A stretch of 59,824 bases of DNA from contig CALLAT010000028.1 in NCBI GenBank assembly GCA_938002085.1, forward strand, positions 1-59,824, in the 5' to 3' direction. The stretch is from an uncultured Pseudanabaenaceae cyanobacterium. Its GTDB lineage: Bacteria; Cyanobacteriota; Cyanobacteriia; PCC-9006; JAAUQQ01. This document shows, in pieces, positions 1-59,824 of the stretch (within the stretch, counting starts at the first letter, position 1; every line of letters starts with the position of its first letter). The translations under genes and the position numbers were made by a program. The notes under the pieces are model-generated. The model was not told the DNA's origin. It made no database searches and worked only from the letters and a program-made list of their open reading frames with translations.

Positions 1-900
1 GGCGATGAATTTCTCAGCACCAAATAGGTCGAGAATATCGGCCTGGTCTTCATCGCTAGAATCCAGATCTAGAAATGCCTGCTGGACTTTATCGCTGAAG
101 CCTTCACCAAAGCGTTCGTCCACGCTGGGCTGCAAAATCCAATGGTAGTTGTAGTAGTTGGGAGTTTCGAAAATCAACTGAACTTTGCTTTCGTCCACCT
201 TGCCCTCTTCCAGGCGGCTGGTCCAGACCTGCGAGTTCATTGCACCCACCTCATAACTGCCTGCTTGAACCACTTCTAAAATTGTGTCATGGGAGCCAGA
301 AAAACCAGGCTGCCCCTGGAGATCCGCCAAGGTGACGCCCGCCTGCTCCATGAAATACTGGGGCATGAGGCGACCCGAGGTGGAGGACTCACTACCGAAG
401 GTTAGGCGACGGCCCTTGAGCGCAGCGAGGCCGTCCACGCTGTCAAAGGGCTCAATGCCGCTGTCAGTGTTGGCAATAAAGATGCTGGTGAATTCGTCAT
501 CAATGTCTCGTTGGGCGATCGCGTTGGCCCCTTCCACCTGAAGCCGCGCCTGGACGCCAGTTAAAGCGCCAAACCAAACTAGATCCAAATCTCCCACCTT
601 GAAGGCACTCACTGCGGCAGGATAATCCGTGACCTGCTTGTATTGCACTTCCACATCCAGCTCCTCGGCGAGGTAGCTGGTGAGCTTGCCGTAGAGGCGG
701 TTGAGCTTCTCGGGATCTTGATCTGGAATGGCCCCCACAACGAGGACGTTCTTGTCGGTGCGATCGCTATTGCTAGCCTGCTCGCTGCTCTCCGCACCCT
801 GGCCTTCGCTTGCCACATCTGAAGAAGAATTGCAGGCTGTCAGCGTTAAAGAACCGATGATTGCAGCGGTTAGGGCCTGGTAGAAAAAGCGATTTCGCAT
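1..900 (-). CDS. Phosphonate/phosphate-type ABC transporter substrate-binding protein (partial, C-terminus off the window)
   Basis: The reading frame starts at ATG 900 on the minus strand and stays open for 300 codons to base 1, so the C-terminus is missing. The protein begins with a lipoprotein signal: basic MRNR, a hydrophobic stretch, then a lipobox ending LTAC, followed by a Ser/Asp/Glu-rich linker. The mature part reads as a PhnD-like periplasmic binding protein, with VVGAIPDQDPEKL near the start and LVWFGALTGVQA after it. Such proteins capture phosphonate, phosphite or related oxyanions for an ABC importer. The permease and ATPase genes would lie to the left, outside the window. The family call comes from overall resemblance; the ligand cannot be told. 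Confidence 0.8.
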   Translation of the reverse strand, partial: MRNRFFYQALTAAIIGSLTLTACNSSSDVASEGQGAESSEQASNSDRTDKNVLVVGAIPDQDPEKLNRLYGKLTSYLAEELDVEVQYKQVTDYPAAVSAFKVGDLDLVWFGALTGVQARLQVEGANAIAQRDIDDEFTSIFIANTDSGIEPFDSVDGLAALKGRRLTFGSESSTSGRLMPQYFMEQAGVTLADLQGQPGFSGSHDTILEVVQAGSYEVGAMNSQVWTSRLEEGKVDESKVQLIFETPNYYNYHWILQPSVDERFGEGFSDKVQQAFLDLDSSDEDQADILDLFGAEKFIA

Positions 901-1117
901 GGTTTAGGGGGATTTCACGAGAATAGTCAGACTGTTCATAGTACTGGCAGGTTCAGAGTCCCATCATCCGCAGGTGCTGTTCCATTTTTTACTTCTGACG
1001 GGGCCAATTCGCGGATGTGATTGATCTGACGGGTTGAACTGTGGTTCTGGCCCCCTGGCGAGGGAGAGAGGCGATCGCCACAATGGTCAGCGCAATACTC
1101 CAATTCCTCAACCCGCC

Positions 1118-1498
1118 ATGACCGACGAAAAGATTTGGGTCGTCACCAGCAACGGCCAGCCCCCAACCCCCGGCCCCAACCTACCTGAAGGCACCCTCCG
1201 AACCGGCAAAGGGATGCTTCAATCCTCCCACCAACGCTTCATCGAGCCCAAGCCCCATGCCGTCAGCACCAAAAAACTAGAGCAGCGCATGGGCCAGTTT
1301 ATTGATGCCATGGGTCGGGTCTTTGACAAGGCAGAAAGCCAAGCTCAGAAGAAGGACGGGTTGCGGTTGGATGAAATCGAGCTATGTGTGGAGATTGGCG
1401 CTGAAGGTGAGGTGCGGTTGATGGGCATGGGCGGTGCAAAGGCGGGCGGACGGGGGGCGATTACACTGACGTTTCGGCGACCTGAAAATCATCAATAG
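1118..1498 (+). CDS. Small Pepco-domain-like protein
   Basis: This is a 126-residue protein starting at ATG 1118, after a run of leaderless-looking sequence. It begins MTDEKIWVVTSNG, has a Pro-rich linker, a central segment FIDAMGRVFDKAESQAQ, and ends in a C-terminal half LDEIELCVEIGAEGEV followed by Gly-rich GMGGAKAGGRGAITLTFRR. I recognise this architecture from cyanobacterial proteins called Pepco-domain proteins, small modules associated with trypsin- or caspase-like peptidases and NTPase-based conflict systems. That assignment is from memory of the family pattern. No peptidase or STAND NTPase gene lies beside it here, so its partner is unknown. An upstream in-frame extension to 1034 exists but looks non-coding. 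Confidence 0.6.
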   Translation: MTDEKIWVVTSNGQPPTPGPNLPEGTLRTGKGMLQSSHQRFIEPKPHAVSTKKLEQRMGQFIDAMGRVFDKAESQAQKKDGLRLDEIELCVEIGAEGEVRLMGMGGAKAGGRGAITLTFRRPENHQ

Positions 1499-1547
1499 GC
1501 ATTTTGTTGCGTTGTGAATCCACAGAACGCGGATTTTGCATGTGCAT

Positions 1548-2011
1548 GTAGGGGCGGGGTCTCCCCGCCCAGGCTGTTCGCCCGTTGTGAATTTGGCGAT
1601 GATGCATCACAAATTGATGGGGGCAGGGGAACCCAGCCCCTACCAGGGTTTGGTATTTGGGGATGATGCTGTGGCGCGATCGCCGGATGTTTGAATGCAC
1701 CGTAGGGGCGGGGTCTCCCCGCCCAGGCCGCCGATTGACCATTATGAAATTGACGGTGATGCATCACAAATTGATGTGGGCAGGGGAACCCAGCTGTGGC
1801 GCGATCGCCAAACGTTTGAATAATGGCACCGTAGGGGCGGGGTCTCCCCACCCAGGCTGTTCGCCCGTTGTGAATTTGGCGGTGATGCATCAAAAATTGG
1901 TGTGGGCAGGGGAACCCAGCCCCTACCAGGGTTTGGTATTTGGGGACGATGCCGTGGCGCGATCGCCGAACGTTTGAATAATCCGTAGGGGCGGGGTCTC
2001 CCCGCCCTCTT
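1548..2011. repeat. Tandem array of GC-rich bipartite palindromic repeats (REP/BIME-like)
   Basis: Three units begin at 1548, 1702 and 1831 (154, 129 and 154 bp), and a fourth partial unit starts at 1985. Each opens with GTAGGGGCGGGGTCTCC, which folds as an 8-bp GC stem, and closes with a second half ending CCCAGCCCCTAC, so that GTAGGGGC and GCCCCTAC bracket the element. The second unit lacks about 25-30 bp around its second half. Between elements lies a conserved spacer holding a GCGATCGC site. Related single copies occur at 34716, 57974 and 59771. The array lies just 3' of the RAYT transposase gene at 2030. Long reading frames across it are repeat artefacts. Confidence 0.85.
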
Positions 2012-2029
2012 GCCTCTTGTTGTCGCTTG

Positions 2030-2548
2030 TCACCATTTCGACGGAACATTCGGGTGCAATTGATCAATCTGCCACTGCCTCGGATTGTTCGCGATATACG
2101 TCCGTAATCTTTCTAGAGATTCATCGTTACGAACGATATGTTCGTAATAATTGCGCTGCCAGAGTTTTACACCCGGTGTGTCACGCATATTGTTGATCTG
2201 CTTTGTCGATTGATATTTGAAATATCCAACCGTCTGTCCCAAAGAAGGACGATTCGATGAGATTTGAGAGGCATCAATCAAAACAACGTAGTGAATGTGA
2301 TTTGGCATAATGACCCAACAGTCCAGCGAAACCGTCGCAAAATGTACCGATAAGCCATTGAGCTGCTCTTCAACAATGGCTCCCAGGTCATTCAGGACGA
2401 CTTGCCCATTTACAACGTCTCCAAGCAAGCAGGCCCGATCCTGAACACAGATCGTGACGAAATAAGCCCCCACCCGCCGATAGTCATACCCGCGCAGCCG
2501 AATTGAACGCCGCCGATGGCGATGGGGATTAAATTTAGGCCTTGTCAT
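2030..2548 (-). CDS. REP-associated tyrosine transposase (RAYT, Y1_Tnp/IS200-like fold)
   Basis: The 172-residue protein has the features of HUH single-strand transposases. The N-terminal RRSIRLRGYDYRRVGAYFVTI is typical of cyanobacterial family members, the metal-binding motif is MPNHIHYVV (HxH), and the catalytic tyrosine is probably in RLRTYIANNPRQW. The segment LWQRNYYEHIVRNDESL is also characteristic. RAYTs are single-copy, domesticated relatives of IS200/IS605 transposases that are linked to propagation of REP palindromes. The tandem palindromic block starts about 20 bp beyond its stop codon, which fits that role. The gene looks intact and of usual length. Mobilising activity is inferred. 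Confidence 0.85.
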   Translation of the reverse strand: MTRPKFNPHRHRRRSIRLRGYDYRRVGAYFVTICVQDRACLLGDVVNGQVVLNDLGAIVEEQLNGLSVHFATVSLDCWVIMPNHIHYVVLIDASQISSNRPSLGQTVGYFKYQSTKQINNMRDTPGVKLWQRNYYEHIVRNDESLERLRTYIANNPRQWQIDQLHPNVPSKW

Positions 2549-2871
2549 ACCCGATCAATATGGTTCAGACGATCGCTCTAGAATGCCCAATTTCCAACTC
2601 TGAGTGATTCGGTGTTGTTACAACTGCTTTACCTAACGATCCAAAGCCTCACCTAGATTTACGGGCCAAAATGAATTGCTTAAAATCCATGTCGAATTCG
2701 ATTTGAGCTGATCCCTGTCGCGATAGGGTCCGAATAGGCACCGCAGCAGAGGCCCTTGCACCACTTCTGGTGGGATTTCTTGCATCAGACCTGGCCCAGA
2801 CTGGCTTGCTGCCCTGCCATCAACCCATATGGACGGTGAACGGCATTGGGCCGCACCCCAAGGAGGCATAT
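2549..2871. other. Intergenic region between RAYT and the EF-G-like gene
   Basis: No gene or RNA was recognised here. The last part holds a strong Shine-Dalgarno sequence, AAGGAGG at about 2860-2866, which fixes the EF-G-like start at 2872. The downstream frame is open further upstream to 2770, but those residues do not resemble an EF-G N-terminus. Confidence 0.5.
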
Positions 2872-4920
2872 ATGCACGGTAAAGCTGTGTCTGGCATCCG
2901 GAATCTGGCGATCGTTGGTCCCTATTCCAGTGGTAAAACAACCCTTTTAGAAAGCTTACTTTTCGTTAGCGAGGCCATTAATCGCAAAGGCTCGATTCAA
3001 GATAGAAATACGGTTGGGGATGGTTCTGCGGAAGCCCGCGATCGCCAAACTAGCGTAGAAATCAGCGCAGCTTTTACCGACTTCGGTGAGCTGCGCTTTA
3101 ATTTTGTCGATTGCCCCGGCTCGATTGAGTTTGCCCAGGAAACCTGGAATGCCCTGATTGGTGTGGATGCGGCGATCGTTGTTTGTGAGCCCGATATCGA
3201 AAGAGTGCTCACCCTCTCGCCCCTATTTAAGTTTTTGGATGACTGGGAGATTCCCCATTTCGTCTTTGTCAACAAGATGGACCGGGCCAACCAAAACCGC
3301 TTCATGGATGTGCTGCATACCCTGCAGTCTGTTTCCAGTCGTCCCCTTGTGCCCCATCAGTATCCCGTTCACCAGGGCGAAGACTTGGTGGGCTTTATTG
3401 ATCTAGTCAATGAAAAGGCCTTCCACTACGAAGACCACAGCCCAGCGACCCCCATGGCTCTGCCCGAAGCCCTGCGAGAAGAGGAGCTGCTGGCGCGGGA
3501 AGAAATGCTGGATGCCCTGTCCAGCTTCGACGATCAGCTCTTAGAAACGCTGATGGAAGAGCGGGAACCCAAGCCCGAAGAAATCCAAAAGGATTTGAAG
3601 TGGGAGCTAGGGGCTGATCTGATCGTGCCGGTGTTCTTTGGCCAGGCGGATCAGGACCTAGGCGTTCGTCCTCTGTTGGATGCTCTGGTGCTAGAGACAC
3701 CCAGTCCCGAGGAAACTGCCGAGCGTCGCGGCCTGAGTCAAGATAAGAGCAAGGCAGATCAGCCTGTAGCTCAGGTGCTGAAGACCTTCTATATGCCCCA
3801 GGCGGGCAAGCTCTCCCTCGTACGCATCTGGCAGGGCGAGTTGAGCGATGGCATGACCCTGAATGGCGATCGCTCCAGCGGCCTCTATCGCATGATGGGC
3901 CAGCAACATATGGGCGTGGTGCGAGCCCAGGCCGGTGACATTATCGCCGTGGCTCGACTAGAGGGGGCCAAGACAGGCGACACCTTGACCTTGGAAGAGA
4001 ATGCAGAGCTGAGTCTGCCAGGCATTGAGCCCATGCACCCCGTGTATGCCTTGGCGATCGCCCCGGAGCGTCGCAATGACGAGGTGAAAATGAGCACAGC
4101 GCTCAAGCGCCTCCAAGAAGAAGATCCCTCACTGCACTGGGAGCAACATGGCGACACCCATGAAGTGATTCTGTGGGGCCAAGGTGAAATTCACCTCAAG
4201 GTAAACCTGGCTCGCTTGGCGAACAAGTACAAGCTGCCCATGGTCACCCATATTCCTCGGGTGCCTTACAAGGAAACGATTCGCAAGCGCGGCGAGAACG
4301 TTCACGGTCGCTACAAGCACCAGACCGGCGGCCATGGCCAGTTCGGCGATGTCTTTATCGATATTCAGCCCCTCCCCCGAGGCAGTGGCTTTAACTTTGA
4401 TCAGCGCATTGTCGGTGGCGTGGTGCCCAAGCAGTACATCCCTGGCGTTGAAACCGGCGTGCGGGAATATCTAGGCCATGGTCCCCTGGGCTTCCCCGTG
4501 GTTGATGTGGCGGTGACGCTAACCAATGGCTCTTACCATTCCGTTGATAGCTCTGAACAAGCGTTCAAGCAGGCGGCGCGCATTGCCATGCAGCAGGGAA
4601 TGCCGGGCTGTCAGCCCACGCTGTTGGAGCCGATCCTGTCCGTGGTAATTTCCGTGCCGATGGAGTTTACCTCCGGGGTACTGCGCCTGCTCAGCGGTCG
4701 TCGCGGCCAAATCCTGGGCTATGACGGCAAGGACAACTGGGGCGGCTGGGATGAAGTCACGGCCTATCTGCCCCAGGCGGAGATGCAGGATCTGATTGTG
4801 GAACTGCGATCGCTCACCCTGGGCGTGGGCTTCTTCGACTGGCAACCCGACCATCTCCAAGAGGTGCCGGATAAATTAGCTGAGCGATTGCTGGCAAAGA
4901 TGGATACGGCTCAGCGCTAA
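2872..4920 (+). CDS. Elongation factor G-like translational GTPase (EF-G2/FusA-like paralogue)
   Basis: The protein has 682 residues in the EF-G domain order. The G domain carries GPYSSGKT (P-loop, about residues 16-23), an RDRQTSVE switch I region, DCPGS as G3 and NKMD as G4. Domains II to V follow, with the domain IV start VPYKETIRKRGENVHGRYKHQ and the domain V segment near PMEFTSGVLRLLSGRRG. The start at 2872 is chosen because AAGGAGG lies six bases upstream. Canonical EF-G has DxPGH at G3, with His as the catalytic residue; here Ser replaces it, as in the EF-G-like side family. It is unlikely to be the housekeeping factor for ribosome translocation. The function of these paralogues is not established. 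Confidence 0.85.
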   Translation: MHGKAVSGIRNLAIVGPYSSGKTTLLESLLFVSEAINRKGSIQDRNTVGDGSAEARDRQTSVEISAAFTDFGELRFNFVDCPGSIEFAQETWNALIGVDAAIVVCEPDIERVLTLSPLFKFLDDWEIPHFVFVNKMDRANQNRFMDVLHTLQSVSSRPLVPHQYPVHQGEDLVGFIDLVNEKAFHYEDHSPATPMALPEALREEELLAREEMLDALSSFDDQLLETLMEEREPKPEEIQKDLKWELGADLIVPVFFGQADQDLGVRPLLDALVLETPSPEETAERRGLSQDKSKADQPVAQVLKTFYMPQAGKLSLVRIWQGELSDGMTLNGDRSSGLYRMMGQQHMGVVRAQAGDIIAVARLEGAKTGDTLTLEENAELSLPGIEPMHPVYALAIAPERRNDEVKMSTALKRLQEEDPSLHWEQHGDTHEVILWGQGEIHLKVNLARLANKYKLPMVTHIPRVPYKETIRKRGENVHGRYKHQTGGHGQFGDVFIDIQPLPRGSGFNFDQRIVGGVVPKQYIPGVETGVREYLGHGPLGFPVVDVAVTLTNGSYHSVDSSEQAFKQAARIAMQQGMPGCQPTLLEPILSVVISVPMEFTSGVLRLLSGRRGQILGYDGKDNWGGWDEVTAYLPQAEMQDLIVELRSLTLGVGFFDWQPDHLQEVPDKLAERLLAKMDTAQR

Positions 4921-5189
4921 CCATCGTTGGGTTAACGAGACAAAGCGGTAACAATGGGGGAGTCCCATGGGAGAGTTTTATCTCAAGAGGCTCCCCCGTT
5001 GCGATGTCATTGTTGGCAGTGGATTACAGGGGCTGACATCCATAAAGCCAGCGACTATAACCTAGGGACAAAGTCTCGTCGCCCAAAAACAGGCCAAGCT
5101 TGGAACAATGGCTTAGAATGCACATGCTTCTGGGTCTAGGCATTGCCCTAGTCCATGGCGAGGTCGAGGGCGTCATCGAGGAAAATCCT

Positions 5190-5609
5190 GTGCAGCAGAA
5201 TAACTTCAAAAACAAACCAGATGATGGCTTCACAGCGGGTCTCAAATTCTGGCTCATTTTCCTCATTGCCCTAGTGCTAATGCGCTTTCCTTTGCCCTAT
5301 GCCATTGTTTTTGCCTTCGTAGGTGGCATGGCCGGTGGGTTTGCTTTGGGCTGGTGGCAAGAGCTGAGCTTGATACCGGGGCAAAATGGCTATTCCGATG
5401 TTTTTGTGACGATGGATGCCCAGCGCTTGCTGGAGCTGGATGAACCCGAGTCCGACACTTACGACCGAGCAGAGGGCGTTTTGCGACGTCGTTCCCAGTA
5501 TGTTTCCAATCGTCCCTATGACCGGGATGGTCGCAAGCAGATCGTCAATGGTTGGTTGGCTTGGCGTCGCTCATCTCGACCTCGCTACGAGCGCGATCGC
5601 CGTCGCTAA
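5190..5609 (+). CDS. Conserved hypothetical membrane protein
   Basis: The protein is about 139 residues from GTG 5190 and is not recognised as a named family. It has a polar N-terminus, then two or more membrane segments, LKFWLIFLIALVLMRFPLPY and AIVFAFVGGMAGGFALGWW, followed by a charged cytoplasmic-looking tail rich in Arg and Asp (RPYDRDGRKQ, RRSSRPRYERDRRR). GTG 5190 is preferred because GAGGA precedes it by a normal spacing and the residues after it look family-like. TTG 5100 and ATG 5118 are in-frame alternatives. It lies alone between the EF-G-like gene and a candidate RNA. Confidence 0.6.
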   Translation: MQQNNFKNKPDDGFTAGLKFWLIFLIALVLMRFPLPYAIVFAFVGGMAGGFALGWWQELSLIPGQNGYSDVFVTMDAQRLLELDEPESDTYDRAEGVLRRRSQYVSNRPYDRDGRKQIVNGWLAWRRSSRPRYERDRRR

Positions 5610-5663
5610 GTAAACTTTGGGGCTAAAAAAGGGCAGCTAAGCAGTTTTTCCTAGCTCAACTAA

Positions 5664-5812
5664 TTGACTTTTTAGAGAGTATTAAACTTTGCCTGTTCTT
5701 TAAGGATTTGCTCGGAGACTTGATGCTCCCCTCACGGTTCTCCCAGTGATCTGCCTTAGGATTAAACACATGAGAAGCTGCTTGTGAGCCCGGAATTCGT
5801 TCCGGGTTTTTT
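5664..5812 (+). ncRNA. Candidate small non-coding RNA with its own terminator
   Basis: The gap after the membrane-protein gene has no reading frame of note. It contains TTGACT at 5664, short self-complementary segments (for example GGAG...CTCC around 5730) and ends in a textbook intrinsic terminator at 5789-5812. A terminator 180 bp past the preceding stop codon could mark a separate RNA, of about the length of 6S RNA, or only a long 3' UTR. I could not match it to any known RNA family by eye. Confidence 0.3.
5789..5812 (+). terminator. Intrinsic terminator with TTCG tetraloop
   Basis: A 7-bp stem CCCGGAA/TTCCGGG is closed by the stable tetraloop TTCG and followed at once by six T residues. 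It reads on the plus strand. Confidence 0.85.
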
Positions 5813-5854
5813 CTTGACATAAATTCTCTGTTCAGAGAATTTATGTCAAGAAAA
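5809..5854. repeat. 46-bp near-perfect palindrome
   Basis: Two 22-nt arms (5809-5830 and 5833-5854) are exact reverse complements around a two-base centre. The arms contain CTTGACATAAATTCTCTG. There is no T run on the distal side in either direction, so it is not a standard terminator. It overlaps the T tail of the preceding terminator and lies 58 bp past the stop of the formylglutathione hydrolase gene. Confidence 0.85.
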
Positions 5855-5911
5855 GCATGAGTGTTTTGTCTGGGTAAGACCATCGTCCATGGGCTGTCTT
5901 CAATTCATCGC

Positions 5912-6778
5912 TCAATCAATCAACGCCATGGCATGGTGCTGAATATGGTCCTCCATAAAGGAAGCGATGAAATAGTAACTGTGGTCATAGCCAGGCTGAA
6001 GGCGGAGGGTGAGGAGCTGCTGTGCATCTTTGCAAGCTGCCTCAAATAGCTCGGGCTTGAGCTGGTTGGTGAGAAATGAATCAGCATCACCCTGGTCAAT
6101 CAGAATGTGGCCACCAAAGTTAGCCGACTTGACGAGTTCGCTGGCATCGTAGGTCTTCCAAACTTCGCGATCGCTCCCCAAATAATGGGAAAGCGCTTTC
6201 TCCCCCCAGGGACATTGCATCGGAGCCACGATGGGAGCCAGAGCGGAGACAGAGCGGTAGCGCTCTGGATTGCGCAGCGCACAGACCAAAGCTCCATGGC
6301 CCCCCATGGAATGGCCCATGATGCCTTGACGGCTAGTATCCGCCGAGAAATATTCTGCGATGAGCTGGGGCAGCTCTTCCGTGACGTAACTGTACATGTG
6401 GTAATGCTTCGACCAGGGCGCCTCCGTCGCATCTACATAGAAGCCCGCACCTTGGCCAAAATCCCAGCTGTCATCCTCATCAGGCACCTCATCTCCCCGA
6501 GGGCTCGTATCCGGGGCCACCAGCATTAGGCCATGGTGAGCGGCATAGCGCTGGGCACCGGCTTTGGTCGTGAAATTGTCGGCGGTGCAGGTTAGACCAG
6601 AGAGGTAGTAGAGGACTGGCACCGGGCCTTGTGCTGCCTGGGGAGGAATGAAGACCGAGAAGGTCATGTCACACTGGCAAGCTATCGAGGCGTGACGATG
6701 AAACTGAACCTCTCCCCCAAAGCAATGGGCTTGAGATAAAAGCTGGGGAGCAGGATTCCGATCTGAGACATCTGCCAT
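5912..6778 (-). CDS. fghA: S-formylglutathione hydrolase
   Basis: This 288-residue esterase-D-type hydrolase splits S-formylglutathione into formate and glutathione, the second step of glutathione-dependent formaldehyde removal in the cytosol. The nucleophile motif is GHSMGG (Ser157), with Asp in LIDQGDADSF (about 228-233) and His in GYDHSYYF (His266) completing the triad. YLSGLTCTADNF and TKAGAQRYAA are typical of the family. Length is normal. The partner enzyme, class III alcohol dehydrogenase, lies on the same strand at 8386-9495. An oppositely oriented acyltransferase gene and about 540 bp of AT-rich DNA separate the two. frmB is the other common gene name. Confidence 0.93.
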   Translation of the reverse strand: MADVSDRNPAPQLLSQAHCFGGEVQFHRHASIACQCDMTFSVFIPPQAAQGPVPVLYYLSGLTCTADNFTTKAGAQRYAAHHGLMLVAPDTSPRGDEVPDEDDSWDFGQGAGFYVDATEAPWSKHYHMYSYVTEELPQLIAEYFSADTSRQGIMGHSMGGHGALVCALRNPERYRSVSALAPIVAPMQCPWGEKALSHYLGSDREVWKTYDASELVKSANFGGHILIDQGDADSFLTNQLKPELFEAACKDAQQLLTLRLQPGYDHSYYFIASFMEDHIQHHAMALID

Positions 6779-7316
6779 GGTGAAGATCTGGGAGTAAGGA
6801 CTGAATGTAAAGGATCGTGGTTCGTTAATGGTTGTTTACAGTTTCTAATTTTGGGATAGTCCCTTGGCATAGGCGCTTCCAGCCTGTAAATTCGACTAGA
6901 CCTTATTTGTATAATTTATTACTTTTTGAGGTACAAAATTCTGATGGAAAATTCTCTTCACCAGAAAGCGCTGCTCGAAAGCTTTGCAAAGCCAATGCTT
7001 TATTTGTTGCTCTCTTGTGGCGCCATGAATGCTTGCATCAGTGCAGAGATCCTAAGCAGAATCAATGCAGCTTTTGCTTTCGCCAGTGGTATTAGAACAA
7101 CTTGATTCTTTTTATACCAAAATCAGCCAAATCGCTGACTAGACATGGTTTTTTGGCATTCAACAAGGCTTTAACAAAGTCTCTCTTAACATATTGATGC
7201 AGTGTTGGTTGTAGCTTTTTTGATCGCGAATTCTATGATGAAGCTGCATCAAATCTAGATTGCCCTTTCCTAACAACTTTGGTTGTAGTGCTGCCCTATT
7301 TGAGCTCAGGTGAATT
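6779..7316. other. AT-rich intergenic region
   Basis: The 538 bp lie between the divergent hydrolase and acyltransferase genes and should hold both promoters. Base composition is clearly more AT-rich than the flanks. The short frames in it (such as 6832-7095) lack family character and are not called. No repeat or RNA structure was recognised. Confidence 0.4.
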
Positions 7317-8354
7317 GTGAGAGATCCACGCATCGATTTCCTCCGTTTTTTGGGGTTATCTTTAATTATTTTTGCCCACGTTGATCCGCCCAATTGGCTC
7401 TTTCAACTTAGGAATTTTGATGTTCCTTTAATGGTGCTTGTGGCAGGCCTCTCCTTTTCTAAGGCAGGTGAGATTGGTTCCTACTGGGGCTATCTCTCTA
7501 AACGGGTTAAGCGTTTGTTGCTTCCCATGTGGTTGTTCCTCTGTGTTTACTTCTTGGTGCTCCATGCAATGTGGCCTAGTCATGAATGGCTGGAGCTGCA
7601 AAATTTGGTGGGTAGCTACGCCCTCTTGGGAGTGGTGGGGGTTCCTTACGTTTGGATTATTCGGGTGTTCTTATTTGTAGCGGCGATCGCCCCGGCCATT
7701 GCTGGGTTGAATCAACGCATCAAGGATAATCGAACCTATCTTTTACTCCTAGCGGGAGCCTATGGCCTATATGAGCTGCTGCTTGTCGTCAGTTTGGATG
7801 CGAGCCGAGCCTCTGCCCTGGGGAAACTCTTGGCCTTGGTCGTTTATTACGCGATCGCTTACAGCATTCTGTTTGCTTTGGGAGTGCGTTTGCCCCAGTT
7901 AAGCCAGCGGCAAGTGCAGGCCGTTTTTGGGACTGCCCTGGGCATTTTCCTTGCGTTAGGTCTAGGGGCAGCAATGACAGGGTCAGCCTGGCCAGATTTG
8001 CAGGCCTTCAAGTATCCTCCAACGGCTTACTACCTGTCCTATGCCGTAGCGGTTTCTTCACTGCTGTGGTTAGCAATGAATCCCATCATTGAAACGATCA
8101 AACGTTTCAAGCAAGGAGAGAAGTTTATCCTCTTTTGCTCGCGCAACAGCATGTGGTTGTATCTCTGGCACATTCCTTTTGTAGAGTTTTTTCGGGCGCT
8201 AGACTACAGCAACATTGGAGTGAATTTTTTTGTTGCCTACGCTTGCGCAGCTCTATTGGCTTGGCTCCAATCCAAGCTAATTCGCTTGGCATTGATGCCG
8301 AAGCTGAAGAGCGATAATCTACGCCGTAACGTCAAGCTGATTTTGACAGGCTGA
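7317..8354 (+). CDS. Acyltransferase family 3 membrane protein
   Basis: The 345-residue integral membrane protein has about ten hydrophobic segments. It starts RDPRIDFLRFLGLSLIIFAH, the signature opening of acyltransferase-3 (OafA/YrhL-like) proteins, where the His is thought to be part of the active site. Members O-acetylate or otherwise acylate surface polysaccharides and lipids; the substrate here is unknown. The start is a GTG at 7317, since upstream codons give no better choice. It points against its neighbours and splits the formaldehyde gene pair, ending 31 bp from the dehydrogenase stop. With the AT-rich upstream DNA, this suggests later insertion. Confidence 0.75.
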   Translation: MRDPRIDFLRFLGLSLIIFAHVDPPNWLFQLRNFDVPLMVLVAGLSFSKAGEIGSYWGYLSKRVKRLLLPMWLFLCVYFLVLHAMWPSHEWLELQNLVGSYALLGVVGVPYVWIIRVFLFVAAIAPAIAGLNQRIKDNRTYLLLLAGAYGLYELLLVVSLDASRASALGKLLALVVYYAIAYSILFALGVRLPQLSQRQVQAVFGTALGIFLALGLGAAMTGSAWPDLQAFKYPPTAYYLSYAVAVSSLLWLAMNPIIETIKRFKQGEKFILFCSRNSMWLYLWHIPFVEFFRALDYSNIGVNFFVAYACAALLAWLQSKLIRLALMPKLKSDNLRRNVKLILTG

Positions 8355-8385
8355 ATGCTTGAAATCAGAACAGCGAAGCAGAACC

Positions 8386-9904
<1,519 letters not shown>

Positions 9905-10432
9905 ATGCGTCAGCGCTTCTCTGTTTCTCGCTTAGGTTCGGCTTTGGGTGGGTCAGTTTTGGCCCTTGGCATGGCTGGAATGTCGGCTATGGCGATGGAG
10001 TCCATCAGCTTCGAAGATCTCACAAACCTCAGCGTTTGTGTGGGGCAATCGGTGAATTGCAATCGCCATTACATTGATCGTGATAGCACTGGCTTGGGTC
10101 TCTATGACGAGATTCAGTACCAGGTGAGCAATAACTCTGAGCTGGCTGACGATGAAGTCGAGCTGGGTTTCCGCTCCATTTTGGACTGGGCCAAGGAAGT
10201 TCGCGTAATTAACGCCGATGGACGTCAGCTGGTGAAGATGGAGGCTGAAGATCGCGATAGCCGCTTGCGCCGCACCACAATTAAGGCCGAGGACTTGGAA
10301 GGTGCCAAGCTGGTATTTGTGAAAGGTCGCATGTTTGGTGTTCGTCGGCAGATGTATGAAATGCCTCTGACCCAGGACACTTTGGAGAAGCTTAGCGGTC
10401 GTCGCTTGACCTTGACTTGGGTTCGTGACTAG
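9905..10432 (+). CDS. Exported conserved hypothetical protein
   Basis: The protein is 175 residues from ATG 9905. The N-terminus, MRQRFSVSRLGSALGGSVLA followed by a small-residue hydrophobic run ending near SAMA, is a Sec signal peptide. The mature part contains a possible disulfide pair, SVCVGQSVNC, then alternating charged and hydrophobic residues that look like a beta-rich domain. I do not recognise a named family. The frame is open upstream to 9812, but those codons precede the signal peptide and are unlikely to be translated. It ends at a strong bidirectional terminator shared with the convergent ctaB gene. Confidence 0.65.
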   Translation: MRQRFSVSRLGSALGGSVLALGMAGMSAMAMESISFEDLTNLSVCVGQSVNCNRHYIDRDSTGLGLYDEIQYQVSNNSELADDEVELGFRSILDWAKEVRVINADGRQLVKMEAEDRDSRLRRTTIKAEDLEGAKLVFVKGRMFGVRRQMYEMPLTQDTLEKLSGRRLTLTWVRD

Positions 10433-10486
10433 CTGAGACCTTGGCTTTGAGTATTGACTTGAGGCGCTAAATCCAGAGCGCAGTCA

Positions 10487-10530
10487 AAGAAAAAGCGGCA
10501 CCTCGATATATCGAGGTGCCGCTTTTTCTT
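10487..10530. terminator. Bidirectional intrinsic terminator between convergent genes
   Basis: Two exact 22-nt arms form a GC-rich hairpin (GCGGCACCTCGA core) flanked by A5 and T5 tracts, so it can terminate both the exported-protein gene and ctaB. Confidence 0.9.
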
Positions 10531-10571
10531 GGGTCTATAGCTTGGGCTGAAGATCTAGATTGGCAACAGAG

Positions 10572-11564
10572 CTAGCCCAGAACTTGAAGAATAGGAATGG
10601 CATGGAGGACCGCTTGGGCCTCACACATCAAGCTGTTATTGATGCCCTGTAAGACTGGCAGGACATCTATAACCATGGCTGCGCTCAACAACATCAAATA
10701 GAAGATGGAATAGGTGAACAGGGATTTAGCCACAGATTTCTCTTCAGGCTTCATCCAAAGGGCGATCGCTCGACGGAGAAACTCAATACCCAGTACCAGA
10801 GCCATGAATCCATAGAGCAACCCATTGCTCTGTCCAGGGAAGCTTAGAACCAAGGTCACCGGAATTAGCAAGAAAGAGTAGAGCAGGATCTGGCGAGTGG
10901 TTTCACCGCTGCCTTCCACCACGGGAAGCATAGGCACGCCGACATTCTTGTAGTCATCACGAATCATCAGCGCCAAGGCCCAGAAATGGGGCGGTGTCCA
11001 GAGGCAGATGATCAAGAACATCAACCAGGGGGCTAAGCTCAAATCTCCGGTTACTGCGGCCCAGCCCACTAGCGGAGGAATAGCCCCAGCAGCGCCACCA
11101 ATGACGATGTTTTGGGTGGTGTGACGTTTGAGCCAGTGGGTGTAGATCAGGACGTAGAAGACGATCCCCGCCATGGCTAGGCTGGCAGCCAGGAGGTTAG
11201 CGACGGTGGCCAGGAGGGTGAAGGAGATCGCGGTGAGGGCGATCGCAAACAGCAAGGCATCCCTGGGCTGAACGCGACCGGAAGGCAAAGGTCGCCAGCG
11301 CGTGCGCTCCATGATGTAGTCGATATCGCGGTCATAGAGGCAATTAATGGTGTTGGCTGCTCCGGATGCCAAAGCTCCACCCACTAGGGTGGCGAGGAGC
11401 AACAGTCCATCGACCTGTCCCCGAGCTGCCACGAGGGAGCCTGCGGCAGTGGTAATCAGCAACAGCAAAATGATGCGTGGCTTGGTGAGCTGGTAATAGC
11501 TCTTGATCACCTCAAAGCCATTGGCATGGAGGCGTGGGGCTGAGCTGTTGAAGGTTTCTTGCAT
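10572..11564 (-). CDS. ctaB: Protoheme IX farnesyltransferase (heme O synthase)
   Basis: The protein has 330 residues and about nine membrane segments of the UbiA prenyltransferase fold. It attaches a farnesyl group to heme B to give heme O, in the cytoplasmic or thylakoid membrane. The two Asp-rich prenyl-diphosphate/Mg sites are visible: [15 protein letters not shown] and, later, [13 protein letters not shown]. The block [19 protein letters not shown] is highly characteristic. It lies 159 bp downstream of ctaA on the same strand and so probably forms the heme A unit facing the oxidase genes. The C-terminal extension ending AIPILQVLG is a little longer than usual. Confidence 0.95.
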
Positions 11565-11723
11565 TGCGGGGTCACACCTAGGTAAAACGAGGGCTGGGAA
11601 AACTTGGGCAGGCGCGGCATTAAGAGGAAGCCAATGGAGAGAGGCTTTGCGCCAGAGGAGGCAGATGCGAAGTCGAGATTCAGAAGTTGAGATTCAATGG
11701 TGGCGGCTTTAGCAGTGCTTGCG

Positions 11724-12725
11724 TTAAGCCACACCTTGGGATGCCATTGCCTCAGTCGTACTGCTTGGAGATGGACTGGATTGGGGCAGGCTTTGGGCTT
11801 CTGACTGATCCCGCCAAGCGATGACGGTGAAGCTAATCAACAATCCCAGTAGGGTTGCGCCGACGAGCTGATGACTCACCGTGAGGGGCTCGACCTGAAG
11901 GCGAAGTTTGAATGCAGCAACACCCAGGCTGGCCTGGCCAACCAAAGCGAGTCCCGCTCCCATGGCTAAACGTTTGAGTAGAGGCGAGACCGCTGGCTTA
12001 CGTAGAGTGACTACCATCAGCGTTAGGACAGCAATCGTGGCAGGCAAGACGCCCCAGATGTGGCTATTCATCACGGTGCAAAGCTGCGAGCCTGCCAGGC
12101 ATTGATGTAATGCCCATTGGGAAGCCACGAGTCCACCCAGGATGCTTTGGCCGTAAACCAATAAGGCAGCGGCTAAGCCGATCCAGCGCAAAGACCCCGC
12201 AGAGCCTACAGCTTTGTAAGGCTTGAGGCTGATAGCAATGGTGAGCAAGACGCTGAAGAACAACAGTGCCGTCCCCAGGTGAGCCGTAACAATGTCAAAG
12301 CGCAGCAGCTCAGTGACGGTGAAGGCACCCAGGACCCCCTGGAAGACCACGAGTAAGAAAGAGGCGATCGCCGCAAAGGGAATCCAACCAGGCAATAAGC
12401 GCCGCTTCCACAGGCTGAGAGCTACCAAGCCGATGGTGCCAAAGCCCACGAGCGAAGCATCTAAGCGGTGGAACCACTCCAGAAAAACCTGCAAATTCAT
12501 TTGCTGGCTGGGAACCAACTGGCCGTAGCACAGCGGCCAATCAGGGCAGGCAAGGCCAGCATTCATGACGCGGGTGGCACTGCCAATGGCCATTAACACC
12601 AGCGTTGCCCCTGCTAGCCGACCGGCTAACCAGTGAACCTGGGCAACAGCTTTTTCTGTGGGGTGCTGACCCTCAGGACGGTCAGCCTGGGGAGTCGTTG
12701 AGAGAGATAGTAGAGACTCAATCAT
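11724..12725 (-). CDS. ctaA: Heme A synthase (CtaA/COX15 family)
   Basis: The 333-residue membrane protein has eight predicted helices and conserved helix His residues (for example in LEWFHRLDASLVGF, VTAHLGTALL and VSHQLVGATLL). It oxidises the C8 methyl of heme O to a formyl group, giving heme A for the aa3 oxidase. GSATRVMNAGLACPDWPLCYGQL is the diagnostic loop with its Cys pair, and a second pair lies in QCLAGSQLC. It is the first gene of the leftward unit ctaA-ctaB and is divergent from ctaC. The C-terminus is a polar Ser/Pro tail. Confidence 0.94.
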   Translation of the reverse strand: MIESLLSLSTTPQADRPEGQHPTEKAVAQVHWLAGRLAGATLVLMAIGSATRVMNAGLACPDWPLCYGQLVPSQQMNLQVFLEWFHRLDASLVGFGTIGLVALSLWKRRLLPGWIPFAAIASFLLVVFQGVLGAFTVTELLRFDIVTAHLGTALLFFSVLLTIAISLKPYKAVGSAGSLRWIGLAAALLVYGQSILGGLVASQWALHQCLAGSQLCTVMNSHIWGVLPATIAVLTLMVVTLRKPAVSPLLKRLAMGAGLALVGQASLGVAAFKLRLQVEPLTVSHQLVGATLLGLLISFTVIAWRDQSEAQSLPQSSPSPSSTTEAMASQGVA

Positions 12726-13433
12726 TGAGGCGCTTGTCCTACTAGGGCATTGAACTGGACCGAACTAGACGCAGGCTCTGCGGGGATTGCTTACTGAGCA
12801 ACGTGGCTCCAGGGCTCGACCGGCTTAACTGCGATCGCTGGCCAACCAGACCGCAATATTGCTCGGCAGCCCCACAAACACACAATTGAAATGCGTTGTT
12901 GGAATAACAGCTCCTCATAACTGTAACGATTAGATTTTCTACATTTACAGGCTGTAGCATTTTTTAGGGTTTTCTATAGATTTAAAAGCAGCAAAAACCG
13001 TGAAATTGCTGTTTTGCACACTTTAGTACTGCTGTTTTCTGGAATGGCGGTTAAAGCTTTGAAATATTGCCTGTAAGTTGTTTACAAAAGTGAATGATCC
13101 CACCCAAAAAAATCGAACTAGGGCTCAATAGAGACAGATGTATTAAAAGCCTTGGTTGTGGATTCATTGGTAATCCTGTAATTCCAAATAAATCGTTAAG
13201 CATCGTTCACGCTAATGTCTTCAAGCCAAGGACTGCATTAGGCTGGATACGGTTAGAGGTATGTATCATCCCTGGTTGTCCTGTTAATGCGGATGACAAG
13301 AGCGATGTCAGACTCGATGAACCTGAGGTATCCGTTTAATTTAGTCATGCATTGAGTTTTACCGCGCCCTGATTCTGTGGCTCTGCCCGATAGGGCTTTT
13401 ACGCTTTTCCACCCCTCATTTTCGGTCGCTCCT
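12726..13433. other. Divergent control region between ctaA and ctaCDE
   Basis: About 700 bp separate the heme A pathway from the oxidase operon. It is AT-rich near 12950-13090, and TGTAAGTTGTTTACA at 13072-13086 is an inverted repeat (TGTAA, five bases, TTACA) that could bind a regulator. It resembles but does not match the NtcA consensus (GTA-N8-TAC), having seven bases in the middle. An 81-codon frame at 13094-13339 has no family resemblance and is not called. Confidence 0.35.
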
Positions 13434-14504
13434 GTGGATATCCCCGTCACAATTCTCACTTTGCTCGCCGGTATTGCTATTACGTTGGTGAGCTTGTGGT
13501 TTGGTTTCAATAACAACTTACTTCCCCTCGCTGCTACGAATACTGCGGCGGATGTGGACCAGTTGTTTAACGTGATGCTGGCCATCTCAATTGCCTTGTT
13601 CCTGTTGGTACAGGGCTTGATTGTTATTTCAGCTATCAAGTTTCGTCGTCAGCCGGGTGATGAGTCTGATGGCCCTCCCATTCACGGCAATATTCCTCTG
13701 GAAATCCTCTGGACTGCGATCCCTGCAGTACTGGTAATGGGGATCTCGGTCTATAGCTTTGATATTTACAACCAAATGGGTGGTCTCGACCCAATGAATC
13801 ATGGGGGCCACAATATGGAACCTCAAGCCCAAGTCGCTATGGCCAGTGAGTCTTTTGACGGTCCTATGCTCCTAGCCGATGGCACGGTGAATCCTGAATA
13901 TAAGAAGTACGCAGCGGGGGTAGGTGCGGCCCCTGGTGCAGAGGCTCCGGATGTCACCGTCAATGTGATGGGCCTCCAGTACGCCTGGATTTTCAATTAC
14001 CCCGAAGGCTTTGTTAGTGGTGAATTACACGTGCCGGTCAATAAGGACGTGATGTTGGATATGAATGCCCAGGATGTTCTCCATGCGTTCTGGGTGCCTG
14101 AGTTCCGTCTTAAGCAGGATGTGATCCCTGGCAAGAATACTCAATTGCGCTTTACGCCTTCGGAAGCAGGAAGTTATCCCATCGTCTGTGCTGAGCTGTG
14201 CGGGCCTTATCACGGGGCGATGCGCTCCCAGGTGATTGTCCATGACGAAGCGGACTATGACGCCTGGATGCAGACTCAGATTGCAGCGGCTGATGTGGAA
14301 GGTCAGGCGATCGCCATGGCTTCCCTCAACGCTGATAGCAATCCCCTCGACCCCATCGTTCAAGCCATGGACATGGATATCCGCGCCGAGGAGCTAGCCC
14401 AACTCCATCCCTCAGCCCATGGGCAGATGGACCACAGCCTTATGGAGCACGGCGGAATGGACCATAGCCACATGAATCATGACCCTGCCATGGCCATGAA
14501 CTAA
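13434..14504 (+). CDS. ctaC: Cytochrome c oxidase subunit II
   Basis: The protein has 356 residues from GTG 13434. The first two helices are ILTLLAGIAITLVSLW and MLAISIALFLLVQGLIVI, followed by the cupredoxin domain. The CuA site is complete: His in VLHAFWVPE, then CAELCGPYHGAM with two Cys, His and Met. It takes electrons from cytochrome c or plastocyanin and passes them to subunit I. GTG 13434 is chosen because cyanobacterial CtaC proteins begin at this point (M-x-I-P-x-x-x-x-TLL); GTG 13377 is an in-frame alternative. The C-terminus is a Met/His-rich tail (MDHSLMEHGGMDHSHMNH) likely to bind copper. It leads the operon ctaC-ctaD-ctaE. Confidence 0.94.
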   Translation: MDIPVTILTLLAGIAITLVSLWFGFNNNLLPLAATNTAADVDQLFNVMLAISIALFLLVQGLIVISAIKFRRQPGDESDGPPIHGNIPLEILWTAIPAVLVMGISVYSFDIYNQMGGLDPMNHGGHNMEPQAQVAMASESFDGPMLLADGTVNPEYKKYAAGVGAAPGAEAPDVTVNVMGLQYAWIFNYPEGFVSGELHVPVNKDVMLDMNAQDVLHAFWVPEFRLKQDVIPGKNTQLRFTPSEAGSYPIVCAELCGPYHGAMRSQVIVHDEADYDAWMQTQIAAADVEGQAIAMASLNADSNPLDPIVQAMDMDIRAEELAQLHPSAHGQMDHSLMEHGGMDHSHMNHDPAMAMN

Positions 14505-14590
14505 CGCATTGAATTCACACCCTTAATGCAGGCTTCTCCAGCTCTATAGCCACTACCACGCTTTCCGATAATCTCCCGCTTTAACATCCC

Positions 14591-16273
14591 ATGACCCAAG
14601 CTATTACAGAAAATCCAGGAGCCGCTGCGCCGCCGCCAAGTCCGCAGCACAAAGGCCATCACCCCTGGTGGATTTACTTCACCTTCTGCACGGACCACAA
14701 GGTCATCGGTATTCAGTATCTGGTGACGACTTTCATCTTTTACTTGATTGGCGGTGCTTTGGCGACGGCAGTTCGTGCTGAGCTAGCCACCCCAGCTTCT
14801 GACCTCGTTAGTCGCGAGCTGTATAACCAACTGTTCACTGTCCATGCGACGGTGATGATCTTCCTCTGGATTGTGCCTGCGGGAACCGGCGCTTTTGCGA
14901 ACTTCCTGCTGCCGCTTCAGGTGGGCGCGCGGGACATGGCTTTCCCTAAGCTAAATGCTGTTGCCTTCTGGATGGTTCCTCCTGCGGGGATCATGCTGAT
15001 TGGCAGTTTTCTGATTGAAGCACCGGGCTCCGGCTGGACCTCTTACCCGCCGCTGAGCTTGACCAACAACCAGACTGGCGAGCTGATCTGGATTTTGAGC
15101 GTCTTGCTCCTAGGAACCTCCTCGATTCTAGGTGCCGTGAACTTTGGTACGACCATCATCAAGATGCGGATGCCGGGGCTGTCGTTCAATCAAATGCCGC
15201 TGTTCTGCTGGTCCATGTTGGCAGCTTCAGCCCTGGTGCTGATTTCCACGCCGGTTTTGGCCGGGGCGCTGATTCTGCTTAGCTTTGACCTGATTGTGGG
15301 GACGAACTTCTTTAACCCTGCAGGCGGTGGTGAGCCGGTGGTTTACCAGCATATGTTCTGGTTCTATTCCCACCCGGCGGTGTACATCATGATCCTGCCG
15401 GTGTTCGGCATGATTTCGGAGATTTTGCCAGTTCACGCGCGGAAGCCGATTTTTGGGTACTTGGCGATCGCATACTCCTCCCTCACCATTAGCTTCCTGG
15501 GCCTGATTGTCTGGGCCCACCACATGTTCACCAGTGGCACCCCCTCCTGGCTGCGCATGTTCTTCATGGTGGCGACAATGATTATCGCCGTACCTACTGG
15601 AATCAAAGTCTTTAGCTGGGTGGCAACGCTTTGGGGCGGCAAGATTAGCCTCAACAGCGCCATGCTGTTTGCCATGGGCTTCCTGTCCATGTTTGTGATT
15701 GGTGGCTTGAGTGGCGTCATGGTGGCTTCGGTGCCCTTCGACATTCACGTTCACGACACCTACTTCATCGTGGCCCACTTGCACTACGTCCTCTTCGGTG
15801 GCTCCGTGTTTGGCCTCTATGCAGGCATCTATCACTGGTTCCCTAAGATGACGGGCCGGATGATGAATGAGACCTGGGGCCGTTTGCACTTTGTGCTGAC
15901 CCTGGTGGGCTTCAACCTCTGCTTTATGCCCATGCACTGGCTGGGTTTGCAGGGTATGCCTCGCCGCGTGGCGGAGTATGATCCGCAGTTTGCAACGGTG
16001 AATTTGGTTTGTTCAATTGGGTCATTCTTGCTGGCAATTTCGACCCTGCCCTTCCTCTACAATGCCATCCATGCCTGGATTGCTGGACCGAAGGCATCGG
16101 GTAATCCTTGGAATGCGCTGGGCTTGGAATGGCAAACGACTTCTCCTCCCCCGATTGAGAACTGGGAAGGCGAGCCACCGTTGATCGAAGATTCCTACGC
16201 CTACGGCTCGAAGCCCGGAAAGAAATCGGTGACGGCGCTTAAAGGCTCAGATCTTTGGAAGACGCCTGTTTAG
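14591..16273 (+). CDS. ctaD: Cytochrome c oxidase subunit I
   Basis: This is the 560-residue, twelve-helix catalytic subunit that reduces O2 to water and pumps protons. Heme a ligands include His85 (FTVHATVMIF) and a His in HDTYFIVAHLHYVLFGG. CuB ligands are His261 in YSHPAVYIM, with Tyr265 for the His-Tyr crosslink, and the pair in WAHHMFTSG (310-311). The proton-channel Glu of A1 oxidases (HPEVY) is Ala here, and Tyr-Ser (259-260) precedes the His. This YSHP pattern defines the A2 subclass, as in Thermus caa3. The gene lies 86 bp after ctaC and 92 bp before ctaE. Confidence 0.97.
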   Translation: MTQAITENPGAAAPPPSPQHKGHHPWWIYFTFCTDHKVIGIQYLVTTFIFYLIGGALATAVRAELATPASDLVSRELYNQLFTVHATVMIFLWIVPAGTGAFANFLLPLQVGARDMAFPKLNAVAFWMVPPAGIMLIGSFLIEAPGSGWTSYPPLSLTNNQTGELIWILSVLLLGTSSILGAVNFGTTIIKMRMPGLSFNQMPLFCWSMLAASALVLISTPVLAGALILLSFDLIVGTNFFNPAGGGEPVVYQHMFWFYSHPAVYIMILPVFGMISEILPVHARKPIFGYLAIAYSSLTISFLGLIVWAHHMFTSGTPSWLRMFFMVATMIIAVPTGIKVFSWVATLWGGKISLNSAMLFAMGFLSMFVIGGLSGVMVASVPFDIHVHDTYFIVAHLHYVLFGGSVFGLYAGIYHWFPKMTGRMMNETWGRLHFVLTLVGFNLCFMPMHWLGLQGMPRRVAEYDPQFATVNLVCSIGSFLLAISTLPFLYNAIHAWIAGPKASGNPWNALGLEWQTTSPPPIENWEGEPPLIEDSYAYGSKPGKKSVTALKGSDLWKTPV

Positions 16274-16365
16274 GCTGAGTCATCGGCGGTCGGGGCATGG
16301 CTTAACATGTCCCTAGGGCTGGTAACGGTTGGTATTTTATTGCTCTGTTTCTTGATTTTTGACCT

Positions 16366-16992
16366 ATGCAAGGCTCCACGGTTGATACCTCTGAATCCCA
16401 GGTGCTGGTGACGGCTGAGTCCCAGGCTCACGGTCATGATGACCATGAGGAGCATCCAGATTTTCGAATCTTTGGCATGATTCTCTTCTTAATTGCAGAG
16501 GGGATGATCTTCCTAGGTTTGTTTGCGGCCTATCTGACCTTTCGCTCCGTCAATGCGATTCCAGCGGATCAGATTCCAGAACGGGAGCTGTTGCTGCCGG
16601 GGATCAACACAATTTTGCTGGTGGCCAGTAGCTTCTTGATTCATCCCGCTGAGGATGCGATTAAGGAAAACGATGTTAAAGCTGTGCGCAAGTGGTTCGG
16701 CTTGGCTGCGGTGCTGGGGGTGATTTTCATCTTTGGCCAGGGCTATGAGTACAGCCAGTTGACCTTTGGTTTGCGCGATAGCCTGTTTGCTAGCACGTTC
16801 TATATCCTGACAGGCTTCCACGGTTTGCACGTGATGCTGGGCTTGGGTGCGATTTTTGCGGTGCTGTGGCGTTCTAGAGAGCCTGGTCACTACAGCGCTG
16901 AGAGCCACTTTGGTATTGCAGCGGCTGAGTTGTACTGGCACTTTGTTGATGTGGTTTGGATCGTGCTGTTCTTGCTGTTGTATTTGCTCTAG
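16366..16992 (+). CDS. ctaE: Cytochrome c oxidase subunit III
   Basis: The protein has 208 residues and five membrane helices, the shorter bacterial form of subunit III. It opens with a His/Asp-rich cytoplasmic tail ([13 protein letters not shown]), then [20 protein letters not shown]. The late motif FHGLHVMLG and the end [21 protein letters not shown] are diagnostic. Subunit III stabilises subunit I and the oxygen path. It closes the ctaCDE operon. Confidence 0.95.
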
Positions 16993-17142
16993 CAGCATTG
17001 GCTCAATCAATAATTAGGAGCGCTTGGGGCCAAATTGGGCTCAGGCGCTTTTTCATGTCGGCTAGCCAGTTGCTGATTGGCTCATGCTGACCCAACCTGC
17101 AAGCTACATTTAAAGCAAATCAATAATGTGTCTGACGTCCGT

Positions 17143-18090
17143 ATGGCAACGCCCGTCCGCTTCAGCTCTCGCCCTGACTTCCCTGTCATTTACCACCGCG
17201 AATACGTTGCCCCCCTGCCCAGCAGCCACCGCTTTCCCATGGATAAGTTTCGCCTGCTGCGAAATCTCCTGGTTAAGGACCAAGTGGTCAATGAAGATCA
17301 ACTCCACAGTCCTGACCAATCCCCCCATGAGCTTCTTCCCCTGGTGCATACGGCGGAATACATCGATGCCTATTGCAATGGCACACTCGACCCCAAAGCC
17401 CAGCGCCGTATCGGTTTACCCTGGACGCCAGAGTTAGCCCAGCGCACTTGCCGTGCCGTTTCTGGCACAGTGCTCACGGCGGAATTGGCATTGGAGCGGG
17501 GGCTTGCTTGCAATACGGCGGGGGGCACTCACCATGCCTACCCAGACTTTGGATCGGGCTTTTGCATTTTCAATGACTTTGCCGTGGCGGCTCGCCATCT
17601 GCTGACGACGGGGCGAGTCCAGCAGATTTTAATTGTGGATCTGGATGTTCATCAGGGTGATGGCACGGCTTTTATATTTCGTGATCAGCCCGAAGTTTTT
17701 ACCTTCTCGATGCATTGCGGCATTAACTTTCCGCTGCGCAAGAAGGATAGTGATTTGGATGTGCCCCTGGATGAGGGGACGGAAGATGATGAGTATCTAA
17801 GAATCCTGGGGGAGCATTTGCCAGGGCTGTTGGAGCAGGTGAAGCCGGATATCGTTTTCTATAACGCGGGGGTGGATCCCCATGTGGGCGATCGCCTCGG
17901 CAAACTAGCCCTCACCGACACCGGAATCTTCCGTCGAGAAATGCAAGTGCTCAGTACCTGCGTCAGCCAGGGCTATCCCGTAGCCTGCGTCATTGGCGGG
18001 GGCTATGGCGAGGATTTGATGGAATTGGTTCATCGCCACTCGCTCTTACACCGTGCGGCTAGCGATGTATTTCGTCAGTATCAGCTGTGA
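17143..18090 (+). CDS. Histone deacetylase family protein (AcuC/HDAC-like amidohydrolase)
   Basis: The protein has 315 residues from ATG 17143; the frame is open to 17077, but MATPVRFSSRPDFPVIYHREY is the usual family start. It is a zinc-dependent deacetylase of the arginase/HDAC fold. Visible motifs are AGGTHHAYPDFGSGFCIFND (tandem active-site His), LIVDLDVHQGDGTAFIF (zinc ligands Asp and His) and GGGYGEDL near the end. Bacterial members deacetylate acetyl-CoA synthetase, polyamines or other small amines; the substrate here cannot be told. It lies 150 bp after ctaE and may be transcribed separately. Confidence 0.9.
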   Translation: MATPVRFSSRPDFPVIYHREYVAPLPSSHRFPMDKFRLLRNLLVKDQVVNEDQLHSPDQSPHELLPLVHTAEYIDAYCNGTLDPKAQRRIGLPWTPELAQRTCRAVSGTVLTAELALERGLACNTAGGTHHAYPDFGSGFCIFNDFAVAARHLLTTGRVQQILIVDLDVHQGDGTAFIFRDQPEVFTFSMHCGINFPLRKKDSDLDVPLDEGTEDDEYLRILGEHLPGLLEQVKPDIVFYNAGVDPHVGDRLGKLALTDTGIFRREMQVLSTCVSQGYPVACVIGGGYGEDLMELVHRHSLLHRAASDVFRQYQL

Positions 18091-18284
18091 TTGGGGCTGG
18101 ATGCAATTGAGCTTAGACGGTGGCTGTGATTAATTCGCCGTCGCAGGTTGTGAACAGCTTGTAACGGTCAGCAGCGCGGGCCTTAGGAGTGACGCTAAGG
18201 TGGTCAATAATCGAGCAGATTGGCTTGGCAATTGGCCTGGCAATCGGGCTCTGATTAATTGATTGTCTCTTCCTTTCCTTGCCC

Positions 18285-18668
18285 ATGCTGAACGTTGATT
18301 TGGAGCAGTTGGACCGTTGGCGGGCTGAGCTGGCTGACTACCCTGGCATGACAAAATCGCTCAACGAAATCGAAGACTGTGATGGTGATGTTGAAGATGC
18401 CGCCATCAACCTTGCACTCCATGCAGGCTTAACCCCCGACAATAGCGACCAATGGCTGCTGAGCTACACCAAACGCTACCGCGTGGCCATTTGCCAACTG
18501 TCGGCCCAGGCCGAGAAGTCGCCTGAGGTGCCTGATCTGGTACGCCATTTAAGCGACAGCTCCAGCTGTCCAAAGCCATTGGTTCTGCCTGTGGCGATCG
18601 CGGCGTTCCAGCAAGGCTTAGTCGCTTTTTGTGAACCCTTAAATGTCATGCAGCCCCAAGAGACTTAA
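18285..18668 (+). CDS. Conserved hypothetical protein, acidic, helical
   Basis: The protein is about 127 residues from ATG 18285 (TTG 18279 also possible). It is rich in Leu, Asp and Glu and lacks a signal peptide or membrane segment, so it is probably cytosolic. A typical segment is WRAELADYPGMTKSLNEIED. The composition and the HIP1 site within it fit a resident cyanobacterial gene. I do not recognise a family and infer no function. It lies between the deacetylase and the DUF3386-type gene on the same strand. Confidence 0.6.
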   Translation: MLNVDLEQLDRWRAELADYPGMTKSLNEIEDCDGDVEDAAINLALHAGLTPDNSDQWLLSYTKRYRVAICQLSAQAEKSPEVPDLVRHLSDSSSCPKPLVLPVAIAAFQQGLVAFCEPLNVMQPQET

Positions 18669-18776
18669 GAGGCTTCTGGCTCAGTCACATCCTCCCTGTT
18701 TTGTAGAACTGCCCGTACTTCCCTGGATAGGCCCAAGCGCTACACTAATGAGAAAGCCACCGACGAAAGAAGATAT

Positions 18777-19442
18777 ATGACTGCTGTAAAAACTGCTGCC
18801 AAAGACTTTTTCCGTACCGCCTACGACAACCGCTACACCTGGGATGAGAAGTTTCCTGGCTACACCGCAGATGTGACCTACAAGTGCGGCGATGCTGAGT
18901 TCCACGGTAAGGCCACAGTCTCCCCTGACCCTCGCATGGGTTTTTCCGGCGAAATTACGGGAATTGAAGACGAGGACGTTTACAAGGCGGTTAAAAATCA
19001 ATTGTGGGAGACTGCAATCCACCGGGTGCGTCGCCCCTTTGAAAAGACCCACGCTAAGAACAGCTTTGAATATGGCGAGACCAAGGAAAATGGTGCCGTT
19101 GAGCTGATGATTACCAACGGGGCTGAGGGCGATCGCTACGAAGTCACTGATAAGGGCAACGGTAACGAAGTGACTTTGGTTCACCGCCACATGCATGGCA
19201 CCGTCGTCACCATCCACACCCAGAGCAGCCACCAAACCGGCGAAGGATACCTCTCCCACGAGTATGATTCGGTCTACTCTGATCCCAAAACGGGCGAGCA
19301 AACCAGCGGTGTGAGCCTGTTTGAAGATGAATACGAAAAGGTGGACGGCTACTCCATTCTCAACCGTCGTGCAATTGCCCCTAAAGATGGTGGTGCACCT
19401 GTGGCTGAATTTCTGTTCACCAACATTGAGTTGTTGAAGTAA
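18777..19442 (+). CDS. DUF3386-type protein
   Basis: The 221-residue soluble protein is highly charged and beta-rich. It opens AAKDFFRTAYDNRYTWDEKF, continues with PGYTADVTYKCGDAEFHGK, and ends VAEFLFTNIELLK. I recognise the pattern as the DUF3386 family of cyanobacteria and plastids, from memory. No function is known for the family. The start at 18777 has no strong Shine-Dalgarno sequence, but there is no upstream alternative of family character. A terminator follows directly. Confidence 0.7.
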   Translation: MTAVKTAAKDFFRTAYDNRYTWDEKFPGYTADVTYKCGDAEFHGKATVSPDPRMGFSGEITGIEDEDVYKAVKNQLWETAIHRVRRPFEKTHAKNSFEYGETKENGAVELMITNGAEGDRYEVTDKGNGNEVTLVHRHMHGTVVTIHTQSSHQTGEGYLSHEYDSVYSDPKTGEQTSGVSLFEDEYEKVDGYSILNRRAIAPKDGGAPVAEFLFTNIELLK

Positions 19443-19463
19443 ATCAGGCTCTTTAGTCTAATC

Positions 19464-19501
19464 AAAGCCCTCCGTTGTTTTACGCAATGGGGGGCTTTTT
19501 T
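19464..19501 (+). terminator. Intrinsic terminator after the DUF3386-type gene
   Basis: AAAGCCCTCCGTTG pairs imperfectly with CAATGGGGGGCTTT and is followed by a T run, 22 bp past the stop codon. Confidence 0.8.
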
Positions 19502-19784
19502 GATTCAAATCTGGGTGCTAAGTGATAGCGGTCACTCAATACTGAAGACTTTAAGTAAGAAAAGTTTTATAGGTAATCTGATCTGCCTAGGTGGTACCGC
19601 ATATTCCCTTAGTTCAGAAGGCTTAATGTAGGGCAATCTGATTACAAGTTAATACATGGCAAGTCGCATAATACGGATTTTGAATGCGTATTAGCTGCGT
19701 AGTTTCTCCATTCTTTCGCTAAGTGTTCTACACAGTTTCTGGTGTGCTTCTACCACCTTGCACCCATTGTTCCTGTGTCTCAGC
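19502..19784. other. Promoter region of the chemoreceptor gene
   Basis: This AT-rich gap precedes the chemoreceptor. No RNA, repeat or clear promoter box was identified. Confidence 0.3.
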
Positions 19785-22721
19785 ATGGCTTCTTCTCAAT
19801 CAAAGCGTTCGCAGCATTTGGCGCGCAACGCAAAACCCGGAAACCCTCGCAAGGAGAGGCAATCTCAACCCTTTAGTTCCGTTCCATCTTCTCAGGCAGT
19901 AAATGCCTCCGCTCAGCAGATGACGCCAAAGGAATTTTGGCAAATCTCCGCCAATGTGATTGAGGAGATGCATGGCGATTTAGCCCAGTCTGCCAAGGTC
20001 GAAGAGGGGATAACTCCCCAGATCCCCACCCCAGGTCGAAAACAAGGTTGGCTAAGATCCAGGGTGGTGATGTTCATTCTCCTTTTGGGTAGCGCTCCCT
20101 TAGCGGCCGCATTAGGAACTGCGTTTTACCAGCACTCTCTAGAAGCGGAACGGGTTCAAGAGGAGCAGCTAGAGCGCAGTCAGGCTCAAGCGATCGCCCT
20201 AGCAGAGGGCACCCAAGATTTTATTCAGCTCCGCCTTAAAGATATTCAAACCCTATCCAACTTGCCCCTGTTGGTGAACTTAAAGGTTTGGTACGGTCTA
20301 ACCCCTTCGGAACGACAGGGGGCCTTGCAACAATATTTAGAGACCTATCAGGTCTACAAAAACATTACCTATGTGACGCCGGAGGGCAGCGTTTTGCTGC
20401 AAACCTCTGGGGCTGAAACGGGCAACCAGGCTCAGCAGCCCTATTTCCAGGCTGCCTTAGAAGCAGATCAGGCGATTTATACCGTTTCCCCCCAAGGGCA
20501 GTTTGATTTTGCCGCGCCCATTCGGGATGCCGAGACAGGAAATTTGTTGGGCATTATCCATGCTCGCCTCGCAGAGGCTGCACTCTACGATGCGCTGAAA
20601 ATGACGGCAGCAGATGCTGATGAGACCGAGCTATTCCTGTTGGATAGCGGCGATCGCTACGTCATGACGCCCCCCAATCAGTCCGAACTGCTAGGCCAAT
20701 CAGTCAAGTCCCAATGGCCTGGCCTCCTAGAGGCATTAGACAAGCCTCAAGCGGCTCAGCAACTGGCTTCCGAGGATGAGGCCGAAGATGTCTCTGTTGC
20801 CCATGCCACTGTTCTACCGCTGACAGAGAACACTGCCCCTCAACCCAGCCTGACGAGTCTGGTTCAGCAGCCCATAGAGGACTTGCCTGATATTCGGTTT
20901 GAAGTCAACCAGCGACTGAGCATTCTGTTGCTTCTGGGTCTGGCCACTGCGACTTTAGCGATTCCAGCCATGGGCCTGTTTTGGGCCATGCGCATGAGTA
21001 AGGTGCTGCGTGCCACATCCACGACCCTCAATAAGCTGGGCGAGGGCGAACTCAATGCTCGCGTTGACTTACCCCAAGGTAAGGATGAGCTGTCCCAACT
21101 GGCTCAAGCATTGAACCATTCAGCCCAATCCATTCAACATCGTTTCTCCCAGCAGCAGGTCCATTCCGCATCTCAAGCTGAGCGGTTCTTGGCGATCGCC
21201 CGCTCCCGCGATCTCGAAGAAATCCGCTCCCTACTCACCCCCACCTTGAATGAGTTCCAACAGGTGCTGGAAGTGGACCGCATGGTGGTCTATCGCTTCA
21301 CCCCCGATAAGGATGGCTATGTCGTGGGCGAATCGGTCTCCGACGAATGGCCTTCTGTCGTTGATTTAGACATTCGCGATAACTGCATTCCTGAATCGAT
21401 CAAGCAGGAATATGCCAAGGGCAAGATTGTCCAAAACGATAATGTCTTCCACATTGACGCTGCCCTGGACCCCGAGCACCTCTGGCTCCTGGCCAGCTTG
21501 GAAATTAAAGCCAACCTGATTGTCCCGATTATTCAGGATGATGATCTCCTCGGCTTACTCATCGCCAACGACTGCATTGAGCCCCACCCCTGGAGCGAGG
21601 CAGAAATTGCCATGATGCATCACTTTGCCCAGCAACTGGCCATGCCCCTGCACAGCTACTTTGCCTATGAGAAGCGTCGCTTGATCGCCCAGGAAGAGCG
21701 TCAGCAGAGCCAAGATCTGCAAGCGGCGATCGCCCAGCTCCTAGCCCAGGTGGAAGGCGTGGCCGCTGGTGACCTCACCGTCCGCGCCGACAGCATGGAT
21801 GGCGACCTCGGCGTCATTGCTGAGTTCTTCAACAGCCTGGTCGAGAATCTTTGTCACATCATCATGCAGGTCCAGGAAGCGGCTTCTAAAGTTGATGGTT
21901 CCGTCCTAGAAAACGACTCCTCCATTCGTGAATTGGCAGCAGACTCGGCCCAGCAGGCTGAGAAAATTGCCAACGTTCTCGATTCCGTTGAGGTCATGAC
22001 TGCGGCACTCCAGGCCGTGGCCGAGCGAGCCCAACAGGCCGCCGAAGCGTCCCAGCAATCTGCCCAAACCGCTGAAGCGGGTGGCATCGCCATGGAGCAC
22101 ACGGTGGATTCCATCCTTCAGGTGCGGGATGCCGTGGCTGAAACGGCCAAGAAGGTTAAACGCCTGGGCGAGTCCTCCCAGCAGATTTCCAAGGTGGTTG
22201 AGCTGATTAACCAGATTGCCTTGAAGACCAATATGTTGGCAGTCAATGCCGGTATTGAGGCGTCCAAGGCAGGGGATGAAGGTCGTGGTTTTGCGATCGT
22301 CGCCGAGGAAGTGGGTGCCTTGGCATCTCAGTCCGCCGCCGCTACCCAGCAAATCGAGCAAATTATTGCCGCGATTCAGCAGGGCACCACAGAAGTAGTC
22401 GAAGCCATGGAAAACAGCACATCCCAGGTGGTGGATGGTTCGCGTTCTGTTCAAGAGGCCAAGGATAGCTTGCAGAACATCTTGTCTGTGTCTCAGCAGG
22501 TCAACCAAGCCTTCCAGGACATTTCGGCGGAAACCATTTCCCAGGCCGAGACTTCCACCACGGTGAAGCAGTTAATGGCAGAGATGACCCATATCTCCCA
22601 AGATGCTTCCCAGGCTTCTCAGGTGGTGTCCCAGTCGTTGCAGCAAACGGTCCAAGTGACCCAGCAGCTCCAGGCATCCGTCCAGACCTTCAAGGTTGAC
22701 GATGCTAAGGCTAAGGACTAG
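19785..22721 (+). CDS. Methyl-accepting chemotaxis protein with Cache sensor, HAMP and phytochrome-like GAF
   Basis: The protein has 978 residues. The order is a polar cytoplasmic N-terminus (1-92), helix VVMFILLLGSAPLAAALGTA (94-115), a periplasmic Cache-type domain (about 118-375), a second helix (377-400), HAMP (about 401-455), GAF (about 475-625), a second HAMP-like segment (655-705) and a long methyl-accepting coiled coil with the conserved tip NQIALKTNMLAVNAGIEASK (about 809-828). It resembles PixJ/PilJ-type receptors that steer type IV pilus motility. The GAF resembles bilin-binding domains, but the usual Cys-His is Glu564-His565, so covalent bilin binding looks lost. No che genes are adjacent. 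ATG 19785 is preferred over TTG 19758. Confidence 0.9.
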   Translation: MASSQSKRSQHLARNAKPGNPRKERQSQPFSSVPSSQAVNASAQQMTPKEFWQISANVIEEMHGDLAQSAKVEEGITPQIPTPGRKQGWLRSRVVMFILLLGSAPLAAALGTAFYQHSLEAERVQEEQLERSQAQAIALAEGTQDFIQLRLKDIQTLSNLPLLVNLKVWYGLTPSERQGALQQYLETYQVYKNITYVTPEGSVLLQTSGAETGNQAQQPYFQAALEADQAIYTVSPQGQFDFAAPIRDAETGNLLGIIHARLAEAALYDALKMTAADADETELFLLDSGDRYVMTPPNQSELLGQSVKSQWPGLLEALDKPQAAQQLASEDEAEDVSVAHATVLPLTENTAPQPSLTSLVQQPIEDLPDIRFEVNQRLSILLLLGLATATLAIPAMGLFWAMRMSKVLRATSTTLNKLGEGELNARVDLPQGKDELSQLAQALNHSAQSIQHRFSQQQVHSASQAERFLAIARSRDLEEIRSLLTPTLNEFQQVLEVDRMVVYRFTPDKDGYVVGESVSDEWPSVVDLDIRDNCIPESIKQEYAKGKIVQNDNVFHIDAALDPEHLWLLASLEIKANLIVPIIQDDDLLGLLIANDCIEPHPWSEAEIAMMHHFAQQLAMPLHSYFAYEKRRLIAQEERQQSQDLQAAIAQLLAQVEGVAAGDLTVRADSMDGDLGVIAEFFNSLVENLCHIIMQVQEAASKVDGSVLENDSSIRELAADSAQQAEKIANVLDSVEVMTAALQAVAERAQQAAEASQQSAQTAEAGGIAMEHTVDSILQVRDAVAETAKKVKRLGESSQQISKVVELINQIALKTNMLAVNAGIEASKAGDEGRGFAIVAEEVGALASQSAAATQQIEQIIAAIQQGTTEVVEAMENSTSQVVDGSRSVQEAKDSLQNILSVSQQVNQAFQDISAETISQAETSTTVKQLMAEMTHISQDASQASQVVSQSLQQTVQVTQQLQASVQTFKVDDAKAKD

Positions 22722-22778
22722 GTACATCAAACATCGTGATTTAGGGACCGGTGGGCTCCTGACCTAGCTGGATTGGGG

Positions 22779-22805
22779 CTGAGGGCAGGGAAACCCTGCC
22801 CTCAG
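22779..22805. terminator. 12-bp GC hairpin between convergent genes
   Basis: CTGAGGGCAGGG and its exact complement surround an AAA loop. There is no T run, so it is either a weak terminator or a short relative of the dispersed GGGGCAGGG palindromes. Confidence 0.45.
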
Positions 22806-22843
22806 CTACCGTGGAATGTGATTTGGGGTTAGGGCTGCGTTTC

Positions 22844-24538
22844 TCAGGAGGTTTGCTGCTGGCCCAGCCGAGCCATTAGGTCTAGCGCGGGCTGGATCTT
22901 CTCCTGCTGGGTACGGCGGTCATACACTTGGCGCTGCATCCGGCGGCTGTGCTTCATCCCCACTGCCAGTGCCTCCATCTCGGCATCGGAGGCTCCCATG
23001 CGAAAGCAATGGGTAATCAAAATGGTGCGCACCAGCTGAGGGTTTGTCGCCTTGCCTTCACCAAAGAGGTTGCTACTGGCTCGGTAAATGGCATGGCGAA
23101 AGAGCTGATATAGGGACACCGCCGTTAGGGGCTTGCCGTTGAGTTGGGTAAAGACAAAGTCATGGCTGGGTTTGAGGCAGGCTCGCCATTGATTGAGCCA
23201 AGCTTCCAGCTCAGGGTAAATAATCTCTGGCACCTGGATGATTTGCTCCCCGTAGGTTGCTCCCGTCTTGTAGTCATCTGCCATCAAGCGGATGTACCAA
23301 TGGGCTACCGAGTTTTCTGTGGCGGGACAGAAGACGCCCTGCTCGACCGTGCCCCTAACTAAGGTGCGGCCCAGCTCCAGCTCGCGGAAGGTGCGCTGAC
23401 GATCGGGGGGCATGTAGCCCAATAGGGCGGCTATGAGGTAGCGCTCGTAGCTGCGGGCGATCGCCTGCTCAGATCGCTTACGCCCATTGGAAGTCAGGGA
23501 TAGGCAATCTTCCTTGAGGTAATTGAGACAGGCCAAATATTGGGGCCAGTCCAGCCATTTCTTAGATTCATTGACCCAAGCCTTGGGGCTGGCTTTAAGA
23601 CGCTTGCCCACCTCTCGGCTCAGCTTCCTGAGCTGATTGATGATTTCAATATCCACATAGGACTTGGTTAAAGCCTCGCAATGCTGCTGGTCTGAATGTT
23701 GGTAATGCAGAAACTTAGCAACATTTAGAAAGGCCACAACGGCTTGAAGTTCGCTGGCAGCACTGCCTTGGCGCTCTTCCCTGAGCCACTGGGTATAGTC
23801 ATGGGTTAGAGAGATATCATCCAACATTGTCAGTCCCAATTCAGTGAGCGGGACTTGCTTGTGGTGATAGAGCCAGCCCAGGACGAGGTAGATGCGGTTC
23901 TTGTCCTTATTGGCCGTGCTGGGACGGACAGGATCTTCTTGGCGACCCAGAATATAAGCACTCGTGCGGAACTGAACAAACTGTTCTAATTCTGCTGCAA
24001 TGCGATCTAGTTGTTGTCGGGTACTAACTTCTACTTCTGGAGATAAACCCATGCTATTGGCAGGGGCTAGTTCCTTCAAGCTGTAGCTTTGCTGCTTTGC
24101 TTTGCCAGAAATTTTGGTGTGATTCGCATTGCCTCTCTTATTACGCCGCCGGGGGGCTTGGTGCTTCGCATTTTTGTTTAGCCCTGGGGCCCACCATGAT
24201 TGGAGCTTACACCACTTCAAGAAACACCTCAGCCGATATCGATTGCTTCGTTGAAGGGAGGGTTTGCAATCTAAAGTATCAAAAACAGTTTGCTGAACTG
24301 GAATCCCATTCACAAGCTGACTTAAGGTTAGACTCTCCATAAACTTGATGGCACTTTGTTTTCTATCTGCCAAAGCCTTGATGGATAGGTCCTCCCAGCC
24401 ATAGCCTGGAAGTGTATATCTAAACAATGCTGTTTGAGCTAGGGCAATCTCCTTTGTTTTGCCGATTTGATCTAAATGTGATTTGTATAGCTCCCATGCC
24501 TCTGCAATAGATCTAGCTGTAACAAATTCCGTATTCAT
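22844..24538 (-). CDS. Tyrosine recombinase/integrase-like protein
   Basis: The protein has 564 residues. The C-terminal third carries a phage-integrase-like pattern: a first Arg in PPDRQRTFRELELG, Lys in DDYKTGATYGEQI, a second Arg in NPQLVRTILITHC, His in GMKHSRR and a candidate nucleophile Tyr in RQVYDRR. The box II His of the usual HxxR is replaced, so the site is degenerate or of a divergent subfamily. The N-terminal two thirds is a long helical region with a basic linker (RRRNKRGNANHTK), as in core-binding domains. Cyanobacterial genomes hold many such large integrase-like proteins. No att site or tRNA is next to it. It converges on the chemoreceptor gene. Confidence 0.65.
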   Translation of the reverse strand: MNTEFVTARSIAEAWELYKSHLDQIGKTKEIALAQTALFRYTLPGYGWEDLSIKALADRKQSAIKFMESLTLSQLVNGIPVQQTVFDTLDCKPSLQRSNRYRLRCFLKWCKLQSWWAPGLNKNAKHQAPRRRNKRGNANHTKISGKAKQQSYSLKELAPANSMGLSPEVEVSTRQQLDRIAAELEQFVQFRTSAYILGRQEDPVRPSTANKDKNRIYLVLGWLYHHKQVPLTELGLTMLDDISLTHDYTQWLREERQGSAASELQAVVAFLNVAKFLHYQHSDQQHCEALTKSYVDIEIINQLRKLSREVGKRLKASPKAWVNESKKWLDWPQYLACLNYLKEDCLSLTSNGRKRSEQAIARSYERYLIAALLGYMPPDRQRTFRELELGRTLVRGTVEQGVFCPATENSVAHWYIRLMADDYKTGATYGEQIIQVPEIIYPELEAWLNQWRACLKPSHDFVFTQLNGKPLTAVSLYQLFRHAIYRASSNLFGEGKATNPQLVRTILITHCFRMGASDAEMEALAVGMKHSRRMQRQVYDRRTQQEKIQPALDLMARLGQQQTS

Positions 24539-25591
24539 CTATCTGGGTTAAGGGTATTAAGCCACTGCTTGGATAACGAAAAGATGATTTTGCAGTTAGC
24601 AATTCTGACTGTTTTAGGTTTAGAGCTTGGTCTAACTAAAAATCAGCGAATTGGAATAGAGTCTATAAACTGCTCTAACTCTATTGAACTGAGATTTAGA
24701 GCGATTCACAATCGCATAGCCACAGACTTCGAGAACAAACAAGCTCTGAGAATTACATAGTGCTGTTATCTGTGTTATTGCCTAGACAAAGTATCGATCA
24801 GCTCAGATTTTTTCTTTTGAATCTAGCTCTTTACAGATGCGCTAGAACCCATACCTAGAGGAGCTTTAGAGATTCCGAGCCTCTTATTCATCTTGAATGT
24901 GGCCTAAGTTAAGTCAACCAGCTTGTCTAAGCTCTCAGTTGAATTGCTTGTTTCTGGGCATAAGTGATCGCCAAAACCATGTAATTAAAGAAACATCTAA
25001 GCCACGAAAACACTGTAATTAACTGTGGATTTACTGGTTAGGAGATCTTGCTTTCCCAACAGAATTTTACTTCTTAGTTCTAGATTTTATTTTTTCAAAA
25101 AATAACAAGTAATATTCAAGTTAACTGCATGTTGAGTTTTCGACTAAGAAATCTATAGCCAATATCTCCAATCTTGCTGCAGCATTCCTGTATCTATATT
25201 TCCCTCGAAAGTCTGCCTGCTAAACAGCTTAGGTAACATTGAGTGTCTGTGGCATTTTAGACTTAAGCGATTACTCCCATTAGAGTAATAATAAGCAAAA
25301 AGAAGAGCAATTTACTATGTCTAAAGATCTAATCCTTTTTGCTAAACAAGAATTACCTTTTTACTGTCGCTATATATCAACATGCAGTTAACTTGCATAT
25401 TGTTTTTATTGCTTCTTGACGGCTCAGATAGTTTTTAGATGATGTGATCAAAAGGCTTTTGAGACTTTGCCTAAGCTTTTGAATAGAACTGATGAAAATT
25501 TTCTGTTCGAGCTTGATTGTCTAAATTCTAGTCGCTGGTCTTCGATTCAGGACTGACATCTCCGCACAAATACGAGACGGTTTTGAACTAC
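24539..25591. other. AT-rich intergenic region of about 1 kb
   Basis: No convincing gene is present; a 63-codon frame at 24569-24760 has no family character. Composition is much more AT-rich than the surroundings. It contains a MITE-like inverted-repeat element at 25117-25395. The region separates the recombinase gene from the sensor-only gene and should hold promoters for both. Confidence 0.5.
25117..25395. mobile_element. MITE-like element with 19-bp perfect terminal inverted repeats
   Basis: CAAGTTAACTGCATGTTGA at 25117-25135 is the exact reverse complement of 25377-25395. The 241 bp between them contain no gene but do hold a small hairpin (ATTACTC...GAGTAAT, 25270-25289). ATATT precedes the left arm directly and follows the right arm after one base, which could be a target duplication. 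The size and lack of coding fit a miniature element. A regulatory inverted repeat is the alternative. Confidence 0.5.
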
Positions 25592-26479
25592 ATGTATACC
25601 TCCCAAAAACGAAATGCACTGAAGTCCGTCATTTCTGTAGACTCGGCATTTGATGGTGAGAATAAGCACGTTGGGCCCCGTAATAGCAATCTACAAATTG
25701 GGCTTACGAGCTTAGTGTTAGGACTTGGCTTAACATCTGCTTTGGCAATGAGTGTTGCAGGTTATGGCTATAGAGTGGCTGCTGCGAATCAGGGGCAGGT
25801 TGCGATCGCGAACACTCAGTTCCAAGCCGATACAGTCGAAAATCGCCAAGACGCATTCAGCCTCAAGCGGCGCAATGAAATCCAGACCCTGTCACAGCTC
25901 TCGCTACTCTCCCATGAAAAAATCCGTGCCAGCTTAAGTCCTGGAGAGCAGCGGCAAGCCTTGACCCAATACACTGCTGGCTATGAGGGCTATGAATCCA
26001 TCACCTTCACAGATTTGCAGGGCAATGTAGTGACACCCATCCAAGGTAAAGCTGGCGCATCCACCGTTTCTCGGGCCTTAGCAGAACAGTCCATTGCTCA
26101 GCGAGGCATCGTTGATAGTGGCCTAGCCCAGGATGATGGACAAGCCTTTCAGTTGGTTGCACCAGTGATGGATGCTGGGACGGGTCAGGTGATTGGCACG
26201 ATTGAGGCTGTGATCTCTGCACAGCTTGTTCGTACGCAGCTCGAAGCGTCTGTCGATGGAAACATTGTTGAGGTTGGAGCTACTGAGGCTTCAAGCACGA
26301 TCGCTTTCCAGTTGAAAGAAAACTTGGCTATGGTGATGGCATTGTCTTTGCCCATCGCGATGGTTCTATTAAGTGGTTTGATTCTATTTTGGGATCATCA
26401 CATCCATCAGGCTTTAGCAGTGCCGCCCGCCAGGCTCAAGTCGTTGACGGGCATGGGCAATCGCGGAGCAAACCTCTAG
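25592..26479 (+). CDS. Sensor-only membrane protein related to chemoreceptor Cache domains
   Basis: The protein is 295 residues from ATG 25592 (TTG 25583 is possible). Helix one is near residues 35-60, a periplasmic Cache-like domain follows, and helix two (LAMVMALSLPIAMVLLSGLI) is near residue 245. It ends about 30 residues later with no HAMP or signalling coil. The external domain aligns by eye with that of the chemoreceptor at 19785: NEIQTLSQLSLL against LKDIQTLSNLPLL, YESITFTDLQGNV against YKNITYVTPEGSV, and APVMDAGTGQVIGTI against APIRDAETGNLLGII. It is therefore a paralogue reduced to the sensor. It is followed by its own terminator, so it is not simply cut by the next gene. Confidence 0.7.
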   Translation: MYTSQKRNALKSVISVDSAFDGENKHVGPRNSNLQIGLTSLVLGLGLTSALAMSVAGYGYRVAAANQGQVAIANTQFQADTVENRQDAFSLKRRNEIQTLSQLSLLSHEKIRASLSPGEQRQALTQYTAGYEGYESITFTDLQGNVVTPIQGKAGASTVSRALAEQSIAQRGIVDSGLAQDDGQAFQLVAPVMDAGTGQVIGTIEAVISAQLVRTQLEASVDGNIVEVGATEASSTIAFQLKENLAMVMALSLPIAMVLLSGLILFWDHHIHQALAVPPARLKSLTGMGNRGANL

Positions 26480-26528
26480 AGGAATCGCTCAAGGCTATTT
26501 CTCGCTGGTAGGTTGACTGCGAAATTTT

Positions 26529-26560
26529 GGGTGGCTCAACAGATGTTGAGCCACCCTTTT
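26529..26560 (+). terminator. Intrinsic terminator after the sensor-only gene
   Basis: A perfect 12-bp stem (GGGTGGCTCAAC and its complement) with loop AGAT is followed by four T residues. Confidence 0.85.
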
Positions 26561-26606
26561 GATTGCTCTGGTTTCAAGATCTGCGAATGGATGAACAGCT
26601 TCTGCT

Positions 26607-27479
26607 TTAGGCCGCCATTAGTAGGCGCTCAGGTTCGGCGACCCGGCGGCCTACAGCTGTGGCAATAGGCTTGAGGCTTTCCACAAGATCCGCCATAGCT
26701 TCCAATGACAGCGTTTGCTGAGCATCGGAAATGGCTTGATCCGGGTTGGGGTGGCATTCGATGATTAGGCCATCTGCTCCGGCAGCGATCGCAGCGCGGC
26801 TCAAGCTGGCCACCAGCTCCCGCCGACCCGCCGCATGGCTCGGATCCACAATCACTGGCAAGTGAGTTAGCTGCTTGAGTGCCACAACCGCGCCAATATC
26901 TAAGACATTGCGGGTGTAGCTATCGAAGCTGCGAATGCCTCGCTCACAGAGCACAATATTGGAATTACCATGGCTGGCGATGTATTCCGCTGCCATAACG
27001 AATTCCTCAATCGTCGCGGCCAGGCCACGCTTCAACAGCACTGGCTTATTGACCTTGCCCAGCGCCTTAAGCAGGTCGAAGTTTTGCATATTGCGGCTGC
27101 CGACCTGGAGTATATCGGCATGGGCGCTGAGGGATTCAATTTGGTCAATGGCCATAACTTCGGTCACGAAGGGCAAGTGATGGCGCTGACTAACATTGAG
27201 AATGAGTGACAGGCCGTCTTGGCCCATGCCCTGGTAGTCATAGGGCGAGGTACGGGGTTTGTAGATACCGCCGCGTAGAGCTTGGATATGACCGTTGCCG
27301 CGATTGGGGCCGAGGTGATTGGCGATCGCTTCCAGCTGGGCAGCACTTTCTACAGCACAGGGACCTCCAGCGATGAAAATGTTTGTTCCGCCAATGGTGG
27401 CGTTGCCGACTTGGACAGTGGTTGTGGAGACATCTTGAAGTTTGGAGCTATTGCGGCCAACAAGGGGAGCGGGTTTCAT
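26607..27479 (-). CDS. aroF: 3-deoxy-7-phosphoheptulonate synthase (DAHP synthase, AroF/type I-beta), short form
   Basis: The 290-residue enzyme joins phosphoenolpyruvate and erythrose 4-phosphate in the first step of the shikimate pathway. Motifs are IAGGPCAVES, YKPRTSPYDYQG, QVGSRNMQNFDLL, KPVLLKRG, ILCERGIRSFD, VDPSHAAGRR and IIECHPNPDQA, all of the type I-beta barrel. Usual family members are about 340-360 residues with an N-terminal ferredoxin-like domain that carries feedback inhibition. Here only a short tail (MKPAPLVGRNSSKLQDV) precedes the barrel, so that domain is absent. Upstream is a leader peptide rich in aromatic residues with alternative hairpins and a terminator, implying attenuation control. 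It faces the glycosyltransferase gene at 27917. Confidence 0.93.
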   Translation of the reverse strand: MKPAPLVGRNSSKLQDVSTTTVQVGNATIGGTNIFIAGGPCAVESAAQLEAIANHLGPNRGNGHIQALRGGIYKPRTSPYDYQGMGQDGLSLILNVSQRHHLPFVTEVMAIDQIESLSAHADILQVGSRNMQNFDLLKALGKVNKPVLLKRGLAATIEEFVMAAEYIASHGNSNIVLCERGIRSFDSYTRNVLDIGAVVALKQLTHLPVIVDPSHAAGRRELVASLSRAAIAAGADGLIIECHPNPDQAISDAQQTLSLEAMADLVESLKPIATAVGRRVAEPERLLMAA

Positions 27480-27548
27480 GGGAAGAATCCTGGATTGAAG
27501 CGGGTTGAAAGATAAGGAGTAATGAGGATTGGGAGGCTTTTAGACCAT

Positions 27549-27667
27549 AAAAAAACCGCAGCCCTTGGACTGCGGTTCACCGAGAAGTTTGTGACAGGCT
27601 AACTAGAGCCTCACTTCCGGTGAACCTCCATAAACCAAAAAAAGTTGTAGTGTTGGGTGCTAGTCAT
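27549..27667 (-). promoter_or_regulatory. Candidate transcription attenuator for aroF
   Basis: Reading leftward, the leader peptide frame (27667-27611) is followed by a long hairpin whose base is GGTTCACCG (27626-27618) pairing with CGGTGAACC (27582-27574), with a second paired block GTGAGGCT/AGCC..TCAC inside. An intrinsic terminator follows: AACCGCAG and CTGCGGTT around a short loop, then seven T (27555-27549). The AACC at 27577-27574 belongs to both structures, so they exclude one another. The 5' arm of the first hairpin lies inside the last leader codons. A ribosome stalled at the aromatic codons would leave it free and block the terminator; a ribosome reaching the stop would cover it and let the terminator form. 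aroF starts 70 bp further on. Confidence 0.8.
27611..27667 (-). CDS. Leader peptide of aroF (18 residues, aromatic-rich)
   Basis: The frame reads MTSTQHYNFFWFMEVHRK and then TGA. Five of 18 residues are aromatic: Tyr7, Phe9, Phe10, Trp11 and Phe12, the three end products of the pathway that aroF opens. The aromatic block ends six codons before the stop, and the stop region forms the 5' arm of the next hairpin, as in pheL and trpL leaders of proteobacteria. Only a weak ribosome site (AGG) precedes ATG 27667, along with a small hairpin GGGCG-TAATT-CGCCC. Its product should have no role beyond sensing charged tRNA supply. No experimental support is available. Confidence 0.78.
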   Translation of the reverse strand: MTSTQHYNFFWFMEVHRK

Positions 27668-27916
27668 TGGTGCCTGGGCGAATTACGCCCGAGAAATCTT
27701 GTGCAGCTTGGCCGCTTGTTGATGGCAGTCTAGCAAGTCTTTTTCATCTCTGCCACCCGCATTCTTGAAACCCTTGGGAGAAATACTCAGGCTTGGTAAG
27801 ACTGCAAATTCGGTGGAACCCGAGAAAAAGCCCCTGCAATTCTGGCAATTTAAGTCACAATAGTCCCGGCTCAAATCGGTTGCTTAACCCAGAGTCTGCT
27901 GCTGCCGGAGAGACTG

Positions 27917-28648
27917 ATGACTGCCCTGAGCAATCGCCCCGAAACGACTACAGTGTTGGGCCTGCCCATCCAACTGCTTCAAAGCTATCCCGACTGGCTG
28001 AGCGATCGCCTCAATGCAGGCGACAGTATCCATGTGGTGACGCTCAATGCGGAAATGGCGATCGCCGCCGAAAAGGACCCCATCCTGGCAGATGTCATCA
28101 ACAAAGCTGACCTCGTGATCCCCGATGGTGCGGGGGTTGTTCTCTACCTCAAGCTGCGAGGCAAGCCCGTCGAGCGCTGCCCTGGCATTGAGCTGTCCGA
28201 AGAAATGCTGCGCCGAGCGGGCTCCCAAGGCTGGCCCGTCTACTTCTACGGCGGCAAACCCGGTGTCGCCGATGCCGCAGCAGTGGAATGGCAGCGACGA
28301 GCCCCCGGCATTAATTTCACGGGAATCAGCGACGGCTACATCCAAGCGGAGGGCGAAGCGGAGCTACTCGCAAAGCTGGAGCAAGAGCAACCGAAGCTCA
28401 TCCTCGTTGGTCTAGGGGTTCCCCGTCAGGAGCAATGGATTCAACAGCATCGCCAAGTCTGTCCCAACGCAATTTGGATTGGCTGCGGCGGTAGCTTCGA
28501 CATTTGGTCGGGCAATAAAATTCGGGCTCCCAAGTTCTTCTGCGACAACAACTTGGAGTGGGTCTATCGCTTGTACCAGGAGCCCTGGCGTTGGAAGCGA
28601 ATGTTGGCGCTGCCGCTCTTTGCTTGGAAGGCCATTATTGGCCAGTAA
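27917..28648 (+). CDS. WecG/TagA/CpsF family glycosyltransferase
   Basis: The 243-residue cytosolic or membrane-associated enzyme adds a sugar (N-acetylmannosamine or its uronate in characterised members) to a polyprenyl-linked glycan intermediate. Family motifs are VTLNAEMAIAAEKDP, VIPDGAGVV with the likely catalytic Asp, YFYGGKPGVADAAA, LILVGLGVPRQEQWI and WIGCGGSFDIWSG. The C-terminus EWVYRLYQEPWRWKRML with its basic and aromatic residues fits the membrane-binding appendage. It is divergent from aroF and followed within 110 bp by the DUF2808 gene. The sugar donor cannot be told from sequence. Confidence 0.88.
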   Translation: MTALSNRPETTTVLGLPIQLLQSYPDWLSDRLNAGDSIHVVTLNAEMAIAAEKDPILADVINKADLVIPDGAGVVLYLKLRGKPVERCPGIELSEEMLRRAGSQGWPVYFYGGKPGVADAAAVEWQRRAPGINFTGISDGYIQAEGEAELLAKLEQEQPKLILVGLGVPRQEQWIQQHRQVCPNAIWIGCGGSFDIWSGNKIRAPKFFCDNNLEWVYRLYQEPWRWKRMLALPLFAWKAIIGQ

Positions 28649-28755
28649 TGGTTTGGATAACTGTCATTGAGTGGTCAAACAGACTCCTGGGAAAAGTCAC
28701 TACAGTGGAACTATCGATGCCGCGCGCGGCTTGGTTCCGCCGCAGATGTTTCACC

Positions 28756-29331
28756 ATGGGCATTTCCAGACAACTTTTTGGGCAGCGGCAGACTTGGATC
28801 GCTGCTCTGACTTTGGGCGGACTGGCTTCGGGGGCGATTGGCCCAGCTGTAGCCGTGACGTTTGATGGCAGCACTCATTTTGCAGGGGTGCCTCGGTTAG
28901 TTTCCACTAAGACAACGCAGAACCAGGCACGAACCTGGGGAGGCCGCTACTACTTCACCGTTTCGATCCCAGCAGATGCCAGTGAGCCCCTGGGACAGTT
29001 GGTGATTCAGCAAAACGAAGGCAGTGGTCGCTTTGGTCGTTTCAACTTAGACAACACCGTGGCTTTCCAAGCTGATAATAATCAGGTGCGTTTTGCCATT
29101 GATTCTGTAGAGCTTGACCGTGAAGAACGCAGTATCACGATTAGCTTTGAGCCAGGGATTGAGCCAGGACAAACGGTACAGCTAGGTCTTCAACCCCAGC
29201 AAACGCCCAGTGCTGGTATTTATTTGTTTGGCGTAACCGCTTTTCCTGAGGGGATAAACCCAAGCGGACAGTTCTTGGGCTACGGCAGATTACACTTTTA
29301 CGACAATGACCCAGGGATCTTCTGGCGTTAA
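28756..29331 (+). CDS. Exported DUF2808 protein
   Basis: The protein has 191 residues from ATG 28756; ATG 28717 is also in frame. A signal peptide (MGISRQLFGQRQTWIAALTL then Ala/Gly-rich to AVA) precedes a beta-rich domain. The mature part starts VTFDGSTHFAGVPRLVSTKT, and IPADASEPLGQLVIQQ, ISFEPGIEPGQTVQLGL and YLFGVTAFPEGINP match the DUF2808 family that is widespread in cyanobacteria. It is predicted to sit in the periplasm. No function is established. It converges on the DUF1997 gene, with a shared terminator between them. Confidence 0.75.
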   Translation: MGISRQLFGQRQTWIAALTLGGLASGAIGPAVAVTFDGSTHFAGVPRLVSTKTTQNQARTWGGRYYFTVSIPADASEPLGQLVIQQNEGSGRFGRFNLDNTVAFQADNNQVRFAIDSVELDREERSITISFEPGIEPGQTVQLGLQPQQTPSAGIYLFGVTAFPEGINPSGQFLGYGRLHFYDNDPGIFWR

Positions 29332-29375
29332 ACCAAGAGGTCTCTTCAGCCTGGCCTTCGCTGCTCCGACAGACA

Positions 29376-29416
29376 AAGGACCCCGTAAGCAAAGCAGCAT
29401 TGCTTACGGGGTCCTT
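29376..29416. terminator. Bidirectional terminator between convergent genes
   Basis: Two exact 17-nt arms (AAGGACCCCGTAAGCAA and complement) enclose a 7-base loop. It serves the DUF2808 gene (plus) and the DUF1997 gene (minus), although T tracts are short. Confidence 0.75.
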
Positions 29417-29438
29417 GAGAAAGTCGCTTTTGAGCTGA

Positions 29439-30158
29439 TTACTTTGTGCTGGGCACAGGTAAACCCATGGAGGTATGGAAGTCCTCTTGCACCTTATGGG
29501 TTAAGCGGCGGGAAATTTGACGGACAATTTGGTGAAGGAGGCGATCGCCAGTTCCTTTAACCATATTGCCGGGCAAAGCACGAATAAAGCGCGGGAACTC
29601 AATGGAAACGCCTAAGTCGAGTGTCCATTCCACGCGCGTTAGGCAATCCACTTGAAGCTTTTTATCGTCAGGCTCATGCTCGTTGAGTTCCAAGGAAGCC
29701 TGGAAATCCACATCGTAGCCGACAGGTTGATAGTCAGGCACCTCAATGGTGCGAATGCGGTACACGCCTTCGTCTTGGGGCAACAGGTTCAAACCAATTT
29801 TGGGTTCGATGTGATAGCCGAGGGATCCAAAGCGGCCCAAGCTGAGGGCGTACCCCGTTTCACCAATGGACTCTGCTTCCATAGGCGAAGCACAACGACG
29901 AAACCAAGAATGGTGTTCGTCTAGGTACTCAGCAACCTTGTCTGCATTGGCATACATTTCCATGCAGTCAGTAAAGGTGCTGCGAAACTCAGTCACAGAT
30001 TTGCCGCTGTGGGCTTTGGGTTGCATCTGAGCTTCAAGGCTATGGATCAACTCTGTCCCAGGTTTATCATCTACGTCGTTTAATTGGTCTGCGACCATAT
30101 CTGTAGACATCTGGGGAGAAACCTGAGACTCGAGGGAAGACACGGAGGAAGTTTCCAT
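29439..30158 (-). CDS. DUF1997 family protein
   Basis: The 239-residue soluble protein has a Ser/Gln/Asp-rich N-terminal stretch of about 55 residues. The domain follows: VTEFRSTFTDCMEMYANADK, YLDEHHSWFRRCASPM, GYALSLGRFGSLGYHIEPKI, VGYDVDFQASLELNE and the end RLLHQIVRQISRRLTHKVQE. This pattern is the DUF1997 family shared by cyanobacteria and plastids, structurally like lipid-binding START or SRPBCC folds as far as I recall. No function is established. The likely promoter is in the long gap shared with the transporter gene. Confidence 0.75.
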   Translation of the reverse strand: METSSVSSLESQVSPQMSTDMVADQLNDVDDKPGTELIHSLEAQMQPKAHSGKSVTEFRSTFTDCMEMYANADKVAEYLDEHHSWFRRCASPMEAESIGETGYALSLGRFGSLGYHIEPKIGLNLLPQDEGVYRIRTIEVPDYQPVGYDVDFQASLELNEHEPDDKKLQVDCLTRVEWTLDLGVSIEFPRFIRALPGNMVKGTGDRLLHQIVRQISRRLTHKVQEDFHTSMGLPVPSTK

Positions 30159-30904
30159 GGAAGCTAGCGGATTGAATTAAGCTCGCTCAAGGTTTCACTA
30201 ATTAAAAGTTAACACCTAGCAGTGGAGAAAATGCAGAGGTTATGTAACCCAATCATTAGCATCTCCAATGTTCCACAATCTAACTTGACAATTCTGTTAC
30301 AACCATGGCTGTTCCACGGAACACCGACATTTGCTCTCGCCAAGCAAAACCGAGATTCCCGTGTTATTACGTTGCTTCAATGGCTAGGGCTCTAATTCCG
30401 GGAAAGGCGATTGAATGGTGAGGCCACCTAGGTGGCTTGCTGACTGGCTTGGACGAGCTTGCAATCTCCCCCGAGAGCGGGATTCTAGAGGATGCTGGCT
30501 AGCGATATTTTGGATTTAGCTAGAACCTGGCTAGAGCATTAATAGAAGGTCCGATGCTGCCTCTAGGTGGTCTCAGCCTATGGTTTTACTAGGCTGTTGA
30601 AGGTATAAAAGCCACTTTTGCGATAAGTTAAGGGGCCGAAGTCCCTAGGGGAAACAGATCGCCCTACTGTTGGTCACACGGATTTTTTTGGGCTTCAGAG
30701 TCATTTAATTTACTTTTATGTTGTTGCTGCCTCTTGGGGGCCTCTCCCATGGGCTCGGGCATAGTAACGGCTCAGTCTTGCTTGGGTTTTGGCAAATAAG
30801 TCTCTCTGAGAGGGATAAGCCCCAAGCGATATAGGTTCAGACATCAGCCTTGCATCTTCTACTTTATTCTTCGCGCTTGTTTGCGTCAGCGTTTAGGTTT
30901 CACC
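30159..30904. other. Long divergent intergenic region before the SLC12-type transporter
   Basis: No gene is seen in 746 bp. Visible structure includes the perfect palindrome GCCACCTAGGTGGC (30422-30435), AGCCTA...TAGGCT near 30577-30597, and a GGGG/CCCT-rich segment ending in seven T near 30690. These could belong to a structured leader of the transporter mRNA. I could not match it to a known riboswitch. Confidence 0.4.
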
Positions 30905-33145
30905 ATGAAAAAGCTCGGAAAAGCTTCCTCTGAAGCCACGCTTTCTAAAGATGCAGAGAGTCAGGCTAGCGGCCTAGGGACCTTTGGTGGCGTCTATACG
31001 CCTTCCATCCTGACGATCCTTGGCGTGATCATGTATCTGCGCTTTGGCTGGGTCGTGGGCCAGGTGGGCCTGTTGGGGACATTGGCGATCGTCACCCTCT
31101 CCACGGCGATTACGTTTCTCACAGCCCTATCCATTGCGGAGATTGCAACGGACCGACTGGTGGGCACCGGCGGTGCCTACAACATGATTAGTCGCTCCCT
31201 CGGGTTTGAGGTGGGTGGGGCGGTGGGCATTCCGCTCTACATCGCCCAGACCCTGTCTATCGCGCTTTACGTCATTGGGTTTAGCGAGAGCCTGGTGGGG
31301 GCTTTCCCCATGCTGGACCCGACGATTGTGGGCATTGTCACAGCCATTTTGGTAGCAGGAGTAGCAATTCAGTCCGCTGCCTTTGCTATTCGTATTCAGT
31401 ACGTGATTATGGCGGCGATTATTCTCTCGCTGCTGTCCTTTTTCGCGGGGGGTGCGGTTCCTTCGGTCACAGAGATCCCCGAGGCAGCAAATATCACTCA
31501 GGAACCCTTTTGGGTCGTGTTTGCCGTGTTTTTCCCCGCTGTGACCGGCATTATGTCTGGCGTGGGGATGTCTGGTGATCTGAAAGACCCCAGCCGATCT
31601 ATTCCTAAGGGCACGCTCCTGGCGGTGGGCAGCGGCTATTTGGTCTATATGATCATTCCGTTTTTCCTGGCGAACTGGGCGGATAGCGAGACACTGCGGG
31701 CAGATTCTTTTGTGATGGAGAAGATGTCCCTGTGGGGACCAGCGATTTCTCTGGGGGTTTGGGGAGCAACGTTGTCTAGTGCCTTGGGCAGTATTTTGGG
31801 GGCTCCGAGGGTGTTGCAGGCTCTGGCGCGCGATCGCGTCCTCCCCCGCTCTCTACGATGGCTAGGCAATGGCCATGGTTCTGATAACGAGCCTCGCACT
31901 GGAACAATTGTCACCCTAGCCATTGTTTTGCTAGCTGTTTCCCTGGGGGATCTAAATCTATTAGCCCCCATCCTGACCATGTTCTTCCTCACCACTTACA
32001 TGGTGCTGAACGTGGCGGCGGGCTTGGAGAATTTCCTCAAGAGTCCCTCATTCCGACCCACCTTCCGAGTCCATTGGTCCCTCTCCATGCTGGGGGCCTT
32101 GGGCTGCATGGCGGTGATGTTCTTGATCAACTCTGTGGCAACGATTCTGGCGGCCTTAATCGTCCTGGGTGTGTTTATTTGGCTGAAGCAGCAGCAAATT
32201 CAGAGTGCTTGGGGAGATGTGGGTCGCGGTCTGTGGCTAGCTCTGCTGCGCCAAAGTCTGCTCAAGCTCGGGCCAGAGCCCCACACTGATGCTCGCAATT
32301 GGCGTCCCCATTTTTTGATTCTTTCGGGAATTCCCACCCGGCGCTGGCCTCTGATTGAAATGGGTCGAGCCTTAACCCACAACAGCGGTTTGATTACCGT
32401 GGCCAGTATCTTGCCCAGTGGTTCCCGAGAGCTGGGCCAGCAGCAGAAGTCTGAGTCTACGATTCGCAGCTATATGGAGCAGCGTGGGGTGGCTGGGTTA
32501 GTGCGGGTGATGATGGCAAAGGATACCTTTGAGGGGGCAGAGCAGCTGGTTCAGACCTATGGATTAGGACCTGTGGTTCCCAATACGGTTTTGTTGGGTT
32601 GCTCCCAAGATGAGGAGCGTTTAGACCGCTATTGCCAAATGTTGCAGACCTTCTATCGTCAGGGTCGCAATGTGATGATCCTTCAGGACAATGCAGATTT
32701 GGGCTTTGGCAAGACGAGGCGTATTGATATTTGGGTGAGTGAGTTGCAACGCAACGGTGGCTTTAAGCTAATCGTGGCCTATATTTTGCAGACCAGCCGG
32801 GTGTGGCGGGATGCGGATATTAATCTCAAGCTGGCGGTGCCCAGTGCCCAGGCGGAGCAGGCGGCGTTGGCGAATCTGAATGCTTTGGTACAGCGGTTTC
32901 GTTTGAGTGCTAAGCCGGAGGTGATTGTGGCGGATGGTAAGCCGTTCCCGGAGATTTTGGCGAAGTCTTCTAAGTATGCAGATTTGATTTTGTTGGGCTT
33001 GGCGAGCCCTGAGGGAGAGGAAGGTTTGGAGATGCTAAAGAAGTCCTATCAAGGGGTCCAGGCGATGACCCAGGGGTTGCCGACGTCGATGTTTATTTTG
33101 GCGGCACCTGATTTTGATTCGCGGGAGATTTTGAACGCGAGTTAG
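30905..33145 (+). CDS. SLC12-type cation-chloride cotransporter / amino acid permease-like protein
   Basis: The protein has 746 residues from ATG 30905. A short polar N-terminus is followed by the APC-fold core of about twelve helices beginning GLGTFGGVYTPSILTILGVI and MYLRFGWVVGQVG, the signature start of Na-K-Cl cotransporter relatives. VGTGGAYNMISRSLG and GIMSGVGMSGDLKDPSRSIP are also diagnostic. A soluble C-terminal region of about 280 residues (from RQSLLKLGPEPHTDARNWRP) fits the SLC12 cytoplasmic domain. It probably moves K+ or Na+ with Cl-, or amino acids, at the plasma membrane; bacterial substrates are poorly known. The long upstream region suggests regulated expression. Confidence 0.85.
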   Translation: MKKLGKASSEATLSKDAESQASGLGTFGGVYTPSILTILGVIMYLRFGWVVGQVGLLGTLAIVTLSTAITFLTALSIAEIATDRLVGTGGAYNMISRSLGFEVGGAVGIPLYIAQTLSIALYVIGFSESLVGAFPMLDPTIVGIVTAILVAGVAIQSAAFAIRIQYVIMAAIILSLLSFFAGGAVPSVTEIPEAANITQEPFWVVFAVFFPAVTGIMSGVGMSGDLKDPSRSIPKGTLLAVGSGYLVYMIIPFFLANWADSETLRADSFVMEKMSLWGPAISLGVWGATLSSALGSILGAPRVLQALARDRVLPRSLRWLGNGHGSDNEPRTGTIVTLAIVLLAVSLGDLNLLAPILTMFFLTTYMVLNVAAGLENFLKSPSFRPTFRVHWSLSMLGALGCMAVMFLINSVATILAALIVLGVFIWLKQQQIQSAWGDVGRGLWLALLRQSLLKLGPEPHTDARNWRPHFLILSGIPTRRWPLIEMGRALTHNSGLITVASILPSGSRELGQQQKSESTIRSYMEQRGVAGLVRVMMAKDTFEGAEQLVQTYGLGPVVPNTVLLGCSQDEERLDRYCQMLQTFYRQGRNVMILQDNADLGFGKTRRIDIWVSELQRNGGFKLIVAYILQTSRVWRDADINLKLAVPSAQAEQAALANLNALVQRFRLSAKPEVIVADGKPFPEILAKSSKYADLILLGLASPEGEEGLEMLKKSYQGVQAMTQGLPTSMFILAAPDFDSREILNAS

Positions 33146-33182
33146 GAACGCGAATTCATGCGCATTCAATAGATTTGCCCCC

Positions 33183-33191
33183 ATGTACGGT
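33183..33191. repeat. Left copy of 9-bp target-site duplication
   Basis: ATGTACGGT abuts the left end of the IS4-family element. The identical right copy is at 34709-34717. Confidence 0.9.
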
Positions 33192-34708
33192 CTATCCATT
33201 AGGCAGAAGTCTGTAGAAGCTTTACAGGTGTTGACTTGTAGCCCCCTGGTGCAGATAAGATGTGACTGTAATTTTAGAAGTCCCAGCCGAGCCCAATGAA
33301 AGATTGGATAAGCTGAGCAGTCAATCGCAGCTGTTTCAAGGATTTACGCCATGCCCGGCGGTTGCGTAAGGCTCTAGAAGTCTTACGCAACCACCCGACA
33401 GCGAGTGTGAGTGGTGCGAGTATAAGCGCGAGTGAAGCGCAAAGCATCTATCGATTTTGGTCAAATCCCAAGGTGAGTGCTTCAGCGATTCTGGAGAGTC
33501 AAGTTAGCGCAACAGTGAGTCGTGGACTCGACTGCGAAACGGTGCTGGCGATTCAAGACACAACCGACCTAAACTTCATGAGCCATCGCAAGACTGAAGG
33601 ATTGGGATACCTGAACCACACTCAGCACCAAGGCATAAAAGTCCATAACTGCTTTGCGGTGAGTGGCGAAGGCGAGCCTCTCGGGCTCCTGCATCAGCAC
33701 TGCTGGGTCCGAGAAAGTCCCCCCGTGAAGAAGAAAGCTCCCAGCAAAGTCCGAAACTCAGCGAAACCGATTGAAGAAAAAGAAAGCTATCGATGGCTGA
33801 CAACTTTGAGCGCCGCCGAAGCCAAGATTTCTGAGCAAGTTCAATTGGTACAGGTCGCTGACCGAGAAGCGGATATCTTCGAGTTGTTTGCTCAACCTCG
33901 CCAAGCCAACAGTGAACTGCTGATTCGAGCGAAAGCTAACCGCAAGCTCACCTCAGAACTGGGCCGGTTATTTCCCACCTTGAGTGAAGCTCCGGTCCTT
34001 GGAGAATTCAGCATTGAAGTCAAGCGCAATCCCCAGCGAGCGGCACGTATCGCTCAAGTTCAACTGCGGGCGATGCGCGTCACGCTTGAAGTTCCTGATG
34101 GACTACGCAAGTTCAAACCGGAGCTAGGACCCATTGAACTTAATGCCTTGCTGGTTAAAGAAATCAACGTTCCGCCCGATGGAGGCAAACCGATTGTTTG
34201 GAAGCTGCTCACCAGCCTTCCGGTTGATAGCTTTGAGCAGACTTGCGACTGTGTCCGCTGGTACAGCTACCGCTGGTTGATTGAGCGTTTCCACTACACT
34301 CTCAAAAGCGGCTGCGCCATTGAAGAATTACAGTTGCAGCATCGTGACCGATTACTCAAGGCCTTAGCCACTTACAGCATTGTCGCGAGTCGGCTGATGG
34401 AGATGACCTACCGAGCTAGGCTGACCCCCGACGCCTCTTGCGAGGTAATTTTAGAACCGCACGAATGGAAACTCTTGCGTCGAAAATTTGTACCCAAGAG
34501 CCGTTCGAAGAAGCCGCCCAGTTTGAAACAAGCGATGCTCTGGATGGCTCGACTGGGTGGCTTTATGGCTCGAAAGGGCGATGGCAACCCAGGTATCAAG
34601 ACGCTTTGGAGGGGCTATACCAAGCTCCATTGGCTTCTTGAAGGTGTACAACTGGCTCGCCCAAGCTAGACATCGTGAGTGTCCTGGCATCTTTTGCCTA
34701 ATGGATAG
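33192..34708 (+). mobile_element. IS4-family (IS50/Tn5-like) insertion sequence, 1517 bp
   Basis: The ends are CTATCCATTAGGCAGAAG (left) and, as reverse complement, CTATCCATTAGGCAAAAG (right), agreeing at 17 of 18 positions. Both ends are flanked by the exact 9-bp duplication ATGTACGGT, the length generated by Tn5-type enzymes. The single gene inside codes for a DDE transposase. The right copy of the duplication overlaps the first two bases of a REP-like palindrome (34716), so the element landed on the edge of that repeat. Intact ends and duplication suggest a recent insertion. Confidence 0.92.
33362..34669 (+). CDS. IS4-family transposase (in-frame stop near its natural N-terminus)
   Basis: The readable frame gives 435 residues from TTG 33362. 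The DDE residues are Asp66 (AIQDTTDLNF), Asp167 (VADREADIFE) and Glu308 in the motif Y301-x2-R304-x3-E308-x6-K315 (YSYRWLIERFHYTLK), exactly the Tn5 YREK pattern. The C-terminal AMLWMARLGGFMARKGDGNP also matches Tn5. The family start should be ATG 33296 (MKDWIS), but codon seven is TGA at 33314. The frame then reads CFKDLRHARRLRKAL, which aligns with the Tn5 N-terminus. The gene is therefore either a pseudogene by nonsense mutation or expressed from the weak internal TTG, without about 22 residues. Confidence 0.9.
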   Translation: MRKALEVLRNHPTASVSGASISASEAQSIYRFWSNPKVSASAILESQVSATVSRGLDCETVLAIQDTTDLNFMSHRKTEGLGYLNHTQHQGIKVHNCFAVSGEGEPLGLLHQHCWVRESPPVKKKAPSKVRNSAKPIEEKESYRWLTTLSAAEAKISEQVQLVQVADREADIFELFAQPRQANSELLIRAKANRKLTSELGRLFPTLSEAPVLGEFSIEVKRNPQRAARIAQVQLRAMRVTLEVPDGLRKFKPELGPIELNALLVKEINVPPDGGKPIVWKLLTSLPVDSFEQTCDCVRWYSYRWLIERFHYTLKSGCAIEELQLQHRDRLLKALATYSIVASRLMEMTYRARLTPDASCEVILEPHEWKLLRRKFVPKSRSKKPPSLKQAMLWMARLGGFMARKGDGNPGIKTLWRGYTKLHWLLEGVQLARPS

Positions 34709-34715
34709 ATGTACG

Positions 34716-34788
34716 GTAGGGGCAGGGTCCCCCTGCCCTCGGCTTCGGCAAGGCAATGCCGGGCAGGACAGGGGAACCCTGCCCCTAC
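34716..34788. repeat. Single copy of the bipartite GC-rich palindromic repeat
   Basis: GTAGGGGCAGGGTCCCCC opens the 73-bp element and GGGGAACCCTGCCCCTAC closes it, so the ends form a 13-bp inverted repeat with smaller palindromes inside. It lies between the IS element and the 3' end of murE. Confidence 0.85.
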
Positions 34789-34813
34789 GTGGTGATGGGT
34801 TGATTGAGGAGAA

Positions 34814-36325
34814 TCAGGCGTTGACGCGAAGGTTTAGGGCTTCGCGGGCTTGCTCGCGATCGTCGAAGTGGATCTTTTCAGTACCGAGGATTTGGTAGTC
34901 TTCGTGGCCCTTGCCTGCGATCAGGACGCCGTCGCCAGGTTTGGCTTGGGTGATCGCTTGGCGGATGGCCTCACCGCGATCGGCAGTGACGATGGGGGTC
35001 ACATCATCAGGGATGCCTGCGACGACGTCTTTAAGGATGGCGTCAGGGTCTTCGGTGCGAGGATTGTCGGAGGTGGCGTAGACCTTGTCGGCGAGGCGGG
35101 CTGCGATGCCGCCCATGAGGGGGCGCTTGGTGCGATCGCGATCGCCCCCGCAACCAAACACACAAATGACCTCACCAGGAATAAAAGGCCTTGCTGCCTT
35201 GAGCAAGTTCTCCAAACTATCCGGCGTGTGGGCATAGTCCACAATCACGCTAATGTCCTGCTTCTCAGCATTTTGCTCCGCGAGCACCCGCTCCATGCGA
35301 CCAGGCACGCCAGTGAACTTGGGCAAAACCTCCATCATTTGCTCCAGCTCAAGGCCCAGATGTAAGCCAGCGCCCAGAGCTCCCAGAAAATTGGCCAAGT
35401 TAAATTGACCGACCAGGGGCAAGCTGAACTTCGCTTCACCTTTAGGCGTATGTACTGTGCCCTCAACTCCCGCCGCGCCATAGTTAAGGCCGCTGGTGTA
35501 GAGGTCCGCTTCGGACTCGACACTGTAGGTCCAAACCCGTTCATCGGGCAGCCGCTCAATCAGCTTGCGGCCATAGGCATCGTCTTTATTCAACACAGCC
35601 CTGCCATCGAGATAAAGGTCGCTGAACATCAGCGCCTTGGCCTCGAAGTAGTCCTCCATGGTGGGGTGATAATCCAGGTGGTCCTGGGTCAGGTTGGTGA
35701 ACACCGCCACTTCGAACCGACAGCCCAGGGCTCGCCGCTGTTCCAGGGCGTGGGAGCTGACTTCCATGACTGTATGGACGCAGTTGTCTGCCGCTGCTGC
35801 TGCCAGCGTTTTTTGCAAGTCCGCTGCGAAAGGCGTGGTGTGGGAGGCGGTGTGGTGATAGCCGGGCCAGCGGGCGTAGAGCGTGCCCAGCATAGCGGTT
35901 TTGCGCTGGGCTTCGTTAAGCCAAAACTCAACGAGGTGAGTGGTGGTGGTTTTGCCGTTGGTGCCAGTGAGGCCCACCAGTTTCATCTTTTGGACGGGAT
36001 GGTCGTAGAAGGCTTCAGCCAGCTGGGCGCAGACTGCGACGATGTCATCGCCTGTGATGAGGCAAGGACTTGCCCCAGCAGGGGCAGGCTTGTCGGCTAA
36101 AGCTTGGGGAGAAATGACCGCCGCGATCGCCCCCTGTTCCACAGCCCCCGGCCAAAACGTCCCACCATCCACACGGGTGCCGGGCATGCCAATAAAGAGT
36201 TCGCCGGGCTGGATGGCCTTGGAATTGGTGCTGATGCCAGTGACCGCTTGCTCCAGGGCAGCATGGTCGGCGTCAAATTTTAGATTGGGAACCTGGGTCA
36301 GCAGCGATCGCAATTTCATAGCCAA
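34814..36325 (-). CDS. murE: UDP-N-acetylmuramoyl-L-alanyl-D-glutamate--2,6-diaminopimelate ligase
   Basis: The 503-residue cytosolic enzyme adds meso-diaminopimelate to UDP-MurNAc-L-Ala-D-Glu in peptidoglycan synthesis. The ATP-binding P-loop is LTGTNGKTTTTH (about 115-126), and MEVSSHALEQ and FTNLTQDHLDYH are in the central domain with the carbamylated Lys region. VDYAHTPDSLENLL and the meso-DAP selective motif DNPRTEDP lie in the C-terminal domain. Length is normal. It lies downstream of the glutaredoxin-like gene on the same strand, an arrangement common in cyanobacteria. Confidence 0.97.
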   Translation of the reverse strand: MAMKLRSLLTQVPNLKFDADHAALEQAVTGISTNSKAIQPGELFIGMPGTRVDGGTFWPGAVEQGAIAAVISPQALADKPAPAGASPCLITGDDIVAVCAQLAEAFYDHPVQKMKLVGLTGTNGKTTTTHLVEFWLNEAQRKTAMLGTLYARWPGYHHTASHTTPFAADLQKTLAAAAADNCVHTVMEVSSHALEQRRALGCRFEVAVFTNLTQDHLDYHPTMEDYFEAKALMFSDLYLDGRAVLNKDDAYGRKLIERLPDERVWTYSVESEADLYTSGLNYGAAGVEGTVHTPKGEAKFSLPLVGQFNLANFLGALGAGLHLGLELEQMMEVLPKFTGVPGRMERVLAEQNAEKQDISVIVDYAHTPDSLENLLKAARPFIPGEVICVFGCGGDRDRTKRPLMGGIAARLADKVYATSDNPRTEDPDAILKDVVAGIPDDVTPIVTADRGEAIRQAITQAKPGDGVLIAGKGHEDYQILGTEKIHFDDREQAREALNLRVNA

Positions 36326-36400
36326 GAGCCTTGAATTCAGGGTGATGGGACGTTCGAACAGCTCTTTTGAGCCGTTCTTTCGAGAAATCCTAGCGATAAT

Positions 36401-36658
36401 TTACTGGCAATGGGTTGCGAGTAATTGTTCTAGGCGAGCCACTGGGGCTCGGGGGGACAACCGAGGCAGCTCTTGGGGACCAGTGGGAGAGACCCAGCAG
36501 AGCACCGGAATTTCATATTGGTAGGCTTCAAACCAAGCCTCCTGAGTCGTAATATCGCGGACTTCCAGCTCAAACTGAAGATTGGTAACTGCCGCCAACT
36601 TCTCCAGAAGACCTTCGCAGAGGTGGCAACCCGGTTTGCTATAGAGGATTAACTGCAT
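36401..36658 (-). CDS. Glutaredoxin-like (DUF836) protein
   Basis: The protein is 85 residues from the ATG at 36658; the frame is open up to 36718, but MQLILYSKPGCHLCEGL is the natural family start. A CxxC redox pair (CHLC) follows the first beta strand, and the cis-Pro is in YQYEIPVLCWV, so it has the thioredoxin fold of the DUF836/YruB-like glutaredoxin group. It may reduce protein or glutathione disulfides; targets are unknown. It is upstream of murE with a 75-bp gap and is probably cotranscribed. Confidence 0.8.
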   Translation of the reverse strand: MQLILYSKPGCHLCEGLLEKLAAVTNLQFELEVRDITTQEAWFEAYQYEIPVLCWVSPTGPQELPRLSPRAPVARLEQLLATHCQ

Positions 36659-36792
36659 CAATGTCTCTCGTTCAGCTCCGTCAACTGCCGTAGTAATGAA
36701 TTTGCTCAAGATGGGCACAATACTTCATAGGAGCATAAATTCCACGACGCCCCGAGGGGCCATCGTTTAGCGCTGCACCAGAGAGAAAAATC

Positions 36793-37386
36793 ATGGCCGC
36801 TCAAAAAGTTTTAATCATCGACGATAGTAAGCTAATGCGCTTGCAGGTGAGAGAAATGCTCCCCGGCAATATGGAGATCGTCGAAGCGGTTGATGGTGCC
36901 GATGGCTTTGAGAAGATCCATCAAGAGAAGCCCAGCTTGATCATCATGGACTGCTTTATGCCCAAGATGAACGGCTGGCAGGTGGTCAATAAAATGCTGT
37001 CTTACCCTGAGCTGCATAAGGTTCCGGTGGTCCTGATGTCGGGTCGGGAAGAAGACGTTCAGGAAAATGCGGGCGAACTCTTCAACCATTTCGAATTCCT
37101 AGCCAAGCCCTTTGACAAGACCAAGCTGATCACAGCGATCAAGGCTGCCCTGGCCAAAGCGAAGAACCGTCGTGCTCCTGCAGTGGCTGCTGAGCCAGCG
37201 CCAACGGAAACTGCGACTATGGCGGCCAATGTAGCCTTGGATGCCACCACGCTGTTGCAAAAGCTGCAAAGCGAGGTTGAGGACCTGCGCCAGCAAAATG
37301 CGAACATGCGGGCGGAGATGAAGCAAATGAAGCAGCAAATGGCCCAAATTACTAAGGTCGTGAAGCAGAATTTGACCCACGCTTAG
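36793..37386 (+). CDS. CheY-like response regulator with C-terminal coiled coil
   Basis: The 197-residue protein has a receiver domain at 1-118: acidic pocket LIIDDSKLM, phospho-acceptor Asp in LIIMDCFMPKMNGWQ (about residue 53), the Ser/Thr switch in VVLMSGRE and Lys in FLAKPFDK. An Ala/Pro linker follows, then a coiled coil (about 150-190) rich in Gln, Met and Lys, in place of a DNA-binding domain. It is therefore likely to act through protein partners, perhaps by oligomerising. No histidine kinase is adjacent. A strong terminator follows. Confidence 0.88.
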   Translation: MAAQKVLIIDDSKLMRLQVREMLPGNMEIVEAVDGADGFEKIHQEKPSLIIMDCFMPKMNGWQVVNKMLSYPELHKVPVVLMSGREEDVQENAGELFNHFEFLAKPFDKTKLITAIKAALAKAKNRRAPAVAAEPAPTETATMAANVALDATTLLQKLQSEVEDLRQQNANMRAEMKQMKQQMAQITKVVKQNLTHA

Positions 37387-37417
37387 GCAGCATTGCCCAG
37401 ACCGTTAAGCCGGTCAC

Positions 37418-37450
37418 AAGCCCTGTGACTCTATTAGTCACGGGGCTTTT
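37418..37450 (+). terminator. Intrinsic terminator after the response regulator gene
   Basis: AAGCCCTGTGACT pairs with AGTCACGGGGCTT (one G-T pair), followed by TT and a T-rich tail. Confidence 0.8.
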
Positions 37451-37480
37451 GCGGTTTTCGGATATACGAGGCCAAAAAGG

Positions 37481-37511
37481 TTGCTAAAGTCGCGAAACTC
37501 TTTGCTATATT
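37481..37511 (+). promoter_or_regulatory. Possible rpsD promoter
   Basis: TTGCTA (37481-37486) and TATATT (37506-37511) are separated by 19 bp, about 33 bp before the rpsD start. The spacing is slightly long. GAGGAT upstream of ATG 37545 is the ribosome site. Confidence 0.35.
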
Positions 37512-37544
37512 AGACAACTGGGAAGATTATATTGAGGATGACTT

Positions 37545-38153
37545 ATGTCACGATTTAGAGGCCCACGCCTCAAGGTAACCCGTCGCCTCGGGGATTTACC
37601 TGGCCTAACCCGTAAAAGCGCTCGCCGGGCCTATCCGCCGGGTCAGCACGGTCAAGGTCGTCGCAAGCGTTCTGAATACGCTGTGCGTCTAGAAGAGAAG
37701 CAAAAGCTTCGCTTCAACTATGGCGTAACTGAGCGTCAGCTCATTCGTTACGTGAAGAAGGCTCGTCGCGTTCAAGGCTCCACCGGTCAGGTCATCCTGC
37801 AACTGTTGGAAATGCGCTTGGACAATACTGTTTTTCGCTTGGGCATGGCTCCCACGATTCCCGCTGCTCGTCAGTTGGTGAATCATGGCCACGTCACCAT
37901 TAACGGCAAGGTGCTAGATATTCCTAGTTACCAAATTCGCCCTGGTGATGTGATTAGCGTGCGCGATCGCGATGCTTCCAAAAAGCTAGTGGAAGCCAAC
38001 CTGGAATATCCCGGTTTGGCTAACTTGCCCAACCACTTGGAGTTTGACAAGGCTAAATTGACAGCCAAGGTCAACGGCACCATTGAGCGTGAGTGGGTTG
38101 CACTCAACATCAATGAGCTACTCGTGGTCGAGTATTACTCCCGTAAGGTCTAG
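37545..38153 (+). CDS. rpsD: 30S ribosomal protein S4
   Basis: The 202-residue protein binds 16S rRNA early in small-subunit assembly and shapes the 5' domain. It starts [20 protein letters not shown], the usual cyanobacterial/plastid form, and continues with [20 protein letters not shown]. The S4 RNA-binding module is [20 protein letters not shown] through [20 protein letters not shown]. Gene order is that of a single cistron, as in other cyanobacteria, not part of the alpha operon. A terminator follows within 70 bp. Confidence 0.98.
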
Positions 38154-38184
38154 CTCGTATCTTCCCAAATCCGTCAATATATCG

Positions 38185-38222
38185 ATCCTCTGCTTGCGCG
38201 GCTGCTAGCGGAGGATTTTTTT
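38185..38222 (+). terminator. rpsD terminator
   Basis: ATCCTCTGCT pairs with AGCGGAGGAT (one G-T pair), and six T follow at 38217-38222. Confidence 0.88.
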
Positions 38223-38606
38223 ATGCACTCATTGCCAAGCAATCTGGATGCCGTTGACTTTAGGTCAGAAGCATCACAAGCGAGAGAGAAGAGACAACGA
38301 CAGGACGGCAGCCACTGACGTTCTTCTGCTGCCAAGGTTCCGTAATTGCTAGCATTCCAAGATATTCTCTGTAAAAAATATATTTCTATCGAGAAATACG
38401 AGAGTCGCGATAAAGTTTGCTCGATAGCTGCAAAAGGTTGATTTCTCTAGATATTATTTATACGTCAGGTGCGCAGTAGACGCACGGAATGACACCTTAG
38501 ATTGAATCGCTTTATTGGTTATCCTCTATGGGCCTGTCGGGGTCGCTTAAGCGGCTATACCCGACAGGCTGATTTTTTGTTTGGGTATGGTGCTAAAAAC
38601 TTTGGA
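38223..38606 (+). other. Intergenic region with a second plus-strand terminator (possible small RNA)
   Basis: There is no gene between rpsD and the convergent moaA. A second plus-strand terminator at 38532-38578 lies 310 bp beyond the first, so a separate transcript may start in between. GTGCGCAGTAGACGCAC near 38470 is a small hairpin in the candidate RNA. No family was recognised. Confidence 0.35.
38532..38578 (+). terminator. Intrinsic terminator on the plus strand downstream of rpsD
   Basis: GCCTGTCGGG and CCCGACAGGC form a perfect 10-bp stem; the loop holds the smaller palindrome CGCTTAAGCG. TGA and then six T follow (38573-38578). Confidence 0.8.
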
Positions 38607-39593
38607 TTACCCGCCGATTTGGGACATCGTTTTGGCATAGCGGCCTGTGGTGCCCGCATCCCGCTCTTTGTAATTGATTTCCGGCTTGAGCTGTAGAAGC
38701 TGTTGAACTTGCTGGCGTAACTCTGCTGGGTCTTGGCCTTGGCGGAGCGCTGTTTTGAGGTCGATCTGGCCTGTCTCATTGAGAAGGCAGGGGCGCAGCC
38801 AGCCGTCAGCGGAGAGACGCATGCGGTTGCAGCGATCGCAAAAACATTCGGACATCTGACTAATAAAGCCAAGGGTCCCTTTAGCACCGGGAATTTTGAA
38901 GACATCAGCAGGGCCATTGCCGCGAACGAAGCCTTCGTCGAGACCCCAGCGATCGCGAATCTGTTGGCGGATATCTTCGGAGGGAACCCAGCCGCGATCG
39001 CCAAACAGCTCATCGTTACCAATGGGCATAAACTCAATAAAACGCACATGCCAAGCCCGCTCAATACTGAGAGCTGCCAGGTCCATTAGTTCGCTGTCAT
39101 TCACTCCAGGGATAACGACCACATTGAGCTTGAGCGGATCAAAGCCAATCTCATAGGCAGCTTGAATACCGTTCCAGACCTGCTGCCAGCGGGAGCGGCC
39201 CTTGGTTCCGGCGAGGCTGTCGAATGTGTCGGCATCGAGGGAGTCGAGGCTGATGTTGATGCGGCGTAGGCCCGCAGCGTAAAGATCGGCGGCTTGATGG
39301 GCGAGGAGAAAGCCGTTGGTGGTGAGGGAAATGTCTTGGGTTTGGGGCAGGGCTGCGATATTCGCAATTAGCGCTGCCAGGTTTGGTCGTAGTAAGGGCT
39401 CCCCCCCCGTGAGACGAAAGCGGGTAAAGCCCAAAGGCATGAAGACCTCTTTGAGCAGAATTAAGAGTTCATCGTCTTGGAGCAGCGCTGACTTGAGCAA
39501 GTAGTCCAGCTCGGCCCCTTCGGGCATGCAATATTGGCAGCGAAAGTTGCAGCGATCTATCAGGCTGATGCGGAGGTAGTCAATCGCGTTCAT
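38607..39593 (-). CDS. moaA: GTP 3',8-cyclase (molybdenum cofactor biosynthesis protein A)
   Basis: The 328-residue radical SAM enzyme rearranges GTP to 3',8-cyclo-GTP in the first step of molybdopterin synthesis. The SAM-binding cluster is Cys15-x3-Cys19-x2-Cys22 (RCNFRCQYC). The second cluster is in [20 protein letters not shown] with a later Cys in [17 protein letters not shown] and [12 protein letters not shown] are typical. The usual C-terminal double Gly is present (SQIGG). Other moa genes are not nearby. It is closely preceded (38 bp) by the coiled-coil gene on the same strand. Confidence 0.95.
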
Positions 39594-39631
39594 GGAGTCG
39601 TTCTATCTGCCGATGGCCTCAGCTTAGACCT

Positions 39632-40960
39632 TTAGACATTGCCATGGGGAAAGTTGGGCAGGTCTAGGGAGGATGGATGAGGGTCTACTGGATTGTTGTT
39701 TTCGGGGGCTAACTGGCTATGTTCGGAGGATAGCTGCTGCGCTTCGTCTGTCTCGTCTGGGTTATGAAACAAGGGCTCCAACAGGGCCATGAGTTCCGGG
39801 GGAATGGATTCAGCTTGAGCAGCCCAACGGGCAATGTCTCGCAGTTGCTCTGATTGGGTTTGGGCTTGCCTGCGCCACTGCTTGGATTGGTGCTGGGCTT
39901 GGCGAAGCTCTTCGCTGAGACGGAGGAGCTGGCCAGTCATCTGGGTCGTCTCTTGTTCCAGTTGGAGCTGGCGATCGCGGGCTTTACTACGGTCCTGGCG
40001 ATCGCGGCTGCCATCGGCCTTGAGCTGTTGCCGCAGATGGTCTTGGTGGGACAGGCGAGTCTCTAAAGCAGTGACTTCTGCCTGGGCCTGGCTTAGCTCC
40101 GCTTGCATGGCAACGATGCCTCGGGACTGGGCGGCAGAGATTTCCTGCTGCTCCCTGAGGGTGGCTTCAGCAAGGTCTAGCTGATCTTCTAAGGTGGCTT
40201 GCCGTTGACGATAGTCCAGAATTTCTGTTTGCAGGCGTTCCGTCACCTGCTGAGCAGCATCCCGTTGGGCTTCTAGGGGGAAGACCTGAGATTGGCTAGC
40301 GAGGTGTCTTTGCTCTAGCTGTTGGGCGCGAGCAAGAGTTGCTTGGAGCTGTTCTTCTAAAGCCGCACAGCGCTCCCGCCAATTTTCAATTTGTTGGCTT
40401 TGCTCGGCCCTGGACCGCAGCACATATTCTCGATGCTGTTCTAACTGGAACTGCTGGGTTTGGGCTAAAGCATTGAGCTCTGCTAACAAACCGACATCAC
40501 CATATTGCTCGCTGAGACTTAGCATCTCTCGGTCTAATGGGCTGTCTTGGATAGTTCGCTGATTTAAATTCTTTTGCAACTCCTCTGAGCCAGGCTGGTT
40601 TGGATCTATTGGCTCTAGGTTGGGAGTCGATTCTGAAGCGGAGAGAGTTGCCGAATGGCTCTCCTCCTGATTCTGTTGTGCTTTGCCACCGTTAGGAGAC
40701 TGTTCGGCTGCATCTTCTGATGATGAGGATTCCCCTTGCTCTTCGGGGGCAATCGCATTCACCCTTGAAACGCCGCCGTCTGACACAAGAAGGTCATCAT
40801 CTGGAACAAGGCTGCCATCATGAGCCCCGGCAAAGCGAGCAGCTCCGCCAATGATGTTGTCCAGCAATGGACTAACAGCACTGTTTTGTTGAGCTAAGGA
40901 TGCAGAAGATTGCCAATCCTTTTGCTTTTCAGGCTGATCATCGGTGGTTGTGGAGGACAT
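39632..40960 (-). CDS. Large coiled-coil hypothetical protein
   Basis: The protein has 442 residues with no recognised enzyme domain. Residues 1 to about 140 are low-complexity and rich in Ser, Gln, Glu, Asn and Pro. From about 150 to 385 is a near-continuous coiled coil with many Gln, Glu, Leu and Arg (for example LEEQLQATLARAQQLEQRHL). A short Pro/Asp-rich tail ends it. No signal or membrane segment is present. It may be structural or a scaffold; no function is inferred. It is upstream of moaA and could be cotranscribed. Confidence 0.7.
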   Translation of the reverse strand: MSSTTTDDQPEKQKDWQSSASLAQQNSAVSPLLDNIIGGAARFAGAHDGSLVPDDDLLVSDGGVSRVNAIAPEEQGESSSSEDAAEQSPNGGKAQQNQEESHSATLSASESTPNLEPIDPNQPGSEELQKNLNQRTIQDSPLDREMLSLSEQYGDVGLLAELNALAQTQQFQLEQHREYVLRSRAEQSQQIENWRERCAALEEQLQATLARAQQLEQRHLASQSQVFPLEAQRDAAQQVTERLQTEILDYRQRQATLEDQLDLAEATLREQQEISAAQSRGIVAMQAELSQAQAEVTALETRLSHQDHLRQQLKADGSRDRQDRSKARDRQLQLEQETTQMTGQLLRLSEELRQAQHQSKQWRRQAQTQSEQLRDIARWAAQAESIPPELMALLEPLFHNPDETDEAQQLSSEHSQLAPENNNPVDPHPSSLDLPNFPHGNV

Positions 40961-41097
40961 GGTGGATGGACAGCCCTGCGCTCGAATACTTCTTAGGTAT
41001 ATTTACGAGTTAAAAATAAAACTCGAATCCAACCCATAACCTAACACGGTGGGATATACCTAGAACGTTCAACTATTACATCGCAGGAAAATTAGGG

Positions 41098-41325
41098 TTA
41101 GGCATTGTCATTCAGGCTCCAGCGGTGATCCACTTCTAAGCCCTCCCGGGCACAGCTTTCTTCTAGACGACGCTGCTGGACCATCGCTTTGCGCAAAGTG
41201 GCGATTAATTCGTGGAGCATTTCACGCTGGGCTGGATGTCCTCCCACGGCAAAGCGAGCCTTTTGTTCTAGCAGTTGTAGAGGAACTTCGTAATGAATTG
41301 GGGAGGGCAGGGGTATGGAGTCCAA
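41098..41325 (-). CDS. DUF5340-type small protein
   Basis: The protein has 75 residues, is soluble and mostly helical. It starts MDSIPLPSPIHYEVPLQLLE and ends EGLEVDHRWSLNDNA. I recognise this as the small DUF5340 cyanobacterial family from its start and its HRWSLN end, from memory. No function is known. It lies downstream of trpC on the same strand, with an 81-bp gap, and may be in its transcript. Confidence 0.65.
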   Translation of the reverse strand: MDSIPLPSPIHYEVPLQLLEQKARFAVGGHPAQREMLHELIATLRKAMVQQRRLEESCAREGLEVDHRWSLNDNA

Positions 41326-41406
41326 GGCGATCGCTCACAGGGTTGACGTAGTCGCTTCTGATCATAGGGGCTGAAGCTCTGCTGTTGCAGTTCATTGGAA
41401 GGTGGG

Positions 41407-42282
41407 TTAACCCACCAGGGCCGTAATGGCAGCTCCAGGATCGGGTTGGCGAATGAGGGATTCTCCGACGAGAACAGCGGTTGCGCCTGCCTCCGAAACC
41501 CGCTTGAGGTCGGCGGGTTGATGCATGCCGGATTCGCTGACAATGGTGATGTCTTTGAGGCGCTCTCCATATTCAGCCAATAATTCGCAGGTGGTGTCCA
41601 GAGTCGTGTTGAAGGTTGTGAGGTCTCGGTTATTGATACCCACTAGCTCAACGCCTTGGAGGGCTAGGACTCTCTCTAGTTCAGCATCATCATGGACTTC
41701 CACTAGGGCTGTCATGCCTAAGGCTTTAGCAATTTTGAGGAAATATTGGAGGTCTGCATCGGATAGCACGGCTGCAATGAGCAGTACGGCATCAGCACCG
41801 TAGGAGCGAGCCAGATAAATCTGATAGGGATAGAGGATAAAGTCCTTGCACAGCAGCGGTAGGTCCACAGCCTTGCGGATCAAGGCTAGGTTTTCGAAGC
41901 TGCCTTGGAAGAATTTGGAGTCGGTGAGGACTGAGAGGCAGGCAGCGTTGTTGGCGGCGTAAGACTCGGCGATCGCCACGGGATCAAAGTCTTCGCGAAA
42001 GACGCCCTTGCTGGGTGAGGCTTTCTTGACCTCAGCAATGACGCTGGGGGTCGTAGGTTGTGATTTGAGACGACCCAAAAAGTCCAGCGGAGCAAGGGCA
42101 GCTTGGACACGGCCCTTGAGCTGAAAGAGGGGCGTTTTCTCACGCAGCTGATCGACTTCAGATTCTTTGTGCCAAACGATTTCTTCGAGGATGTTGTTAG
42201 GTTCATCCTGCTGCAAGGAGGTTTTAAAGCTCATGTCTGCAACCCGAACCGCCGGGTTGACAGGGCGGCGACGAATTTTCAT
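41407..42282 (-). CDS. trpC: Indole-3-glycerol phosphate synthase
   Basis: The 291-residue TIM-barrel enzyme closes the indole ring from carboxyphenylamino-deoxyribulose phosphate in tryptophan synthesis. Visible are [17 protein letters not shown] at the N-terminus, [15 protein letters not shown] (catalytic Lys region), [43 protein letters not shown] and VSESGM, plus the phosphate-binding end [12 protein letters not shown] 42282 (MKIRRRP) is the usual cyanobacterial start; the frame is open 12 codons further from a TTG. It follows lpdA on the same strand after a 146-bp gap containing two hairpins and a Trp-containing short frame. Confidence 0.95.
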
Positions 42283-42293
42283 TGGCGGATTTT

Positions 42294-42404
42294 CTAAAGG
42301 GCTGATGGTCTGGACCAAGGGATTGATGTGGTCCAGAGATGGGTCGATTTATTGGGCAGCCAGGGTCTTTGGGGACATGACGATGCCATGTCCCCACCCA
42401 GCAT
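42294..42404 (-). CDS. Possible Trp-containing upstream reading frame before trpC
   Basis: A 36-codon frame from ATG 42404 ends in TAG 12 bp before the trpC start. It has Trp at codons 15, 24 and 30. A hairpin (TCTGGACC and GGTCCAGA) covers two of these codons, and another (GGGGACATG/CATGTCCCC) lies near its start. There is no T run, so a classic attenuator is not seen. It may be only chance within the spacer. Confidence 0.25.
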
Positions 42405-42428
42405 TACGCTGCGTTTTAGATGTCTAAC

Positions 42429-43874
42429 CTAATGTCCGGCACCGGCACCAGCAGCCCGCTTAAAGGCTTCGTCTAGCACTTCTGAGAGGGTAGGGTGGGT
42501 GTGAACGGAGAAGGCGAGGTCGTTGACAGAGACCTTCTGGGCCATGGCGTTGGCGGCTTCTTGGATTAGATCAGCGGCATGGAGACCAAAGATATGGGCT
42601 CCCAGAATCTCGCCGGTGTCTGGACGGAAGACAAGCTTGGCGATGCCATCGGTTTCACCCTCAGCGATCGCTTTGGCATTGGCTTTGAAGTAAGTCCGCA
42701 CGGACTTCACGGGGTAGCCCCCGTTTTCCTTAGCTTGCTCCTTGGCAGCAGGCTCGGTCAGGCCAACGAAACTGACTTCGGGGTGGGTGAAGGCAGCAGC
42801 GGGGATGACGTTGTAGTCCACGGTGCGGGGGCGATCACAGATGGTCTCCACCACAGCCATGCCCTGGGCAGAAGCGGTGTGGGCCAGCATCAACTTGCCC
42901 GTTGCGTCACCAATGGCGTAGAGGTTGGGAATCACCTGGCCATCGCTCTTTTGAACTGCCAGGTGGTCATTCACTGGAATAAAGCCACGGCGACCCAGAT
43001 CCACGCCCATTTCTTCCAGGCCCATCTTCTTCGCTGTGGGGATGCGACCCGTGGCAATGAGGCAGGCATCCACTTCAAGGACGTCAATGACTTCCTTGGT
43101 CTTTGCATCGGTCAACTCAATCTGAACCGGAGAACCTGGGGTGATCTTCGTGGCAAAGACGCCCTTGTAAGTTTCGATGTCTCGCGGGGTGAGTAGTGTG
43201 CGCTCGGCAATCTTGGCGATGTCCGGGTCGAAACCGGGCATGAGCTTATCCAAGGCTTCGATCATGGTGATTTCGCAGCCCAGAGCAGAATAGACATCAG
43301 CAAATTCCAGACCGATGTAGCCACTGCCAATAATGGCAATCCATTCAGGTAGATCTGCTAGCTTCACGGCATGGTCGCTGGTGAAGACCGTTTTGCCATC
43401 CACCTCAGCCCCAGGAGGAACGAAGGGGGTGGAGCCTGGGGCCAGCAAAATATTCTTGGCGGTGAGCGTTTGCTCGCCGTTGTCGCTCTTCACAGCGACC
43501 TTCTGGATGCCCGCAACGCTGCCCCAGCCCTGGATGATGTCCACGCCGATGCGCTTGAGGCTGCCGATGAGGCCCTCGCGCTGCTGGGTGACGACTTTGT
43601 TGGCATGTTCGGCGATCGCAGCCCGGTCAAACTGTACTGGACCAACGCTGACGCCCATGGAATTGAGGTGTTTGGCATCCTGAAGCTCCCGCACTTTGCC
43701 CGATGCAGCCAGCAGTGCCTTAGAGGGAATACAGCCCCGGTTCACGCAGGTACCACCCATGTCACCGGCTTCAACGATGGCCGTCTTGAGGCCACAGCTC
43801 ACGGCGTGGAGCGCTGCTCCATGGCCACCCACACCAGCGCCAATAATAATTAGGTCGTAGTTGAAATCGCTCAC
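42429..43874 (-). CDS. lpdA: Dihydrolipoyl dehydrogenase (E3)
   Basis: The 481-residue flavoprotein reoxidises dihydrolipoamide of 2-oxoacid dehydrogenase complexes (and the glycine cleavage system) with NAD+. The FAD fold is [16 protein letters not shown], the redox disulfide is [13 protein letters not shown] (about 41-53), the NAD fold is [14 protein letters not shown], and the second FAD motif is [14 protein letters not shown]. The dimer-interface active site is HTHPTLSE. It supplies the E3 partner of pdhC, which lies apart at 54534. The next gene downstream is trpC. Confidence 0.96.
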
Positions 43875-43980
43875 GTCGCCTCTCCTGGCCCGAATTGCCC
43901 AGGGTCTATCTTAAACTGCGCGGAGCCTTTGGGAAGGAGAGGCTGGCGAGGAAACGTCTTGTGAAGGGAGTCAGCCCAAG

Positions 43981-44787
43981 CTATTTCTTGAAATTGCGCT
44001 GTCGCTGGGCTTCGTAGAGGACCACTGCAAGAGAAATAGCAGCATTCAGAGATTCAACCCCCTCAGCAAGGGGAATAGCAATGGCTTCATCTGCAAGCTC
44101 AGCCAGAGGCTGGGATAGCCCTGCCCCCTCATTCCCAAGCAGAATCAGAGTGGGTTGGGTCCAGTTATAGTCCCAGTGCATTTGTGTGGCTTTGGGCTGC
44201 GTGGCAACCACCCTTATCCCCTGAGCTTTGGCTTGGATGATGGTCTCTTCTAGGGTTTCAACTTCTGCAAAAGGCAGGCGAAGCCATTGCCCCGCAGAGG
44301 CTCGCAAGACTTTGGGATGGTCGTAGCCAACAGTATCGTGGCTCATCCACAGACCTTCTACACCAGCAGCAGCAGCCGTGCGGAAGATCGTCCCAAGGTT
44401 GCCGGGGTCCTGAAGCCGTTCTACGGCCACTCCCAATGAAACGGTAGATTGGGGGGTCTGGGGAGGCTTGCGAGGGGCAGTGGCGACAATGCCATCGGGG
44501 CTGGAGGTGGTGGCGATCGCTTCGAGCACCTCATCACTCACTTCCACCAGCCTCGTGGGACTGTCCTGTAGTTGATTAAAGAGCTGGGGATAGCGCGATT
44601 TCCAAGCCTGGGTAAAGCAAACAGTGTCCAACTCACAGGACTCTTGAACTGCGGTTTCCGCCAGATTAGTGCCTTCGAGCAATATGAGCTGCTGCCGACT
44701 GCGCTCCCTAGCCCGATGCAGTTTTCGCAACTGCTTGACTAAGGGATTTTGGCGGCTGGTAAGGACCAAATTTTCTGGCTTGGCCAT
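43981..44787 (-). CDS. SpoU/TrmH family RNA 2'-O-methyltransferase
   Basis: The 268-residue enzyme methylates a ribose in rRNA or tRNA using SAM. The N-terminal substrate-binding domain begins LTSRQNPLVKQLRKLHRARE with LILLEGTNLAETA. The SPOUT knot domain carries VAVERLQDPGNLGTIFRTAAAAG, LILLGNEGAGLSQPLAELA and IPLAEGVESLNAAISLAVVLYE, the three SpoU motifs. The target nucleotide is unknown. It lies 106 bp upstream of lpdA on the same strand. Confidence 0.9.
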   Translation of the reverse strand: MAKPENLVLTSRQNPLVKQLRKLHRARERSRQQLILLEGTNLAETAVQESCELDTVCFTQAWKSRYPQLFNQLQDSPTRLVEVSDEVLEAIATTSSPDGIVATAPRKPPQTPQSTVSLGVAVERLQDPGNLGTIFRTAAAAGVEGLWMSHDTVGYDHPKVLRASAGQWLRLPFAEVETLEETIIQAKAQGIRVVATQPKATQMHWDYNWTQPTLILLGNEGAGLSQPLAELADEAIAIPLAEGVESLNAAISLAVVLYEAQRQRNFKK

Positions 44788-44847
44788 GGCATCATCGAGG
44801 CGCTAGGGGAATCATTTGGAGCTGGCAATTAATCCAGCCAATCAAAC

Positions 44848-44886
44848 AATAACGCCCACTCAAACAATGACTGAGTGGGCGTTATT
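44848..44886 (-). terminator. Hairpin downstream of tRNA-Leu
   Basis: A perfect 15-bp stem (AATAACGCCCACTCA and complement) with a 9-base loop lies just past the tRNA 3' end on the minus strand. The following tail is only moderately T-rich (TTGTTTGATT). Confidence 0.7.
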
Positions 44887-44908
44887 CGAACATCAAAGAG
44901 TTCAGTAA

Positions 44909-44992
44909 TGCGGAACCCGGGACTTGAACCCGGAAGTCTGTGAAGACACTAGTACCTGAAACTAGCGCGTCTACCAATTCCGCCAGTTCCGC
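44909..44992 (-). tRNA. tRNA-Leu (anticodon CAG)
   Basis: The minus strand folds into an 84-nt class II cloverleaf: acceptor GCGGAAC/GTTCCGC with discriminator A, D-arm region TGGCGGAATTGGTAGACGC, anticodon stem CTAGT/ACTAG with loop TTCAGGT (anticodon CAG), a long variable arm, and T arm CCGGG-TTCAAGT-CCCGG. CCA is not encoded. It reads CUG codons. Confidence 0.95.
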
Positions 44993-45796
44993 ATATTTAA
45001 GTTGCACTGGCTCGCCAGCACTTTCTCATAATTCAGCAATAGTTGAAATTCGTCAACTAGATCATCCAGTCGTTCAGAAGTTTCTATCCTCTGTTGCCAT
45101 CATTCTCATCTTCCCAGACATTTTGCTGAAAAAAGGCGCTTATCACAGCTATGGGAGCAGAACCCGAGTAATCTGTGACGTAACTGATGAGCCTACAACT
45201 CTCCATTTGACTAGTTGGCAGAACATCAGTTGACCTCCCCTACCTAATTTGCCTTCCAGGTTAGGTAAAGTTGCCTGGAACTCGCAAAACGTTCGCGGGG
45301 AGAGGATTCCCTCTCACGAGAGAACCTAAGACAGCTCCGAGAATTCTCGGAGAGATCTGGGATTTGTGTGAGTGAACTGTCAATTTGTCGGGGAACTACC
45401 GGATGACATAACCGGATTTTTCGGTCATACAAGAGACCGAATTGGCTATAACTTTAGGGATAGCCTAATGTACATATGGCTTAATCGTCGTAGGTTTCGT
45501 TGGCTTTTAAGTGAGGTGTTCTAGTTGCTGCCCTTCTCTTAAAGTTCTCCCTAAATGCCCTCAACTGGATCGCTGAAATTGTCTGTGTCCTGAGACTGGG
45601 GTTCGTCTCTCCGCTAATGGGAGAGCACCCTCAGGGCTGAGGCCCTTGTGTTTCTTCGTACCTGATGAGCTCTATCCGCTTGACAGTGTTCTGGCAGATA
45701 GGATTTCTTAAGCAACAGCCCCCTGGCTCAATTCCTTAATCCTTTGGGATTAAATCGGTTGAGTCTGTCACCCTCACCCTCTAGGAGGACAGGACC
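44993..45796 (+). other. Long region upstream of murA with dense hairpins
   Basis: No gene is present. From 45241 to about 45440, self-complementary blocks follow one another: TACCTAA/TTAGGTA and the overlapping TTCCAGG/CCTGGAA (mutually exclusive), GAGAGG-ATTC-CCTCTC, the 18-bp perfect palindrome CTCCGAGAATTCTCGGAG (45335-45352), and ATGAC...GTCAT near 45390-45430. This could be a structured leader or a separate RNA; no family was recognised. Confidence 0.4.
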
Positions 45797-47146
45797 ATTA
45801 CTCCCGCTCTTCAACAGACCGCTCAGGTCAGCACCGATACCGCTAATAAGGTCGACCGTTCCGCTTTGGAAATCCAAGGGGGCTATCCGCTTAGCGGAAA
45901 GGTGCGCATTAGCGGTGCTAAGAATTCAGCTCTTGTCATCATGGCAGGCATGCTGTTGTGTCCTGAAGACTGCCACCTCTCCAATGTGCCGCAGCTCGCA
46001 GACATCAACAATATGGTCAAAATCCTCACGGCTTTGGGCGTGAAGATTGAACGAGAGGGCGATCGCCTCAAGGCCAATGCCAGCGATATTGGTCATTCTG
46101 AAGCGCCCTACGAGTTGGTGAGCAAGCTGCGGGCTAGCTTCTTCGCTATCGGTCCTCTCCTGTCCCGTTTGGGCGTGGCAAACATTCCTTTGCCTGGTGG
46201 CTGTGCCATTGGTGCTCGCCCCGTGGAACTCCATGTGCGTGGCCTCAGAGCCATGGGCGCAACGGTGTTGATTGAGCATGGCGTTGTCAAAGCCTCTGTA
46301 CCGGGCCAAAGCAACCGCTTGAAGGGGGCAAAGATTTATTTGGATTGCCCCAGCGTGGGAGCCACTGAAACCTTGATGATGGCGGCAACCCTGGCAGAAG
46401 GGGAGACCGTGATTGATAACGCAGCTCAGGAGCCCGAGGTCATGGACCTTGCAAACTTCTGCAATGCGATGGGAGCCAAAATTGAAGGGGCGGGTACTAA
46501 TACCATCACCATTCAAGGTGTGGAAAAGATGCATACCTGCGAGTGGAGCATCATTCCAGATCGCATTGAAGCAGGCACTTTCTTAGTCGCTGGCGCGATT
46601 ACTCATTCAGAGATCAGCGTTGCGCCTGTGGTACCTGATCATTTGACTGCGGTGATTGCCAAGCTTGAGGCCATGGGCTGTCAAGTGATTGCTGATGATG
46701 CAGAAACCGTGCGCATCGTGCCTGCAGATAGCTACAAGGCTGTGGACATCCGCACTCTGCCTTTCCCTGGCTTCCCCACGGACATGCAGGCCCAGCTCAT
46801 GGCGCTGATGACCCTGGCTGAAGGCAATAGCATCATCACCGAGACGATGTTTGAGAACCGCTTGCAGCATGTGGCTGAGCTACAGCGCATGGGGGCGAAT
46901 ATCCGTGCCCAGGGCGACACTGCTGTGGTAACCGGCGCACCGTTCCTGTCGGGTGCTCCAGTTATGGCAACGGACCTTCGGGCCTCTGCGGCATTGGTTC
47001 TAGCCGGTTTGGCTGCTCAGGGTAAAACAACAGTGCAACAGCTGCGTCATTTGGACCGTGGCTATGAGTCCCTGGATGACAAGCTTCGTCAGCTGGGCGC
47101 TCGCATTGAGCGAGTTGAGCTACCTGAAGAGGAAGTGAAAGCTTAG
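45797..47146 (+). CDS. murA: UDP-N-acetylglucosamine 1-carboxyvinyltransferase, probable ATT start
   Basis: The enzyme transfers enolpyruvate from PEP to UDP-GlcNAc, the first committed step of peptidoglycan synthesis, and is the fosfomycin target in the family. [20 protein letters not shown] is the conserved opening and [20 protein letters not shown] the central signature. The Cys of the usual C-x3-R-P-x3-H active loop is in [13 protein letters not shown]. The frame has a stop (TAG) at 45782 and no ATG or GTG before the domain. TTG 45866 has no ribosome site and would cut the enzyme right at its first strand, whereas ATT 45797 lies eight bases after AGGAGG and adds 23 residues, as in relatives. 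Length from ATT is 449. Confidence 0.92.
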
Positions 47147-47206
47147 AGCTCGTTTGAAATGCAGGGAGTCCCTTTCATTTCAACGCATGCCTAATGGGTA
47201 CTCAAA

Positions 47207-47256
47207 ACAGAAAAAAGAGCAGCCAGAGGAATTCCTCTGGCTGCTCTTTTTTCTGT
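47207..47256. terminator. Bidirectional terminator between murA and the convergent gene
   Basis: Two exact 25-nt arms form a hairpin with core GAGCAGCCAGAGGAA and A6/T6 tracts on the two sides, so it works in both directions. Confidence 0.92.
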
Positions 47257-47316
47257 CTCAGCGTTAAGCCGAGAGGGTTGATTGTGTTTGAAGATCAACC
47301 TCGTCTTGGCAGAGTT

Positions 47317-48096
47317 TTAGTCGGCAACGACTGCCACTGCATCATCCTTTGACTCTGGCATGTAGGTTCCCTCGCTGTAGATGTCAAGATGGTGGAATAG
47401 AGCATAAGGTTTCTGGGTTCGACAGCTGTAAAACTCCACAGCAGCTCCAGTCTCAGTGACTTTAACCTTGGGCGATAAATTCTTGGGTGTTTTCCCTTTC
47501 CAGCGCCACTTCAGCTGATTTGGGATGCTATCGATCATGCGGTGGTGGGTGAACTGTTGATCTTTGCCCGTTGCTCCAAATTCCTTCATTTCCCTGAGAA
47601 GCATGGAGGCAATCATGTACGAGGCAGAAGAGCGATCGCCTTCTAGGGCCATCATGGTGTGGCTCATAGATCCTTTGGGATAAGGCGGATAATGCCACTC
47701 TCCGTCGTCAGGCAAAGCAGAGACCAAGGCGGTGGTGGTGCTGTTATCTTCTGGTACTGCGCAGATGTGACCCACACCGCCATCGGGAGTGCGTAATAAG
47801 TAAGGAACGAGTCGCCAGCCCGACTTTACGGTGAGACCTTTGAGTTGCAGTAAAGCATCACCGGGATTAATCGAACTCACAAACCATCGCCCTTCTACAT
47901 TCGGGGCATCTTCACCGCCACCGTCCATAGCCGTGGGCGCTTGGAACATGTTGACCAGGTCTCCCAGGGTTGCTGGGGTGCTATCTGCAGCTAAGGCTGC
48001 ATTGGGACTGTTCTCTAGGGCAGGTAGCGTCAATACCCCACGGATGTGGATGCGCATTTTGCGGAGGGACGCGAGGGGAATGATCTGGGTGGCCAT
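47317..48096 (-). CDS. Conserved hypothetical protein
   Basis: The 259-residue soluble protein starts MATQIIPLASLRKMRIHIRG and ends ESKDDAVAVVAD. No signal peptide, membrane segment or catalytic motif was found. It has Trp- and Pro-rich loops (GEWHYPPYPKGSMSH) and a basic patch (LKWRWKGKTPKN). I do not recognise a family. Codon and base composition are like the neighbours, so it looks resident. It ends at the bidirectional terminator shared with murA. Confidence 0.65.
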   Translation of the reverse strand: MATQIIPLASLRKMRIHIRGVLTLPALENSPNAALAADSTPATLGDLVNMFQAPTAMDGGGEDAPNVEGRWFVSSINPGDALLQLKGLTVKSGWRLVPYLLRTPDGGVGHICAVPEDNSTTTALVSALPDDGEWHYPPYPKGSMSHTMMALEGDRSSASYMIASMLLREMKEFGATGKDQQFTHHRMIDSIPNQLKWRWKGKTPKNLSPKVKVTETGAAVEFYSCRTQKPYALFHHLDIYSEGTYMPESKDDAVAVVAD

Positions 48097-48460
48097 GGGG
48101 TAGAGACGTCTGGAGAATGGAATCTGGGAGTGGTTGCCGGCGCGAGTTTATTGCATCCTGGGCCCACCACAGCAAGAGCTTTTAAATAAGTTACGGAATT
48201 GCCAGGTCTAACTGAGCAAAAAGCTTGGGAGACTTGTTCTAACCAGGGATGTATAAATCTATCTCCAGCCTAGCTATATGTTATTCCGCAATTTGAACTG
48301 TCCAGCAGGAGTAAAGCGATCGCTCAGACGCAAATTCCTGAATCATGGAGATCTATCTTGACGTTTAATCGCCTTTGCTTGGTAGAAATTGTTCAACCAT
48401 AAGAAAAGGGTGCTACCTATGGCAGCACCCTTTTCTTAAACCAAAACGGTGATGAAGACT
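48097..48460. other. Intergenic region upstream of the hypothetical gene
   Basis: Apart from the psbV terminator at 48401-48437 nothing was recognised. It must contain the promoter of the leftward hypothetical gene. One GCGATCGC site is present. Confidence 0.35.
48401..48437 (-). terminator. psbV terminator
   Basis: AAGAAAAGGGTGCT and its exact complement enclose a 9-base loop, with T-rich sequence on both outer sides, 24 bp past the psbV stop codon. Confidence 0.88.
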
Positions 48461-48985
48461 TTAGAACTTGGTCTTACCCGTACCCCAACGATTGCCCAAA
48501 ACCTTGGGCGCAATGAGGACATAGCTCGAAATTTCGGCTAAATCGTCGTCAGAGAGGTTACGCATCTTGGGATAGATGTCGGTACTCTTCATGCTGGGGT
48601 GAAGCTCAGCAATCTCGTACTCACCATCATAGGTTGTGGGGTTCTTGAGGTAATCCACAAGAGACTCGATGCTATCCCGAGGAGGAGTCGCATTGGCTAG
48701 AGCTTCAGCATCTAGACCCACGTTGGGGTCAGTTTTGGTGACGCCCTTGGCATGACATTGGCTACAGGTGGAGCCAAATAGCTTGCGGCCTTTGAGCGCT
48801 TCCTTCACGGTCAGTACCGTAGTGTCGCCCGCAGGATTTGCCTTGACCGTTCGGGTCTCAACGTCAAATTCCGCAGCAGCAGCCGTTCCTACCGCAGCCT
48901 GAAAAACGAAAAACAGTGCCGCTATGGAGAGCAGCAAAACCCTTTTTATTAAAGAAGATACGCTACCGATCATTGGATTTATCAA
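48461..48985 (-). CDS. psbV: Photosystem II extrinsic protein V (cytochrome c550)
   Basis: The 174-residue lumenal protein stabilises the oxygen-evolving manganese cluster of photosystem II. The signal peptide is VLLLSIAALFFVFQAAVG, cleaved near AAAAAE. Heme is attached at CSQCH within GRKLFGSTCSQCHAKGVTKT. NVGLDAEALANATPPRDSIE, LVDYLKNPTTYDGEYEIAEL and HPSMKSTDIYPKMRNL are diagnostic PsbV blocks, and the second axial His is in ELHPS. The end is GNRWGTGKTKF. It is a single cistron with a strong terminator. ATG 48973 is an alternative start. Confidence 0.96.
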   Translation of the reverse strand: MINPMIGSVSSLIKRVLLLSIAALFFVFQAAVGTAAAAEFDVETRTVKANPAGDTTVLTVKEALKGRKLFGSTCSQCHAKGVTKTDPNVGLDAEALANATPPRDSIESLVDYLKNPTTYDGEYEIAELHPSMKSTDIYPKMRNLSDDDLAEISSYVLIAPKVLGNRWGTGKTKF

Positions 48986-49546
48986 GACTCCTGGAATCGC
49001 ACTATGTCCTAATGTCTCATATACAGATTCACCGCGACAGTCTATCCCCTCGAAATGCTCAATTGCTGGGACTAACTTTTGAAGCTTTAATCTCTCAATC
49101 CTTTAAGGGCAAGGGTTTGAAGCCTTTTAAGTATTTAAGGTCACATGAGCAGAACTGTTAATCTTTCGTAATATAGGACTGCTGTATTCTGTCCTGTCGA
49201 AGCCAGTCGCAGGTGTTAACAATGTCGGCTTAGGGCGGAGCGTGGAACCGACCTCCATGATCTCGGGCTGAATAAATGCAACTTACTGAAAATCTGTAAC
49301 GCTTGTGACATGGTCCTCTCATGGGTCTCAAGCAGCTTTGCTCCTCTCCAGCTCAAAGCCTTGGTTGCCTGCACCCAATCAATACGTTAAATTTAGTAAA
49401 CATTCTTCTAATCCAGCGCTTTCCCTAGCTTTTTAGGGTTATACGAGGCGGATTCAGTTTATTTGCGACTGCAAGAGCTGGCCTTCCATCCTGCGTATAG
49501 CAAGGTTTTAGACTCGACAGTTCCAACTCTGAGACCAGCGGCACCT
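48986..49546. other. Divergent intergenic region between psbV and ftsH
   Basis: The 561 bp should hold both promoters. I saw no RNA gene, no repeat and no small photosystem gene on either strand. The frame of ftsH is open back to 49463 but without family character. Confidence 0.35.
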
Positions 49547-51442
49547 ATGAAATTTTCTTGGAAACTTGTAGCCCTTTGGGCGGTTCCAATTCTGCTAATT
49601 GGCTTCTTCTTTCTGCAAGGTAGCTTTGCGCCTTCCAGTGGGACCACTACCCAGAACGCAGCGAACACCCGCATGACCTACGGTCGTTTCATGGAGTATC
49701 TCGACGCCGGTCGGGTCACCACCGTGGATCTGTTTGAAGAAGGTCGGACCGCAATTGTTGAAGCGGTTGACCCTGAGCTAGACAACCGCGTGCAGCGCAT
49801 GCGTGTTGACCTGCCTGGTAACAACTCTCCTGAGCTGATTGATCGATTGGTTGCCTCTGGCGTCAATTTGGATATTCACGCTCCAGGCAATGGTGGCGCG
49901 ATTTTGGGATTGGTGAGCAACCTCATTTTCCCTGTGTTGCTGATTGTGGGTCTGTTCTTCTTGTTCCGTCGCTCTGGTAGCGGTGGCCCTGGTGGCCCTG
50001 GTCAGGCCATGAACTTTGGCAAGTCTAAAGCCAAATTCCAGATGCAGGCTGAGACTGGCGTCATGTTTGATGATGTGGCTGGTATTGAGGAAGCCAAGGA
50101 AGAGCTCCAAGAGGTTGTGACCTTCTTGAAGAAGCCTGAGCGTTTCACAGCTGTGGGTGCTCGCATTCCCAAGGGTGTTCTGCTGGTGGGCCCTCCTGGT
50201 ACTGGTAAGACTTTGCTGGCAAAGGCAATTGCGGGTGAAGCGGGTACTCCTTTCTTCAGCATCTCTGGCTCTGAGTTTGTGGAAATGTTTGTGGGTGTGG
50301 GCGCTTCTCGCGTTCGTGACCTGTTTAAGAAGGCTAAAGAGAATGCACCTTGCATCATCTTTATCGATGAGATTGACGCAGTGGGTCGTCAACGTGGCGC
50401 TGGCATTGGTGGCGGCAACGACGAGCGAGAGCAGACTCTCAACCAGTTGCTGACTGAGATGGATGGTTTTGAAGGCAACACCGGCATCATCATCATCGCG
50501 GCGACCAACCGTCCTGACGTGCTGGACTCTGCGCTGCTGCGCCCCGGTCGCTTTGACCGTCAAGTGACTGTGGATACTCCCGACATCAAGGGTCGCCTTG
50601 AAGTGCTGGGTGTTCACTCTCGTGACAAGAAGCTGGCTGACGACATCAAGTTGGATGTCATTGCCCGCCGTACCCCTGGCTTCAGTGGTGCTGACCTGGC
50701 TAACTTGCTCAACGAAGCGGCGATTTTGACCGCTCGTCGCCGCAAAGATGCCATCACCATGACTGAGATTGATGATGCGGTGGACCGCGTTGTCGCCGGT
50801 ATGGAAGGCACTCCCTTGATTGATGGCAAGAGCAAGCGCTTGATTGCCTACCATGAAGTAGGCCATGCCATGGTCGGCACTTTGGTCAAGGATCATGACC
50901 CTGTGCAGAAAGTGACCTTGGTTCCTCGCGGTCAAGCTCAAGGCCTAACTTGGTTTGCGCCGGATGAGGACCAGAGCCTCGTTTCAAAGAACCAGCTGAT
51001 TGCTCGCATCATGGGTGCCCTAGGCGGTCGTGCTGCTGAGGAAGTCATCTTTGGTGAAGATGAGATTACGACGGGTGCCGGTAACGATATCCAGCAGGTG
51101 GCCGGCATGGCTCGCCAGATGGTGACTCGCTTCGGTATGTCTGACTTGGGTCAGCTGTCTCTTGAGAGCGAGAGCCCTGAGGTGTTCTTGGGCCAAGGCT
51201 TGATGAGCCGTAGTGGTGAGTATTCTGAGCGCATCGCTAAGCAGATTGATGCGGCCGTGCAGAAGATTGTTCACAGCTCCTACGCTGATACGTTGACCAT
51301 CATGCGTGACAACCGCGAGGTTATGGATCGCCTTGTGGACCTGCTAATTGAGCGGGAAACCATTGATGGTGATGAATTCCGTCAAATTGTTGCTGAGTAC
51401 GCTGAGGTACCTGAGAAAGAGCGCTTTACGCCGGTTCTCTAA
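49547..51442 (+). CDS. ftsH: ATP-dependent zinc metalloprotease FtsH (FtsH2/VAR2-type)
   Basis: The protein has 631 residues from ATG 49547. Two N-terminal helices ([18 protein letters not shown] and [17 protein letters not shown]) flank a lumenal or periplasmic domain. The AAA module follows: Walker A GPPGTGKT, Walker [13 protein letters not shown], second region [20 protein letters not shown]. The zinc site is HEVGH. The sequence MKFSWK...WAVP at the start and [15 protein letters not shown] match the FtsH2 type (Synechocystis slr0228), which removes damaged D1 in photosystem II repair together with FtsH3. It is a single cistron with its own terminator. Confidence 0.96.
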
Positions 51443-51762
51443 GCTGGGTCTTAGCTCAACTTTGAGTTGAACTTCGAGTCAATTGAATGAAGAAAGGCAA
51501 GGAGCTATAGCTCCTTGCCTTTCTTGTTTTTGAAGGGTGATGGTGGTCTTCTTCCCTCTATATTTCTAGGCCAGAGGTTTTGTCCAGCTAAAGGATCTGT
51601 CCTTTCTATTCGTCTTAGTCAGGTCTAAATGCTTATACTCCAGAAAGTTTCCCTGTTGCGCCAGTGATGGTGTGAATTGCAGGGCGATCGCGGCATCAGC
51701 TTCCGCAGAAATCGCCGATGCATCCCAATTCCTTTCTTGTTTCTATTCAGGAGATTTCCACA
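51443..51762. other. Intergenic region between ftsH and the acyl synthetase gene
   Basis: It holds the ftsH terminator and the promoter region of the next gene, with CAGGAGA shortly before ATG 51763 as ribosome site. Confidence 0.4.
51490..51532 (+). terminator. ftsH terminator
   Basis: Two exact 18-nt arms (AAGAAAGGCAAGGAGCTA and complement) are followed by G and a T5 tract. Confidence 0.9.
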
Positions 51763-53712
51763 ATGACCGCTGTTGCCCCTGCCCCCGCTACCTTGATGCC
51801 CGAGGAGCAGAATAATCTTCAAGCCGCAGCGGACTATAGCCAGGTGCAGTCTGTACCGGAAATGTGGGCTCTGGCAGCTCAACGTTTCAGTGATACCTTG
51901 GCTGTGCGAGATCCCCATGGGAGTCCAGCCGCTGAGTACAGCTATCAACAAATCTTTGAGCAGATTCAAGCCTTTGCCATAGGTCTACAGCAGCTGGGCT
52001 TGGCTGCGGGGGAGCATACAGCGCTGATTGCAGATAACAGCCCTCGCTGGTTGATTGCGGACCAGGGCATTATGGCGACCGGCGGCGTGGATGTGGTGCG
52101 AGGCTCCCAGTCTGCCAGGGAGGAGCTACTGTTTATCCTCCAGAACAGCGATAGCGTTGCCCTGGTAGTGCAGGATCTGGCGACCTTGAAGAAGCTCTGC
52201 CCGGAGGTGGGTGAGCTGGGCCTACGCTTCGTGGCGCTGCTGACCGATGAGGAATCTGAGGGAATTGAAGAATGTCCTGGGCTTAAGCTGCTGAGCTTTG
52301 GGCAGGTGATTGCGGCGGGGCAGGGCAATAGCCTCCAATCTTCGCCTCGTCGGAAGGAAGACCTGGCAACGTTGATGTACACCTCGGGTACCTCTGGCAT
52401 GCCCAAGGGAGTGATGCTGAGCCATGGCAATCTGCTGTCCCAGGCTCGCGGAGCCAGCGCAGTGGTGCCGATTCGGCCAGGGGGCTTGGTGATGAGCATT
52501 TTGCCAATTTGGCATTGCTATGAGCGCACCTTCGAGTATTTCTGTTTCTCCCAGGGGGCCACTCAGATTTACACCAATATTCGCTATGTCAAGCAGGATC
52601 TAAAGCAGTTCAAGCCGGACTACATGGTGGGGGTTCCCCGTCTGTGGGAGTCCATTTACGACGGGATTCAAAAGCAACTGCGCAGCCAGCCGGAGAAGAC
52701 TCAGAAGCTGGCGAAGTTTTTCCTCGACAACAGCGCAGCCTACATCGCTGCCAAGCGCACGCTTCAGGGGCTGGACTTGGAGAATTTGAAGCCTTCTGCA
52801 GGACAAAAGCTGGGGGCTGCGGTGCAGTTGCCCTTCCGCTGGGTGGTACATCAGGTGGGCGATCGCCTGGTCTACGGCAAAATCCGCGAAGGCATGGGGG
52901 GTAACTTCCAGTTCATCGTCAGTGGCGGTGGCTCCATCGCAGATTATCTGGAGGACTTCTTCGAACTCATTGGCGTGGAAATTCTGGGCGGCTATGGCTT
53001 GACCGAGACCTCCCCCATCACCCATGTGCGTCGCCCCTGGCGCAATTTGCGCGGTGCTGATGGCCAGCAACTGCCCGATACCGAAACCCTGATTGTCAAT
53101 CCCGAGACTCGTCGCCCTTTGCCCACTGGAGAGCGGGGGCTAGTGCTCATCCGTGGCAAGCAGGTGATGCAGGGCTACTACAAGAACCCTGAGGCGACTC
53201 GGAAGGCAATTGATACGGAAGGCTGGTTCGATACCGGAGATTTGGGCTGGATGAGCCCCCAAGGCGACTTAATCCTGACGGGACGGGCTAAGGACACGAT
53301 TGTCTTGACCAATGGCGAGAATATTGAGCCCTTGCCGATTGAGAATGCTTGCCTGCGAAGTCCCTATGTCAACCAGATCATGCTGGTGGGACAGGACCAG
53401 AAGGCGATCGGAGCCCTGATTGTTCCTGACCTCGATGCCTTGCAAACCTGGGCCGATGGCCAAAATCTAGGTCTACAGTTTGCGGATGGTGCCAATTTAG
53501 ACCAGAAGGAAGTACAGGCTCTCTTCCGCCAAGAATTAAAGCGGGAGGTCCAAAATCGGCCTGGCTATCGCCCTGACGATCGCATTGTCAACTTCCAGCT
53601 GCTCAGCGAACCCTTCTCCATCGAGAACGGAATGCTGACCCAGACCATGAAGACCAAGCGCAACGTGGTTAGATCGCGATACCAAGCTATCATTGACCAG
53701 ATATTTGTCTAA
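51763..53712 (+). CDS. aas: Long-chain fatty acyl-CoA/acyl-ACP synthetase
   Basis: The 649-residue AMP-forming ligase activates free fatty acids with ATP. In cyanobacteria this enzyme loads acyl carrier protein and recycles fatty acids released from membrane lipids. The AMP-binding motif is LMYTSGTSGMPKGVMLSHGN, the second adenylation motif is GGYGLTETSP, and the hinge is WFDTGDLGWMSPQGDLILTG with GRAKDTIVLTNGENIEP. The bacterial long insertion between the motifs is present, as in FadD15/Aas. The start is fixed by CAGGAGA before ATG 51763. It is followed after 29 bp by ylqD on the same strand. ACP versus CoA use is inferred. Confidence 0.88.
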   Translation: MTAVAPAPATLMPEEQNNLQAAADYSQVQSVPEMWALAAQRFSDTLAVRDPHGSPAAEYSYQQIFEQIQAFAIGLQQLGLAAGEHTALIADNSPRWLIADQGIMATGGVDVVRGSQSAREELLFILQNSDSVALVVQDLATLKKLCPEVGELGLRFVALLTDEESEGIEECPGLKLLSFGQVIAAGQGNSLQSSPRRKEDLATLMYTSGTSGMPKGVMLSHGNLLSQARGASAVVPIRPGGLVMSILPIWHCYERTFEYFCFSQGATQIYTNIRYVKQDLKQFKPDYMVGVPRLWESIYDGIQKQLRSQPEKTQKLAKFFLDNSAAYIAAKRTLQGLDLENLKPSAGQKLGAAVQLPFRWVVHQVGDRLVYGKIREGMGGNFQFIVSGGGSIADYLEDFFELIGVEILGGYGLTETSPITHVRRPWRNLRGADGQQLPDTETLIVNPETRRPLPTGERGLVLIRGKQVMQGYYKNPEATRKAIDTEGWFDTGDLGWMSPQGDLILTGRAKDTIVLTNGENIEPLPIENACLRSPYVNQIMLVGQDQKAIGALIVPDLDALQTWADGQNLGLQFADGANLDQKEVQALFRQELKREVQNRPGYRPDDRIVNFQLLSEPFSIENGMLTQTMKTKRNVVRSRYQAIIDQIFV

Positions 53713-53741
53713 CTACAACTCTTACCCCCGTAAAAAGACCT

Positions 53742-54191
53742 ATGGATGACGCTAACAACCAGCTGCTTCTCAAGCGCACCATTAACGTGAAAGCTGTTGT
53801 GACCCCCCGGTGGAAAGAGGAAGCTCAGCAGCAACTCCAGGACCAAATTAATGGCATGGACAATCAACTGCAGCAGCTCGATATGCAAGCTCAACAGATG
53901 ATCTCTGAGATGCAGAAGCAAAGTGCTGAGCCCGATGCACCTCAGGTCAAGCAGCAGATGGAGAACATTCAGACTCAGGTCAACCAGAAGAAGAATGAGA
54001 TCCTGACCCAGAAGAACAAAACCCTCCAGCAGCTCCAGCAGGTTCAAATGCTAGAGATGGATCAAGAGGTCAACCAAGGTCAGTTGGAGAGCTTCTTCAA
54101 CTTGAACAAAGGCGACAACCTGATCCAGAAGATGCAGGTGGAAGTGCTGATCAAGGATGGTGTTGTAGAAGACATTCGTGGTGGCATCTAA
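53742..54191 (+). CDS. YlqD family protein
   Basis: The 149-residue protein opens LLLKRTINVKAVVTPRWKEE, has a long Gln-rich coiled coil (about 30-110; QQLQDQINGMDNQLQQLDMQ), and ends NLIQKMQVEVLIKDGVVEDI. This beta-coil-beta layout is the YlqD family, known in Bacillus and cyanobacteria with no assigned function. It is probably cotranscribed with the acyl synthetase gene 29 bp upstream. A terminator follows. Confidence 0.8.
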   Translation: MDDANNQLLLKRTINVKAVVTPRWKEEAQQQLQDQINGMDNQLQQLDMQAQQMISEMQKQSAEPDAPQVKQQMENIQTQVNQKKNEILTQKNKTLQQLQQVQMLEMDQEVNQGQLESFFNLNKGDNLIQKMQVEVLIKDGVVEDIRGGI

Positions 54192-54533
54192 ATCAGTGTT
54201 TTCTGGGGCTTGAGAGCTTGGCAATGAGACCCCAGTCCTCAGCGATCGCGTAACGATTCAAGGGCGGAGTCATTCTATTGGCTCCGCCTTTGTCGTGAGT
54301 AACGCTCCCGAGATACAATTCCAAAGGCCTAAAAGTCCCCAAGCTAGGGACTACAAGCCATCAATAACGGGATATAAGCGCTTCAACTTTGACAAAGACG
54401 CTTTGATCATGGGCAGTTGCCCAGGACCAACCGCCCTGACCTGAGCTGCCTCAGCATCGTGAATGCCCTTCGGAGTGCAGTTGTCAGGTCTGACCTAGAC
54501 GCAGTTTGAGAACAGGATTCGGAACACCACCCC
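54192..54533. other. Intergenic region between ylqD and pdhC
   Basis: It contains the ylqD terminator (54260-54291) and, before pdhC, a small hairpin AGTCCC...GGGACT (54334-54352). Nothing else was recognised. Confidence 0.35.
54260..54291 (+). terminator. Hairpin terminator after ylqD
   Basis: GGCGGAG and CTCCGCC form the stem with AA/TT flanks; the T tract is short. Confidence 0.6.
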
Positions 54534-55820
54534 ATGATTCACGAAGTATTTATGCCCGCCCTTAGCTCCACCATGACGGAGGGCAAGATCGTTGAATGGG
54601 TTAAGGCCCCCGGCGACAAGGTGGAGAAAGGCGAGACGGTGGTGATCGTCGAATCCGATAAGGCTGACATGGACGTTGAAACCTTTAACGAAGGTTATGT
54701 CGCAGTCATCGTGGTTGAAGCAGGGGATAGCGCCCCTGTGGGGGAGGCGATCGCCCTCATTGCCGAGACCGAAGCTGAAATTGAAACCGCTAAGCAGCAA
54801 GCGGTCAGCATGGGAGGCGGAAAGCCAGCTGCTGCTCCTAGTGCTCCCGCAGCGACAGCGCCAGCGGCTCCCGCTGCTAGCGCTCCTGTTGTAGAGGCAG
54901 CTCCTGTTGCGGCAGCACCGAAGGCCAGCGGTCGTGTTGTTGCTTCTCCTCGTGCCAGGAAGCTTGCGAAGAAAGCAGGCTTGGACCTAGCGACCCTGAC
55001 AGGGAGCGGTCCCCACGGTCGCATTGTGGCGGCGGATGTTGAAGCGGCCAGCGGCCAGAGCCTGCCTAGTAAAGTTGCAGCGGCAGCTCCAGCGGCAGCA
55101 GCGGCTCCTGTAATTGCAGCGGCTCCTACACCGCCTCCTGCGGCCCCAGGTGAGCTGAAGCCCTTCACCGGTATGCAGCAGGCTGTGGTGAGCAATATGA
55201 ACGCTAGCTTGACGGTGCCAGTGTTCCGCGTGGCCTACAGCATTACGACGGATGCATTGGATGCGCTATACAAGCAGGTCAAGCCCAAGGGCGTCACCAT
55301 GACGGCATTGCTGGCGAAGGCTGTTGCCAATACCCTGGCCAAGCATCCCGTGGTCAATGCGAGCTTCGCGCCTACTGGCATCCAGTACAGCTCTGCGGTG
55401 AATATTGCGGTGGCAGTGGCCATGCCCGATGGTGGCTTGATTACCCCAGTACTGGCCCAGGCAGATCAAACTGATTTGTATTCCCTATCTCGCAACTGGA
55501 AGGACTTGGTGACCCGTGCTCGCTCCAAGCAGCTCAAGCCCGATGAGTACAGCACTGGCACCTTCACGCTTTCTAACCTGGGGATGTTCGGTGTTGATAC
55601 ATTTGATGCCATTCTGCCTCCGGGTCAAGGCTCCATCCTGGCAATCGGTGGCTCTAAGCCCCAGCTTGTCGCCAATGCTGACGGTAGCTTTGCGGTGCGC
55701 AAGCAAATGACGGTCAATATCACTAGCGATCACCGCATTATTTATGGCGCGGATGCGGCGGCTTTCCTGAAGGACTTGGCTGATCTGATTGAGAACAATG
55801 TGCAATCCCTAACAATGTAG
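54534..55820 (+). CDS. pdhC: Dihydrolipoamide acetyltransferase (pyruvate dehydrogenase E2)
   Basis: The 428-residue core subunit moves the acetyl group from lipoate to CoA. It has one lipoyl domain (1-80) with the lipoylated Lys in VIVESDKADMDVETF, an Ala/Pro-rich flexible linker, the E3-binding domain (SPRARKLAKKAGLDLATLTG, GPHGRIVAADVE), a second Ala/Pro linker, and the catalytic domain ending VNITSDHRIIYGADAAAFLK. The catalytic His is present; the usual DG after it is YG, as in cyanobacterial and plastid enzymes. The partner E3 is lpdA at 42429. Genes for E1 are not in the window. Confidence 0.95.
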   Translation: MIHEVFMPALSSTMTEGKIVEWVKAPGDKVEKGETVVIVESDKADMDVETFNEGYVAVIVVEAGDSAPVGEAIALIAETEAEIETAKQQAVSMGGGKPAAAPSAPAATAPAAPAASAPVVEAAPVAAAPKASGRVVASPRARKLAKKAGLDLATLTGSGPHGRIVAADVEAASGQSLPSKVAAAAPAAAAAPVIAAAPTPPPAAPGELKPFTGMQQAVVSNMNASLTVPVFRVAYSITTDALDALYKQVKPKGVTMTALLAKAVANTLAKHPVVNASFAPTGIQYSSAVNIAVAVAMPDGGLITPVLAQADQTDLYSLSRNWKDLVTRARSKQLKPDEYSTGTFTLSNLGMFGVDTFDAILPPGQGSILAIGGSKPQLVANADGSFAVRKQMTVNITSDHRIIYGADAAAFLKDLADLIENNVQSLTM

Positions 55821-55873
55821 GTTTGGGCGGGTTGTTTGGCGGTAATTTGTATCGCCAGATACTTTAGACAAAG

Positions 55874-55916
55874 CAGGGATTGGAATGCTGTTGAACAGTT
55901 ACTCCGATCCCTGTTT
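55874..55916 (+). terminator. Probable pdhC terminator
   Basis: CAGGGATTGGA pairs with TCCGATCCCTG (one G-T pair) across an 18-base loop, then TTT. The tract is short, so confidence is moderate. Confidence 0.55.
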
Positions 55917-56089
55917 CGTTTCACTATTTAGTTTTAAAACGCTATCCCTTAGAAAGGGGCGATTTGCCGAAGAAAGTGGGAAATTTAGTAGTGAGAGAGA
56001 TATCTGAAGTAAGGGCACAGTCCTGCATTATTTGACCTTTCTATATTTTCCCTTTGCCCCTTTGCGGGTCTATGTTTTAGCGATCGCCC

Positions 56090-57919
56090 ATGCTCCAGTT
56101 TATTAAGACCGTTGTTGCCACCGTTGTGGGCCTGATTCTCTTCACAGTCCTGGGGGCTGTTGGGTTAACCGCTTTGGTCATGACCGCTGCGAATACGGAA
56201 CCAGAAACCCCCAAGGCTCGCAAAAAGACGGTTTTGGTCTACGACCTCAGCACCCAGGTGCAGGACACGCCCACGGGAGAAAGTATTTTTGCGGGGGGCT
56301 ATTTACCTGACTCCAGCTTGGCGCTGCGGAGCGTGACTCAGGCGATCGAGGCGGCTGCGGAAGACGAGAAGATTGTGGCGCTTTATCTCCAAGGGGGAGC
56401 AGGGGCCGGGGGAGGTGGCTTTGGCAGCATGGCGGAAATTCGCAAGGCGCTTCAGCTGTTTCGAGAGGCGGGTAAGCCGATCTTTGCCTATGACAGTGAC
56501 TGGAGCGAGATGGAATATTTCCTTGGCTCCGTAGCAAATACCATCGCAATTGACCCGATTGGCGATATGGCCATGGATGGTTTTAGCGCTGAGGTGAGAT
56601 TCTATGCGGGTGCCTTAGAGAAATATGGGGTGGGGATGCAGGTGATCCGAGTGGGCAAGTTTAAGTCCGCTGTGGAACCGTTTCTGAATAAGTCTTTGAG
56701 TGCGGAGAATCGCAAGCAAACCGAGGCCTTGATTGGCAGCTTGTGGAGTAATTTCTTGGTCACAGTAGCGGAAAATCGCGATGTGACCGTAGCGGATTTG
56801 CAAGGCATTGCGAATAAGACCGGAACATTGACAGCGCAAGAGGCGCTGGAGAAAAAGCTGGTAGATCGGGTGGCCTATGCCGATGAGATTGCGGATGAGC
56901 TGAAGCGGCTCACTGATGTTGATGACGATGAGGCTTTCCGGGAGACTAGCCTTGGGGAGTATGTTTCTTTTCGTGAGGAACGTCAGAAAGGTAAGGGAGG
57001 AGCATCTGAGGGCGATCGCATTGCAGTCCTTTACATGGAAGGGGAAATCATCAGTGGGTCCGGTTTTCGAGATGTGATCAGCAGCGAGAGCATGGTGCAG
57101 CAGCTGCGGAAGCTGCGCTTGGACGATGATATTAAGTCCGTGGTGCTGCGGGTGAATAGTCCGGGGGGGAGCGCGATCGCCTCTAGCCAAATTGGCCGTG
57201 AGGTCATTTTGCTGAAGGAAGTCAAGCCGGTGGTGGTTTCCATGGGGAACTATGCGGCATCCGGCGGCTATTGGATTGCGGCTCCGGCAAACAAGATTTT
57301 TGCGGAGCCGGGTACGATCACGGGCTCCATTGGCACCTACGGCTTGCTGCCCAATGTCCAGAAGCTGGCCAATGACAATGGCATTACCTGGGATGCAGTG
57401 AAAACTGCTCCCTTTGCCAATAGCGATACCATTGCACGACCTAAGACCACAGCGGAACTGGCGCTACGTCAGCGAACAGCCAATGCAATCTACAGCCGTT
57501 TCCTAGACCTCGTGGCGGAAGGTCGAGGAATGGAGCGTGAGGCGGTCGCTGAGGTCGCTGAGGGCCGTGTTTGGAGTGGGAGCAACGCTAAGGGGTTGGG
57601 ACTGGTAGATGAGCTGGGAGGTTTGGATGAGGCGATCGCCTCAGCGGCTGAGATAGCCGAACTAGAAGAGGGGGATTGGACTTTGCAGCAGTTCCCGGCT
57701 CCACGCAGCTTGGAAGAAGAGTTGATCGATGAGTTTTTCTCCGGTGCGCCTGCGACTCGCAGTCAGTTGCGAGCAGTGGCAGAGTCGCGTCAGCCGGGAT
57801 TGCCTGCATTTTGGGCCAAGCAGTTAGAGGCGGTGCAAGGCGACTTTGATCCGCTGCTGTACTTAAGCGATCCCAAAGGGCTCTATACGCGGCTGCCGTT
57901 TAACGTCGATATTCGCTAG
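56090..57919 (+). CDS. sppA: Signal peptide peptidase SppA (67-kDa type)
   Basis: The 609-residue membrane-bound serine peptidase degrades cleaved signal peptides; in cyanobacteria SppA proteins are also tied to light acclimation of antenna. An N-terminal helix (VVATVVGLILFTVLGAVGL) anchors two tandem ClpP-fold repeats. The catalytic Lys is Lys190 or Lys192 in RVGKFKSAVEPF of the first repeat, and the Ser is Ser391 in MGNYAASGGYWIA of the second, as in the E. coli protein. Ala/Gly-rich YLQGGAGAGGGGFGSMAE is a local oddity. It is convergent with the coiled-coil/coaD pair, and a REP-like repeat lies in the gap. Confidence 0.93.
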   Translation: MLQFIKTVVATVVGLILFTVLGAVGLTALVMTAANTEPETPKARKKTVLVYDLSTQVQDTPTGESIFAGGYLPDSSLALRSVTQAIEAAAEDEKIVALYLQGGAGAGGGGFGSMAEIRKALQLFREAGKPIFAYDSDWSEMEYFLGSVANTIAIDPIGDMAMDGFSAEVRFYAGALEKYGVGMQVIRVGKFKSAVEPFLNKSLSAENRKQTEALIGSLWSNFLVTVAENRDVTVADLQGIANKTGTLTAQEALEKKLVDRVAYADEIADELKRLTDVDDDEAFRETSLGEYVSFREERQKGKGGASEGDRIAVLYMEGEIISGSGFRDVISSESMVQQLRKLRLDDDIKSVVLRVNSPGGSAIASSQIGREVILLKEVKPVVVSMGNYAASGGYWIAAPANKIFAEPGTITGSIGTYGLLPNVQKLANDNGITWDAVKTAPFANSDTIARPKTTAELALRQRTANAIYSRFLDLVAEGRGMEREAVAEVAEGRVWSGSNAKGLGLVDELGGLDEAIASAAEIAELEEGDWTLQQFPAPRSLEEELIDEFFSGAPATRSQLRAVAESRQPGLPAFWAKQLEAVQGDFDPLLYLSDPKGLYTRLPFNVDIR

Positions 57920-57973
57920 GACCGTACAGTCAGGTGCCGATCTCGCGCCGACAGGAAAATTCTCCCCCCCCTG

Positions 57974-58042
57974 GTAGGGGCGGGGTTTTCCCGCCCAGGC
58001 TATGCAAATGCGCTGGCAAGGGCGGGAAGACCTCGCCCCTAC
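57974..58042. repeat. Single copy of the bipartite GC-rich palindromic repeat
   Basis: GTAGGGGCGGGGTTTTCCC opens the 69-bp element and GGCGGGAAGACCTCGCCCCTAC closes it, with inverted ends GTAGGGGCG and CGCCCCTAC. It lies between the convergent sppA and coiled-coil genes. Confidence 0.85.
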
Positions 58043-58061
58043 GGTTCATGACCCCGATTCT

Positions 58062-58673
58062 TTACTGCTGGCCCAACTGGTTGCGGCCGTTGCGAATGAT
58101 GCGCATCATTTCGTTGAGGCGCAGTTCCATGTCTTGCAACACCTTGTCAGCATATTCATCTGCACCACGCTGGATTTCTTCGCTTTCGTCAATCGCCGTG
58201 CGCCGCATAATCTCCAGATCCTGCTTGGCGTTCTCGCGAATCTGCTCTACTTCAGCCAAAACTTGTTCGCGCAGTCCTTCGCATTCCTGCTGGACCTGCT
58301 GGCGAATTTGCTTGGCCTCCATTTCCGCTTGGCGAACAATGCCTAACTCATCAGTGAGGTCCTGGGCGCGGGATTCAGCCCCAGCAATCAGCTGTCGTCC
58401 GTAGTTCTCGGCTTCGAGCACGACTTCTTCGCGACGACCGATGACTTCCTGGGCGACTTGGAACGCGCCAGGCAAGTTCAGCCGAATCATATCCAGTTGA
58501 TCGAGTAGCTGCTCCTCATCAATGAGGGTTTTTCCAGTGAGGGGCAGGCGAGGGCTATCGAGGATCATCTCCTCTAGCGCATTGAGCTCCTGCTGGATGT
58601 CAACCCCATCAAATTGCTCTACGGCAGGCTGGGCGACTGAGTTTACGGGTTGAGGGCCGGAGGGGCGCAGCAT
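58062..58673 (-). CDS. DivIVA-like or ATP-synthase-b-like coiled-coil protein
   Basis: The 203-residue protein has a short polar start, then [20 protein letters not shown], and a long coiled coil from about 90 to the end (for example [20 protein letters not shown]). This is like DivIVA-type or b-subunit-type stalk proteins, but no membrane anchor is present, so it may bind membrane by its N-terminus. A role in cell shape or envelope synthesis is only a guess. It overlaps the 3' end of coaD by 31 bp on the same strand and so is translationally coupled with it. Confidence 0.7.
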
Positions 58674-59137
58674 CGTTGGTAAATGTCTTTAGCGACGTGG
58701 GCGGGAACAAGATGGTCGACGGGGCCGCCAAATTTGGCGACTTCCTTGACCACACTACTACTTAGGAAACTATATTCGTTCGAGGTAGCCAGAAAAACCG
58801 TTTCAATATCTTCTGCCAGAGTTTTGTTGGTGTGAGCCATCTGTAGCTCCATCTCGAAATCCGAGAGCACCCGCAATCCCCGTAGAATAACCTGCGATTG
58901 GTTTGATTTTGCACAGTCTACTGTTAAGCCATCAAAACTGGCGACTCTGGCATTGGGAAGATGGGCGATCGCCTCCCCAATTTGGGCGATGCGCTCCTCC
59001 ATGGTGAAGAGGGGGCTTTTGTTGGGGTTGCGCAGGATGGCAATGGTGACCTGCTCAAACAGGCGGCAGCCTCGGGTCACGATGTCGAGGTGGCCGAGGG
59101 TGATGGGATCAAAACTGCCGGGATAGATGGCGTTCAT
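58643..59137 (-). CDS. coaD: Phosphopantetheine adenylyltransferase
   Basis: The 164-residue enzyme makes dephospho-CoA from 4'-phosphopantetheine and ATP, the next-to-last step of CoA synthesis. The nucleotidyltransferase motifs are [16 protein letters not shown] (TxGH type), [13 protein letters not shown] and the later [19 protein letters not shown] (ISSTxxR-like). [20 protein letters not shown] is the substrate loop. Length is normal. The downstream coiled-coil gene starts before its stop. Confidence 0.95.
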
Positions 59138-59279
59138 GGGGCGTTCTGGATTAAGCCGTCCTAGGACAGCAAGGTCGTCAGGGGTAAGATCTGATCTCTT
59201 CTCAGCCTAGGACAGTAGTCTACGGGGCGCAAAACGGGGGAGAATTAAGGGGTTTCCATTTGTAGAAGACGCTGATTCC

Positions 59280-59762
59280 ATGCTGGACGAACAAGCCAAA
59301 AAGACAATGCTGCGCAAGATCCCCCATGGACTTTACATCTGTGGTGTGAAGGATGGCGATGATGTGAATGGCTTTACAGCTAGCTGGGTGATGCAGGCGT
59401 CTTTTACGCCCCCTCTAGTTGTGAATTGTGTCAAGAATGATTCCAGTTCCCATGCCATGGTCAAGTCCAGCGGGGTCTTTGCCCTGAGTGTCTTGGAAGA
59501 TGGGCAGAAGGAGATGGCGGCGAAGTTCTTTAAGCCCCTGCGTCGGGCGGGCAACAAGTTTGAGGATGTGGAGTTTGAGATTGGCCCTGAGACTGGCTGT
59601 CCGGTAATTAAGGACAGTTTGGGCTACGTGGAATGCAAGGTTGTGGGCTCGGTTGAGCATGGCGACCACACCGTTTTTGTGGGTGAAGTTGTGGGCGCCG
59701 GTGTCCATCGCGAGGGCAAGGCGTTGAACCTAGAGACAACGGGTTGGAATTATGGTGGATAG
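59280..59762 (+). CDS. Flavin reductase family protein (FMN-binding split barrel)
   Basis: The 160-residue protein is of the flavin reductase-like family, with split-barrel motifs IPHGLYICGVKDGDDVNGFT, ASWVMQASFTPPLVVNCVKN and SHAMVKSSGVFALSVLEDGQ. Near the C-terminus, SVEHGDHTVFVGEVVGAGV is typical. Members bind FMN and reduce flavins with NAD(P)H or act as partners of flavodiiron proteins. Here it is stand-alone, with no fused domain, and the substrate is unknown. A REP-like element starts 9 bp after its stop codon. Confidence 0.88.
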   Translation: MLDEQAKKTMLRKIPHGLYICGVKDGDDVNGFTASWVMQASFTPPLVVNCVKNDSSSHAMVKSSGVFALSVLEDGQKEMAAKFFKPLRRAGNKFEDVEFEIGPETGCPVIKDSLGYVECKVVGSVEHGDHTVFVGEVVGAGVHREGKALNLETTGWNYGG

Positions 59763-59770
59763 GTGATGTC

Positions 59771-59824
59771 GCAGGGGCGGGGTCTTCCCGCCCGGCTGTG
59801 CAAGGCGTTCGCCAGGGCGGGAAG
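59771..59824. repeat. Bipartite GC-rich palindromic repeat, cut by the window edge
   Basis: GCAGGGGCGGGGTCTTCCCG opens the element, and GGGCGGGAAG near the edge matches the start of the closing half of the copy at 57974. The rest lies outside the window. Confidence 0.75.

Follow-up and report, generated by a model that had tools for sequence, protein, structure and literature searches.

The DAHP synthase (DAHPS) gene of an uncultured Pseudanabaenaceae cyanobacterium lies behind what is very probably a ribosome-mediated transcription attenuator, one that sets expression of the enzyme by sensing the charging of tRNA-Phe, tRNA-Tyr, and tRNA-Trp together. The case is built on the anatomy of the leader RNA, its conservation and covariation among relatives, selection at the level of codons, a conserved promoter, and the specificity of the element for a single gene. 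The stretch of DNA analyzed is 59,824 nt long (contig CALLAT010000028.1, hereafter the window), and the features relevant to the element are as follows.

27727..27756, minus strand: probable promoter, -35 GTGGCA (27756-27751), 18-nt spacer, -10 TAGACT (27732-27727) after TGC; its position matches that of the promoter in relatives
27667..27611, minus strand: leader peptide ORF MTSTQHYNFFWFMEVHRK, stop TGA; conserved in 155/163 orthologous upstream regions
27632..27649, minus strand: regulatory codons 7-12 (Tyr-Asn-Phe-Phe-Trp-Phe); aromatic-for-aromatic exchange across relatives
27614..27626, minus strand: antiterminator 5' arm GGTTCACCGGAAG, within leader codons 14-18; covariation with the 3' arm
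27574..27587, minus strand: antiterminator 3' arm CTTCTCGGTGAACC; covariation
27554..27577, minus strand: intrinsic terminator stem-loop AACCGCAGTCC-AA-GGGCTGCGGTT, -16.6 kcal/mol; terminator scan and pairing across relatives
27549..27555, minus strand: terminator U-tract, seven T, read from the sequence
26607..27479, minus strand: DAHP synthase, class I-beta, 290 aa, without an N-terminal regulatory or chorismate mutase domain (TIGR01361, NF006421, PF00793)
26529..26556, strand given as '.', scored on plus: terminator-like hairpin 3' of the DAHPS gene; terminator scan

An earlier note made from the letters of this DNA had described an 18-codon frame with five aromatic codons (Tyr7, Phe9, Phe10, Trp11, and Phe12), which is present as stated and lies 132 nt 5' of the DAHPS gene. 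It is the sole ATG-initiated ORF of 10-40 aa in the whole window with at least five aromatics in six codons; 40 Markov-resampled windows, generated from the window sequence only, held 0.075 such ORFs on average, and none of the 40 had one with a terminator behind it. The hairpin with a 9-bp base and its 5' arm in the last leader codons was likewise found. Its core is the pairing of GGTTCACCG (27626-27618) with CGGTGAACC (27582-27574), which is extended by GGAAG/CTTC around one bulge into a helix of 14 bp (-24.7 kcal/mol alone). The terminator (8-bp stem, seven T; 27577-27549) shares the bases AACC (27577-27574) with the 3' arm of this antiterminator, as the note had reported. Its assertion that the two structures cannot coexist holds for the four basal pairs AACC/GGTT by the U-tract and fails for the upper half of the terminator stem, which in folding can still form beside the antiterminator. 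The 172-nt leader RNA is more stable than its shuffles (z = -2.64).

A structured 5' UTR able to form either a terminator or an antiterminator is also what would be expected if a riboswitch, T-box, or protein-bound leader sensed aromatics directly and the ORF were secondary. Rfam scans of the window and of the leaders of 17 relatives found no matching family and no T-box, unrelated weak hits aside, and the two helices are the only conserved structure, the interior of the antiterminator loop being unconserved; we regard direct sensing as scarcely credible. One relative's upstream region (L022:33-104) matches the Rfam Cyano-1 sRNA at 41.2 bits, just above the gathering score and far from the leader.

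Conservation was assessed in 163 distinct upstream regions of the DAHPS orthologue, drawn from the class of the window and from named genomes (Cyanobacteriia plus Melainabacteria/Obscuribacterales). A first leader (leader 1), comprising an aromatic cluster followed by a V/A-H tail, is found in 155 of these, with a median length of 18 codons and an ATG start in 153/155. A second (leader 2), in which the cluster is followed by a tail that is mostly SG, PG, or similar before the stop, is present in at least 147 of the 163; this is a minimum, because in L045, L062, and L063 the rule overlooked a second aromatic frame or a relic of one. Both leaders occur in 142 regions. Leader 2 sits between leader 1 and the DAHPS gene (L005-L022, L031-L066, L111-L227; for example MLSFPSLFNTYFFWPRSSSG in L006), about 160 nt beyond leader 1, and comes with an antiterminator and a terminator of its own; the median spacing between the two stop codons is 161 nt. 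Phe, Tyr, and Trp are all represented in 149/155 first and 136/147 second leaders. Named carriers include Nostoc, Calothrix, Hydrococcus, Scytonematopsis, Iningainema, Laspinema, Drouetiella, Pegethrix, Symploca, and Leptolyngbya, and the Melainabacteria/Obscuribacterales likewise carry the element. Calothrix brevissima NIES-22 (L036) and Hydrococcus rivularis NIES-593 (L041) are among the strains in which both leaders occur. In Obscuribacterales, Tyr makes up almost the whole of the leader cluster (MSARRYYYYYPNEVHPQ; a second frame reads MLMTQSYYYYRRMLRGSPR), with leader 1 clusters of YYYYY, YYYYH, and FYYYY among L063, L064, and L065 and a second Tyr-rich frame in L063, a composition that suggests Tyr-specific sensing in this order. 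In one region (L209, genome G276) leader 1 ends early, with a stop after ...FYFWYP and with antiterminator and terminator kept, which could change the position at which the ribosome is released.

Alignment of these upstream regions bore out the expectation of the earlier note that aromatic codons would be kept while other residues vary and that compensatory changes would be seen in both stems. Leader 1 has a mean of 5.9 aromatics in its last 15 codons, and the in-frame aromatic fraction is 0.42 for leader 1 and 0.49 for leader 2, compared with 0.11-0.26 in the other frames and 0.04 in the DAHPS protein. Of 51 non-synonymous variants in the three best columns of the leader 1 cluster, 46 are still aromatic (counted as alignment cells, which are not independent events), against an expectation of about one in eight for a single random change of TTT. 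The cluster also contains synonymous variants, TTT/TTC and TAT/TAC. In the tail codons GTT-CAC, the third base is frozen (GTT in 71/72) and CAC changes only to CGC, matching the helix. Because aromatic exchange is free while the tail bases are frozen, the cluster is maintained for its codons and the tail for its RNA.

This pattern bears on the possibility that the leader peptide itself stalls the ribosome, in the manner of TnaC, with a free aromatic amino acid rather than codon starvation as the signal. A conserved, aromatic-rich leader with a semi-constant V-H tail would suit nascent-chain arrest. However, it is aromaticity and not residue identity that is kept, with Phe, Tyr, and Trp exchanged at each position, while register and length shift and the Obscuribacterales leaders are nearly pure Tyr (YYYYY). 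Residues fixed at fixed positions, as TnaC-type arrest requires, were not found in the leaders of relatives, and RNA pairing accounts for the constant tail, where the third bases are frozen and His-to-Arg follows the helix. Arrest by the nascent chain is therefore improbable, and the attenuator reading, in which the codons are what is read, is preferred.

Covariation was counted in cells of alignments of related sequences, which are not independent events. On this basis, 91.1% of cells are paired in the leader 1 antiterminator and 99.5% in its terminator, with double changes in 8/13 and 5/8 pairs, respectively (alignment A2, 72 sequences). The corresponding values for leader 2 are 93.3% and 91.0%, with three pairs in each helix changed on both sides (alignment A3, 60 sequences). 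All four helices stand above every one of the 500 shuffles on percent paired, double-change cells, and covariation score, and slid controls are all lower on percent paired and covariation score; certain tallies of pairs or of pair types, mainly in leader 2, are not above shuffles. Where A becomes G within the shared AACC, its terminator partner goes from T to C and the antiterminator accommodates the change as a G-U pair, the pattern predicted for a single segment used by both helices.

A sigma70-type promoter-like sequence (TTGAC, 17-19 nt, TANNNT, no more than 130 nt 5' of the leader 1 start; TTGAC-N-TGnTANNNT) is found in 145/153 regions, compared with 0.9 expected from shuffled sequences. 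TG precedes the -10 box in most regions, and the distance from the end of the -10 box to the leader 1 ATG has a median of 40 nt. The -35 box of the window is weak, and a consensus promoter scan of the window found none, so that its candidate is visible only by comparison. Given the conserved promoter upstream of the leader, transcription is unlikely to begin downstream of the leader frame. Shine-Dalgarno-like motifs are rare before both leaders (6/155 for leader 1, 23/147 for leader 2), which weighs against the attenuator, although cyanobacterial genes are often without such a motif.

Folding of the leader at different ribosome positions reproduced the proposed switch for leader 1. Across 149 loci, the median for the basal terminator pairs of leader 1 is 0.99 with a ribosome at the stop codon and 0.38 with one stalled in the cluster; in the window the same comparison gives 0.94 and 0.29, in agreement with the prediction that a stalled ribosome favors the antiterminator and a ribosome at the stop codon the terminator. 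The switch was measured on the basal pairs, since the upper stem persists and a whole-arm measure masked it. For leader 2, the basal pairs are at 1.00 (stop codon) and 0.94 (stalled) at equilibrium, and the antiterminator is the earlier to fold (median 0.75), at a stage when the 3' arm of the terminator is yet to be made. Since the equilibrium fold thus keeps the terminator in both states, control at leader 2 would need to be co-transcriptional, that is, kinetic.

We infer the co-transcriptional timing, the ribosome positions, the response to amino acids, and a multiplicative action of the tandem in the following mechanism. RNA polymerase would start about 50 nt 5' of the leader, and a ribosome would translate the leader. 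When aromatic aminoacyl-tRNAs are plentiful, the ribosome would reach the stop codon and cover the 5' arm, so that AACC would pair into the terminator and transcription would end before the gene. When any one of them is short, the ribosome would stall in the Tyr..Phe-Phe-Trp-Phe cluster, and the free 5' arm would pair with CGGTGAACC, stripping the four basal terminator pairs next to the U-tract and permitting read-through. Untranslated RNA would also be read through: the minimum-energy and centroid folds of the untranslated window leader both hold the antiterminator helix, and the default without translation should therefore be read-through. In most relatives, two units stand in series, and read-through would have to succeed at both.

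The 290-aa product of the regulated gene matches positions 74-336 of 338 in NF006421, the N-terminal stretch of the model being missing, and no FXD regulatory domain was found in the source genome, which has one further DAHPS-family gene, of a longer type, on a different contig. For the short isozyme, control may have moved from protein to RNA. The terminator-like hairpin 3' of the gene suggests a one-gene transcription unit. On the other side of the 437-bp intergenic region that contains the attenuator is a divergently transcribed gene for a WecG/TagA/CpsF-family glycosyltransferase (window 27917-28648, plus strand).

Covariance models R1 and R2 have matches in 145 and 119, respectively, of 390 genomes of the class, one copy each and tied to the DAHPS gene. 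Four R1 genomes fall outside the list of orthologue carriers: two are contig-edge cases (G108, with a DAHPS gene, and G127, where the match is cut off at the contig end) and two hold decayed relics. These leader 1 relics, L290 (G115:C48:73995-74134) and L291 (G121:C221:6178-6317), are in genomes with no intact orthologue by protein search, one being fused to a broken DAHPS fragment and one being without any DAHPS. No conserved aromatic or Trp leader was found upstream of trpE and the prephenate dehydratase gene (pheA) in 29 relatives, nor an aromatic leader upstream of other DAHPS isozymes of the source and related genomes (0/15), nor a conserved one at the paralogues of about 50% identity (L025-L030); class II DAHPS is absent from the 29 genomes. 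This specificity also bears on whether the ORF could be a gene for a functional small protein, with the hairpins as its ordinary terminator. The frame is strongly selected and has its own promoter, as a small gene would, but in both units the antiterminator shows covariation and an overlap with the terminator, the element is found only at DAHPS, and the peptide is not kept outside the aromatic cluster and the RNA-constrained tail. A small protein is thus a highly improbable explanation, and attenuation at DAHPS remains the reading that we adopt.

In the DAHPS tree, the family of the window, in which leader 1 stands alone, branches from within tandem lineages, and in its sister row (L034) leader 2 stands alone. 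As judged from this nesting, single units arose by loss, the ancestral state is a tandem attenuator, and the family of the window has lost its second unit. The single attenuator proposed in the earlier note is therefore real in the window, although it is only half of an ancestral tandem. Since the Melainabacteria-side rows have leader 1 too, the element either predates the Cyanobacteriia radiation or travelled with the gene, the deep branches of the tree being weakly supported. We would give even chances to a broader proposal: an ancient, vertically inherited RNA family of two serial leader-peptide attenuators, each reading all three aromatic tRNAs, was present in the ancestor that Cyanobacteriia share with Obscuribacterales, forming a multiplicative gate on one DAHPS isozyme without an allosteric domain, with read-through by default when untranslated and with codon exchange retuning what is sensed (almost Tyr only in Obscuribacterales). 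In the Acidobacteria, L074 and L076 (Bryobacter sp. and an offshore isolate) have leaders MATAHPYRFWYWYFATRERV... and MAPRHSYRFWYWYFAPRERV... about 120-200 nt 5' of DAHPS. Behind these leaders stands a strong terminator, and its 5' arm is able to pair with the tail of the leader; this is apparently a separate aromatic attenuator.

In trpL, a protector hairpin favors termination when the leader is untranslated. By contrast, the untranslated cyanobacterial leader folds into the antiterminator, and a segment 1:2 hairpin of the trpL type favoring termination is absent from the minimum-energy and centroid folds of the window leader. Comparison with pheL and trpL, drawn in the earlier note, thus holds for the leader-dependent choice between terminator and antiterminator and breaks down at the protector hairpin and the predicted default of read-through. 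The ilvL-ilvGMEDA attenuator of enterobacteria is multivalent for branched-chain residues and is a single unit; the cyanobacterial element resembles it in that one leader holds codons for several end products of a branched pathway, and differs in that these are aromatic. In Escherichia coli pheL-pheA, pheM-pheST, and trpL-trp, leader translation likewise decides between terminator and antiterminator, for one amino acid each (PMC11802643). The closest known system comes from Corynebacterium glutamicum: aroR/aroF (Neshat et al. 2014), with an aromatic leader peptide (cluster Phe-Tyr-Phe) and attenuator 5' of a DAHP synthase gene and read-through on amino acid limitation, which for the cyanobacteria we infer; it is reported to respond to Phe and not Tyr limitation (PMC11802643; PMC4046766). 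As compared by the descriptions in these papers, the cyanobacterial leader adds Trp, usually comes as two units, and is conserved across cyanobacteria, whereas aroR/aroF is actinobacterial and no tandem is reported for it.

Reliable data on such attenuation in cyanobacteria were lacking in 2016 (PMC4833913). The earlier note knew of no described cyanobacterial case, and we found none in the open-access literature; outside the cyanobacteria, an attenuator at a DAHP synthase gene is known in aroR/aroF (PMC11802643). This is apparently the first well-supported ribosome-mediated attenuator in cyanobacteria. What is new relative to classical attenuation is that the units are usually tandem, that all three aromatics are read, that the predicted default is read-through, and that the phylum had no documented cases.

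A deeply conserved, covarying case makes the closeness of cyanobacterial transcription-translation coupling testable for ribosome-mediated attenuation. The element would control the first step into aromatic synthesis in phototrophs that serve bioproduction, in which deletion of the leader would be a simple route to higher flux. The tandem, with single units lost in sister lineages, offers a natural experiment on the reasons for retaining two attenuators.
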